From Lachnospiraceae bacterium (GTDB taxonomy: Bacteria; Bacillota; Clostridia; Lachnospirales; Lachnospiraceae), in the NCBI GenBank assembly GCA_021199475.1, contig JAJQHZ010000084.1:1-64000 (forward strand): 64,000 nt of DNA, in the 5' to 3' direction. The position numbers were made by a program, and so were the translations under genes. Below, piece by piece: positions 1 through 64,000 of this stretch. The notes under the pieces were generated by a model, which made no database searches, was not told the DNA's origin, and worked only from the letters and a program-made list of their open reading frames with translations. Every line of letters starts with the position of its first letter. Position 1 is the first letter of the stretch.

Positions 1-463
1 TTGTCATCTTATCTGGTGTATTCTTTGTGCTTCGCAGAAACAGCACCGCGCAATTCGGAATTGTAACTTCGAGTATATTGCCAATCCGTTCGCCTTCGTC
101 CAATGCGATCTGTGTCGCATATTCGAAGATTCTGACCAGCATACTGTTGTCTGCGGTACTCTGTACTTCAAATAAATACTTTTTTGATTCTTTTTCTCCA
201 ATGACAGTAAAGCTGCTGTCAGTAATACGTTTGCTTTCTCCCCCATCCTGCTGATTGATGTAATGCTCATTAGGCGCAAAGAGAATCTTTTCATCTCCCT
301 TATAATGTTCGCCAAAGGTCTCATTTAACACCGGCAGTATCAGGGAACTGCAGTCATTTAATAATGTACGGGCCACATCGTCATATGGCGTGGCAGATTT
401 AGAACCAATTTTGCTGTGCGCTGCATTGCTGTTATCCGGCACAGACCGTTCACCTCGGTTTCT
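1..463 (-). CDS. Rpn / PD-(D/E)XK nuclease-family transposase-like protein, N-terminal part, truncated by window edge; possibly frameshifted near its start
   Basis: Reverse-strand reading (not the listed 106 aa ORF frame) gives ...KSATPYDDVARTLLNDCSSLILPVLNETFGEHYKGDEKILFAPNEHYINQQDGGESKRITDSSFTVIGEKESKKYLFEVQSTADNSMLVRIFEYATQIALDEGERIGNILEVTIPNCAVLFLRSTKNTPDKMT, typical of this family. Confidence 0.65.
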
Positions 464-783
464 TTATGCTTCGATTCCTCCTCTTCTGTATGTTTGTTTT
501 CAGGCCGCTCCGTTACCAAGAATATTCATCTCCATCTGCTGATAGCTTTATTATAATTGAGGTTCGTTTAAAATGCAACCGCAACGTTTCTTCTCGTCAT
601 CATCCGCTCAGCGCATTTTCTAGCGATCAACGATCTTCCCCGGTTCCTACTCCTTCCCTTATAGAAATTCGCTCCCGCTATGCTCGCAGCCCAATTTATA
701 AAAAGAACAGCCTCAAAGCAATTTGCTCCAAGGCTGCTCTGTAATTTTATTGCTATCATTCCATCTTATCGTCAATCACCCGC

Positions 784-1314
784 TCACCACATCCGCATAT
801 AATCGCGCATCCAGTAATACAGCTCCGCATACTCATGCGGTGCGAAGCGCCTGCCGAAAAATCGCTCTACAAGACCAATATGAACCGGATCATAGCTTCC
901 TCCCATCAGCGCTTCAAGAGCCATCAGGACTCGCCAGGACTCGTCGAAGCCCATCATGCTCATCCCCGGCGCATGGCGCATACCAAATGGCAGCGCGGGC
1001 GGGTGCGGCGGGCGTCTTCTCATCCCTGCCGGATGTCCCATTTCACCGCCTGGTCGTCCCATGCCTCCGCCCGGACGCCCCATGGCATCGTTTCGCGGAC
1101 CGCCAGCCGGGCCTATTCCCGCGCCGCCTGCCATTGCACGACCGCCTCCTCTGGGCGTCATCTGTCGACCCGGGCCGCCCGCTGAACCTCTGCTTCCGCC
1201 TCCAGGTCCCTGTGAACCTCTGCCTGCATTACCGCCCATCGGTCTTCCACTACCGGATGGGCCTCTTCTTCCGCCGCCGGACATGGAATGTCCTCCGCCT
1301 GCTCTTCCTGCCAT
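784..1314 (-). CDS. Gly/Arg/Pro-rich low-complexity protein with a short ordered C-terminus
   Basis: 176 aa ORF; N-terminal ~110 aa RG/GG-rich, C-terminal DESWRVLMALEALMGGSYDPVHIGLVERFFGRRFAPHEYAELYYWMRDYMRMW looks like a folded domain. Confidence 0.6.
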   Translation of the reverse strand: MAGRAGGGHSMSGGGRRGPSGSGRPMGGNAGRGSQGPGGGSRGSAGGPGRQMTPRGGGRAMAGGAGIGPAGGPRNDAMGRPGGGMGRPGGEMGHPAGMRRRPPHPPALPFGMRHAPGMSMMGFDESWRVLMALEALMGGSYDPVHIGLVERFFGRRFAPHEYAELYYWMRDYMRMW

Positions 1315-1436
1315 CTCAACGTCCTCCTCCTGTTCCTGCCAGTAGCAGCTAATTTTTACTTACCACAAAAATATCTTTCATCGGAATCCCTACACGGAAT
1401 ATACAAAATCATGTTCCAAATAACATTTCCTTACAT

Positions 1437-3062
1437 TTACACCTGCAATGAATTCAAAATCTCAATCTTACAACGATGCTGCTTGCTTTTCTTGTAATAA
1501 CCGATTCCAACAAGAATAATGCGGCCCGTCGTCTTCGGCATCTCTCCCAGTTTTCCCTGGAACTTCATCGCATATTTTTTTTGCTTAATCTGTTTTAATG
1601 CCGTTTCAGGGGAAGCATTTACTTTCAATTCGAGAATAATCCCATCATCAGAATGATTATAAGGATAGAAAATATAATCTACATACCCTGTCCCAGCCTG
1701 ATCTTCCCGTTGGATATCATATTTATTCCGTGCAGCAATATATGCCAGTTTTACACTGCCCGAAAGCTCCGCTTCATTGTCATAATACTTAAGCGGCGAT
1801 TCTGAATTATGCACAAATGCGAGCACCTCTGCTATGGTATCCGTATCCGCCTGATACGTCGCTGCCAGAATCCGCTCCGATTCTTTTTCCAGCTTCCTCA
1901 TATAATTGTATCTCGGTGCCGTTCGCATAATTCGATCAAATTCTGTCTGCAGTTCCATATTGGGAATTCTCACACAGCCATCATGATAATTCAAATACCC
2001 ATATACTGTCATGGCAGAAAGAATTTCATCTTTTCTTTCCAGCGTCTGCGCTGTCGTAGCATATTCTGAGATATCCACCTGCACCTGCTCATCTGCCGCA
2101 AGCATCATCACTGCCTCTTTTACTCCATCAATATCATTTAAAACATAATCCTTTAGCTCCTCATATTCACCAGCCTTCGACCAGTAATTGCCAATCCGGT
2201 TTTCAGAAAACGCAAATACTACCGAATTGGGATTATACAGGCTAAGTCCATTATCATTATGATAGCCATCATACCAATCCTCAAGCTTTTCACGTGTGAA
2301 AGCCGGTGCCTGCGTATTCTCCAGATAACGATGGTACAATTCATCCACTTCTTTTCCTGTAAAACCAAAATATTCATCAAATGCAGAATCATTTGCCATA
2401 TTGTATTCCGCAAAATGATTCATGGTATCGCTGCCTGAATACTTCTTTATCGGAAGAATTCCTGTAATATAGGTCATCTCAATGTACGGCCTGTCCTTTG
2501 TTAAATCTCCTAAAAACGCGGTGAATCTGCCCCGGTCTGTTTCGGTAAAATATGGCCGGTGAAAGATATAGTCCCATTCATCAAAAACCAGGATAAATTT
2601 TTCTCCCTGATACTTTGCGGAAACGTTTCTCAGCATTGCACCTACGGAATCACCGCGACGATGTACAGCATCCGGATACGTTTCTTCAATATCTCCGACA
2701 AGTCCTTCTTTTATATAGCTGATATAATCGTCATACGATGTACAATCGTCCGGACCCTTGCTGAAATTGATATAAATCACATTATGTTGATTCATATGTT
2801 TCTCAAATCCGGTTGTTTGGGCAATCTCAAGCTTTGAAAAAACTTCGCTGCTATCCATTCCGCGATTAAAAAAAGACGCTATCATCTCCGCAGTGATTGA
2901 TTTTCCAAATCTTCTCGGACGTGTAACAGCGATATTACTGCCACCCTGCTCCACAAGCGGAAACAGCTTTTCCAGCAGCTTTGTTTTGTCCACAAAATAA
3001 GGCTTCTTTGTCTCTCTTTCATAAAGCTCATAGGAATCCACCGTATTCAGGTAGCATCTCAT
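1437..3062 (-). CDS. AAA-ATPase-like / PD-(D/E)XK nuclease family protein (DUF1703-type)
   Basis: MRCYLNTVDSYELYERETKKPYFVDKTKLLEKLFPLVEQGG..AVTRPRRFGKS plus C-terminal GTGYVDYIFYPYNHSDDGIILELKVN; GAGGTGATAAAAGA-ATG start at 3062. Confidence 0.9.
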   Translation of the reverse strand: MRCYLNTVDSYELYERETKKPYFVDKTKLLEKLFPLVEQGGSNIAVTRPRRFGKSITAEMIASFFNRGMDSSEVFSKLEIAQTTGFEKHMNQHNVIYINFSKGPDDCTSYDDYISYIKEGLVGDIEETYPDAVHRRGDSVGAMLRNVSAKYQGEKFILVFDEWDYIFHRPYFTETDRGRFTAFLGDLTKDRPYIEMTYITGILPIKKYSGSDTMNHFAEYNMANDSAFDEYFGFTGKEVDELYHRYLENTQAPAFTREKLEDWYDGYHNDNGLSLYNPNSVVFAFSENRIGNYWSKAGEYEELKDYVLNDIDGVKEAVMMLAADEQVQVDISEYATTAQTLERKDEILSAMTVYGYLNYHDGCVRIPNMELQTEFDRIMRTAPRYNYMRKLEKESERILAATYQADTDTIAEVLAFVHNSESPLKYYDNEAELSGSVKLAYIAARNKYDIQREDQAGTGYVDYIFYPYNHSDDGIILELKVNASPETALKQIKQKKYAMKFQGKLGEMPKTTGRIILVGIGYYKKSKQHRCKIEILNSLQV

Positions 3063-3237
3063 TCTTTTATCACCTCGCAGATTGGTGTCGACGTTTTCTC
3101 GCAGCACAGCTGCTCGTTGAGCCTTGTGATTCTCCGCCGCAAGCGGCGAGAATCCCTTCTGCTCACATTATAAATGTTATTCTCAGGCCGCGCAAGTATA
3201 AGATTGATACTTTCCGCATCTGGAAGTGAACAAAGCA

Positions 3238-6200
3238 TTATCCGAAAATAGAAAATATCATCAGCACTGCGCATCCCAGCACAAACACGATCATCCCGGC
3301 ATTTCCACAAGCTGTTCGTATCTTTACACCCTTCGGCAGCTCCAGCTCCGCCTGTGCAAACGACACACGTCGCCAGCTGCGGCAGAACAGCACCAGGCCG
3401 ACGATAGCGGATGCCACGAGCAGGATTACATAACCGCCGTACAGAGCCAGCTGCGGCAGCAGCGGTCCGAGGGCTTCGGGCGAAAGCGTTTCCAGATTTT
3501 CGAGGTTCTCCAGTGCCGACAGGTCAAGCATAGTAAGCAGCGCGGACGGCACGATGCTTCCAAGAAAATTAATACCCATGTGCAGCCCCGCCGAATAGCG
3601 CAGCTTTCCGGTCTTCAGGTAAATGTAGCCAAACAGCAGCCCCAGCGCAAACGCATAGAAGAACTGCGTAAAATTCCCGTGAAAAAGCCCGAACATCAGC
3701 GCCGAGGTGACGACCGCCAGCCGCTCCCCGTAGCAACTCATCCGGTCGATCAGCTGCTTCCGGAATACATATTCCTCGATCAACGGCGCCAGAATCACCA
3801 TAAACAGAATTTTCAGAACAAGCGAATCCGCCAGCGCGTAGGTCGTAATCGCCGCCTCCGCCGATGTACCGGTCAGCGCGCTGATCGCGGTGGTGACCAG
3901 GGTGCCAAGGAGATTTCCGGCATACATCAGGAAGATGGCGATAAAAACTGTCCGCACAATCTGGGACGGCCTCATTGTATGCTTTTCTTTACGGTTTCTG
4001 CCTGATTTTTTATAATTTTCTGTATTATTGCATCCATCTGCAGCGGCATTCTTTTTTGCAAGGTTATTTTCATCAATGATACCATTGCTGCCTGAGCTGC
4101 TGATTTCATTGCTGATATCATTGTCGCCTGAACTGCTATTTTCATCGCTTTCTTCCATCCTGCTTCCACTGTGACTTTTCATTGTGTACACATCCGTACA
4201 TCCCTGCTTCATGTACTCTGCTTCAGGGCAGACAGGCACACGTCGGAAGATCAGCAGTCCAACCGGCACTGCAGCCACATACAGGGGCGCAAAGGTATAA
4301 ACCCACAATCCCCACGAGGTCGAGAGCCATTCCGGAAAGAGCATCGCAGTGGCGATCTGCAGTACGGACGCGATCGCCAGTATCGCGAAGCAGCCGAAAC
4401 CGAGGGTGGAAAAGGTTTTGCGGGCGCGGATGAGACCTGCTTCCTTTTCATTCTGCAAAACTTCCTGTGCAACGGAACTTCTTTCTCCCTCTATCTGATT
4501 CTGATGAGCCTTGCCTGTCAAAATCATAGCTTCTGTAATCGTTTCTTTTTCAGTTACACAGACAGTCTCTTTCTGAAATGATTTCCTCCGCGCCGGTCGA
4601 TCTTTAGGATCCACAACCAGCGGCGTCAGCGCCAGAAAGGCCGCACCAAGCCCGATGTTGACCACCGCAGCCAGCACCGCGGCTATGACGACCTGATCAA
4701 AAACGACTCCCACCGCGATGACTGCCACATCCGGCAGCAGTCCAAAGTAAATAAACATAATCTGCACCAGCTGTTTGACCAGTTTTCCGGCGGACACCGG
4801 CACGGACAGGTTGATGAACGTACCTGTCGTCGTTCCGTAAAAATCAATCGAGAGAATGAACGGAATCCATGCCAGGATATAGAGCGGTTGGACCCGGAAA
4901 ACCGCCTCCGTGAGTATCAGCGCCGGGATCATGTCGAGCAGACAGTTCGCCGTTCCTCCAAGGACTGACCAGAGCAGCTTTTTCTCTGTGCTCTCCGGGA
5001 TCATCCGGAAGAAATCCTTTGACGTATCCTCCTCCAGCGGATTCCCCAGTGTGCGCCAGAACGCGAGGGCTGACAGAGTAAGAACCACCGGCAGGAATCG
5101 AAGCCCATCCGTTTCCGCGCTGTCCTGTAAATATCTGCACAGCGCCGACGCGCCTGCCGCCGCGACCAGATAGAATTCCGCAGTTTTCGTAAAAATCCCC
5201 AGATGCGCGAACCGGAAGCGGTTGTACAGGCTGCGGAAGAAAAAGACGTTCGCCCCGCTCCCATAGCGCATGCCGTCCCGGCGCACTTTTTCGCTCCGGT
5301 CTTTTTTTCGCTTCACGAATCCGGTGCTTTTCTCTGCCTGTCTCACTTCCAGCAGTTCGGCGGTCTCCTCTGACTTCGCCATCGCGTCCTCATAAAAGTC
5401 CGCTTTGATGCTCCATATGATGAGGATCAGCACCACGCATCCCGCAAGCAGCGCAGCCAGGCACAGCAGGGCAAGCGATGTATTTCCCGCAATCGAAAAC
5501 ATACAAAGCCCCTTCAGCCATCCCCAGAACGGAATCCAGCGGGTGATTTTGTGATTGAAAAATGCCGCTGCCGCCCAAAAATGGTCGGAGCCATACGATC
5601 TGCTGCTAAGGAAATACGCAGCCGCCACCACGAGTACCAGGGCGTAAACGCTTTTCCGCAAATACGGCTTCATGCCGGTATGCGTCGCCGCCATGGTATA
5701 AAACAGCACCTGGATCAGCTTGCCGATCACCAGCGTAAAAATCCAGACCAGGATGATCGCGACCGCGCCCCGGATGCCAAGTCCGAGGTTCAGCACCAGA
5801 TTCGGGAGCTGGAGCATCACATAAATACTGGAAATCACGAGCGCGCCGATCTGCGTCATCAGCCGAAACAGCAGCACCGACTGCGGCTTCATCGGCGACG
5901 CAAACAGCAGGTTCACATCCGCGGGCAGAAAAATGCTGCTGCCGCTTTTATCCGCGCCGATCAGTTCAAACAGGAACACCGCCAGAATGATTCCGCCGAC
6001 AATCAGTTCAATCAGGTCAGAGGTCGCGTCTTTTCCGTTTATTTCAAAGGCGAAATCCTCGTCTGAAACCTCAAAGATCACTTCATCATCACTATCAGCC
6101 TCGTTCACATCTCCATTTTCCACAGATGTATCGGGCATATCTCCCGTGTCTGAATCCGCGGCACCCGCGCCGACGGTATATTCATCTGAACCTTCAACAC

Positions 6201-6411
6201 CTGCTCCAACGATATATTCATCGGATTCTTCCGTCAGTTCAGAGGTTTTCTCCGTCTGCTCTTCCCCGACCTCACTTAACATGCCCGCGCCAAATCCAAT
6301 CAGTCCGCCCATCAGTGCGCAGGCGACGATAAAGATCAGCACCCAGGTCTTAAACAGCTTGCGGATCTGGTTCACAAAGGAATGCAGGGCATAGTAACCA
6401 TATAGTCTCAT
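3238..6411 (-). CDS. ABC exporter permease-like protein fused to a CPBP/CAAX-type intramembrane protease domain
   Basis: Multi-TM N-terminal exporter part; C-terminal EEYVFRKQLIDRM...ALMFGLFHGNFTQFFYAFALGLLFGYIYLKTGKL is the CPBP signature (EExxxR, FxxxH). Confidence 0.85.
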   Translation of the reverse strand: MRLYGYYALHSFVNQIRKLFKTWVLIFIVACALMGGLIGFGAGMLSEVGEEQTEKTSELTEESDEYIVGAGVEGSDEYTVGAGAADSDTGDMPDTSVENGDVNEADSDDEVIFEVSDEDFAFEINGKDATSDLIELIVGGIILAVFLFELIGADKSGSSIFLPADVNLLFASPMKPQSVLLFRLMTQIGALVISSIYVMLQLPNLVLNLGLGIRGAVAIILVWIFTLVIGKLIQVLFYTMAATHTGMKPYLRKSVYALVLVVAAAYFLSSRSYGSDHFWAAAAFFNHKITRWIPFWGWLKGLCMFSIAGNTSLALLCLAALLAGCVVLILIIWSIKADFYEDAMAKSEETAELLEVRQAEKSTGFVKRKKDRSEKVRRDGMRYGSGANVFFFRSLYNRFRFAHLGIFTKTAEFYLVAAAGASALCRYLQDSAETDGLRFLPVVLTLSALAFWRTLGNPLEEDTSKDFFRMIPESTEKKLLWSVLGGTANCLLDMIPALILTEAVFRVQPLYILAWIPFILSIDFYGTTTGTFINLSVPVSAGKLVKQLVQIMFIYFGLLPDVAVIAVGVVFDQVVIAAVLAAVVNIGLGAAFLALTPLVVDPKDRPARRKSFQKETVCVTEKETITEAMILTGKAHQNQIEGERSSVAQEVLQNEKEAGLIRARKTFSTLGFGCFAILAIASVLQIATAMLFPEWLSTSWGLWVYTFAPLYVAAVPVGLLIFRRVPVCPEAEYMKQGCTDVYTMKSHSGSRMEESDENSSSGDNDISNEISSSGSNGIIDENNLAKKNAAADGCNNTENYKKSGRNRKEKHTMRPSQIVRTVFIAIFLMYAGNLLGTLVTTAISALTGTSAEAAITTYALADSLVLKILFMVILAPLIEEYVFRKQLIDRMSCYGERLAVVTSALMFGLFHGNFTQFFYAFALGLLFGYIYLKTGKLRYSAGLHMGINFLGSIVPSALLTMLDLSALENLENLETLSPEALGPLLPQLALYGGYVILLVASAIVGLVLFCRSWRRVSFAQAELELPKGVKIRTACGNAGMIVFVLGCAVLMIFSIFG

Positions 6412-7133
6412 CGCGCATCGCCCTCCTCAGTCATATCAAAGAACAGCTGCTCCAGACTTCTTCCATCCGCTGCCAGCTCGTCGCGCGTCAGATTCGCCCG
6501 GATTTTTCCTTCCTTCATAATGATGGTGCGGTCCCAGAGCATATCCACGCTGTCAATCATATGGGTACTGACCAGGACCGTCTTTCCCTCCTGCCGCATC
6601 TCCTCAATCAGTAGCTTTAACTCCTTGATCGCGTGCGGATCCAGGCCGATCATCGGCTCGTCCAGCAGCAGCATCTGCGGATCCGGCAGCAATCCCAGGC
6701 AGAGGTTCAGCTTCTGCTGCATTCCCTTCGAGAGCTCATCGCCGAACTTTTTGCGCTTGTCTGTCAACTCAAATCGTTCAAACAGTTCATCAATTCTTGC
6801 CTGATAAGAGGCTCGTCCCACATTTCCGCCCAGTTTATACGCCCGCGCAATAAATTCCATATGTTCGGACACCGTCAGGTTCGGATACAGTGAGGGCATC
6901 TCCGGTATGTAACCCAGCAGACGGCGCGCCTCCGGCGTTTTATTGGAAAAATTCTTTACCGTTATCTCTCCCTCATATTTCAGAAAGCCGATCATTGCCT
7001 TAATAATCGTACTTTTCCCGGCGCCGTTCGGCCCGAGTAAAACAGTCACCGTCCCCGGATCCAGATGAAAGCTCAGGTCATCGCAGGCCAGCACCTTGCC
7101 GTATTTCTTCGTCACATGTGATACGTTCAGCAT
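6408..7133 (-). CDS. ABC transporter ATP-binding protein
   Basis: MLNVSHVTKKYGKVLACDDLSF..LLGPNGAGKST..LSKGMQQKLNL..LLLDEPMIGLD; ATGA overlap with downstream permease; start set at 7133 rather than the ORF's 7406. Confidence 0.93.
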   Translation of the reverse strand: MLNVSHVTKKYGKVLACDDLSFHLDPGTVTVLLGPNGAGKSTIIKAMIGFLKYEGEITVKNFSNKTPEARRLLGYIPEMPSLYPNLTVSEHMEFIARAYKLGGNVGRASYQARIDELFERFELTDKRKKFGDELSKGMQQKLNLCLGLLPDPQMLLLDEPMIGLDPHAIKELKLLIEEMRQEGKTVLVSTHMIDSVDMLWDRTIIMKEGKIRANLTRDELAADGRSLEQLFFDMTEEGDAR

Positions 7134-7159
7134 TTTTCTCTTCTCCTTTAATTTATGAT

Positions 7160-7885
7160 TTAATTCACCTGCTGCTTCCGAAGAAGCCGCCAGGCTCCCC
7201 CGAGTGCCAGAATAAGCGCCAGCGCTCCTATGACCGGCCACATGCCGGACGGAACTGCCGTGATGACGCCCGCAATCCCCCGAAACAGCCCCGGAATTTC
7301 CTTCTCCTGTTCCGTAATCGCCTCCATCACCCATTGCATCCCAAACCAGAACATCATCCAGAGGATGAAAAATACAATTCTCACACTCTGCCCGAACCGG
7401 TTGCACAGTGTTCCAAAAAGTGCGGCCGCCGCAGGCAGACCAAGCACAGCCGCGATGCCATACCGCAAAAGAATCGGGAAGATGGCAAATTCCGGTTCCT
7501 CCATCGGATACAGCCGGACATTCAGCGCATCCTCCGCTCTGGCAAACACCAGCAAGATCACCATTCCGAAGGTGCTCAGGACCAGATGATTCAAGAGCAC
7601 AGAGACAAAAAATCCCTTTCTTGTACAGCCCAGAGATATCTGCGTGTGAAACTGCGACGTATAGTCCTCCCCAAAATTCGCGAATAAAAATACTGCCCCC
7701 GCAAAAGCCGCAGCGATGGTGGCAAGCGGAAACGTCCCGTCACCCTCGTCAATCACAACTCTCATCAGAATGGCAAGCAGAAGCATCCCCGCCAGAAAGA
7801 AGCCCAGTTCGAGCAGCAGTACTGCCAGACATTTGTTTTCATTGATCTGAAATTGATTTTTGATTGCCTTTTTCATCGTAATCAT
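7160..7885 (-). CDS. ABC-2-like membrane protein (permease)
   Basis: 241 aa, multiple hydrophobic segments, within ABC operon. Confidence 0.75.
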   Translation of the reverse strand: MITMKKAIKNQFQINENKCLAVLLLELGFFLAGMLLLAILMRVVIDEGDGTFPLATIAAAFAGAVFLFANFGEDYTSQFHTQISLGCTRKGFFVSVLLNHLVLSTFGMVILLVFARAEDALNVRLYPMEEPEFAIFPILLRYGIAAVLGLPAAAALFGTLCNRFGQSVRIVFFILWMMFWFGMQWVMEAITEQEKEIPGLFRGIAGVITAVPSGMWPVIGALALILALGGAWRLLRKQQVN

Positions 7886-8081
7886 GCTGAAATCCTCTCC
7901 GCGTAATCATATTGAAATCTTCTTCGCACATATTGTTATCTCTTTGTGAAGCAGTTTGCTCTGTGAATTTTCGTTTTCATAACTGACGAGTCTGTTCCAT
8001 ACCTTTACAAGTGCGCGACTTCTCCAACACTCTATTCGGGATGCCGCTCCGGCGAGGCTGAATCTCATCTGAAACCCTGCG

Positions 8082-8834
8082 TCACCTGCGCACTTCCGTT
8101 TTTCGCAGGCCTCTCTGAATCACCACTCCGGCAGCCGCATACAGCGCGAGCCCAATCACCGGCATCACTGGAGAATGCATCCATTTCAGAACATTCTGAT
8201 TAAAAACCGACATCTCACCTTCCAGTCCCGCTATCAGGCCGCAGACAAAGGCAAAGCCCCCGGCAAGCACGGCATTGAGGATGATTCCGAGCGTTCTATA
8301 TCCTACAGAAACCATTCCAAAAACGGTTCCGATGAGGACTGCAAACATCTCGATTGCAAAAATCAGCGGTAACCACTCCATCCAGAATGTCCCCATTTCA
8401 AACACGGAAAAAAGCCAGGCGATTCCGATCACAACCAGTATCACCGCGCCCTCGCAGAGCCACATGCTCAATGCAGTCAGCCGTCTCGTAGCGTTCATGG
8501 AAATCAGCGTTGTAATGTAATTATTAAAAAGAAATGTCGGACAGACCCATACAGTCACGCCGCCTGCAAGCAGCAGGTAAGGCGGAAAATCTTCCAGCAG
8601 CGCTGCGGCCATCTTCCATGACAGCGGCCAGCCACCGCCCGTTTCTTCTCTCAGTATCGGCACAAGCAGATCCCAGAATAGCGCGACAACCAGAGCGTAT
8701 CCGAACATCTGCAGGCAGATTCTGCCAAAGAAACAGACTATGCGCAGTGAACGGGATGCTCCCACAGTTTCCTTCTTTATCGTATCTTTCCTTTCATTTT
8801 GTGAAACTGTCCCTGAATTGTTCTCTACAGTCAT
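8082..8834 (-). CDS. membrane protein, probable ABC exporter permease subunit
   Basis: 250 aa, several TM segments, located directly downstream of the ATPase gene 8849..10024. Confidence 0.7.
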   Translation of the reverse strand: MTVENNSGTVSQNERKDTIKKETVGASRSLRIVCFFGRICLQMFGYALVVALFWDLLVPILREETGGGWPLSWKMAAALLEDFPPYLLLAGGVTVWVCPTFLFNNYITTLISMNATRRLTALSMWLCEGAVILVVIGIAWLFSVFEMGTFWMEWLPLIFAIEMFAVLIGTVFGMVSVGYRTLGIILNAVLAGGFAFVCGLIAGLEGEMSVFNQNVLKWMHSPVMPVIGLALYAAAGVVIQRGLRKTEVRR

Positions 8835-8848
8835 TTACTTTCTCCCTC

Positions 8849-10024
8849 TTAGTGTTCCTCCCCGCACAGCGCCACGAACAGCTTCTGCAGGCTCACCTTC
8901 TGGATCGTCAAACCAGTACTTCCCCGTGTAAAACCAGGTTTCCGGCCTGACTGACCACGCTCTATATCTGTATCCGTCAGCCGATCCGCCCGCTCATTTT
9001 CTACAGATTCACCTGGCTTCGGCTCCAGCCTATCTGTCCGCTCATTATTTGGGGCTTCACCCGGCTTCGGTGCCAGAATCGTCACGCTCTTGCTGCGCCC
9101 CAGCCGCTCCACATGATGCTGCGTGTACCCCGCGGTCGCGCGGTCCACCTCATCCTCACGCCCGCTCACACACCAGGCGCGCTCCAGCAGCTCCTCCAGA
9201 TTCTCTTTTAGAAGGATGTTTCCTTCATCCAGCAGGATCACTTCCTCAAAAATATCCGCTGCCTCCTCGATAATATGCGTCGAGATCACAAATGTCCGGC
9301 CGGTCTCAGTAAATTCCTCCAGCAGAAGCTGATAAAATTTCTCCCTCGCGACCACATCCAGCCCCGCGACCGGCTCATCCAGAAACGTGAATTCCTCCCC
9401 GCTCGCGAGCGCCACAACAATCGTCACCATCGAAAGCATGCCCTTGGACAGCTTGCTGATCTTTTTCTTCGTGTCCAGCCCAAACTCTGCCACGAGGCGG
9501 TCCGCCATCTTCTGATCCCAGTGCGGAAGGAACAGCGACGCAATTTTCAGATACTCCTTCACCTTCATTGTATTTGCACTGTTTCCAACCATTGTATTCA
9601 GCTCCCGCGAAAAACAAAGATGAGAAAGTGCCTTCGGATTCTCCCAGACCGACTCACGAACGGTCTCCAACCGCAGCTCATTCTTTGCATGTCCCATATC
9701 AGTTTTTGCAGTACGGCCATTTTCGCGACCATTTTCGTCTGTGTCAGTTCTACTGCGACCTTCTACAACACGCTCATTCGCACTGCAGTCCTTCCCTTTC
9801 CAATCCTCTTGTTCTCCAGCGCCTGCAGAAGAAAGCTCCACCACCACACTTCCCTCTGTCGCCGGATTCTGCGAGCTCAGGATGGACAAAAGCGTCGTCT
9901 TTCCCGCACCGTTGCGCCCGATCAGGCCATAGATTTTGCCCTGCTCCAGCTCCAGATCAATGCCGTGAAGCACCTCCTTCTCCCCGTATCGCTTCACAAT
10001 TCCGGATGCCACAATCTTGCTCAT
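8849..10024 (-). CDS. ABC transporter ATP-binding protein with low-complexity insertions
   Basis: MSKIVASGIVKRYGEKEVLHGIDLELEQGKIYGLIGRNGAGKTTLLSILSSQNPATEGSV.. LSKGMLSMVTIVVALASGEEFTFLDEPVAGLD. Confidence 0.92.
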   Translation of the reverse strand: MSKIVASGIVKRYGEKEVLHGIDLELEQGKIYGLIGRNGAGKTTLLSILSSQNPATEGSVVVELSSAGAGEQEDWKGKDCSANERVVEGRSRTDTDENGRENGRTAKTDMGHAKNELRLETVRESVWENPKALSHLCFSRELNTMVGNSANTMKVKEYLKIASLFLPHWDQKMADRLVAEFGLDTKKKISKLSKGMLSMVTIVVALASGEEFTFLDEPVAGLDVVAREKFYQLLLEEFTETGRTFVISTHIIEEAADIFEEVILLDEGNILLKENLEELLERAWCVSGREDEVDRATAGYTQHHVERLGRSKSVTILAPKPGEAPNNERTDRLEPKPGESVENERADRLTDTDIERGQSGRKPGFTRGSTGLTIQKVSLQKLFVALCGEEH

Positions 10025-10225
10025 GCCATTTTCCTCCTCATACCCTGTATTCTTTCTGTTATCTCCCATCCCATTAAAAATTGGTCGCCAGCTAACTCGT
10101 GTATCTTGCACCGCTTAATACGTGAATCGCAAGTTTAAAAACCCAGCCATAGTAAGTCTTCAGATTTTACCAGTCCGGTGCCGGGCTCGGCTGTTTCCTG
10201 CCAGACACGGCTGTTTCCCGACAGG

Positions 10226-10597
10226 CTATTCGCCGGCAGGCGCCTCCTGAATCATCGCTACCAGTTCTTCTTTCGTGATTCCGAGACTGTCCGCCTCCGC
10301 CATCAGACGTTTTACATAGTCATCGTAAAAATTTTTCTTTCTCTTTTCCATAATGGCCTTTTTCGCCCCCGTACGGACGAACATCCCGATTCCCCTCTTT
10401 TTGTAAAGGATCCCCTCGTCCACCAGAAGATTTACCCCCTTCGCAGCCGTTGCCGGATTGATTGCATAGGCTCTGGCCAGCTCATTCGTGCTGGGCACCC
10501 GCTCCTCCTCCAGAAGAATATCCCGCAGGATATCTTCCTCGATCATTTCTTTTATCTGAATGTAAATGGATTTTTCCTGTGAAAGGATTTCATGCAT
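10226..10597 (-). CDS. GntR family (YtrA-like) transcriptional regulator
   Basis: SIYIQIKEMIEEDILRDILLEEERVPSTNELARAYAINPATAAKGVNLLVDEGILYKKRGIGMFV. Confidence 0.92.
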   Translation of the reverse strand: MHEILSQEKSIYIQIKEMIEEDILRDILLEEERVPSTNELARAYAINPATAAKGVNLLVDEGILYKKRGIGMFVRTGAKKAIMEKRKKNFYDDYVKRLMAEADSLGITKEELVAMIQEAPAGE

Positions 10598-10747
10598 TTA
10601 CCCACTTCCTTTCATGCGCGTGTTCGATTCCTGTTTTACAAATATGCGCTTTCGTTCGTCGGTTCATCACTTGTGTAATGAACCATACCACCAATATTTC
10701 ATTCTGTCAAGCAGGATTATTATAAAAACAAATTTTCGAGAAAATTC

Positions 10748-10775
10748 TTGACTTTCCTCCGTATTCTGATAGAAT
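10748..10775 (+). promoter_or_regulatory. sigma-A-type promoter for queT
   Basis: TTGACT (10748-10753), 16-bp spacer, TAGAAT (10770-10775). Confidence 0.6.
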
Positions 10776-10853
10776 GATCAAAGTTGTGCTTCGCGCATAT
10801 TGGCAGATTATAAATGCCGGACGCACACTGGTCGGCGCCATTCGCGCTGCATC

Positions 10854-10893
10854 CGTCTGTTCGAAACCATCCAGACGTAAAATAAAACTAAGG
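10854..10893 (+). promoter_or_regulatory. preQ1-I-like riboswitch aptamer overlapping the Shine-Dalgarno of queT
   Basis: P1 stem CGTCTG (10854-10859)/CAGACG (10872-10877), loop TTCGAAACCATC, A-rich tail TAAAATAAAACTAAGG running into AAGGAG; loop CC can pair with GG of the SD. Downstream gene is a QueT-type transporter. Confidence 0.8.
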
Positions 10894-10905
10894 AGAGAAT
10901 AAGAA

Positions 10906-11412
10906 ATGAAAAATCAGACACCACGGCAGGGGAACGTTCTGTTCCTGACGCACGCGGCAGTAATTGCTGCGCTCTATATCGTGCTCACGTACATCGCAAA
11001 TGAGCTCGGTATCGCAAGCGGAACCATTCAGGTCCGTTTTTCGGAAGCACTCACCATCCTACCATTTTTCACACCAGCAGCTGTCCCGGGGCTTTATATC
11101 GGCTGTCTGCTCGCCAACATTCTGACGGGCTGCGCCCTGCCCGACATTATCTTTGGGCCGCTCGCCACGCTGATTGGAGCGATCGGCACGTACCTGCTCC
11201 GCCGCCACAGCAAATGGCTCGCTCCGGTGCCGCCCATTGCGGCTAACGCGATCGTGGTGCCGCTCGTATTGCTGTACGGCTACGGCATCCGCCCTCTGTG
11301 GTTTTCCTTTGTGACAGTCACGATCGGAGAAGTCATCTCCTGCGGCGTATTCGGCCTGATTCTGCTCGCCGCCCTGGCGAAATACCGGAACCAGCTGTTC
11401 CCGCAGCAGTAA
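10906..11412 (+). CDS. queT: QueT family queuosine-precursor transporter
   Basis: FLTHAAVIAALYIVLTYIANELGIASGTIQVRFSEALTILPFFTPAAVPGLYIGCLLANILTG. Confidence 0.93.
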   Translation: MKNQTPRQGNVLFLTHAAVIAALYIVLTYIANELGIASGTIQVRFSEALTILPFFTPAAVPGLYIGCLLANILTGCALPDIIFGPLATLIGAIGTYLLRRHSKWLAPVPPIAANAIVVPLVLLYGYGIRPLWFSFVTVTIGEVISCGVFGLILLAALAKYRNQLFPQQ

Positions 11413-11415
11413 AGA

Positions 11416-11465
11416 TCTGTGTCCGGGTGCGGCTTCAGCCGCGAAACTCAATGCCCGGCCGTGTG
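11416..11465 (+). repeat. Family B nested hairpin (single, partial copy) after queT
   Basis: TCCGGGTGCGGCTTCAGCCGCGAAACTCAATGCCCGGCCGTGTGCAT, matches copies at 44.8-45.0 kb. Confidence 0.75.
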
Positions 11466-11474
11466 CATCAAAAA

Positions 11475-11513
11475 CAGGGCAACCGCTTGTTTATGCGATT
11501 GCCCTGCTTTTAT
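11475..11513 (+). terminator. rho-independent terminator after queT
   Basis: CAGGGCAACCGC...GCGATTGCCCTG followed by CTTTTAT. Confidence 0.75.
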
Positions 11514-11549
11514 GCACTCGGCTGCGTAAGATAAAACCTGCCGACATAC

Positions 11550-11693
11550 TTATTCGGCGGGCTTTTCCTTTTTTGCCAGCGTCCTGACATCCTCTATCGC
11601 TTTTTTCACCTCATCCATATCCTTGCATCCGGCAAATTTATCCGCCACCAGATTCAGTATCACTTCCATCTGCTTATCTGTCATTTCGTCCAT
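11550..11693 (-). CDS. small acidic/helical hypothetical protein (47 aa)
   Basis: MDEMTDKQMEVILNLVADKFAGCKDMDEVKKAIEDVRTLAKKEKPAE; start overlaps the 3' end of the helicase gene. Confidence 0.6.
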   Translation of the reverse strand: MDEMTDKQMEVILNLVADKFAGCKDMDEVKKAIEDVRTLAKKEKPAE

Positions 11694-14295
11694 ATTGCCC
11701 TCCTTTTTTCTCCCAAAACCTTTCCTCCTGCTCGCGCACGTTTTTTCGTGTGCAGCGCATTGGCTGCTCCCACTCGACGGGAAACATGCTGCGGTAGCGG
11801 GCGGCGGCGAAGCGCTCGTCGAGGAGCAGGATGACTCCGCGGTCGTTCTCGGTGCGGATGACACGCCCGGCGGACTGCAGCACGCGGTTCATCCCCGGAC
11901 AGAGGTAGGCATAGAAAAAGCCGTCCTCCCCCCGTTTGTCATAAAAATCTTTCAGGAGCTCCCGCTCGGTGCAGACCTGCGGCAGACCTGCGCCGACAAT
12001 GATTGCGCCAATCAGGCGTTCCCCGCGCAGGTCAATGCCCTCGCCGAAGATGCCGCCCATGACGCAGAATCCGGCGAGTCCCTGCGGATGCGGAAGCTCG
12101 AATTTCTCCAGAAATGATTCGCGTTCCTCTTCGCTCATCCGGTTCATCTGACGGACGGTCTCAATAGAATCCCCGTTCTCCATGCAAATCTGGTCAAACT
12201 GATCGGCCACATCGTCCATCATCTGGTAGGAGGAAAAAAATACCATATAATTTCCGCGCTGTGCCTGCACGGTCTCAAACACATATTCTGCCATTTTCCG
12301 ATATTCCTGCAGCGAACGGTTCCGATAACGGCTGCTGGTATCGGTGCCAATCAGCACCAGGCGGTTGGCCGGGTCAAAGACCGGGCGGGCGTAGATTGCA
12401 TAATCATCCTTTTGCGTACTCAGCAGGCTTTTGTAGTAATTGATGGGAAGAAAGGTGGCAGAAAAATACACCGTGCTTCTTCCTTTATCGAAACACTCCT
12501 GCAGATTTTCTGAGATATCCACGCAGTAAAGGCGCAGCAAAAAACGCCCATCCGGAAGAAGCTCCGTGTAGATAACATAATTATCGCTCAGATGGTCGCA
12601 GGTATCCAGGAAACGGCGCAGCTGAAAATAAAATTCCAGTGTTTTCTCGTTCAATTCAGCATTTAGCGAATCCTCCAGAAATGTCTCAATCAGTCCGCAC
12701 AGATTCATCAGCGTCTGAGGGAATGTGCCAATCCCGCCATTTTCGGAATTTAAAATTCTCACATTTTTTCTATCATCCAATTCGCGCTTCTGCTCCAGCA
12801 GCCAGGTATTGCACCGGTTCAGCGCCCGGACGATGGCGCGCACATTGCGCATCAGATCCCCCGGCCGATGCTTACGGGAAAGAATGCGCGGAGCTTCATT
12901 CTGATTGATATTCCCAAGTGCCTGAAATTCTTTTTTTAGTGTCAGAAACTCTTCCTTGCACAGTGACGCAGAATACATGTCGCGCCCGCGCTCGACCAGG
13001 TTGTGCGCCTCGTCAATCAGAAACAAATATTCGCCCTTTACGCCCTCGCCGAAGAACCGTCTCAGCCGGGCGCGCGGATCGAAGATATAGTTATAATCAC
13101 AGATGACACTGTCCGTCCAGAGTGCCGCATCCAGCCCCATTTCAAACGGGCAGACACGCCATTTTTCCGCCTGCGCCTCCAGCGTCTGGCGGTTCAGCAC
13201 ATCATTTTCCGAAATCAGCTCAAAGACCGCGTCGTTGACCCGGTCATAATGTCCCTTCGCGTAGGGGCAGGCGTCTGGATTGCACTCGGTCTCTTCCAGA
13301 AAGCAGATTTTTTCCTTCGCGGTCAGTGTGACCGTCTTCATGCGCAGCCCTTCTCCGCGCAAAATGCCAAAGGCCTCCTCCGCGACCGTTCGCGTAATCG
13401 TTTTCGCTGTCGCATAAAAAATGCGGTCCGCCAGCCCTTCTCCCACCGCTTTTACAGCAGGGAACACGGTCGAGAGCGTTTTGCCGGTACCGGTCGGCGC
13501 CTGAATGAACAGCTTTTTTTTGCGCAGAATCGTCCGATAGACCGAGGATGCGACCTCCTTCTGCCCGGGCCGCCAGGGATAGGGAAATTCAAGCCCCCGG
13601 ATGGATTCCTGGCGAATCTGCCTCCAGTCCACCTCAAACTGCGCCCATTTCCGATACTTGCCCACCAGATCCAGAAACCAGGCTTCCAGCTCGCCTCTCT
13701 CATAAATCTGGCGAAACCGGCGGATTTCCTCCGTTTCCAGATTGCAGTAGGTCATCTGAACGCCAATATAAGGCAGATCTCGATTGACCCCGACCATGTA
13801 GGCGTAGCACTTCGCCTGCGCCAGATGCACCGGTACCGGGTACTCCAGGCTCATGACATCACGGTAGATGCCCTTGATCTCATCGATGTATGTCTGCTCC
13901 GCGATTTTCTTTTTTGATCTTTTCTCACTGTCGAAAGCACTGTGATTGTCAGAAGACTCGTCGGGCTTTGTTTCTCCGTAAGGATTCTTCTCCGTGAAGA
14001 TTCCGTCCGCGCGCCCCTCTACCGTAAGAATCAGCTTGCCTTTCTCAACATCAGCATCCGCGGCATTTTCGGATAAGCTGCCCGGCTCCGTCTCCCAGCA
14101 GACATCAAAAGAAAGCGGTACCTCAGACTGGTATCCGCTCCCCATCCCGCTCTGTATCTTGCGGTGGATGCGGCTGCCCTCCTGCATCGCTTCCTTTTCA
14201 CCAAAACCGCCTCTTCGATTGTCGATATCCCCCTCGCGAAGAATAAACTCTACGAGGCCCCGGACCGAAATCCGGATTTTCTTTTCTTCTCCCAT
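11674..14295 (-). CDS. ATP-dependent DNA helicase, DinG/XPD (DEAD_2) family
   Basis: FIQAPTGTGKTLSTVFPAVKAV; DEAHNL; Cys set around C-X-C-P-Y-AKGHYDR; C-terminal QSAGRVIRTENDRGVILLLDERF. Confidence 0.92.
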   Translation of the reverse strand: MGEEKKIRISVRGLVEFILREGDIDNRRGGFGEKEAMQEGSRIHRKIQSGMGSGYQSEVPLSFDVCWETEPGSLSENAADADVEKGKLILTVEGRADGIFTEKNPYGETKPDESSDNHSAFDSEKRSKKKIAEQTYIDEIKGIYRDVMSLEYPVPVHLAQAKCYAYMVGVNRDLPYIGVQMTYCNLETEEIRRFRQIYERGELEAWFLDLVGKYRKWAQFEVDWRQIRQESIRGLEFPYPWRPGQKEVASSVYRTILRKKKLFIQAPTGTGKTLSTVFPAVKAVGEGLADRIFYATAKTITRTVAEEAFGILRGEGLRMKTVTLTAKEKICFLEETECNPDACPYAKGHYDRVNDAVFELISENDVLNRQTLEAQAEKWRVCPFEMGLDAALWTDSVICDYNYIFDPRARLRRFFGEGVKGEYLFLIDEAHNLVERGRDMYSASLCKEEFLTLKKEFQALGNINQNEAPRILSRKHRPGDLMRNVRAIVRALNRCNTWLLEQKRELDDRKNVRILNSENGGIGTFPQTLMNLCGLIETFLEDSLNAELNEKTLEFYFQLRRFLDTCDHLSDNYVIYTELLPDGRFLLRLYCVDISENLQECFDKGRSTVYFSATFLPINYYKSLLSTQKDDYAIYARPVFDPANRLVLIGTDTSSRYRNRSLQEYRKMAEYVFETVQAQRGNYMVFFSSYQMMDDVADQFDQICMENGDSIETVRQMNRMSEEERESFLEKFELPHPQGLAGFCVMGGIFGEGIDLRGERLIGAIIVGAGLPQVCTERELLKDFYDKRGEDGFFYAYLCPGMNRVLQSAGRVIRTENDRGVILLLDERFAAARYRSMFPVEWEQPMRCTRKNVREQEERFWEKKGGQYGRNDR

Positions 14296-14320
14296 AGCTT
14301 ACAACCGGAAGACACCCCAA

Positions 14321-14548
14321 TCACGCGTCCGCAAATTTTCCCAGCACCCGTTCCAGCTCTGCATTCTCGTCACTGTATGTCACGACCAGCACCTGCGTGA
14401 GATCCAGACTCATGACCCCCATAATCGATTTTGCATCAATCAGAGCGCCCTCATTCAGTATATTCACAGCAAAATCACACCGATCCGCCGCCTGCTCAAA
14501 TTCACGCACCTCGTCTACTGACCTCAGCCGAATCCTTCTCTTCGTCAT
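14321..14548 (-). CDS. HPr family phosphocarrier-like protein lacking the catalytic His
   Basis: 75 aa with DAKSIMGVMSLDL Ser-46-like motif; N-terminal region lacks the xxHARPA motif. Confidence 0.8.
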   Translation of the reverse strand: MTKRRIRLRSVDEVREFEQAADRCDFAVNILNEGALIDAKSIMGVMSLDLTQVLVVTYSDENAELERVLGKFADA

Positions 14549-14635
14549 AAAACCCTTCCCCTTTCAGTCGCACTCATGATGTCAATGATTCTTTGTATCC
14601 CGCTCTTTTAAAAAGAAGCCATGATAACATGATAA

Positions 14636-14692
14636 AACGAAAAGCCGCGGCAGAGCCAGCCCCAAATCTGCTCCGTCGCGGCTCTTTCATTT
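14636..14692 (-). terminator. rho-independent terminator after rpoD
   Basis: Minus strand AGAGCCGCGACGGAGC...GCTCTGCCGCGGCTTTTCGTTTT. Confidence 0.75.
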
Positions 14693-14710
14693 CAATGTGA
14701 AACGTTTATT

Positions 14711-15850
14711 CTAGTTCAGAAAATCCTTCAGTCTCTTGCTTCTGGACGGATGCCTCAGCTTGCGCAGGGCCTTCGCCTCAATCTGGCGGATGCGCTCCCG
14801 GGTGACATTGAACTCCTTGCCAACCTCCTCGAGCGTCCGCGCCCGGCCGTCCTCCAGGCCGAAACGAAGCTTCACGACCTGCCGTTCCCGCTCTGTCAGC
14901 GACTCCAACGCGGTCGCCAGCTCCTCGCGGAGCATCGAAAACGCGGCGGAATCCGCCGGGGAAAGCGCGGTGTCGTCCTCAATGAAATCACCCAGATGGG
15001 AGTCGTCCTCCTCGCCGATCGGCGTATCCAGCGATACCGGATCCCTGGAGATCTTCAGCACCTCGCGCACACGGGCCACCGGCACGTTCAGCCGTTCCGC
15101 CACTTCCTCGGGGGTCGGCTCCCGCCCCAGCTCCTGCAGAAGCGTGCGCGTCATGCGCAGCGTTTTATTGATGGTCTCGACCATATGTACCGGAACACGA
15201 ATCGTACGTCCCGTATCCGCGATCCCGCGGGTGATGGCCTGACGAATCCACCAGGTCGCGTACGTACTGAACTTATATCCCTTGGTGTAATCAAATTTAT
15301 CAACGGCCTTCATCAGGCCCATATTGCCCTCCTGAATCAGATCCAGGAACGGCATCCCTCTGCCTACATACTTCTTGGCAATGCTCACTACGAGACGGAG
15401 ATTCGCTTCGGTCAGCTTTTTCTTGGCTTCTTCATCGCCCTGTTCTACTCGTTTGGCCAGCTCAATCTCTTCTTCCCCGGATAGAAGGGGAACATTACCG
15501 ATTTCCTTCAGGTACATCCGGACCGGGTCCTCTGTACTGACTCCTTCGAGCACATCTACGTCATTGATCAATTCGACCTCTTCGTGATCGGACATCAGAA
15601 TGTCATCCTCAGGCTCGAGCAGGATATCGTCCGCATTGTCTTCGGGGGATTCGTCCGGCGATTTGCCCTGTACAACATCAATATGATTCTTTTCAAAATA
15701 ATCAAGAATCACATCCATCTTGTTCTCTGTCAATTCCATCCCGGAAAATGCGTTCATAATCTCATCGTACATGAGGGTGTTTTTCCTGGTCGCAGCGAGT
15801 GCCTTCAGGCTTTCAAGCGTTTTCAGAAACTGTTCCTGTGCTTCATTCAT
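14711..15850 (-). CDS. rpoD: RNA polymerase sigma factor RpoD (SigA)
   Basis: [101 protein letters not shown]...[15 protein letters not shown]. Confidence 0.98.
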
Positions 15851-16014
15851 AAAAACAATCTCCTTTCGCCATTTACAATACCATTTTTGTCAATCCGTGT
15901 CAACGCATAGCGAAAAAATGGTAAAAATTGCATACGAAATACCGCGCCCATGAATCCGCCACAGCAGCGTTCGTTTTCGCACATTCCGCTGTATAAATGC
16001 AATAAGTAACTTTT

Positions 16015-17913
16015 TTAATTTCCTCTCAGGCTGATCACCGGTCCGCCGGTGTGCTCAATATATTCTCTGGTAATCTGCACGCTGCCGATGCTGTCATCCT
16101 TGGGAATCTCGTACATGATATCCAGCATGAATTCCTCGATGATGGCGCGAAGTGCGCGCGCACCGGTTTTCTTCTTCATGGCTTTCTCCGCGATAGCCTC
16201 AAGCGCCCCGTCGTCCAGCGTCAGCTCCACCTCGTCCATGGCCAAAAGCTTCTGGTACTGGCGGATAATCGCGTTGCGCGGTTCCTTTAAAATGCGAACC
16301 AGCATCTCCTTTGTCAGAGACTGCAGCGGACAGATGATCGGAAGGCGTCCGAGAAATTCCGGAATCATGCCAAACTTGCGCAGATCCTCGACCTCCACCT
16401 TCATGAGCAGATCCGGGTCTTCGTCATACTTATCCTTTAAATCGGAGAAAAACCCAATCGAAGCCTGTTTGTTCAGGCGCTCCTTGATAATCCCCTCGAG
16501 GCCCGGAAACGCGCCGCCGCAGATAAACAGAATGTTGCTGGTGTCGACGGTCTCGATCGGGACCATAGAGTTTTTGCTTGCCGCGCCGACCGGTACCTCG
16601 ATCTCACTGCCCTCGAGCAGCTTCAGCATGCCCTGCTGTACCGCCTCTCCGCTGACATCGCGCTGGTTGGTATTTTTCTTCCGCGCGATTTTATCAATCT
16701 CATCAATGAAAATAATCCCCTGCTCCGCACGCGCCACATCGTTGTCCGCGGCGGCAAGAAGCCGGGAAACTACGCTTTCAATATCATCGCCGATATAGCC
16801 TGCCTCTGTCAGAGACGTCGCATCCGCGATAGCAAGCGGCACATCCAGCAGCCGGGCGAGCGTCTTCACCAGGTAGGTCTTGCCGCAGCCGGTCGGTCCA
16901 AGCAGCAGCATATTGGACTTTTCGATGTCCACATCATCAAAAAGGACGTTCGAGCGGTCCGCCAGATTCCCATCTGTCAGAACATTCCCCTCATCGTCGG
17001 TCTGCTCCCCCGCCTTTTCTCTCTTCTCATAATCGGCAATTCTCTTATAATGATTGTATACCGCTACGGATATCACCTTTTTCGCATGCTCCTGCCCCAC
17101 CACATACTCATCCAGGCTTGCCTTGATTTTATGCGGTGCGGGGATATGAGCGATATCCAGCTCCTTTTGCGGCTTTTTCTCCTTCGGCTTCTTTTTCACC
17201 TGCTGCTGCGGGCGCGGCATACCGAAGTTGCCAAACAGGTCGCCCAGATTAATCATGCTGATCGAAGGAATGCGGAAGCTTCTGTGGCTGCCGTCGCCGG
17301 AAGTGTCTTCGCCGGACGGAGTTTCCGAATGAGCTTCGGTCCTGGGGGCGGTTTCTTCCGCGTCCTTCCCGGCGCTGACCACCTCACCGGTCACACCATC
17401 AGCCCCGTTTTCTCCTTCTTTTTTCTCATCCGCAGCCACGCCGGCGGCTCCGGCTCCGTTTGCGGACGCCGGATTTTTCTTCTGCGCGTCCGCGCCATCG
17501 CCCGTATTTCCAGAAATGCCGTCAGTTTCAGCTCCGTTCGGTGACACCGGCTTGTCCTTCTGCGCATCCGCGCCATCGCCCGTATTTCCAGAAATGCCGT
17601 CAGTTCCGGCTCCGTTCGATGACACTGACTTGTCCTTCTGCGCGTCCGCGCCATCGCCCGCGTTCCCGGAAGCTCCTGTGCCTCCAAAGCCTCCCGGAAA
17701 GGTGAATTTAGCGAATTCCCCGGTCAGTCTCTGCATATCCTCCTGCGAAATCTGCGCGGACTGCATCGTATTAAATGCCCGCTGAATGCAGTCCGGACAG
17801 ACATGGATGCCGCCCGGTATCTCGATCAGCTTGCCCGCGGTACTCTCAGATCTTCCGCAGATCATACAATAGCTCTCATATCCGTTTTTCTTATCTTTTT
17901 CGTTACTGCTCAT
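16015..17913 (-). CDS. clpX: ClpX-type ATP-dependent protease ATPase subunit with zinc finger and a long repeat-containing linker
   Basis: C4 zinc finger CMICG...CPDC; DEYVVGQEHAKKVISVAVYNHYKRI; GPTGCGKT; FIDEIDKIARK; SIGFF loop; start set at MSSNEKDKKNG. Confidence 0.88.
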   Translation of the reverse strand: MSSNEKDKKNGYESYCMICGRSESTAGKLIEIPGGIHVCPDCIQRAFNTMQSAQISQEDMQRLTGEFAKFTFPGGFGGTGASGNAGDGADAQKDKSVSSNGAGTDGISGNTGDGADAQKDKPVSPNGAETDGISGNTGDGADAQKKNPASANGAGAAGVAADEKKEGENGADGVTGEVVSAGKDAEETAPRTEAHSETPSGEDTSGDGSHRSFRIPSISMINLGDLFGNFGMPRPQQQVKKKPKEKKPQKELDIAHIPAPHKIKASLDEYVVGQEHAKKVISVAVYNHYKRIADYEKREKAGEQTDDEGNVLTDGNLADRSNVLFDDVDIEKSNMLLLGPTGCGKTYLVKTLARLLDVPLAIADATSLTEAGYIGDDIESVVSRLLAAADNDVARAEQGIIFIDEIDKIARKKNTNQRDVSGEAVQQGMLKLLEGSEIEVPVGAASKNSMVPIETVDTSNILFICGGAFPGLEGIIKERLNKQASIGFFSDLKDKYDEDPDLLMKVEVEDLRKFGMIPEFLGRLPIICPLQSLTKEMLVRILKEPRNAIIRQYQKLLAMDEVELTLDDGALEAIAEKAMKKKTGARALRAIIEEFMLDIMYEIPKDDSIGSVQITREYIEHTGGPVISLRGN

Positions 17914-18004
17914 TTCTCTCCTCTGCAAATAATGATATTTGCCTGTCCGCCCGATGTGCACTCCCGGCTCCAAAAGGCGGATTCTTTTTACAGCTCCCTG
18001 CTGT

Positions 18005-19321
18005 TTATCTGAATGGTCCCCGGCTGTCGAACGGCTGTGTATTCTGTGGGCCGGATCCACTGTTTTCCGGCTGTTCCGAAAATGTGACGCTGAGCGTCCG
18101 CGATGTATAGTCGCCTCTGCTCGCTCTCAAAATCTCCATAGATACCGTCTCACCAGCACGGTAATATTCCAACAGTTCCTCAAAGCCTTCCGTGGAGGAT
18201 ATGGTCACACCATCCATTTCACAGATGATATCGCCCTGCTGCAGGCCCGCGTCCTCTGCCGGGGAATCATCCGCCACATAGGTCACATACACCCCGTTGG
18301 GAATATCATACAGGCTTCTCGCCTCTGTGGAGACATCCTGCGTGTATGCCCCCAGATATCCGCGCTCGTCCTCACCTGGCTTTGTCCGCGTCTCACGCTC
18401 CATCAACGCGCTGAGCACCGGCTTCGCCTCGTCAATCGGAATGGCATATCCCATTCCCTCGACACCGGAGGAAGCCACCTTGGCGGAATTAATCCCGATC
18501 ACCTCTCCCTGTGCGTTGAGCAGGGCTCCGCCGCTGTTTCCCGCATTGATCGCCGCGTCCGTCTGAATGTATTCTCTTGTTACACCGTCAATCTCCAGAG
18601 AACGATTCAGCGCACTGACAATCCCACTGGTAACACTCTGTCCGTAGCCCAGCGCGTTGCCAATCGCAACCGCCGGCTCTCCGATGACCAGTGCTCCGGA
18701 AGAGCCCAGTTCTGCGATCCCGATCGCTTCCCGCACCTCATCCGGAATATCCTCCAGCACCACTGCAATGACAGCAAGGTCATACTCCTCATCACTGCCT
18801 TTCATCACAGCATCCGCTGTCGTCTCCTCATCCGTTTCCACTGAAAAAATCACGCTTAAGGTCGAAGCACCCTGAATCACATGATAATTCGTGGCAATCA
18901 GCAGCTCCGTATCGTTCTGCCCGATAATAATCCCGGAACCGCTGCTGACGCTCTCGATTTCCATGGATTCGCGGAACATTGTGGTCATCTCCTGAACGGA
19001 TTTATTGGTAACCGCAACCACCGACGGCATCGCTTTTTTTACTACTTCCACAACATCCAGTGTCTGCCCGGAGGCCGCGTTCTCCTGCAGGCCGCCCTCG
19101 GCATTCTCATTCGAGGCACTCTCTGCCTCTGTGTCTGTATCAGTATCTGTCTGGGACTCTTCTTCCGTCTCTTCCAGAGAAACGGTGCTCCGTGCCAGCA
19201 GACTCCGCACCTGCGCCGCGCCCAGATAAATGCCTCCCACTATGATAAGCAGGGTCAGGAGCAGAAGCAGCGCAAACATTGGCCTGTTATGATGATTGTT
19301 TCTCTGATCTCTGTCGTCCAT
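18005..19321 (-). CDS. HtrA/DegP-like trypsin-type serine protease with PDZ domain
   Basis: GSGIIIGQNDTELLIATNYHVIQGA; YDLAVIAV; QTDAAINAGNSGGALLNAQGEVIGIN; C-terminal PDZ; N-terminal TM. Confidence 0.95.
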   Translation of the reverse strand: MDDRDQRNNHHNRPMFALLLLLTLLIIVGGIYLGAAQVRSLLARSTVSLEETEEESQTDTDTDTEAESASNENAEGGLQENAASGQTLDVVEVVKKAMPSVVAVTNKSVQEMTTMFRESMEIESVSSGSGIIIGQNDTELLIATNYHVIQGASTLSVIFSVETDEETTADAVMKGSDEEYDLAVIAVVLEDIPDEVREAIGIAELGSSGALVIGEPAVAIGNALGYGQSVTSGIVSALNRSLEIDGVTREYIQTDAAINAGNSGGALLNAQGEVIGINSAKVASSGVEGMGYAIPIDEAKPVLSALMERETRTKPGEDERGYLGAYTQDVSTEARSLYDIPNGVYVTYVADDSPAEDAGLQQGDIICEMDGVTISSTEGFEELLEYYRAGETVSMEILRASRGDYTSRTLSVTFSEQPENSGSGPQNTQPFDSRGPFR

Positions 19322-19459
19322 TCCAGCATTTCCCCTCAAAACAATTTCTGAATGTATGACAGTTTAGCAGAGAAATGTGTCGAATTTGTGTAAAGTGTTC
19401 CCGCCTGTGCAGGGTTTTCCGTCAAATCTGCAATCAGTCACAGATGATGAAACTTCTTT

Positions 19460-20542
19460 TTACCAGTAATTCTTATTCATCGAACATGCACGCACAAGCG
19501 AATCCGGCAGCCGGCGGTAATTTTTGCCCAGCCGGTAGCCGAGATATTTGCAGCCGCTCTGCCAGAACAGGGAAACCAGAAGCCACGGTTTTTGCTTTCT
19601 CATCACATAAGACGCGCTCTTTTTCACCATGTCGATCCCCTCGCTCTCCGAGCGTACGGCAGCAAAGACCTCCGGGTGCTCCGCCTGGGACACCCCCAGA
19701 TCAAAATTCCGGTGGAACTGCATCATGCCGCTGTAGTTGTGGGAATGAATCACCTCCGCGTCCGCGCAATAAGCGATTGCCTTCCCGTTCTGCACCAGCT
19801 TCCCGGCGAAAATCATATCCTCGTTGAAAATCGTATGGCGCTCGAACCCGCCAAGCTCCTCATACGTGCTCCTGCGATACATCGCACAGACATTCGAGCA
19901 AAAATACGTTTTGATTCCCAACAGCGGCAGATCCTCCGCTGTCTTAATCCTGCTCTGCGGCGGATAGTTAAAGCTTCTCGAATAACTCTCCAGAAGGCCG
20001 CAGTCCGTCCGGGGCAGCTGTCTGGCATAGGACGCACAAACCTGCGGATCCGAAAACGGCCGGGCCAGATTCTCAATCAGATGACTGTTTTCAGGCATGG
20101 CGTCCTGCGTCACAAACAGAAGCAGATCCCCGCGCAGCCAGGAAGCCGCCATATGGCGCGTGCCGCCGTGATCAAACTCCAGCTTTCGGATATGCGTGAG
20201 AAAAATCCGGGTATTCCGCCTCACATTTTCTCCAGAACCAGAAAAATCAATCCCCCCGGGAGCCTGATATTCCCCATCCGGTCGCGAACCGTCTTTTTCT
20301 GCATCAGACATTCTTTTTAACAGTGCATCGTCTCCCGGCAAGGCAAAGGTTTCCACCTCAAATCCATCCAGCAAGCTCTCATCAAACAGCTCTTTTTCTG
20401 TATTGACCAGCAGGATATGCCCAGGCGGTATGGTCTGATCCAACAGCCGTTCCAGCAGCTTGCGAAGGCTTTGATCCGGCTTGTAGGTTGGAATTATCAC
20501 GTCGATCACAGCACTGATCGTATCATTCCTCGTATCGTTCAT
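19460..20542 (-). CDS. glycosyltransferase family 2 (rhamnosyltransferase-like)
   Basis: VIDVIIPTYKPDQSLRKLLERL...FDHGGTRHMAASWLRGDLLLFVTQDAMP...ERHTIFNEDMIFAGKLVQNG. Confidence 0.92.
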   Translation of the reverse strand: MNDTRNDTISAVIDVIIPTYKPDQSLRKLLERLLDQTIPPGHILLVNTEKELFDESLLDGFEVETFALPGDDALLKRMSDAEKDGSRPDGEYQAPGGIDFSGSGENVRRNTRIFLTHIRKLEFDHGGTRHMAASWLRGDLLLFVTQDAMPENSHLIENLARPFSDPQVCASYARQLPRTDCGLLESYSRSFNYPPQSRIKTAEDLPLLGIKTYFCSNVCAMYRRSTYEELGGFERHTIFNEDMIFAGKLVQNGKAIAYCADAEVIHSHNYSGMMQFHRNFDLGVSQAEHPEVFAAVRSESEGIDMVKKSASYVMRKQKPWLLVSLFWQSGCKYLGYRLGKNYRRLPDSLVRACSMNKNYW

Positions 20543-20566
20543 CTTTTATGATATCCCGTTCATCTT

Positions 20567-22207
20567 TTATGATATCCCGGTTGCCGAAACAATATAGTCA
20601 CTGATCGACTGCACAGTTGAGGATACCGTATAGTCCGTATCGTCGAACAGCAGCTCATGCAGCTCAACCACATTGGAGGCCAGCGTCTGCGGAATCACAC
20701 AGTCACCGGCGGAAATGGTTGCCGTTGAGCTCTCAAATGGGAATCCCTGCGAATCTGCAATGTTGTATTTTGAAATTCCAGTCGCCAGCGTGATCAGCTC
20801 TGTATTGCTAAAGCTCGTTGAGATATAAGGGATCATATTGTTGACGACAGTGAGCAGACCAGTAACGCCCTGCTGCTGTGCTTTTGTCAGGATCTGAGTA
20901 AGCACCGTTCTCTGGCGCTCCGTCCGCTTATAATCCCATCCGGTCGTGTAGCGGATGCGGCAGTATGCCATCGCCTGAATACCGGTCAGGGTCTGCGTTC
21001 CGGAGGCCTCTACCTCCGTATAAGAGCGCCCGGTCACCTCCGATGTCTCGACCAGATACGCGTTCAGCCAGTATACCTCTTCATCATCCAGTGTCACCTC
21101 GATACCGCCAAGCTCATCGACGCATTCAATCACCGCCTCAAAATCCACTGTGACGTAATCCTCGATGTCCAGATCCAGATTCTTGTTCAGCATATTGACC
21201 GCCAGACTCGCCCCGCCATACGCGTAGGCCTCCGTCGCCTTGCGGTAGGAATCATCCGTATTATCCAGATAGGTATCACGGTATACCGACACCAGCTTGA
21301 TATCACCGGAGCTTTTATTAATACTTGCTATGATAATCGTATCGCTTCTGGTGCCGCTCTCCAGCTCGCCCTCGCGGGAGTCCACGCCGAAAATCGCAAT
21401 ATTCCGATAGCCGCTCTCCGTCACGCCGCTGTTGACCAGAATATCACTGAGCTTCTCCCGGTCCAGCTGACCAAGCATCGCCATGCCGGCAATCCCGACC
21501 ACCGCAACCAGCAGCACCAGAATTCCCAACACCCAGAAAAGTTTTCTCTTCTTTTTCTTCTTTGCTTTCATCTTACCCCTTCTGCCTTCGTTCTCCGGGC
21601 TGCCCCCGGCAGCCGCATAATATCCGTCATAGTTTCCCTGAAAATTATCCTGTTCGTTGTAGTAATTCCCCTGCTCGCCATAATAACCGGAATTCTCCGG
21701 GCCGGCGCCCTGCTGATAATTGCCCTGCTGGCCGTAATACGGGCCGCCGTTTCCATTATTCCCCGGCTGGCCGTAGTAGCCTGCACCTTCCTGGCCATAG
21801 TACGGACCGCCATTCCCATTACTTCCCGGCTGGCCGTAGTACGAGCCATCGTTTCCACCATTTCCCTGCTGACCGTAGTAGCCTGCACCTTCCTGGCCAT
21901 AGTACGGACCGCCATTCCCATTGTACCCTGGCTGGCCATAGTACGAACCACCATTTCCATTGCTTCCCGGCTGGCCGTAGTACGAAGCGTCATTTCCATT
22001 GCTTCCCGGCTGGCCATAGTACGAGCCGTCATTTCCATTGCTTCCCGGCTGGTTGTAGTAGCTCGCACCTTCCCCGGCACTATAGTATCCTTCGCCGCTC
22101 CCCGGCGTGCTCTGCCCGTAGCCTTCCTGGCCGCTGTAATACCCGCCGTCATTCCGGAAGTCTTCCTGCCGGCCGCTGCCGGAATTGTCATTGTTCCCCT
22201 TCTTCAT
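20567..22207 (-). CDS. LytR-CpsA-Psr (LCP) family protein with a long Gly/Tyr/Gln-rich cytoplasmic repeat region
   Basis: RNIAIFGVDSREGELESGTRSDTIIIASINKSSGDIKLVSVYRDTYLD...YCRIRYTTGWDYKRTERQRTVL; N-term repeats YYGQPGSNGNGGSYYGQPG before TM segment. Confidence 0.95.
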   Translation of the reverse strand: MKKGNNDNSGSGRQEDFRNDGGYYSGQEGYGQSTPGSGEGYYSAGEGASYYNQPGSNGNDGSYYGQPGSNGNDASYYGQPGSNGNGGSYYGQPGYNGNGGPYYGQEGAGYYGQQGNGGNDGSYYGQPGSNGNGGPYYGQEGAGYYGQPGNNGNGGPYYGQQGNYQQGAGPENSGYYGEQGNYYNEQDNFQGNYDGYYAAAGGSPENEGRRGKMKAKKKKKRKLFWVLGILVLLVAVVGIAGMAMLGQLDREKLSDILVNSGVTESGYRNIAIFGVDSREGELESGTRSDTIIIASINKSSGDIKLVSVYRDTYLDNTDDSYRKATEAYAYGGASLAVNMLNKNLDLDIEDYVTVDFEAVIECVDELGGIEVTLDDEEVYWLNAYLVETSEVTGRSYTEVEASGTQTLTGIQAMAYCRIRYTTGWDYKRTERQRTVLTQILTKAQQQGVTGLLTVVNNMIPYISTSFSNTELITLATGISKYNIADSQGFPFESSTATISAGDCVIPQTLASNVVELHELLFDDTDYTVSSTVQSISDYIVSATGIS

Positions 22208-22313
22208 GGCACATTCCCCTTTCTTTTGCCATTGGCAAAGTCATTTTTCCGCGCAAATCTGCGCTCCTGTCCCTCTTTTTGGAAGCACGCCTGCGCCGCC
22301 TCTGCTTTTTCTG

Positions 22314-23762
22314 TTAGTACGCGTTTTTATTCACAAACCCCTTAAACACCGTCATAAACAAAATCTTTACATCCAATCCCATGGTCCAGTTCTCAATATA
22401 GTATAAGTCATAATCAATTCGTTTGCGAATGGAAGTATTTCCCCGGTATCCGTGCACCTGCGCCCATCCGGTCATGCCCGGCCGCACCTGATGCTTGACC
22501 ATATAGCGCGGGATCTCCTCGCGGAATTTTTCCACGAACTGCGGGCGCTCCGGTCTCGGTCCCACCAGCGACATATCCCCCTTCAGGACATTGAAAAACT
22601 GCGGCATCTCGTCGATACTGGTGTGTCGGATAAATTTTCCAACGGTCGTCACCCGCGGGTCATTTCTCGTCGTCCAGCCCTTTTTCTCTTCCTTATCCGT
22701 CTGCATCTCCATCGAGCGGAATTTGTACATCCGGAACGGTTTGTTATGCAGCCCGACCCGCTCCTGGGAAAAAATCAGCGGTCCCCTCGATGTCGTCTTG
22801 ATCAGGATTGCCGTGACAAGCATGACGGGAGAAAACAGAATAATACAAAAAATCGAACCGACAATGTCCACCAGCCGCTTCATTGAGGCATTAAACGTAT
22901 TCGAGAGCGGAACATGGCGAATGTTGATCACCGGCAGCCCCAGGATATCCTCGGTATAGGGCTTGGTCGGAATGATGTTGCTGTAGTCCGGGATGAACTT
23001 GATATGCACACCGGATTTCTCGCACATTGCAACAATGCGCTCCAGCTTGTAGTACTCATTCAGACCAACCGTGATGGCGATCTCATCCGGCGTGTGGTTT
23101 TCCAGAAGCGCGTCCAGGCCGCTGATCGGCCCCAGGATCTCCACTCCCTTGTAGAGCGTCCCCGGCGGCGTATCATCACTTAAGATGCCAAGAACCCGAT
23201 AGCCCCACTGCGGGTTCATCACGATCCGGTCAATGTATTCCTCGGCCGCATGGCTGTAGCCAACCATCAGAATGTATCTCTGATTCAGTCCGAGTCTGCG
23301 GGCGCGCATCAAAATGATACGGATCAGATTGCGCTCGAGCACCGTCAGCAGCACATTCAGCGTCAGAAATACCACGAGCAGCATACGGGAGACATCCATC
23401 TGCCGGATCATAAACAATACCGCCATCAAAAGCAGGCCGCCCACCGCATTTGCCTTTAAAATATTGCTGCCCTCGCGGCGCCTTCCCTCCAGCCGGTTCG
23501 GCACATAGAGGTTGAACGCGTAATAGAGCAGCAAAAAAGCAGGCACGATGGCGACCAGTGCCATGATATAGATTTCCCGCGGCAGAACGCCGATCCCGCC
23601 TCTTCTGGTACTGGAAATCATGACATACCATCCAATCAGATACGAGACGATAATCACGACCGCGTCCACTACTACCTGCAGGCGGTTAAAATATTTTTCA
23701 TTCTCTTTCAAATGAATGTCCCCTTTTATCCAATTATAGTGAACGGCAAATTCTTTTGTCAT
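22314..23762 (-). CDS. exopolysaccharide biosynthesis polyprenyl-phosphate sugar transferase (WbaP/CpsE-type)
   Basis: N-term TM helices; C-term KRLVDIVGSIFCIILFSPVMLVTAILIKTTSRGPLIFSQERVGLHNKPFRMYKFRSM...TSIDEMPQFFNVLKGDMSLVGPRPERP. Confidence 0.95.
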   Translation of the reverse strand: MTKEFAVHYNWIKGDIHLKENEKYFNRLQVVVDAVVIIVSYLIGWYVMISSTRRGGIGVLPREIYIMALVAIVPAFLLLYYAFNLYVPNRLEGRRREGSNILKANAVGGLLLMAVLFMIRQMDVSRMLLVVFLTLNVLLTVLERNLIRIILMRARRLGLNQRYILMVGYSHAAEEYIDRIVMNPQWGYRVLGILSDDTPPGTLYKGVEILGPISGLDALLENHTPDEIAITVGLNEYYKLERIVAMCEKSGVHIKFIPDYSNIIPTKPYTEDILGLPVINIRHVPLSNTFNASMKRLVDIVGSIFCIILFSPVMLVTAILIKTTSRGPLIFSQERVGLHNKPFRMYKFRSMEMQTDKEEKKGWTTRNDPRVTTVGKFIRHTSIDEMPQFFNVLKGDMSLVGPRPERPQFVEKFREEIPRYMVKHQVRPGMTGWAQVHGYRGNTSIRKRIDYDLYYIENWTMGLDVKILFMTVFKGFVNKNAY

Positions 23763-23795
23763 TTACTATAATAAAGTCACGGCGGTTTTCCCCTC

Positions 23796-24758
23796 TTACC
23801 GACACAAATCCGAAATTCTGCGGAACAGATTCCCCCACAGCTCCAGCTGGATTCGGACATAAGAACTCCAGTTCTTCCACTTGAATCTCACCTTTTTGTC
23901 CCTGCGGCAAAGAGCGGCGCCCGCTCCCAGCCCCACGACATACTCCCTCAAATAGCCCTTTCTGGCAAAAAACACCATCTTTATCAGAAAACCGGGCAGC
24001 AGAAACGGCAAATTCAGCACAATCTGCGGCCAGGGCATATTTTTATAAATCAGATAAATATTATTCCGCGAGGAATAACGAATCTTAAACTCATTGTATA
24101 CAGAGCCGCTCGTCGCACTTCCGACATGGCGGACCACCGCCCGCGGCGCATAATAATTGCGGTAGCCTGCAATCCTCGCGCGGTACGCGACATCCGTATC
24201 CTCCAGATATGCAAAATGAGCTTCATCAAAAAGTCCGATTTCATCAAAAACCGCTCTGCGGTAAATCGCGGCCGCCGCACAGGAGGAAAAAATCGCCCGC
24301 TCCGTATCATACCGGCTGGCCGGTTTCCCCTTGCCCAGCGCAAATGCCCAGCCAAGAGCACAATAATAGTCGCCCGCATTGTCCATCCGGTCCGGATGAC
24401 TCATCTGCACCATCTTCGCCGCGCAGGAAAACGCTCCCGTCCGCCGGATGGCAGAAACCAGCTCCTCAACAAAAGTATCTTCACATATGGTATCGTTATT
24501 CAGCAAAATCACATATTCCGTCGCGGCCATCCGGATGCCTTCATTGACCGCCCGGCAAAACCCTTCATTGCGCTCAAACTGCCGGATCATCACGTCGGGG
24601 TAATGCGACCTTACGAAATCCGCGCTCCCATCCTTCGATCCATTGTCAATCAGGATTACGTCAAAATCCTGCCTGGTCTGCCGCGCCAGCGAATCCAGGC
24701 ATGGGCCAAGATAAGCAAGCCCGTCCAGATTCGGTATCACAATCGTTGCAATCTGCAT
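23796..24758 (-). CDS. glycosyltransferase family 2
   Basis: IATIVIPNLDGLAYLGPCLDSLARQTRQDFDVILIDNGSKDGS. Confidence 0.92.
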   Translation of the reverse strand: MQIATIVIPNLDGLAYLGPCLDSLARQTRQDFDVILIDNGSKDGSADFVRSHYPDVMIRQFERNEGFCRAVNEGIRMAATEYVILLNNDTICEDTFVEELVSAIRRTGAFSCAAKMVQMSHPDRMDNAGDYYCALGWAFALGKGKPASRYDTERAIFSSCAAAAIYRRAVFDEIGLFDEAHFAYLEDTDVAYRARIAGYRNYYAPRAVVRHVGSATSGSVYNEFKIRYSSRNNIYLIYKNMPWPQIVLNLPFLLPGFLIKMVFFARKGYLREYVVGLGAGAALCRRDKKVRFKWKNWSSYVRIQLELWGNLFRRISDLCR

Positions 24759-24774
24759 TTTTAGTAAGCTCTCC

Positions 24775-26676
24775 TTAACTGCGCAAAGAGTAGTTCCACT
24801 TGCTCAGGGAAAGATTTTTATTATAGTAGGGATCGCCGTCCTTCAGAATCCGGATCCAGCGGGTCCGCATATACTCAATCTCCGTCTGAAACCGCCGGGC
24901 CTTCGCGTCTGTGTCCTCGCTTCCGCGTGTCTTCGACTCATAATGATACAGCTCCGCATACGGGTCATAGACGACCAGATAGCCCGCTTCCCGCACCTTC
25001 AGGCAGAAATCCACATCATTAAACGCAATCGACAGCCGTTCTTCAAAGCCTCCCACCGCGTCATACGCTTCCCGCCTGATCATCATGCAGGCCGCCGTCA
25101 CGGCGCTCAGATCCTGCTGCAGAGATTCCCGGTGCATATACCCCGTATGGCCCCGCTTCAGTCCGACAAAAATGCTGCCCGCAATCCCGCCGATGCCGAT
25201 GATGATCCCGGCGTGCTGCACGGTGTCGTCCGGATAGTACAGACGCGCTCCCACAATCCCGGTGCCCGGCCGCTGGCAATGCCCCAAAAGCTCGGTCATC
25301 CAGTCCGGCGAAATCACTTCCATGTCATTATTCAGGCAGAGAATATAATCTCCTTTTGCATACTGAATGCCAAAATTATTGATTGCGGAATAATTAAACC
25401 CTCCGGAGCCGCCTGTCCGTGAACCATTTCGGTCTTTGCCGGTATGCTCCTGCCTGGAACCGGTGTGAGCGGACGCACTCCCGTTCCAATATACAACATG
25501 AATTCCATTTCGTCCATCTATTTCTTTATAATAATCGAAAATCTCCTGCGTTTCGCTGTTATTTTCTACGATAATGATCTCAAAATTTTTCCAGGTCGTC
25601 TTCTCAAAAATGGACGTCAGGCACGTCTTCAGCGTCTCTTTTTCATCCTTATTCGGAATCACCACTGACACCAGCGGCTCCCCCTGTACCCGGTATTTCA
25701 CGCGGTAGCAGCCAAAATCCTTCTTTCGGATGACCTCACCCGCCAACCCGCACCGGGCCAGATGCGCCTCCACAGCGCGAACGCCGGAATCATAGGCATA
25801 CTGCTTGCTGATCGGATTATCCGCCGTCGATTTCGCCGAGATCCGCCAGTGATACAGAATCCGCGGAATGTGGCAGATCCCATCCGCCACCTCCGTGCAG
25901 CGCAAGATGAAATCATGATCCTGCGCGCCCTCATATTGGTCGTCAAAGCCGCCGACCCTCTCATACAGAGAACGCGCAAACACCAGGAAATGGCAGATAT
26001 AATTGTTCGAGCGCAGCAGATCCGGCGAAAAATCCGGTTTCAGATTCGGCTGAAAATGACGGCTCAGATCAGACTCGACCTTATCCTCATCCGTGTACAA
26101 AAGCTCCGGGCGTTTCCCGTTCTCCTTTTCTGTCCGCGCAATCGCCGCCGCGATCTCATACAGTGCATCCGGCGCTAACAAGTCATCATGATCAAGAAGC
26201 CCGACATACGCTCCCGTCGCCATCTCCACCGCCGCGTTCGTATTCCCCGAAATACCCAGATTCTCCGGCAGGTTCACCACACGAATCCGAGAATCCTCCG
26301 ACAGTGCGGCCAGCCGTTCCCCGAGTTTTTGATCCTCCGGACTCCCATTCGCCAGGCAGAGCTCCCAGTACGGATAGGTCTGCGCTCTCACCGAATCCAC
26401 CATCTGCTCCAGAAAATTCAGCGGCGTGTGGTACAGCGGCACCGCAATGCTGATCCGGACCGGGTCCTTCCATTTCCGTGCCCTCTGCCGCTCCAGCTCC
26501 TGCTCACTCGCGCGGTGCTTCTCATACCACGGCTCATATGGCACCTCATCCGGCTCAATCCGGTCACTCAGGCGGATAAAAAATTCCTTCACACCAAAAT
26601 GCTTCAGGTACTTCAGCCCCTTGCTGATATTATAGAAATTCAGTTTTTTTATAAGACGAATCACACTGTTTGCCAA
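24775..26676 (-). CDS. glycosyltransferase, tandem GT2 domains
   Basis: RISIAVPLYHTPLNFLEQMVDSVRAQTYPYWELCLANGS and LVSVVIPNKDEKETLKTCLTSIFEKTTWKNFEIIIVENNS. Confidence 0.93.
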   Translation of the reverse strand: MANSVIRLIKKLNFYNISKGLKYLKHFGVKEFFIRLSDRIEPDEVPYEPWYEKHRASEQELERQRARKWKDPVRISIAVPLYHTPLNFLEQMVDSVRAQTYPYWELCLANGSPEDQKLGERLAALSEDSRIRVVNLPENLGISGNTNAAVEMATGAYVGLLDHDDLLAPDALYEIAAAIARTEKENGKRPELLYTDEDKVESDLSRHFQPNLKPDFSPDLLRSNNYICHFLVFARSLYERVGGFDDQYEGAQDHDFILRCTEVADGICHIPRILYHWRISAKSTADNPISKQYAYDSGVRAVEAHLARCGLAGEVIRKKDFGCYRVKYRVQGEPLVSVVIPNKDEKETLKTCLTSIFEKTTWKNFEIIIVENNSETQEIFDYYKEIDGRNGIHVVYWNGSASAHTGSRQEHTGKDRNGSRTGGSGGFNYSAINNFGIQYAKGDYILCLNNDMEVISPDWMTELLGHCQRPGTGIVGARLYYPDDTVQHAGIIIGIGGIAGSIFVGLKRGHTGYMHRESLQQDLSAVTAACMMIRREAYDAVGGFEERLSIAFNDVDFCLKVREAGYLVVYDPYAELYHYESKTRGSEDTDAKARRFQTEIEYMRTRWIRILKDGDPYYNKNLSLSKWNYSLRS

Positions 26677-26748
26677 ATTCTCACCGCCGTCTGATCACTT
26701 TTTTTACCATCCAACTGCACAGCAGTCCGACAGCGCAGACCGTATTTT

Positions 26749-26837
26749 ATCACATGTCTGTACTCGCAAAGCGAGTATAGACGAAGGCCGCGCCTTGCGC
26801 GAAGCGCAACTTTAATTGCGCGGCTTTCATATTATCA
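26749..26837 (+). repeat. Intergenic two-hairpin repeat, family A (copy 1)
   Basis: CATGTCTGTACTCGCAAAGCGAGTATAGACGAAGGCCGCGCCTTGCGCGAAGCGCAACTTTAATTGCGCGGCTTTCAT. Confidence 0.85.
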
Positions 26838-26973
26838 TATTTCCTAATGACTGTAAACCGAAAAACACCCCATTATCCGGGCCGCCTGCCTGCGGATGTC
26901 TGAGACTGTGCGCCGCCTGACACAGATGCGCCATGCAGACGTATCTGCCGAAGACCTTGTGCGATCGCGCGGT

Positions 26974-27873
26974 TTACGTCTCATCCCTCCGGTAAATGTC
27001 AAAGACACCAATCTCCGCCGCCAGAGAATATCCCGCGGCTTCATAATAATCCCCCATTCCGGCATCGCATTGCATAATGATATAATTGGCCCCGCGCTTA
27101 TTCATCGCCTTCTGAAAAGCGGAACTATCTACTTCGACCTCGTAGCGGGACACCAGCGCCAGCACATGCAGCCATTCCCTCGACTCGACCGTCTGGCTGA
27201 TGACCGTTTCATCCGAGATATCCGGACTATAGGTAAGCAGATCTGACCTGCGAAGAACGCTTTCAATCGAAGGGTCGTACTCGCGCAGCTCCAGAAGCGC
27301 TGTGTCTGAATAAAGCACCACCTTCGCAAGTCCCGTTTCTTCGGAATCCTCTTCCAGGAAGGAGGAAATCGCGATCAGTGTATTATCCACCTTATAAATA
27401 TTCTGCAGAAGATGCATATTAGAAAGGACCGGCGTACCTGCCGCAGCAACAAATACGACAATCAGAACCGCCGCGCCGCATCGTCGGAACCGGTTCAGCC
27501 TTCTCTGGTGCGTCGTGGGCGCGGGCGGATCGGACAGGTAGCTTTTGCGCGGCGCTATGGTACAGATTGACGTAAACGCAAACGCCAGCACCAGATTGAC
27601 CGGAAGAAGCCAGAAAATACGCCGGATGCGGCTGGTCAGGCCAATCATCTCCCCGATCGGAACAATCAGAAACGGGTTGAAGATCGTCACAGCCATAAAC
27701 GCAAGCGGATAGACAAACGCAGCGTTCAGAAATTTCCGTCCAATGACAAAAAAGAACAGAATGCAGGCGACATACGCAAGGACGAACCATTCAATGCCGC
27801 CGATCGCCGTTCGAAACGAATCAAACAGGAACTGAATATTTGAAAGCTGAAAAAAACGTTCCATATCTGTCAC
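26974..27873 (-). CDS. polytopic membrane protein (possibly second half of the 27969..29039 protein family)
   Basis: 299 aa, 5 or so TM segments then soluble C-terminus; AAAGGTG Shine-Dalgarno in front of the start region (GTG 27873 or ATG 27864). Confidence 0.65.
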   Translation of the reverse strand: MTDMERFFQLSNIQFLFDSFRTAIGGIEWFVLAYVACILFFFVIGRKFLNAAFVYPLAFMAVTIFNPFLIVPIGEMIGLTSRIRRIFWLLPVNLVLAFAFTSICTIAPRKSYLSDPPAPTTHQRRLNRFRRCGAAVLIVVFVAAAGTPVLSNMHLLQNIYKVDNTLIAISSFLEEDSEETGLAKVVLYSDTALLELREYDPSIESVLRRSDLLTYSPDISDETVISQTVESREWLHVLALVSRYEVEVDSSAFQKAMNKRGANYIIMQCDAGMGDYYEAAGYSLAAEIGVFDIYRRDET

Positions 27874-27968
27874 CTTTCATTTTCTACCCCATCCCGTTTT
27901 CAGAAACAAAAGAAACCCTGAAATACGAAAACGCGACCAGATCTCTTTTGAAAAACGAGGTATGTCGT

Positions 27969-29039
27969 TTACTGTATATAAATAAAAATTTTATGCTTCG
28001 TCAGCAGATACGCCGCCGCCATCACCACGCAGGGAATCAGAAGCACCAGAAACCGGAGGAAAATCGATACTTTTCGTTCTTTCAGTGCCAGCGGCAGATA
28101 AAACGCAGAGATTTCGAAGGGAATCATGTAAATAGCGGACATATTCAGCCCAAAGGAGCCAAGAATGACCAGAAACGAGCACGTCCACCAGGCAGCCGTC
28201 CGGTATTCCTCAATCGTTTTCAGGAAAAACAGAAGCAGGGACGGAAGGATCAGGACCGCCAGAATCGTTTTCCCCTCCGATGGCCGGATCAGCAGAAATT
28301 CCGCCGCCGTATACAGGTTAAAGCTGAAGAAATTCAGCAGAGTCAGAAATCCGGTCATAATAAGGCTCTTTGCCCGGTTCCCGTGAAACAGGGTCATCCC
28401 CAGCTCCCACGCGACCAGGTTGTACAGGATCACAACCACCGAAGCCATCACCGTCAGATTCTCCACCAGCGGGTGCAGGCCAAATATCTGGCACATGACG
28501 GCCGTGTGATTCTGGTAGGTTTCCAGCAGATACTCCGGATTCAGTCTGGTGAGAATCCTTCCGGTGTAGGGATCATACTGGCTGATGGTATTTGTGTAAA
28601 GAGAAGTGGACGCATCACCGATGTAATATGCCTGATCCCAGAGCGCGTAGCTCTCATCATTCAGATTTACCAGAAGCACCTGGACAAAGACCAATACCAG
28701 AAACAGGAACAGGATGTATTTCCCCCGCCCCCTAAAAAGCGCCGTAAAGTCAGAAAGCCTTTGCCTCCACGTTTTTCGGACCGTGAGCGCAAATACCAAA
28801 ACAAGTAAAAGCAGCATCCCCCGCCACAGCATCGAAAGGGTGGACAGCGCGCAAAGGGTCAGCTTCAGTGGAAGCGTGACCACGGTAAACAGGAAAAAAT
28901 AACAGAAAAATCCCACGACTACGGTAAGCGGAGCCGAACTGGAAATGGCAGGAACCCTTCGGGACACGATCGTTCCTGTCATATAATAAATTCCAAGATA
29001 GAGTACAATCAATCCCGCAATCTGCATGTAAACAAGCAT
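27969..29039 (-). CDS. polytopic membrane protein (DUF6077-like, tentative)
   Basis: 356 aa, many TM segments; located in the polysaccharide cluster. Confidence 0.65.
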   Translation of the reverse strand: MLVYMQIAGLIVLYLGIYYMTGTIVSRRVPAISSSAPLTVVVGFFCYFFLFTVVTLPLKLTLCALSTLSMLWRGMLLLLVLVFALTVRKTWRQRLSDFTALFRGRGKYILFLFLVLVFVQVLLVNLNDESYALWDQAYYIGDASTSLYTNTISQYDPYTGRILTRLNPEYLLETYQNHTAVMCQIFGLHPLVENLTVMASVVVILYNLVAWELGMTLFHGNRAKSLIMTGFLTLLNFFSFNLYTAAEFLLIRPSEGKTILAVLILPSLLLFFLKTIEEYRTAAWWTCSFLVILGSFGLNMSAIYMIPFEISAFYLPLALKERKVSIFLRFLVLLIPCVVMAAAYLLTKHKIFIYIQ

Positions 29040-29129
29040 ATGCCACCTCTCCCTTAAAAACGGAACTGTTCCGAGCCGCTCGCTGTATCCCGTCGGCGTC
29101 TCAAATACCCGCGGTTGACAGAGCCATCC

Positions 29130-31616
29130 TTACATCCGAATGGAAAAATCCGCTTTATCCAGCGCCAGGTTCGGGTTGTAATAGGGATCGCCCGCCTCTA
29201 CCTGGTCGCCCCAGCGCTTCAGGAACAGCCTGGTCTCCTGATTGAACCTCTCAATTTTTTCCTGTGTATTTTCCAGCCCCCGCGATTTTGACTCAAAATG
29301 ATAGAGCTGAGCCTGAGGCGTATACACAATCAGCTTTCCCAGCTGGCGCACCTTCATACAAAAGTCAATGTCATTAAAGGCAACGCAAAGCTCTTCCGAC
29401 ATTCCGCCGGCCTCCCGGTAAACCGAAGCCTTTACCATCATGCAGGCGGCCGTAACCGCGCTGTAATTCTGCGCACAGATAATCCGTGAAAAATAACCAT
29501 TGTCGCCGCGTTTTTCTCCGATAAATGCATGTCCGGCGATGCCGCCGTAGCCAAGCACAACTCCCGCGTGCTGAATCGTCTCATCCTCATAAAACAACAG
29601 CGCGCCGACCGCTCCGACCTCCTCGCGCTGGCAGTACCCCAGCATCTGGCGCAGGCAGTCCGGATTGATGATTTCCGTGTCATTGTTGAGCAAAAGATAA
29701 TAGTCTCCTTTGGCGTAGGTGACACCAAAATTATTAATCGCGGAAAAGTTAAAACCGGATCCGCCCTCCGTTTTATAATGCACAACCCGAAGATTGGGAA
29801 TATCCCGCTCCAGCTCGCGGTAGGCTTCAAACGTTTCCGGCTCTGTGCTGTTATTCTCTATAATAATATATTCATAATTTCGATAATCCGACTTTTCTTC
29901 AATTGAGCGGATGCAGTTTCGCAGATCCACAATATGATCCTTGTTTGGAATCAGAATTGAAATCAGAGGAAGGCTGCCGTCCTCCTTCCTGCATATCGCA
30001 AATTCGGTATGATAAAGTCCGGGGTATTCCCCCTCCGTCACCTTCGCTTTCAGGCCAAGCCGTTCATAATGCGCTGCAATGGCACGGCGTCCGGCCTCAA
30101 ACGCATACCGCTTGCTTTCCGGATTTTCCGCCGTCGAAGCCTTATGCGCGCGCCAGTGATAGAGGATTCTGGGAATATGAGCGATCCGGGACGCATCCGT
30201 GTGCTCCGTGCATCGCAGAACATAGTCGTAATCCTGAGCCCCTTCATACGCCGGATCCAGAAATCCGGTCCGCTCCCGCAGCTTTCGTTTGATCAAAACC
30301 AGATGGCAAAAATAATTCATGCTGCACAGCAGATCCGGACTATAATCCGGCTTAAAATGCGGCTCGAAATAGTGTTTTCCTCCCTCATCGACCTTGTCCT
30401 CATCGGAATAGATCAGCTCCGCATCCGGCCGCTCATTCAGCACCTTCACGCAGGACCAAAGGGCATCCGGAGAAAAGAGATCATCATGGTCGCCAAAAAC
30501 GATATACTCACCCGTCGCCGCCTGTAAGGCAGCATTTGTATTTTCCGCAATACGAAGCGGATTGCCGTCATTGAAAAGCACATGAATGCGGGAATCCTGT
30601 GCCTCGTATTTTTTTAAGAGATCTGTCAGCGCATGATTGCCGCTCCCGTCAGAAAGCACCAGCTCCCAGTCCGGATAGGTCTGCTTTCGCACAGAGGCAA
30701 TCATTTCCCGCAAAAATTTTTCCGGTGTTCGATACAGCGGTACAACGATGCTGATCTTCGGTTCCCACGCAAAATGCGTGCTGCGCTGCGCTGTCAGCTC
30801 CTGCCGCTTCACCCCATATTTTCTGCGCCACCGCTCGTAGCCAATGCTTTCATTGCCCGTGAGAGCATCCGCAGCACGCTTAACAAACTGCCGCCATCCC
30901 TTGCGTTTCAGATAGCGCCAGCTTTTCCGGCAGATGTTTATCAGCCCCTCCCGACCGGAGAGCAGTTTCGGGCAGTTGACCGTATAGCGCGTCCTCTTCC
31001 CATCCCCAGTTAAAACCAGACGCAGGATGGTTTCCTCCGGTTTGCGAAACACAAGCTCAAATCCATGGGTTTCGTCCAGGCTCGCTTCCGGAAATTCCCC
31101 GAGAATATCAATGCGCTTCCCCGGCGTATGAGTGAAGGGAATCTCCTTCCCCTTTTTGTCCAGCAGCGCGATCTTCGCGTGATCACATCCCATGTACCAG
31201 CCGCGCAGCTGATACCTGCCATCGGGTAATTCACGCAGGGTTTCCATCCAGGATTCCAGATGCCCGGACAGCTGACGGATCCGGCGTGCGCCAAGGCAGA
31301 GAATCTGTCGATTCTCATTCCCTCCCGTCAGATGCCAGATGCGCAGTGCCTTCCCATGCAGATCTGCCTCCGTACTCCCGGGCAATGGAATCACCAGAAA
31401 ATATTCTGCACTGACATTGGTCTTATAGCGCAGATATTTCTTTGTCACTTCCGGCCCGCGCTGAACGATCACCTCAAGCGGCAGCTGTTTCCCTCCCAGG
31501 CGGGCCTCGAACTGCTCCTCGCCCCGTTCATCGCCCTCAAACCAGCCCTGAATCACCAGAGTATTTGGTATTTTCGTATGAAACCGCACCCGTTCCCGGT
31601 TGAATTTTGCATCCAT
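29130..31616 (-). CDS. glycosyltransferase, N-terminal accessory beta domain plus tandem GT2 domains
   Basis: KISIVVPLYRTPEKFLREMIASVRKQTYPDWELVLSDGSG and LISILIPNKDHIVDLRNCIRSIEEKSDYRNYEYIIIENNS; start MDAKFNRERV at 31616 overlapping upstream stop (TAATG). Confidence 0.93.
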   Translation of the reverse strand: MDAKFNRERVRFHTKIPNTLVIQGWFEGDERGEEQFEARLGGKQLPLEVIVQRGPEVTKKYLRYKTNVSAEYFLVIPLPGSTEADLHGKALRIWHLTGGNENRQILCLGARRIRQLSGHLESWMETLRELPDGRYQLRGWYMGCDHAKIALLDKKGKEIPFTHTPGKRIDILGEFPEASLDETHGFELVFRKPEETILRLVLTGDGKRTRYTVNCPKLLSGREGLINICRKSWRYLKRKGWRQFVKRAADALTGNESIGYERWRRKYGVKRQELTAQRSTHFAWEPKISIVVPLYRTPEKFLREMIASVRKQTYPDWELVLSDGSGNHALTDLLKKYEAQDSRIHVLFNDGNPLRIAENTNAALQAATGEYIVFGDHDDLFSPDALWSCVKVLNERPDAELIYSDEDKVDEGGKHYFEPHFKPDYSPDLLCSMNYFCHLVLIKRKLRERTGFLDPAYEGAQDYDYVLRCTEHTDASRIAHIPRILYHWRAHKASTAENPESKRYAFEAGRRAIAAHYERLGLKAKVTEGEYPGLYHTEFAICRKEDGSLPLISILIPNKDHIVDLRNCIRSIEEKSDYRNYEYIIIENNSTEPETFEAYRELERDIPNLRVVHYKTEGGSGFNFSAINNFGVTYAKGDYYLLLNNDTEIINPDCLRQMLGYCQREEVGAVGALLFYEDETIQHAGVVLGYGGIAGHAFIGEKRGDNGYFSRIICAQNYSAVTAACMMVKASVYREAGGMSEELCVAFNDIDFCMKVRQLGKLIVYTPQAQLYHFESKSRGLENTQEKIERFNQETRLFLKRWGDQVEAGDPYYNPNLALDKADFSIRM

Positions 31617-32848
31617 TAATTTTTGCTTCCCTTTGTGATCTGTTTCAGTTTTCGATATCCGCGCCGCAGGAGCATTCCCAGCATCCACCGAAAACTTTTA
31701 TACCGATTCAACAGCAGCTCCCGGTTCAGCCCCGTCATGGGCTCCGCAAGAAACCGCAGCGTCACCGGATCACAGGAAACCGGCCGAAAGAAAATCTGCG
31801 GATCCGCGCTGTCAAAAATTATACTTTGATCCTCAGCAGGCAGACCATTCGAAGTCCACTTCAAATGCGTTCCATCCTGCGTCAGCTCCAATATCCGAAC
31901 CACACTGGCCCCGCTACACGGATCTACGCGAACCACTTTCGTGCCCTCCGGCACCCTGATTTCCAGCGCCACCGGACCCTCATGTGACACACTGCGCCGG
32001 TCACACTCCAGAGAGCTGTATCCCTGTCCGCCGTCAAAATAAATCTCTACTGTACGGTTTCGCTTTTTCTCGCTCTCCCGTTTTGATACTTCAGACAGCT
32101 CAATGACTCCGTCCGAAATGCTGTCATACAGCTTCCACATCGGAATGTGATCTCCAAGTATATATTGCTGGAAGCTTTTTTCCATTTTGTCATATTCTTT
32201 GCGTTCCTTCCCACTGATGCCGAACCGCTCAAACAAATCCATGTCCTTGAGCACGTCACGCCGGGTCGTTCCGTAAATGTAATAATTCAGGCAGCGGTAT
32301 TGAATAAATTTCACAGGTACCGGAAACGCAAAGGTCCACTCATAATCGATCAGCTCCGGGCCTTCGTCTGTTTCGATCACGTTTGAAAATACCATGTCAA
32401 TATCGGATACCGCACGACAATACAGCCTCCCGGGCAGATCCACCTGTCCAAATACGGCCGTAAACTCCGGCGTTGCAGAAAAAACAGAATCACATCCGGG
32501 CGCGCCGCCATCGGCAAACAGTGCAAAATACGCCGCAATCTCCTGCACCAGCGCATCCGTATCCCCCTTTGCCAGCAGTCCGTCCAGCCGTTCCTCCAAT
32601 GTCTTGCCCTCGCGGTAGGGGAAACGCACCTCATCCTCGGACCGGGTACAGGGGTTCACGCGAAGCGGCGTCTTCCTCAGGTCTTCCGTCAGCAAAACAG
32701 ACTTATCGTATATGTCCGCGATATGCTCCTTTGCCGCATCAAACGCCGGCCTTTTACTGATAACGCGCAGACCGCCCTCCTCGAGAATATCGGTGCGGAT
32801 TGAAAAACGCGGATCCCGCTCATTCGAATATTTCGTAAAAATAATCAT
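31616..32848 (-). CDS. unknown protein with weak aminoglycoside-phosphotransferase/kinase-like catalytic pattern
   Basis: SDIDMVFSNVIETDEGPELIDYEWTF resembles the D-x4-N ... (I/L)D-x-E pattern of APH-like kinases; translationally coupled to the methyltransferase. Confidence 0.5.
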   Translation of the reverse strand: MIIFTKYSNERDPRFSIRTDILEEGGLRVISKRPAFDAAKEHIADIYDKSVLLTEDLRKTPLRVNPCTRSEDEVRFPYREGKTLEERLDGLLAKGDTDALVQEIAAYFALFADGGAPGCDSVFSATPEFTAVFGQVDLPGRLYCRAVSDIDMVFSNVIETDEGPELIDYEWTFAFPVPVKFIQYRCLNYYIYGTTRRDVLKDMDLFERFGISGKERKEYDKMEKSFQQYILGDHIPMWKLYDSISDGVIELSEVSKRESEKKRNRTVEIYFDGGQGYSSLECDRRSVSHEGPVALEIRVPEGTKVVRVDPCSGASVVRILELTQDGTHLKWTSNGLPAEDQSIIFDSADPQIFFRPVSCDPVTLRFLAEPMTGLNRELLLNRYKSFRWMLGMLLRRGYRKLKQITKGSKN

Positions 32849-33816
32849 CGTTCACCGTCCCATCGCCGTCCGGAAGCAATCACCAAAAATGAATTCGAAA
32901 ACTGCGGGAATTGCCCGCAGTCAACCAGCGAATCAAAAACCAGCTCCTCACTGAAAATCCGCATCCGTTCCCGGTCAAAATTCTGCGTGTTCCGGTTCAG
33001 CTCCCCTTTGCGCGGCAAATAAGCGTCCGAATAAATCTTTTCCGGCAGCTTATAATCCGGGTAAGGATAATAAAATACCTGATTTTCAAACCCGGCTTCC
33101 CGAAGAACCGCCTCCAGCTCCGGCTTTGAAAACGTGCGCACATAATCCGTCGTGGGATAGCCTTCCAGTCCCTCAAAATAGAGGCCCGTATGATCCTCGG
33201 TTGCCCCTGCCCAGTATTTCAGCCCAAGCCGGTTTTCAATCGCAATCACAATCCGGCCTCCCGGCGCAAGATGACGGCGGATGCGCTCCAGATACTCCAC
33301 AAACGGCCGGTCAGACTGAATCGAAAACTGTGCATATTCAAACACCCCGATCAGAGTGACCAGATCAAATGTTTCGGTCAGATCCTCTTCTATATCCTGA
33401 AAGTTGCCCACCAGAATTCGAATATTAGCACAGCTCTGATGACGGTACGCATTAATCAGGCAGCGTCTGCGCGACAAATCGATGCAGGTCACCTGCGCCG
33501 CCTTTCGGGCAAGCGCCCCGGTGATCGCTCCCGGTCCGGAGCCGATCTCGAGCACGCGCTCCTCTCCGGTCATCGGCAGCCATTCAATAATGTTTTCTCT
33601 TATATGTGAAAAATGGTACAAAATGGGCCAGCTTTTGCGCTCCGCAATCACTGCATCCATCGGAGCATCCCCGTACTGCTTCGCCAGAGTCAGCATCTCC
33701 TCTTCAATACCGCCGTCGCTGTATTGATCTTCCCCCGGATAAAAGCGATAATCCAGGGTCACCCGGCCAATCCGTTCTTCTGCCGCACCATTCCATGCAT
33801 CTCCCATTCCGGTCAT
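32845..33816 (-). CDS. class I SAM-dependent methyltransferase
   Basis: ERVLEIGSGPGAITGALARKAAQVTCIDLSRRRCLINAYRH...LAPGGRIVIAIENRLGLKYWAG. Confidence 0.9.
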   Translation of the reverse strand: MTGMGDAWNGAAEERIGRVTLDYRFYPGEDQYSDGGIEEEMLTLAKQYGDAPMDAVIAERKSWPILYHFSHIRENIIEWLPMTGEERVLEIGSGPGAITGALARKAAQVTCIDLSRRRCLINAYRHQSCANIRILVGNFQDIEEDLTETFDLVTLIGVFEYAQFSIQSDRPFVEYLERIRRHLAPGGRIVIAIENRLGLKYWAGATEDHTGLYFEGLEGYPTTDYVRTFSKPELEAVLREAGFENQVFYYPYPDYKLPEKIYSDAYLPRKGELNRNTQNFDRERMRIFSEELVFDSLVDCGQFPQFSNSFLVIASGRRWDGER

Positions 33817-35159
33817 CCTTCCTGATCATTCTCCCGCTCAACCGTAATCTCCGAATTCATATCATAAAATCCTACCGTATTTTTCACCGAAACAATTGTC
33901 AGGCTGCAGGCGTCATACAGCCGGTGATACACCACAAATTCGCCGCCCTGATACCCGGTCAGGCCAAAAGAAATCAGATATTCGCCCCCCTGCAGGTCCG
34001 CCTTCTGCGTGTATGAGACAGTGTCCGTCTCGCCTTTTTTCCGGGGCAAAATCTCCGTTTTTTCAAACATCGTATTGGTCCCCGTGATCTCAGTCCCGCG
34101 CATATCCTTTATCGTAAAGGCAAAAATAGGCTCGTCTATATCCTCATGAAAGCGTACCTTCACCTTTATCGTAAAGGAGGATCCCTTCTCGATCGTGGTG
34201 GTCGGCAGGCCCCTCTGATCCAGCACAGAAAACGCCAGAATCTCCGCCCTGCGGTCACCATACTCCAGCGCCCCCGGGTTCATCTGCGTCGTTCCAAACC
34301 ACGCAGACCCTTCCCGGATGCCGGACGCCGCATCGTTCCCGTTTCCGCCTCCTGCCAAAGCCGCCGGATCAGCTGAGCCTTCCCCCGCCTTTGGCAGCGG
34401 CTCCGCCGACGAATCCGGACCCTGGTGCACCAGCAGCCGCTTATACAGATCCACCATATCCTTCGGGGACCCATTTCCCGCAAGCCTCCCGTGATCCAGC
34501 AGAATGACCCGGTCGCAGTACTTGCTGATGCTGCTCAGGTCATGGCTGACAAACAGAATGGTCTTTCCTTCCTTTTTAAACTCCTCAAACTTCCGATAGC
34601 ACTTCGCCTGAAAAAAAGCGTCTCCCACTGAGAGAGCTTCGTCTACAATCAGGATTTCCGGGTCAATATTGATGGCAACTGCAAATGCCAGCCTGACAAA
34701 CATACCGCTCGAATAAGTCTTTACCGGCTGATAGACAAAATCTCCGATATCCGCGAAATCCAGGATTCCCTGCAGCCGTGCGTCAATCTCCGCATCCGTA
34801 AATCCCATCATGGTGCCATTCAGATACACGTTCTCAATGCCGGTGTATTCCATGTTAAATCCGGCACCCAACTCGAGCAGAGCAGAAATCCGCCCATCAA
34901 CCGTCACGCTGCCGGACGTAGGGCTTAAGACACCGGTAATAATCTTCAGAATCGTCGACTTTCCCGCTCCGTTCGTCCCGATAATCCCAATGGTCTCTCC
35001 TCTGTCCACGGAAAAGTTGATATCCGTCAGCGCATAGTGCTCCCGATAGCATTTCTTTTTCGTCAGGCCAAGGCTGTCCCTCAGCCGATCGGAAATGCGG
35101 TCGTACAGCTTATACATTTTTGTCAGGTGATCTACCCGAATCGCAGCCTGTTTCTCCAA
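33813..35159 (-). CDS. polysaccharide ABC transporter ATP-binding protein, Wzt-type with C-terminal carbohydrate-binding domain
   Basis: GIIGTNGAGKSTILKIITGVLSPTSGSVTVDGRISALLELGAGFNMEYTGIENVYLNG...; C-terminal ~200 aa after ATPase fits Wzt_C. Confidence 0.93.
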   Translation of the reverse strand: MEKQAAIRVDHLTKMYKLYDRISDRLRDSLGLTKKKCYREHYALTDINFSVDRGETIGIIGTNGAGKSTILKIITGVLSPTSGSVTVDGRISALLELGAGFNMEYTGIENVYLNGTMMGFTDAEIDARLQGILDFADIGDFVYQPVKTYSSGMFVRLAFAVAINIDPEILIVDEALSVGDAFFQAKCYRKFEEFKKEGKTILFVSHDLSSISKYCDRVILLDHGRLAGNGSPKDMVDLYKRLLVHQGPDSSAEPLPKAGEGSADPAALAGGGNGNDAASGIREGSAWFGTTQMNPGALEYGDRRAEILAFSVLDQRGLPTTTIEKGSSFTIKVKVRFHEDIDEPIFAFTIKDMRGTEITGTNTMFEKTEILPRKKGETDTVSYTQKADLQGGEYLISFGLTGYQGGEFVVYHRLYDACSLTIVSVKNTVGFYDMNSEITVERENDQEG

Positions 35160-35170
35160 AGTATACTCCT

Positions 35171-35340
35171 TATTTCATGTCCATCATCCTTTACGGATGA
35201 TGGACGCAGGCCTCGCCTCGCACACAGTGCGACTACAAATGGCGAGACTCTCCCTATTTCATGTCCATTATCCGCTACGGATGATGGACGCAGGCCTCGC
35301 CTCTCACACAGTGCGACTATAGATGGCGAGGCTCTCCTTA
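35171..35340 (+). repeat. Two tandem 84-bp two-hairpin repeats, diverged family A, between wzm- and wzt-like genes
   Basis: CATGTCCATCATCCTTTACGGATGATGGACGCAGGCCTCGCCTCGCACACAGTGCGACTACAAATGGCGAGACT, repeated at 84-bp period. Confidence 0.85.
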
Positions 35341-35407
35341 TTCTCACTTTTCTGCAAATCATTCGCGGCAATGCCTGCGCCCTGCTCCCCCGCTCACGCA
35401 GCCGTTC

Positions 35408-36220
35408 TCAGAGAACATCCGCAAAATGCACACGCAGTCTGCGGAAAATCAACAGCCCGAGCACAAGAGCGCCCGCAGTAAAGCACCAGAAATAGACGGT
35501 CCACAGCGGCCGTTCCCAAAACCAGTTTTTATAGATAAGCGCATCGCGGTATCCCGTTACCACATAATAAATCGGATTCAGCTTCAGAATCCTTGCAAGC
35601 AGGGGATAATTGACCAGCCGGTTCTCCGCGACCCACATGATCGGGGTAAACCAGACGCCCACCTGCAGCACAATCGCGACCACCTGCGACAGGTCACGAA
35701 ACAGCACGGTAACCGCGCTCGTCGCATAGCTTAAGCCCAGTGTAAGAAGCATAAGCCCGAACGAATAATAAATCAGCTGAATATAATAGCCATCCGGATA
35801 ATACCCATAGAAGCAATAGAGTATTATGATAAAGCACACAAAAAAAAGATGCACAAATAATGCCGAAATCATTTTAACAACCGGCAGTACCTGAATCTTG
35901 AATACAATTTTTTTGACCAGATAGCTGTATTCTGTCAGCACGTTTGTCCCGCCCGTCCATGCGTCCTGAAAGAAGAACCACGGAACAATACCAGCCACAA
36001 GATAAAGCAAAAACGGCACCGGAATCGAGGTGTCAGAGGAGCGAAATCCAACCTCAAAAACAAACCAGTAAACGAGAACCGTCACGACCGGCTGCACAAA
36101 TGCCCATATGACACCAAAATAGGAACCGGCAAATTTCTTACGGAAATCATTCTTTGCCAGCTTATAAATCATACGTCTGTTGCAGAAAATATCAGCCGGC
36201 AATGACAAAAGCTCTTTCAT
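35408..36220 (-). CDS. polysaccharide ABC transporter permease (Wzm-type)
   Basis: MIYKLAKNDFRKKFAGSYFGVIWAFVQPVVTVLVYWFVFEVGFRSSDTSIPVPFLLYLVAGIVPWFFFQDAWTGGTNVLTEYSYLVKK. Confidence 0.95.
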   Translation of the reverse strand: MKELLSLPADIFCNRRMIYKLAKNDFRKKFAGSYFGVIWAFVQPVVTVLVYWFVFEVGFRSSDTSIPVPFLLYLVAGIVPWFFFQDAWTGGTNVLTEYSYLVKKIVFKIQVLPVVKMISALFVHLFFVCFIIILYCFYGYYPDGYYIQLIYYSFGLMLLTLGLSYATSAVTVLFRDLSQVVAIVLQVGVWFTPIMWVAENRLVNYPLLARILKLNPIYYVVTGYRDALIYKNWFWERPLWTVYFWCFTAGALVLGLLIFRRLRVHFADVL

Positions 36221-36230
36221 ACAAATCCCC

Positions 36231-36791
36231 TTACTTCATGGCCTCCTGGTACTCCGCAAACGACCCCCAGTTACGGTCCTTATCCGTCATATTCAGAGCC
36301 ATTCCCTCCGGGATCGGCCATTTCACCCCGATGTCCGGATCATCAAAGCGAAGTCCGCCCTCGTCATCCGGATGATAGAAATCTGTGCATTTATACGCAA
36401 ATTCCGCGTAATCGGACAGCACAACAAAGCCATGGGCAAAATTCTTCGGGATGAAAAACTGCTTTTTATTCTCCGCGGACAGCTCCACGCCAAACCACTT
36501 TCCGAACGTCGCAGAATCCTTTCTCAGATCCACCGCCACATCAAAAACCGCACCGGATACCACGCGCACCAGCTTGTCCTGCGGAAACTGCTTCTGAAAA
36601 TGCAGTCCGCGGAGCACGCCCTTTTTCGAGGCAGACTGGTTATCCTGCACAAAGATCTGGTCAATCCCGGCCGCCTTAAAATCGTTATAATTGTAAGTCT
36701 CCATAAAATAGCCGCGCGCATCTCCAAACACGGTCGGCGTAATCACCTTCAGACCCTCGATCTCACAGGTCTCCACTTTTATCTTTCCCAT
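36231..36791 (-). CDS. rfbC: dTDP-4-dehydrorhamnose 3,5-epimerase
   Basis: GDARGYFMETYNYNDFKAAGIDQIFVQDNQSASKKGVLRGLHFQKQFPQDKLVRVVSGAVFDVAVDLRKDS. Confidence 0.97.
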   Translation of the reverse strand: MGKIKVETCEIEGLKVITPTVFGDARGYFMETYNYNDFKAAGIDQIFVQDNQSASKKGVLRGLHFQKQFPQDKLVRVVSGAVFDVAVDLRKDSATFGKWFGVELSAENKKQFFIPKNFAHGFVVLSDYAEFAYKCTDFYHPDDEGGLRFDDPDIGVKWPIPEGMALNMTDKDRNWGSFAEYQEAMK

Positions 36792-36924
36792 TATAATATT
36801 CCTCCATTTTCCACGCATCCGACAGATCGGTCAGAATACTGCTCTCCGTTCTGGCAGCCGGCACAGGTTTTCGCCAAACCGCACAGGTGTCTTTCGGCAG
36901 ACTCTGCCGCATACGGCCAGGTGC

Positions 36925-38007
36925 TCAGCGATCCTTATACATCTCGTCGTAATACTTCTGGTAGTCGCCGCTGGTCACATTTTTCATCCAGTCCTCATGC
37001 TCAAAGAACCAGCGGATGGTGAGACGGATGCCATCCTCAAACTTCGTCTCCGGCTCCCAACCGACCTCCGCGCGGATCTTGTCCGGCGCGATCGCATAGC
37101 GGCGGTCATGCCCCTTGCGATCCGTCACGTAGGTGATCAGCTCCTCGCTGACCAGCTCTTTTCTCGGGTCGCCATCCGGCAGCATCTCACGCAGGGTGTC
37201 CAGAATGATGTGAATGATCTGGATGTTCTGTCTCTCATTGTGTCCGCCTATGTTGTAGGTCTCAAACAGGCGGCCTTTTTCCTGCACCATATCGATGCCC
37301 TTCGCGTGGTCCTCTACATAAAGCCAGTCGCGGACATTTTTGCCGTCGCCATAGACCGGGAGCGGCTTGCCCTGAAGCGCATTATTGATGATCAGCGGAA
37401 TCAGCTTCTCCGGGAACTGATACGGGCCGTAGTTGTTGCTGCAGTTCGTGATATTCGCCGGAAAATGATACGTATCCATATAAGCCTTGACCAGCATATC
37501 GGAAGACGCCTTGCTCGCAGAATACGGACTGTGCGGCGCGTATGGCGTCGTCTCATAAAAGTACTCATCCTCATTTTCCAGAGAACCGTACACCTCATCC
37601 GTTGACACATGAAGGAACTTTTTGTCCTCTTTGAACGAGCCATCCTCCAGCTCCCAGGCTGCCTTCGCCGCGTTCAGCATCACAAGTGTGCCCAGCACAT
37701 TGGTCTTTACGAACACCTCCGGATCGCGGATGCTGCGGTCCACATGGCTCTCCGCCGCAAAATGCACGACGCGGTCAATGTCGTTCTCCTCGAAAATCCG
37801 GTTGATCGCCGCCGAATCACAGATGTCCGCGCGGATGAACGTGTAATTATCACGGTTCTCCACATCGCGCAGATTCTCCAGATTGCCCGCGTAGGTCAGC
37901 TTGTCCACATTGATGATGCGGATTTCGTCGCCATATTTGCGGAACATATAGTGAATGTAATTTGAGCCGATGAATCCGGCACCTCCGGTTACAAGATAGG
38001 TTCTCAT
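36925..38007 (-). CDS. rfbB: dTDP-glucose 4,6-dehydratase
   Basis: MRTYLVTGGAGFIGSNYIHYMF...HFAAESHVDRSIRDPEVFVKTNVLGT...YSASKASSDMLVKAYMDTY. Confidence 0.98.
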   Translation of the reverse strand: MRTYLVTGGAGFIGSNYIHYMFRKYGDEIRIINVDKLTYAGNLENLRDVENRDNYTFIRADICDSAAINRIFEENDIDRVVHFAAESHVDRSIRDPEVFVKTNVLGTLVMLNAAKAAWELEDGSFKEDKKFLHVSTDEVYGSLENEDEYFYETTPYAPHSPYSASKASSDMLVKAYMDTYHFPANITNCSNNYGPYQFPEKLIPLIINNALQGKPLPVYGDGKNVRDWLYVEDHAKGIDMVQEKGRLFETYNIGGHNERQNIQIIHIILDTLREMLPDGDPRKELVSEELITYVTDRKGHDRRYAIAPDKIRAEVGWEPETKFEDGIRLTIRWFFEHEDWMKNVTSGDYQKYYDEMYKDR

Positions 38008-38070
38008 GATTCTCATTTTCCTCCATTTACATAATCGTTTTTCTTATATACCTTTTTTGATGAGGCAGCC

Positions 38071-39810
38071 TCACTCTCCGCCGCTGTCCTCATAGGATCC
38101 TTCTTCGTACGCGCCTTCTTCCGAAGCGAATCCCTCATCGGAAGTGCCTTCATCTGAAATGCTCTCATCCGATGATGACGACGTATTACTCATGGTGCCC
38201 GCCGCATCCGTAAGCTCCGCCACCGTATCGGGTCTGGCGCTGTCCCAGACATCGCTTACATTAAACAGATCCGCGAGCAGGTCCGCATTGTAATACATCC
38301 GGTATCCGTCAATGTTTCTCCTGCCCATGCGCATCGATGTGCCGTTAAACTGCACATAAGTTTTACTAGAATCCACGCAGCAGTAAATATTATACCCCTG
38401 TTCCTTCAGATAAATATAATATTCATTGTCTTCCGTGTACTCCTCCCAGTTGCTGATGTCGGCGCCAAACGCAAAGATAATGATGTCCGTCTCGCCCACA
38501 ATAGTTTCCACATTGCTCTTCCAGCGCTCGGTGTCTGTCTTCGTGCCATCCAGGCCTTTGGCCAGCGGATCAATATGCCCCCAGGTGTGACTGGCAAACT
38601 CCCAGCCGTCTGCCTTCAGCGCATCCGCTACCGCGGCGGCGGCATCTACCTCTGCCTGCCAGGCCTCCTCATCAAAATCAGGATTCTCCTCCAGAAAGGT
38701 TTTCTGCCAGCTCGTCAGGCGATCCTCATCCTGTGTCAGGTATACTTCGTCGGTCCGATAGCCGAGAATCCCTTCATAGCCCGTCAGGGCTATCGTGCCC
38801 TTGTGTCCATGATAGGAAAAGTCCGGGTGCGCGTCCACAAAGGAATCGATCCACGGAATCAAATCGTAGTCCCCGACCAGCACCGTCCCGTCGTCCTCTA
38901 TGTATTCTGCCTTCACTTCTCCGTCCTCGTTGAGGACCAGTTTGGACGCAAAACCGTCGCCATCCATATAGTGATAATAGCATACATCATCCTGCGAAAG
39001 CACAAAGGGCTTTTTCCCTTCCGGAAGCAAAATTTCCTTTTCCGTCACCGTGCCGTCCTCGTTCACCGTGCACATGTCATGCATGCTGACCAACACATAG
39101 CCTTCCGAGTACATGGTCTTCATAATCGCAGAAAACTCTTTCATTGTCACCATGTACTGGTTAAATCCTTCGGCATCCTGATCACCGTCAAAGGCCTTGG
39201 ACGCATCCCAGATGATCGTGTGGAAAAAGATATGCGTCACATCCTCCGGGCTCCAGGAAACACAGTTTTCCTTTGTCTTTTCATAGCTGGCCGCCGCCTG
39301 CTGAAGCTCCTCGCTCGTCTCATAATACTCACAGGACTGCACCGCTTCCATCGCGCTGTCATAGTCATACATAGCCGCCAGCGTCTCCGCCTCCATAAGC
39401 GCGGCATCAATCACTGCCTCTGCATCCTCAGAAAGCGCCGTATCCCCGCCGGTCTCGGTCTCCGATCCATCTTCTGTCAGAGCTTCCGCGTCGTCCGGCT
39501 CATCCGCCGATCCGGCATCCCCAGACACATCACTGCTCCCGTCTGTCGTGTCGGCGGCATCACTGCCCTCACTCTCACCGGCCACGATGCCGCTTGCGCC
39601 GCTCTCCTCCTGACCGGTGCCATTTAGCGTCTGATTCGTCTGTGCGTTCTGCTTCGTCACCCGGGGAATGACTACCACCGCGGCAATCAGTGCAAGCACA
39701 ACCAGGACAATCAGCACAACTGCTGCCAGAATGTATTTCCTGATTCGTTCGTCCTTCCTCCGTCTTTCGCGACGGTCGTTTTCATTTGGGTTGAAATCCT
39801 GATCTCCCAT
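38071..39810 (-). CDS. membrane-anchored polysaccharide deacetylase-like (NodB-type) protein
   Basis: TM anchor; FVLSQDDVCYYHYMDGDGFASKLV; TGYEGILGYRTDEVY; WEFASHTWGH motif; TDIIIFAFGAD. Confidence 0.8.
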   Translation of the reverse strand: MGDQDFNPNENDRRERRRKDERIRKYILAAVVLIVLVVLALIAAVVVIPRVTKQNAQTNQTLNGTGQEESGASGIVAGESEGSDAADTTDGSSDVSGDAGSADEPDDAEALTEDGSETETGGDTALSEDAEAVIDAALMEAETLAAMYDYDSAMEAVQSCEYYETSEELQQAAASYEKTKENCVSWSPEDVTHIFFHTIIWDASKAFDGDQDAEGFNQYMVTMKEFSAIMKTMYSEGYVLVSMHDMCTVNEDGTVTEKEILLPEGKKPFVLSQDDVCYYHYMDGDGFASKLVLNEDGEVKAEYIEDDGTVLVGDYDLIPWIDSFVDAHPDFSYHGHKGTIALTGYEGILGYRTDEVYLTQDEDRLTSWQKTFLEENPDFDEEAWQAEVDAAAAVADALKADGWEFASHTWGHIDPLAKGLDGTKTDTERWKSNVETIVGETDIIIFAFGADISNWEEYTEDNEYYIYLKEQGYNIYCCVDSSKTYVQFNGTSMRMGRRNIDGYRMYYNADLLADLFNVSDVWDSARPDTVAELTDAAGTMSNTSSSSDESISDEGTSDEGFASEEGAYEEGSYEDSGGE

Positions 39811-39949
39811 TACCCCTCCTGATTTGTAAGCTGCCTTTTTTATATGCTGCCGGCCTGTGCGCCCACGCCGACGCCAAAGCCGGCAAAGGTTCGGCACAAA
39901 ATGCCTCTGTCACCCGGAAAAAGCTAAAAAATCTTCTGCTGAATATCCT

Positions 39950-40549
39950 TCAGTTTCCAAGCCCCGCCAATGTCACGTTCTGCGACGCAGAAGCTTCTGC
40001 CTGCGCATCCGTTTCCTGCGCCGAATCAGAGTCCTGTACTTCATCCGTCGTTCCGGCTGATGTTTCCCCTGAGCTCTCTTCCTGTCCCGAAGCCTGATCC
40101 GTTCCGGAATCCGACGCAGCCCCAGACTCCTGTTCCGCTCCGGAATCATCCCCATCTCCGGATTCTGACTCGCTGCCGGAATCCTGTATGATCACAGCGC
40201 CCTCTTCTGTCCCGGACTCCTCTTCCTTTTCTTCATTTTGTCCGGCCGCCAGATCCGTCTCCGTCTCCTGAACGCTTTCGCTCATGCGCTGCGAACCGGT
40301 CTCTTTCGTCCCGTTGCCCAGAACAATTTCATAGACGATCGCAATCACCAGCAGCACAACCAGCACACCAAACAGTGCCCACAGAATGCGCATCTTCGCG
40401 TCCGTCTCCTCATCCTTGCGCCGGCGTCCGTTCGACACCGCAAGATGCTCCTTCGGCATACTCCCGATCGGCTCCGCGCGTCTGCTTCGCCTGCCTCCAG
40501 GCACAGCTCCCCCGGAATCTCTTCCTGATGTCCTCTTTTGTTCGTCCAT
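39950..40549 (-). CDS. single-TM protein with Ser/Glu/Asp/Gly-rich low-complexity extracytoplasmic tail
   Basis: ILWALFGVLVVLLVIAIVYEIVLG TM then EEESGTEEGAVIIQDSGSESESGDGDDSGAEQESG. Confidence 0.6.
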   Translation of the reverse strand: MDEQKRTSGRDSGGAVPGGRRSRRAEPIGSMPKEHLAVSNGRRRKDEETDAKMRILWALFGVLVVLLVIAIVYEIVLGNGTKETGSQRMSESVQETETDLAAGQNEEKEEESGTEEGAVIIQDSGSESESGDGDDSGAEQESGAASDSGTDQASGQEESSGETSAGTTDEVQDSDSAQETDAQAEASASQNVTLAGLGN

Positions 40550-40833
40550 ATCCCCGTCTCCATTCCGTACTTGTCCGGTTCTGTTCTTCCGTCATTTCGT
40601 ACATAAATGATTGCGCCAGCAAAAAGAATACTGCTGCGGATTCCTCCGTGATTCGATTGGTATCGCAGAATTGTCCCTGTGTGGCCAGACTGATCAATCA
40701 AGACTAGTATAGCATGACATTTTTCCACTTTCAACGCTCCATTCTTATTTTTTCTTTAACACTTTTAAAAGAATAGGAGTTTTGCCCTGTGGAAAATGGC
40801 CGCGCAATGTCCGCCGATGCAATTAAGTATATC

Positions 40834-41087
40834 ATGTCCGTACTCGCTAAACGAGTATGGACGAAGGCCGCACCCCTCGCAAAGCGATTTTCCATTGTGC
40901 GGCTTTCATTGTATCACATGTCCGTACTCGCCTAGCGAGTATGGACGAAGGCCGCGCCTTGCGCGAAGCGCAACTTTAAATGTGCGGCTTTCATTGTATC
41001 ACATGTCCGTACTCGCTCAGCGAGTATGGACGAAGGCCGCGCCAATCGCGAAGCGATTTTCTAATGCGCGGCTTTCATTGTATCATA
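40834..41087 (+). repeat. Three tandem 84-85-bp two-hairpin repeats, family A
   Basis: ATGTCCGTACTCGC...GCGAGTATGGACGAAGGCCGC...GCGGCTTTCATTGTATCA starting at 40834, 40918 and 41003. Confidence 0.92.
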
Positions 41088-41232
41088 ACAAAAGCAATAT
41101 CCGCAACCGGAAAACAGTTATTCGCCCGGATTTTATCCCTTTACGAAATCCAAATCCGATGGTATACTTCTAAAAGCCGCGCACATTGCGCTTCCGTTTT
41201 TTATCAGCGTATCTTGGGAAGGAGGAGTTTCG

Positions 41233-41748
41233 ATGGCCGATTCAGATACTCTCTATAAATTAATCATTCTATATATGCTGAGCCGGGTGGATTTTCCGCT
41301 CACAAACGCGCAGATTTCCGATTTCATTCTGGAAAAAGACTATACAGATTTTTTCACTCTTCAGTCTGTGCTCGCGGATCTGGAAGACGGTCAGATGATC
41401 CATACCGAGACCATCCGCAACTGTTCTTATTATACCATCCTGGAGGCCGGGGAAGAGGTTCTGAAATATTTTCATAACCGGATTTCGCCAACCATTCGCC
41501 GGGAGCTTGACCAGTACATGACGGATAATAAAATCCAGATGCGCGATGACGTCTCCGTGCTCGCGGATTACTATAAGAACACAGAGGGCGATTACTCTGT
41601 CCGCTGTGTGGTTAAAGAGAAGCTGGCCAACCTGATCGACCTGACCATCACCGTTCCTTACGAGGATCAGGCAAAGGCAGCGTGCCGCAGCTGGAAGGAG
41701 CACAGCCAAAGCATTTACAAATTCGTCTTTAAAGAGCTGCTGGGATGA
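41233..41748 (+). CDS. DUF4364 family protein
   Basis: LYKLIILYMLSRVDFPLTNAQISDFILEKDYTDFFTLQSVLADLEDGQMI; GGAAGGAGG RBS. Confidence 0.9.
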   Translation: MADSDTLYKLIILYMLSRVDFPLTNAQISDFILEKDYTDFFTLQSVLADLEDGQMIHTETIRNCSYYTILEAGEEVLKYFHNRISPTIRRELDQYMTDNKIQMRDDVSVLADYYKNTEGDYSVRCVVKEKLANLIDLTITVPYEDQAKAACRSWKEHSQSIYKFVFKELLG

Positions 41749-41778
41749 AAAAGAACCGCCACCCGGCGGTTCTTTTTC
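41747..41778. terminator. bidirectional rho-independent terminator between convergent genes
   Basis: GAAAAAGAACCGCC ACCC GGCGGTTCTTTTTC. Confidence 0.9.
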
Positions 41779-41811
41779 ATCTTTCTTTCATCTGTAGTCT
41801 TTGATGGAGCA

Positions 41812-43449
41812 TTAATAGAACCAGTGGTCTCCAATCTGTACGCCTGTCCCGGCAGATGTATTGAAGTAAAGTGCCCCGCCTGTCGGATCCTCTCCTCCGA
41901 TCGCCGCTGACGCCGCCGTATAGCAGGTGCTGGGGACACCATTCGCTATCGCAGTCGCAAGCGCGCCGCTCGAAGCCGGACCAAACTGACCGCTCTGGTA
42001 AATTACTTCGCTGATCGTGTTGGGGAAAGAAGAACTGCTCACACTATTCATTACGACCGCACCGACCGCTACCATTCCTTCGTAGCTCTGATTCCCTGCC
42101 TCGCAGTAAATCAATGCCGCCAGAAGAGTCGTGCCGTCCGTACTGGCGGACGTCGTCGCTGCCGCTTCCGTGGAAGCTGTCGTCTCTGCCTCAGTGGAAG
42201 CTGTCGTCTCCGCTTCATAGGAAGAGGTCACGACATTTCCATTTGCGTCATAATAAGTATCTGTATCTGCGTCATAGTATCCTTCTCCAGAAGAAGAGGA
42301 TTCGGTGGCGGTCGTCTCCGTCTGTGTCGCTTCCGTAGAAGCGGTCGTTTCCGTCTGCGCTGCCTCCGTGGCAGCCGTCGTTTCCGTCTGCGTTGCCTCC
42401 GTGGCAGCCGTCGTCTCTGTCTGCGCCGCCTCTGTAGCAGTCGTCGTTGAGGACGAGCTGGACGATGACGAGCTTGAGGATGATGAGCTCGAGGACGAGG
42501 AACTTGACGTCGAAGAACTCGAGGACGAGGAACTTGATGTCGAAGAACTTGTATCAGTGGAAGCCGCTTCCGTCTCTACGTAAGTTTCCGCTTCTGTCTC
42601 CACTGCTTCCGTCTGGTAAATCGCGCCGTAAAGCCGTTCCAGCTGAACCCGCTCTCCATCCTTCGGAGTAGCCGATTCAAACAGCATCACGCTAGTCACA
42701 TCATCGCTGGAAACATATCCCGTCGAGTCTTCATCATATTTAATCTCGATCCAGTGTCCATAATCATTCACGACCTGGAACACGTCGCCCTCATCCATGG
42801 TATCCTTCACGGTAGCAGCGTCATCCGATGTATAAACACACACGCCGTCCCAGTCTGCACGCACGCCCTCCGCGCCGTACACCTCCGCGATCTCAGCCAC
42901 ATCGCCATTATAAAGCAGATAGCTGCTCATCACATACCCGGTAATCCCATTCGAATAAAACTTGGTCCAGGTGTCGCCCCGCTCAAGCACCCACACCGCG
43001 GTACCCACATACAGAAATCCGAGAACCTCACTGTCCGCATCCGCGGCGCTCCGGATATTCACACCGGTCTCTACAACCTCACTGTTCGTGATCGCCACAT
43101 CCGCCCATGCATTCTCTTCCTCATAAGCAACCGCTACATACTCATATTCAGACTCCTCGGTTTCTGTTTCCGTCTCGGTCTCCGTTTCTGTCTCGGTCTC
43201 AATCTCCGTTCCCGTTTCGGTCTCCGCCTCTTCGGTATCGGACGCTTCGCCTGTCCCATCTTCTGCACCCGCGACAATCTCTGTCTCAGCCACTGTCTCA
43301 GTCTCTGACTGTGCCCCTTCTGCAACAGTCTCCGTACTGACTTCCTCCACGGCAGATGTCTCCTCAGCCAGAGCAAGTGCTCCCGCCAAAGAAGAAATGC
43401 TCATAATCACTGCCATACCAGCCGCAACCCATATTGACCTTTTCCTCAT
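41812..43449 (-). CDS. secreted SH3-domain / SleB-CwlJ-type cell wall hydrolase with Ser- and Thr/Glu-rich linkers
   Basis: Signal peptide; NIRSAADADSEVLGFLYVGTAVWVLERGDTWTKFYSNGITGYV SH3; C-terminal LLAALIYCEAGNQSYEGMVAVGAVVMNSVSSSSFPNTISEVIYQSGQFGP; poly-Ser block. Confidence 0.92.
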   Translation of the reverse strand: MRKRSIWVAAGMAVIMSISSLAGALALAEETSAVEEVSTETVAEGAQSETETVAETEIVAGAEDGTGEASDTEEAETETGTEIETETETETETETETEESEYEYVAVAYEEENAWADVAITNSEVVETGVNIRSAADADSEVLGFLYVGTAVWVLERGDTWTKFYSNGITGYVMSSYLLYNGDVAEIAEVYGAEGVRADWDGVCVYTSDDAATVKDTMDEGDVFQVVNDYGHWIEIKYDEDSTGYVSSDDVTSVMLFESATPKDGERVQLERLYGAIYQTEAVETEAETYVETEAASTDTSSSTSSSSSSSSSTSSSSSSSSSSSSSSSSSSSSTTTATEAAQTETTAATEATQTETTAATEAAQTETTASTEATQTETTATESSSSGEGYYDADTDTYYDANGNVVTSSYEAETTASTEAETTASTEAAATTSASTDGTTLLAALIYCEAGNQSYEGMVAVGAVVMNSVSSSSFPNTISEVIYQSGQFGPASSGALATAIANGVPSTCYTAASAAIGGEDPTGGALYFNTSAGTGVQIGDHWFY

Positions 43450-43690
43450 TCGCTGTTCCCCCCAAAAAGCTTGCTACAATTTTATTAAAAATATTACATA
43501 TTTGTTAAATCTTAATGACAGGGTTATTGTAATATCTTTCTCTTTATTTGTCAACGACTTTTTTTCTAAATACGGTCCCGTACGCCTGATCATCCATATT
43601 TTTTTGCGATTTTCAGGCGTTATTCTCATTTTTAATGACCATTCAGGATCGAAAACCGCAATTTTTGTGATTCTTCTGACTGCAGCAACA

Positions 43691-43850
43691 AGTACATCGT
43701 CTTCCAAATAGCTCGACTTTAGACGCAGGATGAATTTTCATATGCGAGGCGGAAGAAGGAGGCGTAGCGGTGGCTACGTCGACTGATGACAACGAAGCAG
43801 ATGGAAATTCAGACAAGTATAAAGTCGAGATAATTTGGAGACGAGGTACT
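43691..43850. repeat. 160-bp imperfect-palindromic element, MITE-like or structured RNA
   Basis: ~31-bp terminal inverted repeats AGTACATCGTCTTCCAAATAGCTCGACTTTA / AGTACCTCGTCTCCAAATTATCTCGACTTTA, inner inverted pair GGATGAATTTTCATATGC / GTCTGAATTTCCATCTGC, central CGTAGC-GGTG-GCTACG. Confidence 0.7.
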
Positions 43851-43930
43851 AGCTTCAACACAACAGAGCACAACAAAGGACAGCGCGATACATAAAATTG
43901 CAAAAGCTACTCCAAACAGCGGATGACATA

Positions 43931-44797
43931 CTACCTTTTGCACAGCAGCCCGAGCAATTCTTCAAAGCATACCCCATCGGTCAGGGGCAGATCCATTTCG
44001 ACGGACTTTTGGATACAGAGCTTAATAAAATGGGAAGCCTTTCGCACCGATTCCTGGAAATCCACTCCATTCACCGCATCGGCCGCTATAATAGAAGAAA
44101 AAACATCCCCCGTCCCGCAGCGCTGCATACCGGCCGAGTGTGTCCGCACAAATTTCGGCTCTTTTCCTTTCTCATAGCAAAGATTGGCAATAAATTCCCC
44201 CTGCAAAATGCCGGTAATCACGACCTTATCCGGCCCCATTGCTGCCAGCGTCTCCGCCAGGGAAATGATCTGACTGGTTTTCCACCTGCCCTCATGATAC
44301 TCCTGGCCGGTCAGAATGCAGGCCTCCGTCAGATTCGGCGTCAGGATATCGGCGCGGGCAGCCAGCTTTTTCATTCCTGCGCACATCTCGGGCGTATAGG
44401 TCGAATACATGCTGCCGTCATCCCCCATCACCGGGTCCACAAGTACGACCGTATTCTCCTGGCAAAAATCCTCCAGAAACCGCAGCACAATCTGAATCTG
44501 CTCTTCGGATCCCAGAAACCCCGTACTGATTCCATCAAATTCGAGCCCCAGCTTCTTCCATTCATCGACATAGGGCTGCATCTGATTCGTAAAATCCTCA
44601 AAAAACCAGCTCTCATAGGCCGTATGATTCGAAAAAATGGAGGTCGGCACCGGACAGCACTGCACCTTCATTGCGGAAATGATTGGAATCGACACCGTCA
44701 GGGAGCAACGCCCAAAGCCGGTAAAATCATTAATAACAGCGATTTTTTTCTGGCGGGGAGCCTTTCCAGATGAGACCTTATTATAATCCTGCTGCAT
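43931..44797 (-). CDS. pdxY: pyridoxamine/pyridoxal kinase family protein
   Basis: KKIAVINDFTGFGRCSLTVSIPIISAMKVQCCPVPTSIFSNHTAYESWFFEDFT...VLVDPVMGDDGSMYSTYTPEMCAGMKKL...GTGDVFSS. Confidence 0.93.
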   Translation of the reverse strand: MQQDYNKVSSGKAPRQKKIAVINDFTGFGRCSLTVSIPIISAMKVQCCPVPTSIFSNHTAYESWFFEDFTNQMQPYVDEWKKLGLEFDGISTGFLGSEEQIQIVLRFLEDFCQENTVVLVDPVMGDDGSMYSTYTPEMCAGMKKLAARADILTPNLTEACILTGQEYHEGRWKTSQIISLAETLAAMGPDKVVITGILQGEFIANLCYEKGKEPKFVRTHSAGMQRCGTGDVFSSIIAADAVNGVDFQESVRKASHFIKLCIQKSVEMDLPLTDGVCFEELLGLLCKR

Positions 44798-44818
44798 AAA
44801 AACCCTTCCTTCTCAAGA

Positions 44819-44990
44819 TCGGATAGGGGGAGCCCTCTCACCCTATCCGCCTGCGCGAGCCGGGTGCGGCTTTAGCCGCAAAACTCCTTGCCCGGCTCTG
44901 TGATCGAGTAGGAGGCGGCCTTGTCGGCTCCTACTCGCCTGCGCTAGCCGGGTGCGGCTTTAGCCGCAATACACCTTGCCCGGCTCTGTG
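44819..44990 (+). repeat. Two tandem ~88-bp two-hairpin repeats, family B
   Basis: GGATAGGG..CCCTATCC and GAGTAGGAG..CTCCTACTC hairpins each followed by GCCGGGTGCGGCTTTAGCCGCAA..CTTGCCCGGCTCTGTG. Confidence 0.85.
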
Positions 44991-45046
44991 CATAAAAACA
45001 GCCCTTCAGAAATGAACTCATGAAAGGCTGTTTTCATGTTACAAGG

Positions 45047-45112
45047 AAAGCCGCGCATGATATAACGCGGCCTCCGTCCATACTCGCTGCACGAGTACGG
45101 ACATATGATGAG
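45047..45112 (-). repeat. Family A two-hairpin repeat in reverse orientation, inner hairpin missing
   Basis: Reverse complement ATGTCCGTACTCGTGCAGCGAGTATGGACGGAGGCCGCGTTATATCATGCGCGGCTTT. Confidence 0.8.
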
Positions 45113-45141
45113 TGACGGCAAATCCCATCCATGCTGTTTAC

Positions 45142-45282
45142 TTATTTATTAAGAAGCTCTCTTACTTTTTTCTTTGCCTCTTCGATATCCTTGCATTCAT
45201 TTAAGATTTCAAGGATCTTTCTGGTCTGATTTTCCTCTGCCAGATCTCTAATCATCTCGCCATTATTCATATCCTCTTCCAT
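45142..45282 (-). CDS. small helical hypothetical protein (46 aa)
   Basis: MEEDMNNGEMIRDLAEENQTRKILEILNECKDIEEAKKKVRELLNK; GGA-rich region upstream. Confidence 0.55.
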   Translation of the reverse strand: MEEDMNNGEMIRDLAEENQTRKILEILNECKDIEEAKKKVRELLNK

Positions 45283-45502
45283 TTTTCCTCCGTTCCGGCT
45301 GCCTGCCAGCCTTATTTGCCAGGTTCTCCTCCCCTCCGTTCCTGTAAGCCACACGCAGGATTCTTCATATTTAGGGCACAACAATATTCGATCCCCCAAC
45401 AACAAGGTATTGTATCACAGCCATCGTGAAAATTCAATCTTTTTGTTTCTTATATACAAAACGTGTCTTTTTGTTGCGTCTCATTTTCATCATTTAAATA
45501 AT

Positions 45503-46591
45503 TTAGTACTCCTGGCTCTCCATGTAATTCATGTATTTGACCACCATGAGCGCAATCTTGAATGTGATCGCGTCCTCGAACACACGCAAATCCAGCCCGG
45601 TCTGTTTCTGGAGCTTGTCCAGACGGTAAACGAGTGTGTTCCGGTGGATGTAGAGCTGCCGGGAGGTCTCCGAAACATTCAAACTGTTCTCGAAGAATTT
45701 GTTAATCGTGGTCAGCGTCTCCTCGTCGAAATCATCCGGGGATTTGCCGTCAAAAATTTCTTTAATAAACATTTTGCAGAGCGGAATCGGAAGCTGATAA
45801 ATCAGACGTCCGATGCCCAGTGTGCTGTAAGCGATGACTTTTCTCTCTTCGAAGAAAATCTTGCCGACATTCAGCGCCATCCTCGCCTCTTTGTAAGAGC
45901 GGGAGACTTCCTTGATCTCGCCGACGATTGTGCCATACGCAACCAGCGCTTCCTGCTTCTTCTCCTCGCCCAGCGCGTCCAGAATCATCTCCGCAACCCG
46001 ATCCATATCGGCGTAGCTGTCCTGTTCACCGAGCTCCTTCACCACAATAATGCTCTTCTCATCCACAGCTGTGATAAAATCATCGGAACGTGCGCCAAAC
46101 AAAGCACGGATATTTTCAAGCGGAGCGGTCTCCTTTTCATGATCCAGCTCCACAATAAACACCACGCGGCGGGCTTCCGTATCAATATGAAGCTTCTTCG
46201 CGCGATTATAAATATCCACAAGAAGCAGATTGTCTAGGAGCAGATTCTTGATAAAATTATCCTTGTCAAAACGTTCCTTGTATGCTACCAGAAGACTCTG
46301 AAGCTGGAACGCAGCCATCCGTCCCACCATGTGTGCATCGTCGCTGTTTCCATTCGATAAAAGGATGTACTCCAGCTGATGGTCGTCAAACACCTTAAAA
46401 AACTGGCAGCCGGATACGACCTGGCTGTCTGCGGGTGAGTTCGCGAAGGCAAGAACGGAATCACGAAATTCCTCCGCCTCGGAAAATGTTGTCGCCAACA
46501 TCACACCCTCCGTATCGAGCACGCACAAATCCACTCTGCTGATTGCTTTTAATCCGTCCAGTGTCGTCTGTAAAACCTGATTCGATATCAC
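45503..46591 (-). CDS. PucR/CdaR-type helix-turn-helix transcriptional regulator (GTG start)
   Basis: C-terminal ETLTTINKFFENSLNVSETSRQLYIHRNTLVYRLDKLQKQTGLDLRVFEDAITFKIALMV; GGAGGGTTTACGA-GTG start. Confidence 0.88.
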   Translation of the reverse strand: MISNQVLQTTLDGLKAISRVDLCVLDTEGVMLATTFSEAEEFRDSVLAFANSPADSQVVSGCQFFKVFDDHQLEYILLSNGNSDDAHMVGRMAAFQLQSLLVAYKERFDKDNFIKNLLLDNLLLVDIYNRAKKLHIDTEARRVVFIVELDHEKETAPLENIRALFGARSDDFITAVDEKSIIVVKELGEQDSYADMDRVAEMILDALGEEKKQEALVAYGTIVGEIKEVSRSYKEARMALNVGKIFFEERKVIAYSTLGIGRLIYQLPIPLCKMFIKEIFDGKSPDDFDEETLTTINKFFENSLNVSETSRQLYIHRNTLVYRLDKLQKQTGLDLRVFEDAITFKIALMVVKYMNYMESQEY

Positions 46592-46828
46592 TCGTAAACC
46601 CTCCTCCCAGACCTGTTCATGGGGAAATATATGTATAACTATATGACGCGAAGTCCATAAATCCTCGCTGTGTTTCTGTTTCACGCTTTGTTGTCTACTA
46701 TAATATATCCTCACAAAAAAATCAATAAAAAATTGTGAAAAATGCACGAAAAATACAGAATAAATCCACTTGCTATCTGCTTCTGAATCTCTGTGACTTC
46801 ACAATGCATAAGAAAACTGCAGCAAAAA

Positions 46829-46866
46829 ATCCCCGAAAGCGGCTCCAGCACACTTCCGGGGACTTT
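46829..46866 (-). terminator. rho-independent terminator after glnA type III
   Basis: Minus strand CCCCGGAAGTGTGCTGGAGCCGCTTTCGGGGATTTTTT. Confidence 0.7.
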
Positions 46867-46942
46867 TCATTCAATTCAGCCGTTAGAATAACAATTGAAC
46901 TAATTTCGCAATGTAAGAATCCATATCACGCATTCTGGTCCA

Positions 46943-49054
46943 TCAGACCTCGAACAGCAGATCGCCGTAGGACGGCATCGGCCACATATCCTTGTCTACG
47001 ATCATCTCCAGCTCATCGACCGGCGTACGCAGATCGCTCATTGCGCTCATAACCACGTCATGATAGTACCTCGCCTGCTCCGCTCCTTCTTCCATCGCCG
47101 CTGCTGTCGCCGTGATTTCTGTCAGCTTCGCGAGCGCATTCTTTGTCTCAACCAGCAGTGCACTGGTCTGGGAAAGGAGCTCTTCCTGTACGGACGCATC
47201 GGCTCCGGCAGCCTTTACCGCAATAATCGTATCCGCAACGCTCTTAGTAGACTTGATGACAGCCGGAATGATCTGCTTGCTCGCAATATCAATCATCGAT
47301 TTCGCCTCGATGTTGATTGCCTTGGAGTAGTTCTCATACTTGATTTCCACACGGGACTCCAGCTCCGCCTTTGTAAACACGCCGAATTTTTCGAACATGG
47401 AAACCGACTTATCCGTCACAAGCGTCGGGATCGCATCCACCATAGACTTAATGTTCGGCAGGCCTCTTCTCTCGGCCTCCTCTACCCATTCCGGCGCGTA
47501 GCCGTTGCCGTTGAAGATGATTCTCTGATGCTCGGTCAGCTGACGCTTGATCAGGCTGTGAACTTCCGCGTCAAAATCCGTCGCTTTTTCAAGAATGTCG
47601 CATGCATCACAGAACGCTTCCGCAACAATCGTGTTCAGCACAATATTCGGAGAAGCGATGGAGTCGCGGGATCCTACCATACGGAACTCAAACTTATTGC
47701 CCGTAAACGCGAACGGTGAGGTACGGTTGCGGTCGGTCGCATCCTTCTCCAGATCCGGGAGCGTCTTCACACCGGTCTTCAGGATGCCGCCCTTATTGGA
47801 GTGCGTCGCCTCGCCTGTGCTGACAAGCTGGGTAACCACATCCTGCAGCTGCTCACCAAGGAATACAGAAATAATTGCAGGCGGCGCCTCGTTCGCGCCC
47901 AGTCTGTGATCATTGCCCGGATCCGCAGCGGACTCACGAAGCAGATCTGCATGCTCATCAACTGCCTTCAGGATGCAGGAAAGAACCAGAAGGAACTGAA
48001 TGTTCTCGTGCGGGGTCTTGCCCGGATCCAGAAGGTTAATACCATCATCCGTCGTAATCGACCAGTTGTTATGCTTACCGGAACCATTCACACCGGCAAA
48101 CGGCTTCTCATGCAGCAGGCACTTCAGGCCATGCTGGCAGGCCACGCGTTTGAGCGTCTGCATCACGATCTGGTTCTGGTCAACCGCCACATTGGCCTCT
48201 GAATAAATCGGAGCCAGCTCATGCTGTGCCGGAGCCACCTCATTGTGCTGCGTCTTCGCCGGAACGCCGAGCTTCCAGAGCTCTTCGTTGACATCCTTCA
48301 TAAACGCAGCGATTCTCTGACGAATCGTGCCGAAATAATGATCGTCCAGCTCCTGGCCCTTCGGCGGCATTGCGCCGAACAGCGTACGGCCGGTGAAAAT
48401 CAGGTCTTTTCTCTGGAGGAATTTCTTCTCGTCTACCAGGAAATACTCCTGCTCCGGTCCAACGGACGGAGTGACCTTCTTTGATGTCGTATTTCCAAAC
48501 AGTCTCAGCAGACGCAGAGACTGTGTATTAATCGCTTCCATCGAACGGAGCAGCGGTGTCTTCTGATCGAGCGCCTCACCCGTATAAGAGCAAAACGCCG
48601 TCGGGATACAGAGAATCGCGCCTGCCGCGTCATGACGCACAAACGCCGGTGACGTGCAGTCCCACGCGGTATAGCCTCTCGCCTCAAACGTTGCGCGCAG
48701 GCCGCCCGACGGGAAGGAAGACGCATCCGGCTCGCCCTTGATCAGCTCCTTGCCGGAGAACTCCATCAGAACCGTTCCATCCGGATTCGGTGCCGTAATA
48801 AAGGAATCATGCTTCTCCGCCGTCACACCAGTCAGGGGCTGGAACCAGTGTGTATAATGGGTCGCACCCTTCTCAATCGCCCAGTCCTTCATCGCCGCCG
48901 CAATGACATCCGCTGTTGCCAGATCCAGCTCTTTGCCTTCTTCAATCGTCTTCTGCAGCGCTTTGTAGACCTTTTTCGGGAGACGCTCCTGCATCACTTT
49001 TTCGTTGAACACATCTTCGCCGAAAATGTCCGCTACATTAAAATACTCACTCAT
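46943..49054 (-). CDS. glnN: glutamine synthetase type III (GSIII)
   Basis: [40 protein letters not shown]...[33 protein letters not shown]...[32 protein letters not shown]. Confidence 0.97.
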
Positions 49055-49204
49055 AATCTTCTCCTCTTCCACTTTTAAGCCTTCCCGCTCTGAACAGTGA
49101 AATGCAGGCAGCAAATCAGCGTACTGCTTCAGCTGACACTCGACCTTTTTAGCTATTCGAAACATATTTCAGCTGTTCCAAACGGTTTCACAAAATGAAA
49201 TAAG

Positions 49205-49246
49205 GGCATTCCACAATCTACATTCTGGAACGCCCTCGTCACCTGT
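49205..49246 (-). terminator. terminator-like hairpin downstream of fba
   Basis: Minus strand GGGCGTTCCAGAATGTAGATTGTGGAATGCCCTTATTTCATTTTG. Confidence 0.65.
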
Positions 49247-49376
49247 AAATAAAATACTCTTTTCTTTTGTAAAAATCAAGCACAAAATTGAATTTCTTCG
49301 ATAAAAACCAATATTTCCATATTTTTTACGAAACGAAATGACCAGATGACCCTATCGTTGTGTAAAATGATGTCTC

Positions 49377-50345
49377 TCAGGCCTTGCCTTCGCTGCCGAG
49401 AACGGTCTTAATCTTGTGCGCAACAACAGCCTTTACATTCGTGCGGCCAACGGTCAGATACTGTCTCGGATCGAAATACTCCGGATGCTCATTGAATACC
49501 TGACGGCAGCCTGCGGTCATACCAAGGCGAAGGTCAGAGTCGATGTTGATCTTGCAGACTGCAGATCTTGCAGCCTGACGCAGCTGATCCTCCGGTACGC
49601 CGATCGCGTCCTTCAGAGCTCCGCCGTTTGCGTTGATGATCTTCACGTATTCCTGCGGAACGGAAGAAGCGCCGTGCAGAACGATCGGGAAGCCCGGCAG
49701 TCTCTTCGATACTTCCTCAAGGATATCAAAGCGAAGAGGCGGCGGAAGAAGGATGCCCTCCTCATTGCGTGTGCACTGTTCCGGAGTGAATTTGTAAGCG
49801 CCATGGCTGGTGCCGATCGCAATCGCCAGAGAGTCAACTCCGGTCTTGCCGACAAACTCTTCTACCTCTTCCGGCTGTGTATAGGAAGAATCCGCTGCGG
49901 ATACATTTACATCATCCTCGATACCGGCCAGCTTGCCCAGTTCAGCCTCAACCACCACGCCGTGATCATGTGCGTACTCTACAACCTTCTTCGTAATCTC
50001 AATGTTCTCCTCGAACGGATACTTGGAAGCATCAATCATAACAGAGGTGAAACCGCCATCGATGCAGGACTTGCAGGTCTCGAAATCTGCGCCGTGATCC
50101 AGATGCAGCACGATCGGGATATCCGGGCACTCAATCACAGCAGCCTCAACCAACTTTCTCAGATAAGTCGGATTCGCGTATTTTCTGGCGCCGGCGGATG
50201 CCTGCAGGATGACCGGAGAGTGCAGCTCAGCAGCCGCCTCCGTGATACCCTGTACGATCTCCATGTTGTTCACATTGAAAGCGCCAATCGCGTAGCCGCC
50301 TTCGTAAGCCTTCTTGAACATTTCGGTACTTGTCACTAATGCCAT
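49377..50345 (-). CDS. fba: class II fructose-1,6-bisphosphate aldolase
   Basis: MALVTSTEMFKKAYEGGYAIGAFNVNNMEIVQGITEAAAELHSPVILQASAGARKYANPTYLRKLVEAAV..LHLDHGADFE. Confidence 0.97.
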   Translation of the reverse strand: MALVTSTEMFKKAYEGGYAIGAFNVNNMEIVQGITEAAAELHSPVILQASAGARKYANPTYLRKLVEAAVIECPDIPIVLHLDHGADFETCKSCIDGGFTSVMIDASKYPFEENIEITKKVVEYAHDHGVVVEAELGKLAGIEDDVNVSAADSSYTQPEEVEEFVGKTGVDSLAIAIGTSHGAYKFTPEQCTRNEEGILLPPPLRFDILEEVSKRLPGFPIVLHGASSVPQEYVKIINANGGALKDAIGVPEDQLRQAARSAVCKINIDSDLRLGMTAGCRQVFNEHPEYFDPRQYLTVGRTNVKAVVAHKIKTVLGSEGKA

Positions 50346-50527
50346 AATAATCAACCTCTCTTTGTAAATTTGTCGCTGCCCGGGCCCCTCCGCATAACCC
50401 GGCGGGGGCAGCCATTACCGCTAAATCAATGCAAGTATACTACATATTTCCCGTTCTATCAATCCAAAATTTGAAAAAAGTACGTCAAATTCCGCCAATT
50501 GATTATTTTCAAGATCATATCCATTCC

Positions 50528-51169
50528 TCATTCTATATCCGCAAAAAACACCGGCAGCTCCTTCTGGAACACCTCCAGGATCTGTCCTGCGATCTCCCGG
50601 ATCTGCGGATGCGCGGCGGACGCGTGCCGCAGCCGCAGAAAATGTCTCCACTCCCGCAGATTCATCGTCATCACCAGCTCCGTTTTCAGGGAATTCGGCA
50701 GAATCGACCGTGCCTCCTGCGGCGATGCCCCCGCGGAGAGCATCTCAAAATAATACTTCTCGGCGCTCTCCATGGCCGCGGTCCAGATCTCATACTTTCT
50801 GCAATCCGCCGGGTCATTCAGATCGTAGCCAAACCCGGTCGCGATGTCAATCACCGAAATCTGGTTCTGGAACTTGTCTTTTGAATAATTGCAGTAGCGG
50901 GTGCTCTCCTGAGAGTAGCTCGCAACCCGGTGCCGCACGATCTCGTGGGTCACCCCCCGGTCGCAGATCACCTTTACGGTCACCGACTCATGCTCAATCA
51001 CCGACTCATGTCCGCTTTTTAAAATCCCTGCAATAAACCGCTCGGCCGTTCCCTCTCCAATCCGTTCTTCACTTTTATAGCAGACCCTGCCGATCCGCTC
51101 AATCTTTTCCAGAATCGTCCGGTAATCAGCCATGTCAAGAATCTCAATCTCCGGTTTTACTGTTATCAT
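50528..51169 (-). CDS. thyX: FAD-dependent thymidylate synthase
   Basis: RFIAGILKSGHESVIEHESVTVKVICDRGVTHEIVRHRVASYSQESTRYCNYSKD: ThyX RHR...S motif. Confidence 0.97.
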   Translation of the reverse strand: MITVKPEIEILDMADYRTILEKIERIGRVCYKSEERIGEGTAERFIAGILKSGHESVIEHESVTVKVICDRGVTHEIVRHRVASYSQESTRYCNYSKDKFQNQISVIDIATGFGYDLNDPADCRKYEIWTAAMESAEKYYFEMLSAGASPQEARSILPNSLKTELVMTMNLREWRHFLRLRHASAAHPQIREIAGQILEVFQKELPVFFADIE

Positions 51170-51512
51170 AGAATCCTCCGTTTTCCTCTTCATTCGCCGC
51201 CGCGTTCTTCTTCCTCCCGGCTCCTGCACGAGTACTTCGTACCGGAGCGGCGGCAATCTTCAGCTGCAGGAAAATCGCCCAGATGTACGGCGCACCGAAC
51301 GCGTTCAGCCTCTTTGGCCCGGTAATCTCCTCCGGTGCCTCCTGAATCCGGTCATATGCCTTTATAATCGTGGCGCGCGTGATGGATTTCTCCCGCCGGT
51401 CCACAAACAGCTTCCCTCCACGTATTGTATACCGGAACGGAAGCCCTTTTACCGTAAAAAACGGTTCATCCTGATGCGCGATCAAAAGTTCCCATAATTC
51501 TTCGTGACTCAT
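51144..51512 (-). CDS. hypothetical protein
   Basis: MSHEELWELLIAHQDEPFFTVKGLPFRYTIRGGKLFVDRREKSITRATIIKAYDRIQ; coupled to thyX. Confidence 0.65.
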   Translation of the reverse strand: MSHEELWELLIAHQDEPFFTVKGLPFRYTIRGGKLFVDRREKSITRATIIKAYDRIQEAPEEITGPKRLNAFGAPYIWAIFLQLKIAAAPVRSTRAGAGRKKNAAANEEENGGFYDNSKTGD

Positions 51513-51927
51513 CCTTTGTCCTTTCGCGACCCGACGCCATGGGTAATCCAGCGTATTCTTTCCGCCATCATTGTATCCTCTTCCTTCCGCAAATGCAAGC
51601 AAAATCATACCCGCGGCGGAACGGTTTTCCGTCTGACATTCACATCCGGGCCGCGAACTCCGTTTCTGTCATCCATCCACAGCAGGAATACCGCGTTTAA
51701 AGCAGGATTTCCGGTTGCAGTCTCCATCCTGTGTATGATAAAATATTAAAAAAGTTCAGAGCCGCATCAAAACATACGTTTCGCCTGCTGTTCTGAATCG
51801 TTTTACGAATGCTCGTAGCCTGTATCATACCCTCATGTGCATTCTGCGCAAGATTCCAGGATACAGTCTGCCAGTAGCAAAAAGCAACCGGACCGATCAT
51901 GCATAATTTTATAAGAGGAGAAAAGGT

Positions 51928-54036
51928 ATGATTTTTTCAAATGACAATGGAGCACTCCTCGCGCAGCGTCAGGGCGAGACGCTCCGAATTGAGGCCTGGG
52001 GAAAGGATTCCCTCCGCGTGCGCGCAAGCATGAACGCAGGCATTCACAGCCAGAACTGGGCGCTGACAGAAGTCCCGGAGCGAGCAGACGCGCAGGTAGA
52101 AATCTGGGAGCCGGGAGTCTGGGAAAAAGAAATGGTTGAACCCGCAACCAAAAATGCTGTTGATTCAAAAAGTGCCGCAGTTCAAATCGCTGCAGAGTCG
52201 GTGCTTGGCCAAAATGGCTGCGGTGTGATCACGAATGGACGCATCCGGGCGATCGTCAACTGGGCAGGTGTTATTTCCTATTATAAATGGAAGGAAGACC
52301 GCTGGACACTGCTGTTGCGGGAATACAACCGCAATTACGGCGACACACTTTCCCGGGAGAGCCGCTGTCTGAAGATTGTCAGCCGCGAGTGGAAGGGTCT
52401 GGCTGGCGGCGAGAATTACCACCTGAACGTGAAGTTCGAGAGCAACGACGGGGAGAAGCTGTTCGGCATGGGACAGTACCAGCAGCCCTGGCTTGACCAC
52501 AAGGGCAGTGTGCTGGAGCTGGCGCAGCGGAATTCTCAGATTTCCGTCCCGTTTGCCGTTTCCTCGCTGGGCTATGGATTTCTGTGGAACAATCCCGCGG
52601 TCGGCCGCGTGACCTTTGGCAAGAATTACACCGAATGGATTGCCCGCTCGACGAAGCAGATGGACTACTGGATGACCGCGGCGGATACTCCGAAGGAGAT
52701 TCTGGCATCCTACACCGCGGTGACCGGACACGCGCCCATGTTTCCGGAAGACCGGATGGGCCTCTGGCAGTGCAAGCTTCGCTACCGCACGCAGGCAGAG
52801 GTACTGGAGATCGCTCATAAATATCAGGAGGAAGGCATCCACATCGACCAGATTGTGATTGATTTCTTCCACTGGACCGTGCAGGGCGACTGGAAATTTG
52901 ACAAGACCTACTGGCCCGATCCCAAAGCAATGGTAGACGAGCTGCACGCGATGGGGATCAAGGTCATTGTTTCCGTCTGGCCGTCCGTGGACCGGCGCAG
53001 CGAAAACTTTGAGCCGATGTTCGAGCGCGGGCTCCTGATGAAAACCGAGCGCGGCGCGGCGCAGACCTACGACTATCAGGGCGACTGCGTGGAGATTGAC
53101 CCGTTCAATCCCGAGACCCGCGAGTATGTCTGGAAAGTATGCAAGCGCAACTATTACGACTATGGCATTGACGCGTTCTGGCTGGATAATTCCGAACCGG
53201 ACCTCGGCGTCTACGACTTTGAGAACTACCGCTATTATGAAGGCTCCGCGCTTTCCTGCAGCAACCTCTATCCGCAGATGTACAGCCGCATTTTCTATGA
53301 CAAAATGAGCCAGTCAGGCGACGGTACTGTCGTGAACCTGCTCCGCTGCGGCTGGGCAGGCAGCCAGAAATACGGCAATGTCATCTGGTCCGGCGATGTG
53401 CCCAGCACCTTCGAAGGGTTCCGCGATCAGCTGCAGGCCGGCCTGAACATGGGGCTGGCCGGCATCCCCTGGTGGACCACCGACATCGGCGGGTTCATGA
53501 CCGACGACGTGAATGATCCCGACTTCCGGCAGCTGCTGATCCGCTGGTACCAGTTCGCCGTCTACTCGGCTGTACTGCGGATGCACGGCGACCGGGGTCC
53601 TTACGACATCCCGCCGCTCGACGACCGCGACTGGGGAGGCGGCTACCTCCACACCGGCCAGCCGAACGAGCTGTGGAGTTACGGAGAGGACAATTACCGG
53701 ATCATGCGCAGCTACTACGACCTTCGGATTTCCCTGCACGACTACATCCGTGGTCTCTACCAGGAAGCCCATGAAAACGGCTCTCCGCTGATCCGCACGA
53801 TGTTCTACGAATTTCCCGAAGACTCGAACTGCTGGGAGCTCAGCGACCAGTACATGTTCGGCAGTCAGTATCTCGTCGCGCCGATTCTTTATCTGAATCA
53901 GTTTCAGCGCGAGGTCTACCTGCCCGCAGGCGAGTGGAAGCTGACCAGCACCGGCGAACACTTCAGCGGCGGACAGACCGTAACCGTGGATGCACCGATT
54001 GAATATATGCCGGTCTTTGAGAAGCTGCAGGCGTAA
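51928..54036 (+). CDS. glycoside hydrolase family 31 (alpha-xylosidase/alpha-glucosidase-like)
   Basis: DRMGLWQCKLRYRTQAEVLEIAHKYQEEGIHIDQIVIDFFHWTVQGDWKFDKTYWPDPKAMVDELHAMGIKVIVSVWPSV...IDAFWLDNSEPD; RBS GAGGAGAAAAGGT. Confidence 0.96.
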   Translation: MIFSNDNGALLAQRQGETLRIEAWGKDSLRVRASMNAGIHSQNWALTEVPERADAQVEIWEPGVWEKEMVEPATKNAVDSKSAAVQIAAESVLGQNGCGVITNGRIRAIVNWAGVISYYKWKEDRWTLLLREYNRNYGDTLSRESRCLKIVSREWKGLAGGENYHLNVKFESNDGEKLFGMGQYQQPWLDHKGSVLELAQRNSQISVPFAVSSLGYGFLWNNPAVGRVTFGKNYTEWIARSTKQMDYWMTAADTPKEILASYTAVTGHAPMFPEDRMGLWQCKLRYRTQAEVLEIAHKYQEEGIHIDQIVIDFFHWTVQGDWKFDKTYWPDPKAMVDELHAMGIKVIVSVWPSVDRRSENFEPMFERGLLMKTERGAAQTYDYQGDCVEIDPFNPETREYVWKVCKRNYYDYGIDAFWLDNSEPDLGVYDFENYRYYEGSALSCSNLYPQMYSRIFYDKMSQSGDGTVVNLLRCGWAGSQKYGNVIWSGDVPSTFEGFRDQLQAGLNMGLAGIPWWTTDIGGFMTDDVNDPDFRQLLIRWYQFAVYSAVLRMHGDRGPYDIPPLDDRDWGGGYLHTGQPNELWSYGEDNYRIMRSYYDLRISLHDYIRGLYQEAHENGSPLIRTMFYEFPEDSNCWELSDQYMFGSQYLVAPILYLNQFQREVYLPAGEWKLTSTGEHFSGGQTVTVDAPIEYMPVFEKLQA

Positions 54037-54051
54037 AATTCAAGAGTTACC

Positions 54052-54456
54052 TTACCTTGCGTTGATTCCGCTGACAAACGCCAGATAGCAGGCAAAATCT
54101 CCCAGCGCTTTTCGCCCGTATCCTTCCGTGTCATAGCCAAGCTCGTCGCGCCAGGCGGCGGGCTTGCCCAGCTGCTTCAGAAGTCTCGCAAACATGTTGA
54201 GATTTGTAATAAAGGAATCGTGCGCAGACGTCCGGCTTCCGTCCGTTTCCATTTTCTTCTCGCGGTCCAGTGTGCACCAGGAGGCGCGGATATTCGCGTA
54301 TTTTGCCGCTGCCCGGATCAAATCATCATAATACTCGAGGGCCTCCTCATCCGTCCCCACCTCACTGACCATCTCCCGATGAATCTGAGCCATACGCTCA
54401 AACGTCAGGTGCTGCGGCTCTTTCAGATAATCTTCGTAGATGTATGCTTTTGTCAT
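54052..54456 (-). CDS. hypothetical protein
   Basis: MTKAYIYEDYLKEPQHLTFERMAQIHREMVSEVGTDEEALEYYDDLIRAAAKYANIRASWCTLDREKKMETD; RBS-like GGAAAGGA upstream. Confidence 0.7.
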   Translation of the reverse strand: MTKAYIYEDYLKEPQHLTFERMAQIHREMVSEVGTDEEALEYYDDLIRAAAKYANIRASWCTLDREKKMETDGSRTSAHDSFITNLNMFARLLKQLGKPAAWRDELGYDTEGYGRKALGDFACYLAFVSGINAR

Positions 54457-54591
54457 AGCTTTTCCTTTCCGCCGCACTCTTTGCGGCCTTCCTTTCTTAT
54501 TTTCTGTCGCGCTCTTTACGGCTTTCTTTCATTATAAAAGAATCAAGCCAAAATGAAAACCCCCGAATCGGCTTTTGCTCTGTCAACAATG

Positions 54592-54879
54592 CTATGCACA
54601 GAGATCCATATCTGAGTAAATATCAAGGTCCGAGTCAGGGCCGGGCTCCTCGTTTGTGACGAGGAGCTCTTCCATATGTACCCGGAGCACTCTGCTCAGG
54701 ATCAGCAGGTTGTCCGTGCCAGGCAGATTCTTTCCGGCCATCCACTTGTAGACCGCCTGTGGATTCTCAAATCCCATAATCTGCTGAATGTCCTGGACGC
54801 TGTATCCGCTCTGACGGATAAGCGAACGAATGCGGTTCCCGGTTTCCGGCTGCAGGATTGATACACACATCATGTCCAT
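54592..54879 (-). CDS. XRE-type helix-turn-helix regulator with acidic C-terminus
   Basis: NRIRSLIRQSGYSVQDIQQIMGFENPQAVYKWMAGKNLPGTDNLLILSRVLRVHMEELLV. Confidence 0.88.
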   Translation of the reverse strand: MDMMCVSILQPETGNRIRSLIRQSGYSVQDIQQIMGFENPQAVYKWMAGKNLPGTDNLLILSRVLRVHMEELLVTNEEPGPDSDLDIYSDMDLCA

Positions 54880-54986
54880 ATTCTGCTCTCCTTTTCTCTC
54901 TTGGTTGTAGAATCAACTAATTGTCAAGGTACACCTGCCGAACCATTCACAGCCATCCGGCCCTGTGAACTGTTCTTTGAGCTTTT

Positions 54987-55122
54987 GCAGTGTTCGGACG
55001 CCTCCGACTCTGCGGACCAGCCTCCGAACTTCTGCAGTATTCGGGCATATCCGGCTCTGCGGACCGTCCTTCTACCTTTAGCAGCATTCGGGCGCCTGTC
55101 TTTACAGGCAGGCACCCGGCCC
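54987..55122. repeat. degenerate 47-bp tandem repeat (~3 units)
   Basis: GCAGTGTTCGGACGCCTCCGACTCTGCGGACC.. at 54987, 55034, 55081. Confidence 0.7.
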
Positions 55123-55134
55123 CGGCTGTGGCTG

Positions 55135-55485
55135 CTACCGGAGCAGCATACCGGGGTGGTTTGGAAAGAGCTCCACCTTTTGCAGCTCCACGCCTTCGGC
55201 GCTGACTACTCCGGTCACCCGTGCCCATTCGCCCGGAAGCTCCATAAGAACTGCCGGGATCAGGTAGCAAAAGGGGATTTTTCCCTTTCCCCTTTTGTCA
55301 AGGCGGATGCGCCGACTCTCGCAGGTGCACTCCCGGCGCAGCTTCCCGCAGCGGGCGAAAAAGCGCCGGGCCGCGTAGAAGACCGTGTTTTTGTCGTAGT
55401 TGCAGGGAACATAAGAAACAAAGATAACATCAGATGCAGCAGATACTTCACATGAGATAGAGCCATTCGTCATTTTCATAAACAT
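55135..55485 (-). CDS. small Cys-containing hypothetical protein, possibly single-strand-binding-like OB fold (tentative)
   Basis: MTNGSISCEVSAASDVIFVSYVPCNYDKNTVFYAARRFFARCGKLRRECTCESRRIRLDKRGKGKIPFCYLIPAVLMELPGEWARVTGVVSAEGVELQKVELFPNHPG; spaced upstream GTAAA..GGAG. Confidence 0.5.
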   Translation of the reverse strand: MFMKMTNGSISCEVSAASDVIFVSYVPCNYDKNTVFYAARRFFARCGKLRRECTCESRRIRLDKRGKGKIPFCYLIPAVLMELPGEWARVTGVVSAEGVELQKVELFPNHPGMLLR

Positions 55486-55848
55486 TTACTCCTTTTTGCT
55501 TTGCTGGTGCAGCGAGAACCTCTGCATGGGAATGGGTTCAGCTCAGAATCGAAGGGGAAAGAAAAACACCTTGCTCCAAGTGACAAGGTGTCTGTAAACG
55601 TCTCATTATGACACACTTCGCCCCTCGACTCTTCACTATCCTCCATAATCAAAAAGCAAAAATGTGTTTTTTCGTAAATGTTTATTCGCTCATGCGGCTA
55701 TAATAACATAAAACCAGAAAATGTCAACCCCCATATATCTATTTTTTCTCAAATAAATTTTCTCAGATTCTCTCCGTTTGTTGCTCGTTCTCTCCGCGCC
55801 CCGCAGCAGAATGCGTGGCACGGGTATAACGGCACCATTTTATTCTTG

Positions 55849-56607
55849 TCAACAGAGCCGGAAAATCTGCCGATATATGACATGCATTTTTTCCGTAACA
55901 TTCATCTCTGTATGGTAATGTCCAAAAAACCAATGGCCAAAGGACGCTTTCTCATAAACCTCCTGCAAAAAATCCATCAAACGATCGGTCTTCGTCCACT
56001 TCGGGTCAAGCATTCGATGCACCTCAATCGGCGCACAATGCGAGAGGATATAATCAGCTCTCCAGCCGAGGCGATCCAGTGTATCACGGCCATGAGCGAT
56101 TTCATCCTCCGATGGCAGCTCCTCTTTCCACCAGGACTCATGTTCAACACGAAACAGCCAGAACTTCCCGCCCCACGCGCGGTCCCGCTGCCAAAGCTTG
56201 ATTCGCGGGTCTCCGACCTGGAGAATCCCGTCCGAAATGTCATGACTGGATGCGCCGCCGAACGCGTAGAAGGTGTGCCCTTCCAGCGTATAAGCCTCCC
56301 CGCGCAGCAAGTGGTACACCGATGGTCGAATTCTCTGCGCGAACCCTCCGTGAAAAGGAACAAGCGGGAACTCGTCACTGTATAAACGGTCGAAATTCTC
56401 ATGGTTTCCGTCCAGAAACAGCGTCGTAAACGGACGCTCATCCAGCCAGCCCAGCTGGTACCGCTCTCCCTTCGTATCCTTCCAGATGCCAAAATCGCCA
56501 AGAACAATCACGAAATCATCCTTCGTAAGCTCACGTCCTTCCGGAAACGCTTGAAAGCTTAATCGAGTCATCCATTCCGTATGCGTATCTCCTGTAAGAT
56601 AGATCAT
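55849..56607 (-). CDS. metallophosphoesterase
   Basis: MIYLTGDTHTEW...FVIVLGDFGIW...LFLDGNHENFDR...ILSHCAP...GHWFFGHYH. Confidence 0.93.
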   Translation of the reverse strand: MIYLTGDTHTEWMTRLSFQAFPEGRELTKDDFVIVLGDFGIWKDTKGERYQLGWLDERPFTTLFLDGNHENFDRLYSDEFPLVPFHGGFAQRIRPSVYHLLRGEAYTLEGHTFYAFGGASSHDISDGILQVGDPRIKLWQRDRAWGGKFWLFRVEHESWWKEELPSEDEIAHGRDTLDRLGWRADYILSHCAPIEVHRMLDPKWTKTDRLMDFLQEVYEKASFGHWFFGHYHTEMNVTEKMHVIYRQIFRLC

Positions 56608-56681
56608 TTTCCCAGCCTCCTTGTGAGGATTTTCTATATGCCTCTGCCTTGTCTGATCTGCAATATTACCACTTCCGAATT

Positions 56682-57653
56682 TCATGCCATCTCATATTCC
56701 CACGGAAGCCCGGAAACGTTGTATTCCGGCCCATCGGACGCTTCCCTTCGGATGTCATAAACCGCGGCGGACGGGTCTTCAAACTGGATGGCATCCATCC
56801 GTTCCAGAAGGCAGCTCCTGATGAATCTCGCCCCGAGGCCGGAATCCAGTGCCGCCTGCGCCATCTGCTCCAGGCTGGGCGTATCGATCCAGATGGAGCT
56901 GTTGTATTCCTGCGAGAGATGGAAAACAGTCTTTTTGGCAATCTGCAGCATCGTTTCAAATGAAAGCTCTTCCATACGGATCAGCCGCTGGATTCTCCCG
57001 GCCAGCTCCCGTTTCAGCCCGTATTGTATGAGATCATCCACGGAAATCTCCTCCTGTCCGGAGGCCGCGGGCAATACACCGGGGGCCGGACAAAAGCCCA
57101 CTGGCCTGTGCCCGTCCGCAGATACTTTCAAATCTGCAAAGGCTCCCATAAAGACAATTGAAACATTGAAAAAATCCGTCTGAATAAAGCTGCTGCCTTC
57201 TCCAAATTCAACCAGATCGCCGTCCGCCATCTTCAGGAAATTGTCCTGCAGCAAATCCGCATAATTCGTGCCGCGGCTCCCATACGCCGGGCGAATGCAT
57301 TTGTCAAATTCATCAAACACCAGCAGGGTCGGCATTTTCCCAATTTCGGGATTGTTTCGCAATATGCTGGAAAGATGTGTGCTGTTTGCGCCATTCCAGC
57401 CTTCCGCGCTCAGAGCAGACGCATCCACGACCACAACCCGCCCCGGATAATGTCTTCTCAGGCATCGAAACAGTTCTGTCTTACCGGTCCCCGTACTTCC
57501 CATCAGCAGATTCGTGCTTCTCCGGCCTTCCAGGCAATTATAAAAGAGAACCGAGATGGCCCGTTTTGCCTTCTCCTGCCCCATAATCTCTTTGTCCAGG
57601 CAGCGGTAAACCGCCTGCGGAGACCAGTCCTGCAACGGTGAGCTGAAATTCAT
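56682..57653 (-). CDS. ClpX-like AAA+ ATPase lacking the zinc-binding domain
   Basis: IMGQEKAKRAISVLFYNCLEG; LMGSTGTGKTELFRCLRR; LLVFDEFDKCIRPAYGSRGTNYADLLQDNFLKMADG; VFMGAFADLKVSADGHRPVGFCP (VGF at the IGF-loop position); ELAGRIQRLIRM. Confidence 0.85.
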   Translation of the reverse strand: MNFSSPLQDWSPQAVYRCLDKEIMGQEKAKRAISVLFYNCLEGRRSTNLLMGSTGTGKTELFRCLRRHYPGRVVVVDASALSAEGWNGANSTHLSSILRNNPEIGKMPTLLVFDEFDKCIRPAYGSRGTNYADLLQDNFLKMADGDLVEFGEGSSFIQTDFFNVSIVFMGAFADLKVSADGHRPVGFCPAPGVLPAASGQEEISVDDLIQYGLKRELAGRIQRLIRMEELSFETMLQIAKKTVFHLSQEYNSSIWIDTPSLEQMAQAALDSGLGARFIRSCLLERMDAIQFEDPSAAVYDIRREASDGPEYNVSGLPWEYEMA

Positions 57654-57778
57654 ATGGCATTCTCCCTTTTCCCCAAAAACCAGCCAACAAACTACTAGTA
57701 GACCGTATCGTAAGTACTTGTGCATAATGCGCAGAATGTTTTGTCGAGAGTGCGATACAAAAACCGCAGGCGTAGCGA

Positions 57779-57853
57779 GGCGCTGAACGTCCAGTGGACG
57801 TTCGCTTAGCGCCGACCGAAGCGGAGACGTTTAGCGCGGACCGAAACGGAGTG
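57779..57853. repeat. nested hairpin plus 25-bp tandem duplication upstream of the ClpX-like gene
   Basis: GGCGCT-GAACGTCCA-G-TGGACGTTC-GCTT-AGCGCC; then TTAGCGCCGACCGAAGCGGAGACG / TTAGCGCGGACCGAAACGGAGTG. Confidence 0.8.
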
Positions 57854-57897
57854 TAGAAGCGCAGATCATTATGCCCCCGGCCGTCTGACTCATTGCT

Positions 57898-58926
57898 TCA
57901 AAGAAATAAATAAGGCGCAATCGCTATATACCAGGTCAATCGGTAGTTTTTAAGAAGCGCTTCCGGAGCGTCACAACCACAGTTTCCGCTATATTCTGCA
58001 TCAGGGCTTTTGCCAGCCTCATCGCCACCTGTATCGTCATTACTTGCAGCATCAACACAAGCGTCATCCGTGCTATCGCTGTCTTCCGCATCCGCGCAAT
58101 CATCATCCATATCATTACTGTCTTCCGCATCAGCACAATCATCATCCATGCCATCGCTGTCTTCCGCATCAGTGCTATCATCATACACGCTATCGTTGTC
58201 TTCTTCTATATCACCGCAGTCATCATCCGTGCCGTCATCCTCATACTCCGATAAATCATATAGATCGTCTGCATCATCGCTGTCCGGATGCGTGGCCGCA
58301 ATCCACCCGCAGTAGCCCATGTCCGCCACAGTATCCCTCATGTTTGTTTTTTCCGCCAGCGTTTTTGCTACACAGGGCAGTACGACTTCTATGTAAAATT
58401 TATCCGGCTGTCCGTTTCCGGTCAGTGCCGAGACTCCCTGATAAAGCTGTCTGACCGGCAGATGCAGGATTGGAAACTGCTCCGTCCGCCCCGAAGGCAT
58501 GCTTCTGAGCCGTTCCTTAAACGGCTTCAGGGAAACGCATTCTTCTTTTACCGTATCATGCATGCTTTCCCGATACTGTTCATCATTGAGTCCGCGGAGC
58601 ACCACACACATATCAAGACAATTGATCGACACGGAATACACCAGTTGATTCCCTGTCTCCCAAAGCGCATCTTCACTGGAGCGCAGGCAGGCGTCCATCA
58701 GCTTCACTGCATCCAGATACGTACGGATTTCGCCAAGACCGAGAGCTCCGGCAGCTTCCTGTGCCTTTTCCATAAACTCAGGGTATGCCGTTGGATCAAG
58801 AAAAAAATCACTTAAGGGCAGGGCCGCGAATTGCTGAACTGCGTTTGCCGACGCGGCCTCATCTGCGGCAAGCCCCTGTTCCGTCCGTCGAATCCGCTCC
58901 GAAAGCGGGATTTGTTTTCCCTTCAT
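57898..58926 (-). CDS. unknown protein with acidic Asp-rich repeat tail (paralog A)
   Basis: MKGKQIPLSERIRRTEQGLAADEAASANAVQQFAALPLSDFFLDPTAYPEFMEKAQE...; tail (DDCADAEDSxxMD)n; paralogous to 61280..62050. Confidence 0.85.
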   Translation of the reverse strand: MKGKQIPLSERIRRTEQGLAADEAASANAVQQFAALPLSDFFLDPTAYPEFMEKAQEAAGALGLGEIRTYLDAVKLMDACLRSSEDALWETGNQLVYSVSINCLDMCVVLRGLNDEQYRESMHDTVKEECVSLKPFKERLRSMPSGRTEQFPILHLPVRQLYQGVSALTGNGQPDKFYIEVVLPCVAKTLAEKTNMRDTVADMGYCGWIAATHPDSDDADDLYDLSEYEDDGTDDDCGDIEEDNDSVYDDSTDAEDSDGMDDDCADAEDSNDMDDDCADAEDSDSTDDACVDAASNDDTGGDEAGKSPDAEYSGNCGCDAPEALLKNYRLTWYIAIAPYLFL

Positions 58927-59044
58927 AGGATCGTTCCTTTCCTGATGTATCTTTCCTGATGTATCTATCGTTCCTAACCCGGATAAACCGAAACCAAAAT
59001 TTTGTCATTTTGCGTAAGAAATCGTTCTTAAGCGCCTAATGTAT

Positions 59045-59123
59045 CGTATCAATTAATCGTTTCGATTATTCGTTTCTATTAATCGTATCAATTAACCGTT
59101 TCAATATAATCGTTTCGATTAAC
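59045..59123. repeat. six tandem 13-14-bp iteron-like repeats
   Basis: CGTATCAATTAAT CGTTTCGATTATT CGTTTCTATTAAT CGTATCAATTAAC CGTTTCAATATAAT CGTTTCGATTAAC. Confidence 0.92.
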
Positions 59124-59706
59124 CTTCAAACTGCCGGATTACCCGGTCAGCCAGACCGTATTCCACCGCCTCCTCGGCGTAAAAATAGGTATCGTTGCAG
59201 GTTTTTTCGTAGATCTCTTCCAGCGTCCGGTGCGTGTGCTCCGCCAGAATCTGACACAGGATCTCCCGGGTCCGCATCAGGTCGTCGCTGATGCCACGAA
59301 TGTTCAGCGCACTGCCGCCTAAGCCGCCGCTGATCAGCGGATCGTGAATCATGACTCTGGCGTGAGGCAGAATCTCGCGCCGGTCTCCCGCGGCAAAAAG
59401 GACGGCGCCCATGCTGGCGGCAGTGCCGACACAGACTGTCCGGATGGGGGAGCGGATGGCCTTCATGACATCATACAGCGCCAGGCCGCTTGCGACCTCA
59501 CCGCCCGGGCTGTTGATGTACATCGTAATCTCCTGCTCCGGATCCTGCCGAAACAGATAAAGCAGCTGGGAGATGAGCGCATCCGCACTCTCCGAATTGA
59601 TCTCTCCCACACACTCAATCTCACGGCGCGACAGCATCTCATCCCGGATATCGAATGAGCTGAAGCCGCTGCTGGTTTCCTTTATAATTCGAGGCTGTAT
59701 GTACAT
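59119..59706 (-). CDS. ClpP-type proteolytic subunit
   Basis: MYINSPGGEVASGLALYDVMKAIRSPIRTVCVGTAASMGAVLFAAGDRREILPHARVMIHDPLISGG...CNDTYFYAEEAVEYGLADRVI: Ser (ASMG), His (MIHDP), Asp (ND). Confidence 0.95.
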   Translation of the reverse strand: MYIQPRIIKETSSGFSSFDIRDEMLSRREIECVGEINSESADALISQLLYLFRQDPEQEITMYINSPGGEVASGLALYDVMKAIRSPIRTVCVGTAASMGAVLFAAGDRREILPHARVMIHDPLISGGLGGSALNIRGISDDLMRTREILCQILAEHTHRTLEEIYEKTCNDTYFYAEEAVEYGLADRVIRQFEG

Positions 59707-59747
59707 ATCGGCTCTATCTCCTTTTTCTTTTTTCTTAACTCACGCGC

Positions 59748-59895
59748 ACAGCCCTTCCGGGCGCTGTGGGGATTTCATCGACCTTGCCACATAACGCGCA
59801 CATCTCTTTCGGACGCTGCGGGGATTTCATCGACCTTGTCACATAACTCATGCGCACAACCCTTCCGATCGCTGCGGGGATTTCGTCGGCTTCTC
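59748..59895. repeat. three tandem 52-56-bp repeats derived from the 3' end of the TraG-like gene
   Basis: GCGCACAGCCCTTCCGGGCGCTGTGGGGATTTCATCGACCTTGCCACATAAC x3, third copy inside the TraG-like C-terminus. Confidence 0.88.
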
Positions 59896-61191
59896 TCCTT
59901 CCGGAGTGCCGGGCGCTCTGCGCAGTCTTTTCGCCTCCGCAAGCTCCCCGTACCTTCTGTGTTCCCGAATGTCATACTTTTCGACCTGTCTGGCTCCGCT
60001 GCCCCTGGTAAAGAGCCATGCCTGATCCAACGGCATGTTCAGGATCGTGTTCATGGTTTTATTGACCTTGACGGCCATATACTCAGCCGTCCTGATGTCC
60101 TGTCCGCCAAGATACAGGCAGTGATCACAGTTGTTGATAATGGTTTGAGATTTTTCCGGCCCATAGATCGCTTCCAGCTGAGAAATACTCTGCAAAATAA
60201 TGCTCACATAGATTTCTCTGGAACGGATCACGGATATCAAGTTATCAAAGTCCTTGATCACACAGTTAGCAGCAAAATCATCCAGGATAAACCGTACTGG
60301 AACCGGAAGAGCGCTGTCTTCACACTCATTATCCGCATAGTCGCACAGTGCCTGAAATGCCTGCGTGTAAAACAGGCTGATCAACCGGTCCTGCGAGCGG
60401 TCCGTATCACTGACCGAAAGGAATACCGCCGTCTTTTCCTGTCCAATGGTTTCAAAAACCAGCTTGTCCGGGTGGTTGTACACCTGAATCAGTGCCCGCG
60501 TCGCCAGCCCGTTCAGGTTTTCCGACAAAATTCCCAATACCGAGGCGTGCATCTTTTCAGCCGTCTTGTTTCCTTCGATCTGCCGGTACATTCTCGAAGC
60601 GTACCCGTCAGGATCCAGCGTCAGAAGCTCCCGCATCAGATCGGAGAATACATTGGTCTGCATCATCCCGCTCAGCCGGATGACATACTCCAGCGTATGC
60701 TCTTCGGGCGGCAGACACTCCATAACATAGGCCACCAGGCACTCCAGATATTGCCTTGCCGCATTTTGCCAGTAAGGATCCTTCTGGTAAGACGCTTCCG
60801 GCGTGATCGCCGTACACAGTTTCATGATACTCTCTTCCGAGTAGCACTGTCTCTCGTCGTCATAAGAAATGTAGTCCAGCGGGTTGTAGCCGCAGGTGGA
60901 TTTCATATTCTTAAAATCAATGAGCAGCGTCCGGTACCCGTGCTTTTTCAAAAGCGGGGACATTTCCCGGTAGAGATTTCCTTTCGTGTCCGTAATCACA
61001 AAGGACTCGTTCGCCTGCATGATAGTAGGCTTCACATAGCCCCGCGTCTTTCCAGCGCCGCTCGGCCCAATGATCAGGTCGTTGTTATTGAGCCCCGTGA
61101 TCCAGGTATCATTGCTCACCGTCACGCCCTTCGCGAGGATACGGCAGTTGCCGCGTTCGTCCGTCATCTGACTGATTCGTTCGTCTCTCAT
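59848..61191 (-). CDS. TraG/VirD4-family (type IV coupling protein-like) ATPase without N-terminal TM domain
   Basis: NNDLIIGPSGAGKTRGYVKPTIMQANESFVITDTKGNLYREMSPLLKKHGYRTLLIDFKNMKSTCGYNPLDYI...PVRFILDDFAANCVIKDFDNLISVIRSREIYVSIILQSISQLEAIYG. Confidence 0.92.
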   Translation of the reverse strand: MRDERISQMTDERGNCRILAKGVTVSNDTWITGLNNNDLIIGPSGAGKTRGYVKPTIMQANESFVITDTKGNLYREMSPLLKKHGYRTLLIDFKNMKSTCGYNPLDYISYDDERQCYSEESIMKLCTAITPEASYQKDPYWQNAARQYLECLVAYVMECLPPEEHTLEYVIRLSGMMQTNVFSDLMRELLTLDPDGYASRMYRQIEGNKTAEKMHASVLGILSENLNGLATRALIQVYNHPDKLVFETIGQEKTAVFLSVSDTDRSQDRLISLFYTQAFQALCDYADNECEDSALPVPVRFILDDFAANCVIKDFDNLISVIRSREIYVSIILQSISQLEAIYGPEKSQTIINNCDHCLYLGGQDIRTAEYMAVKVNKTMNTILNMPLDQAWLFTRGSGARQVEKYDIREHRRYGELAEAKRLRRAPGTPEGEKPTKSPQRSEGLCA

Positions 61192-61279
61192 AGATCCCCC
61201 TTTGCGTCTGTTCAGTACCTTCACAGTGATCCCATTGCATTCCCGTGCGCATCTGTCGGCCATAAAAACGGCATGGTGA

Positions 61280-62050
61280 TCAGCTTCGTTCATACTCTCT
61301 TCCGCCCACGCTCAGGGCATAGGGCATGATCGCCATGTACCGGATCAGCCGGGTAATAACGCAATCTTTGAAGTCATCCGTTTCGCAGTCTTCAATCTCA
61401 TCAATTTCATAATCAGCATCGGTGTCATTGTGTCCATCACCGTCATCGGTATCATCCGTTTCGGCATCTTCCCGCGAGCCGTAAAAATCATACCAGTCAG
61501 GCCAGTTATCAAGCAGCGCTGTTCCATAAAACGCCATGTCCAACACGGTATCTTTCAACTTCTCTTCCATGTGCAGCGCATGCTTCACACACGGCCGCAC
61601 CATCCTGCGGTAAAATTCATCCGGATAACAACCGCCCCGGATTTCGGATGCTGCCTGATACAGCTGCCGCGTTGAGAGAGTCAGCACCGGAAACTTCTCA
61701 TTCCATCCCGTCTTCCGGTTCCTCATCAGGATATACAGGTCCATGTAATTATCCGCAATCATTTTCTGAAGGCGAATACCCAGCTTCTGCATCTTTTCAT
61801 CCCGGGAGCGCCGGTCCGTATAAATCAGCAGCACCGCATCCTGATATGTGCGGATCTTATCAGCCTCATCCGGATGCAGCTCTTTGACCGCTTCCATAAA
61901 GCCGGTGTATGCTCCCGGTCCAAGGAAAAATTCTTCCAGAGGCAAAGCAGCAGATTTTTTCATTGCTGCTGCAAAATCCTTTTTGTCCGCCGCCGACCCG
62001 TTCTCAAGTCTCCGGATCCGCTCGGACAGTGATATCGGTTCAATTGTCAA
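61280..62050 (-). CDS. unknown protein with acidic tail (paralog B), probable TTG start
   Basis: (M)TIEPISLSERIRRLENGSAADKKDFAAAMKKSAALPLEEFFLGPGAYTGFMEAVKEL... aligns with paralog A from the first residues; GGAAAGGAGA upstream of TTG 62050. Confidence 0.8.
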   Translation of the reverse strand: MTIEPISLSERIRRLENGSAADKKDFAAAMKKSAALPLEEFFLGPGAYTGFMEAVKELHPDEADKIRTYQDAVLLIYTDRRSRDEKMQKLGIRLQKMIADNYMDLYILMRNRKTGWNEKFPVLTLSTRQLYQAASEIRGGCYPDEFYRRMVRPCVKHALHMEEKLKDTVLDMAFYGTALLDNWPDWYDFYGSREDAETDDTDDGDGHNDTDADYEIDEIEDCETDDFKDCVITRLIRYMAIMPYALSVGGREYERS

Positions 62051-62112
62051 GGTTCGGTTCGTCTCCTTTCCTGCGGTCAGGTTACTATTCGCAGCTATGC
62101 TGTGAATGTAAC

Positions 62113-62206
62113 GATTTCGCCCCATTTTAATTGAGTCTGCGACGCATGGGGCGAAATCTCGCATGCGAAATGTGCTTTGGCGCAGCCTGACAGCAGGTGT
62201 CAGGCT
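62113..62206. repeat. two strong hairpins at the border of the AT-rich hipBA segment
   Basis: GATTTCGCCCCAT (62113-62125)/ATGGGGCGAAATC (62146-62158); AGCCTGACA (62184-62192)/TGTCAGGCT (62198-62206). Confidence 0.85.
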
Positions 62207-62373
62207 CGCCCTGATTCATAACACGGTCTGCACTTTGCACTTCGCCGGGGGCCGCATCGCTTTCATGCTCATATGATATAACAAGAAAACAAAAATTTGT
62301 AGTAGACCTGTGGTTTAAAAAGCAGGAAACTGCCAGAAATGAACAAAGAAAAACGCTTATGGCAAAATAGTTG

Positions 62374-63633
62374 TTACTTAAATTCCATATCAAATGCTGG
62401 TGCCATTCTCTCGATCTCTCCTCTTGTAAGGCCATATTTTTTTGCCAATATTCTCCAATTATTTTCTACAATACTTCTGATCCCATCCAGGCATATCCTC
62501 GCTTGTTTTTCAGCTATCCCAAACATAGATGCAACATCCAATGCCAACTCAAAATCGATTAAATTATCATTCTCATCCACATTTAAAGATAACACATCTC
62601 CCTCTGAATTTGGATTCACATCATATAAAGGTGACAAATGCCATCCTTCATTTGTTAAAAGAAAACCATGATTTCTCAAATGATCATCTGTATTGGAAAC
62701 TGCCATATTAAACACAATACGCTTCCATAATTCCGATAAATCTTTTTTAGGAGCAGCACCATATTTTCTTATCAAAGAAACAAGATCAAGATAACCTGAT
62801 CCATCAGCAGCACCCGCGCCATCATTCTTACCCAGCAATGTCATTGCGGATGCAAAATGGATTCTTCTTTTCCCCTCCCGATCAAATCGTTTTATCAAAA
62901 ATGTGCTTCCTGTCTTTGAAAAATTTTCAACTTTTGCTTCCGGGACATCAAGGCCGCACATCATCGCTAAATCATGCACAACCATTTCCCATGCACCCAC
63001 ATTCGTATCATCATGTTTGGATGGGAATTTTGCAATCCACAATGAACCATCCGGAGCAGATACCGATGCTTTAGGCCTCGCCCCTCCCAGTGACGATCCC
63101 GGTGCTAATAATTGCTTCAGCCATTTTTCTTCCATCCCATCTTCATTTTTTTCAAATGCCAATGATGCAGATTCCAATTTACGAAGTGTTGTCCATGGAG
63201 GAGTCGCTAACTCTTTATCATTAGACAAAAATGGGCCACCTTCGTTTACAGAAAACCGTAATCCACCCATCCTCGTCTCATCGAAAACTCCAAGGAGATA
63301 GTCAATATCTGTAAGTCGCTTTGGTTTTCTTTCTTCTTTCTTAGCAATGATTGCTTCGCGACGTTTCATCAATGTACGTCCCCACCTATCCGGACAAGAA
63401 TCTGCAAAAATTCCAAACATAGATTTGTTTAACGGGGCATACTGACGACCTTTATATAACATCAAATCCGGATCAAAAATAAGACTTGTGTCTACATTTT
63501 CAAGCCAGGAATCATCATATTCAAAGGAAATAACTTCCTTTCCTCTTCCACCGTCCACATTAATAGTTCCTATTTTTTCAGGAATAACAGTATCCCAATT
63601 CTTATATACATAAATAATTCTTGCATCTGCCAT
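62374..63633 (-). CDS. hipA: HipA-family kinase toxin
   Basis: YAPLNKSMFGIFADSCPDRWGRTLMKRRE...GSSLGGARPKASV..GSLWIAKFPSKHDD...FSKTGSTFLIKRFDREGKRRIHFASAMTLLG...NTDDHLRNHGFLL. Confidence 0.95.
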   Translation of the reverse strand: MADARIIYVYKNWDTVIPEKIGTINVDGGRGKEVISFEYDDSWLENVDTSLIFDPDLMLYKGRQYAPLNKSMFGIFADSCPDRWGRTLMKRREAIIAKKEERKPKRLTDIDYLLGVFDETRMGGLRFSVNEGGPFLSNDKELATPPWTTLRKLESASLAFEKNEDGMEEKWLKQLLAPGSSLGGARPKASVSAPDGSLWIAKFPSKHDDTNVGAWEMVVHDLAMMCGLDVPEAKVENFSKTGSTFLIKRFDREGKRRIHFASAMTLLGKNDGAGAADGSGYLDLVSLIRKYGAAPKKDLSELWKRIVFNMAVSNTDDHLRNHGFLLTNEGWHLSPLYDVNPNSEGDVLSLNVDENDNLIDFELALDVASMFGIAEKQARICLDGIRSIVENNWRILAKKYGLTRGEIERMAPAFDMEFK

Positions 63634-63635
63634 AT

Positions 63636-63953
63636 TTATTTAGTCCTTTTCGCTCTGCCACGAGTCTGAATATTTAAATCCTGCAATTTTCTTCCAAATT
63701 CATCATCTCTGGCAACTAATTCAAAATCTTTATCCATTCCGCCAAGTGCATGTAATACTGCTGCATAAGTCCCTATCGATACGGTTGGGGTACCCTTTTC
63801 CACCGACCATAATGTGGCACGACTAATTCCAGCTCTTTCAGCAACTAATTCTGTGGCAAGATTTCTTCTTAATCGAGCCATTTTAATTTGTTCACCCATT
63901 GTTTCTAATATTTTTTGTGTTTCCGGCATCACAACCACTGTTCTTTTACTCAT
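63636..63953 (-). CDS. hipB: HipB-type XRE antitoxin
   Basis: ILETMGEQIKMARLRRNLATELVAERAGISRATLWSVEKGTPTVSIGTYAAVLHALGGMDKDFELVARDDEFGRKLQDL; 2-nt spacing to hipA. Confidence 0.93.
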   Translation of the reverse strand: MSKRTVVVMPETQKILETMGEQIKMARLRRNLATELVAERAGISRATLWSVEKGTPTVSIGTYAAVLHALGGMDKDFELVARDDEFGRKLQDLNIQTRGRAKRTK

Positions 63954-64000
63954 ATCAAATTCTCCTTATGTTTAATATAATAAACCTTTCTCTCCGTTTT

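Follow-up and report, generated by a model that had tools for sequence, protein, structure and literature searches.

To our knowledge, every ATP-driven ClpP protease characterised so far uses an AAA+ Clp unfoldase. Coupling proteins of the VirD4/TraG type, which include the CD1115 family, TrwB, Cag-beta and DotL, are built on an ATPase core into which a helical domain is inserted, and some relatives are known to have small regulators or chaperones. In HerA-effector complexes such as SIR2-HerA and DUF4297-HerA, a related ATPase of the HerA group is encoded together with an effector enzyme. Here, we report the analysis of a 64,000-nucleotide stretch of a Lachnospiraceae genome (hereafter, the window), where an old module of the Clostridia is present in one copy, with two genes that encode a dedicated ClpP and a soluble VirD4/TraG-type ATPase. 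A search of open-access PMC papers yielded no earlier description of this pair.

The module resembles ClpXP and the other AAA+ Clp proteases in that a ClpP with an intact Ser-His-Asp triad is encoded beside an ATPase of a ring-forming type, but its constant partner is of the VirD4/TraG type, and Arg192 and the pocket residues of the ClpP are changed. An IGF-type loop is present in the window (as VGF), whereas the zinc-binding domain of ClpX and a constantly linked AAA+ ATPase are missing. With the coupling proteins the module shares the ATPase core and its helical insertion, and its small companion proteins invite comparison with the regulators and chaperones of that family; however, the TraG proteins linked to ClpP have no anchor, carry DD rather than DE and always lie beside ClpP, and the one in the window has no secretion genes around it. 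The HerA-effector complexes differ in that their effector is a nuclease or NADase and not a ClpP, and the module's ATPase is closer to VirD4 than to HerA, with no defence-island context seen. As the module lacks defining features of ClpXP and of coupling proteins, we class it with neither, and cautiously regard it as a variant form of ATP-driven ClpP protease.

Six co-directional genes occupy the minus strand at 55849-62164 of the window (contig C117, 79.6 kb) in the order paralog B, TraG, ClpP, paralog A, ClpX-like ATPase and metallophosphoesterase, as a previous sequence-only reading had it. Pfam, NCBIfam and PDB sequence searches bear out the assignment of ClpP, TraG and the ClpX-like ATPase. 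Several starts were shortened from the longest ORF on the basis of ribosome-binding sites, by our own reading. The two core components are the accessory ClpP (59119..59706, minus strand, 195 aa; PF00574, 1e-55) and the TraG-type ATPase (59848..61191, minus strand, 447 aa; PF02534 and NF045973), whose longest ORF starts at 61293 and whose ribosome-binding site places the start at 61191. Two tandem repeats were also observed here, one of 13 bp x6 after clpP (59043-59122) and one of 52 bp x2.8 (59736-59888) that covers the 3' end of traG and the gap.

The pairing of these two genes extends well beyond the window. A ClpP gene was found within about 1 kb in all 40 intact loci of the linked TraG clade, which comprise the window, other Bacillota genomes and two IMG/VR contigs; a TraG fragment (L132) was left out of the 40, being cut by a contig end with its neighbour beyond view. 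The majority of the module loci were recovered using TraG alone as the query. At the family level, a TraG-only query returned more short TraG genes, again with ClpP adjoining, and a ClpP-only query returned accessory ClpPs, with a TraG-type gene adjoining in the best ten regions fetched. Searches at the class and phylum levels added three loci from two other families, IMG/VR added two and the genus added five. The carriers are Clostridia related to gut bacteria. In contrast, no ClpP was found near conjugative-type TraG genes at any of 53 control loci (36, one plasmid copy, one further locus and 15 short or broken copies), some of which are near-identical and for which flanks of mostly 1.5 kb per side were viewed. 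The order is TraG-ClpP in seven loci (the window, L218, L113, L117, L125, L129 and L202) and ClpP-TraG elsewhere, with most intergenic gaps below 35 bp or negative; that the linkage survives a flipped gene order argues for function.

Phylogenetic analysis separated both partners from their relatives. The linked ClpPs fell on one side of a branch (support 100/99) from 18 housekeeping ClpPs, and the linked TraGs formed one group (100/100) against 34 conjugative TraGs; in a larger tree of 39 linked and 50 other TraG rows the linked group received 98 (SH-aLRT, quick method). Pairwise distances of ClpP and TraG were correlated across 31 loci (Mantel r=0.82, p=1e-4), and both proteins are intact over deep divergence. 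Co-occurrence across genomes with variable flanks was the mark of a system proposed in the sequence-only reading, and ClpP and TraG, which occur together across genera amid variable flanks and small companion genes, are hence supported as a conserved system; the ClpX-like ATPase, which that reading had included, does not share this pattern. The constant partner of the linked ClpP is the TraG-type ATPase and not the ClpX-like ATPase.

The ClpP of the window is 41% identical to the housekeeping ClpP of the same genome (contig C20) and, as previously noted, retains the catalytic residues Ser98, His121 and Asp172. Among 32 linked ClpPs, Ser and His are present in 32 each and Asp in 31. Arg192, the ClpX-docking residue, is found in none of the 32, against 15 of 18 housekeeping ClpPs (the remaining three carry other residues), and is Phe in the window. 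The partner of this residue, Glu51, persists in 10/32 linked and 18/18 housekeeping sequences. At position 28 of the linked ClpPs, Ile has given way to residues that are mostly charged, and at position 82 the aromatic residue is replaced mostly by small ones. In E. coli ClpP, the R192K substitution abolishes ClpX binding and protein degradation with ClpX, with retention of peptidase activity (PMC7112951). A two-residue insertion near the catalytic His was considered as a diagnostic mark and discarded, being present also in Neisseria ClpP.

The TraG-type protein of the window matches PF02534 at 2.5e-45, scores above the CD1115 VirD4-like cut-off and is matched to Cag5 by profile. The earlier observation that it has no TM domain holds: it lacks a hydrophobic N-terminal segment, which is present in none of 32 linked TraGs, against 31 of 34 conjugative ones. 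The Walker A Lys is invariant in the linked TraGs, and their Walker B reads DD (39/39) where that of the conjugative proteins reads DE (34/34). The predicted structure, at moderate confidence (pLDDT 65.8), has a RecA-type core interrupted by a helical insertion, for which Foldseek returned Cag-beta and TrwB as the nearest matches, followed by VirB4 and HerA. No conserved IGF-like tripeptide was found in the linked TraGs, and docking to ClpP would thus need another mode. Seven genes of one conjugative-type TraG lineage are also short ORFs without an anchor (L139/L166, L227-L230, L232, L233); they have no ClpP, carry DE in Walker B and are placed inside the conjugative group. Loss of the anchor alone was therefore rejected as a mark of ClpP linkage, and it is the clade, not anchor loss itself, that predicts ClpP. 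Plasmid and phage collections yielded only weaker TraG matches, of which the two examined were full-length types.

Small companion genes accompany the pair. In the window these are companion A (57898..58926, minus strand, 342 aa) and companion B (61280..62050, minus strand, 256 aa), the latter with a TTG start chosen by its ribosome-binding site within an ORF that reaches 62164. The two had been described as acidic-tailed paralogs; they are true paralogs (phmmer 4e-36) and the tails are real, but most companions elsewhere have none, and the acidic tail was ruled out as a family hallmark. That of A is encoded by a 39-bp tandem repeat x4 (58049-58203). What is common to A, B and small proteins from genes that lie upstream of clpP at other loci (L072, L073, L074) is the N-terminal domain, with phmmer values of 3e-6 to 1e-5 for A against the L073/L074 companions and 6e-8 for B against that of L073. 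Companion A is present in the congener G950, an apparent two-repeat version of the domain was recognised by eye at the IMG/VR locus L111, and in a distant module group (L122, L124) YbjN/CesT-like proteins lie beside the pair, with weak E-values. The AlphaFold model of B is mainly helical and of low confidence (48.7). CagZ and IcmSW are small adaptors or regulators of their coupling ATPases, and by analogy the companions are possible adaptors or regulators of the module. As a separate observation, some companions and TraGs (L042, L070, L075, L164, L171) have at or near their end an acidic LPF tip, e.g. DELPFD, which recalls the C-terminal tip of SSB.

With regard to regulation, the XRE gene at 63636-63953 suggested by the sequence-only reading is instead the partner of a HipA-like gene, the two lying in an AT-rich stretch (62374-63953; 36-41% GC against about 51%); this is probably a separately acquired toxin-antitoxin pair and a separate neighbour of the module. 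The better candidate is the XRE-type repressor at 54592..54879 (minus strand), since similar regulators occur near seven modules (the window, L218, L078, L115, L077, L117, L130). It lies, on the same strand, between a DUF3232-like small protein gene (54052..54477; 60% identical in L218 and 40% in L070), which recurs near related modules, and a 116-aa ORF (55135..55485; 81% identical in L218). This segment (54052-55485) is conserved with the module in L218, the G950 locus, where the outer flanks differ. The metallophosphoesterase (55849..56607, minus strand, 252 aa; PF00149) is optional; no counterpart came to light in any other module screened for it. A second copy, 77% identical, was located at C117:65020-65781; the two copies flank the module and the HipA pair, and the second also overlaps, at its end, with an HD-domain-like gene.

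Taken together, the sequence and fold comparisons make it moderately probable that the linked ClpP has its motor or gate in the VirD4-type ATPase. For the proposal that a ring of the VirD4/TraG type, which does not belong to the AAA+ Clp unfoldases, has become a dedicated ClpP motor or gate, so that a secretion-type translocase now works as a degradation machine, we would put the chances at about even. Under such a mechanism, the TraG-type ATPase, expected to form a hexameric ring, would accept protein substrates in the way that VirD4/DotL-type coupling proteins accept them for secretion and would pass them into the ClpP chamber in place of a membrane channel, with the small companion proteins serving as adaptors or regulators in the manner of CagZ or IcmSW. 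In the genome of the window, the module has additionally gained the ClpX-like ATPase and the metallophosphoesterase, both optional. The points against the motor reading include, besides the absence of a conserved IGF-like tripeptide and the moderate confidence of the TraG model, that DNA is what VirD4-type proteins are chiefly known for, and that the proteins of neighbouring genes can act in turn without binding one another.

The main rival to the motor model sees in the TraG-type ring a sensor or translocase that binds DNA and, upon encountering foreign or processed DNA, activates ClpP as its effector. Such a role would fit the further fold matches of the TraG model, which include the HerA-SIR2 and HerA-DUF4297 defence complexes, and the patchy occurrence of the module among genomes at differing chromosomal places, as is usual for defence genes. 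On the other hand, beyond weak similarity of the ATPase the core genes matched no PADLOC family, and the flanks hold mostly ordinary metabolic genes and no defence islands. A reading of the neighbours as a defence island was set aside, as PADLOC and Pfam searches of 86 neighbours gave mostly scattered ordinary genes and a few helicases. We consider DNA sensing unlikely.

Less probable still is the explanation put forward in the sequence-only reading, in which the ClpX-like ATPase (56682..57653, minus strand, 323 aa) docks on the accessory ClpP through its VGF to form a private ClpX*P protease, leaving TraG as an extra pump. NCBIfam and PDB sequence searches gave ClpX as the best match of this protein, yet far below the ClpX equivalog cut-offs. 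The individual features described for it were borne out: it starts just before the AAA+ domain and thus has no zinc-binding domain, and VGF aligns exactly at the position of the IGF loop. Walker A and B are also kept, GF is invariant in 8/8 aligned sequences, and it is plausible that the protein is an active AAA+ ATPase. A ClpX-like ATPase carrying SIGF is found in a second module (L113), but with the window this amounts to 2/40 modules. In G950, where ClpP and TraG are 91% and 81% identical to those of the window, the order is TraG, ClpP, A, DUF3232-like, 116-aa ORF and XRE, and the ClpX-like gene, the metallophosphoesterase and paralog B are all missing. The absence of the ClpX-like gene beside so similar a ClpP indicates that it is optional, and it was ruled out as a fixed part of the module. 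Along with the loss of Arg192 and the altered pocket residues in the linked ClpPs, these findings speak against a dedicated ClpX*P machine.

Proteins related to the ClpX-like ATPase are mostly located elsewhere. They belong to a family of zinc-finger-less Clostridia ATPases with IGF or LGF loops (L006, L008, L171, and L039/L040 from Butyrivibrio), in whose loci neither ClpP nor TraG is found; in several of these loci a small partner gene of another kind (100-145 aa) comes after the ATPase gene, with one gene between in L006. The ATPase and its small partner look like a separate gene pair.

The absence of a relaxase (PF03432) and of VirB4, noted previously for the window, extends to the whole contig, the matches of the genome being on C15, C19, C87 and C119. 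That the genes belong to a conjugative element, as ordinary or as decayed components of it, the alternative raised in the sequence-only reading, is very improbable even with a TraG of a family used by conjugative elements, the existence of short anchor-less conjugative copies and an IMG/VR copy (L111) among genes of mobile-element-like look (by eye), as ClpP is absent from all 53 conjugative-type loci, the short copies sit in the conjugative group and ClpP and TraG both stay intact across deep divergence.

If the motor model is true, a compartmental protease has exchanged its motor, with a co-diverging VirD4-type partner and with loss of the ClpX-docking Arg, and ATPases of the coupling-protein type would be able to work on proteins where there is no secretion channel. 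The module is a small, defined two-gene system that is amenable to direct expression and testing.
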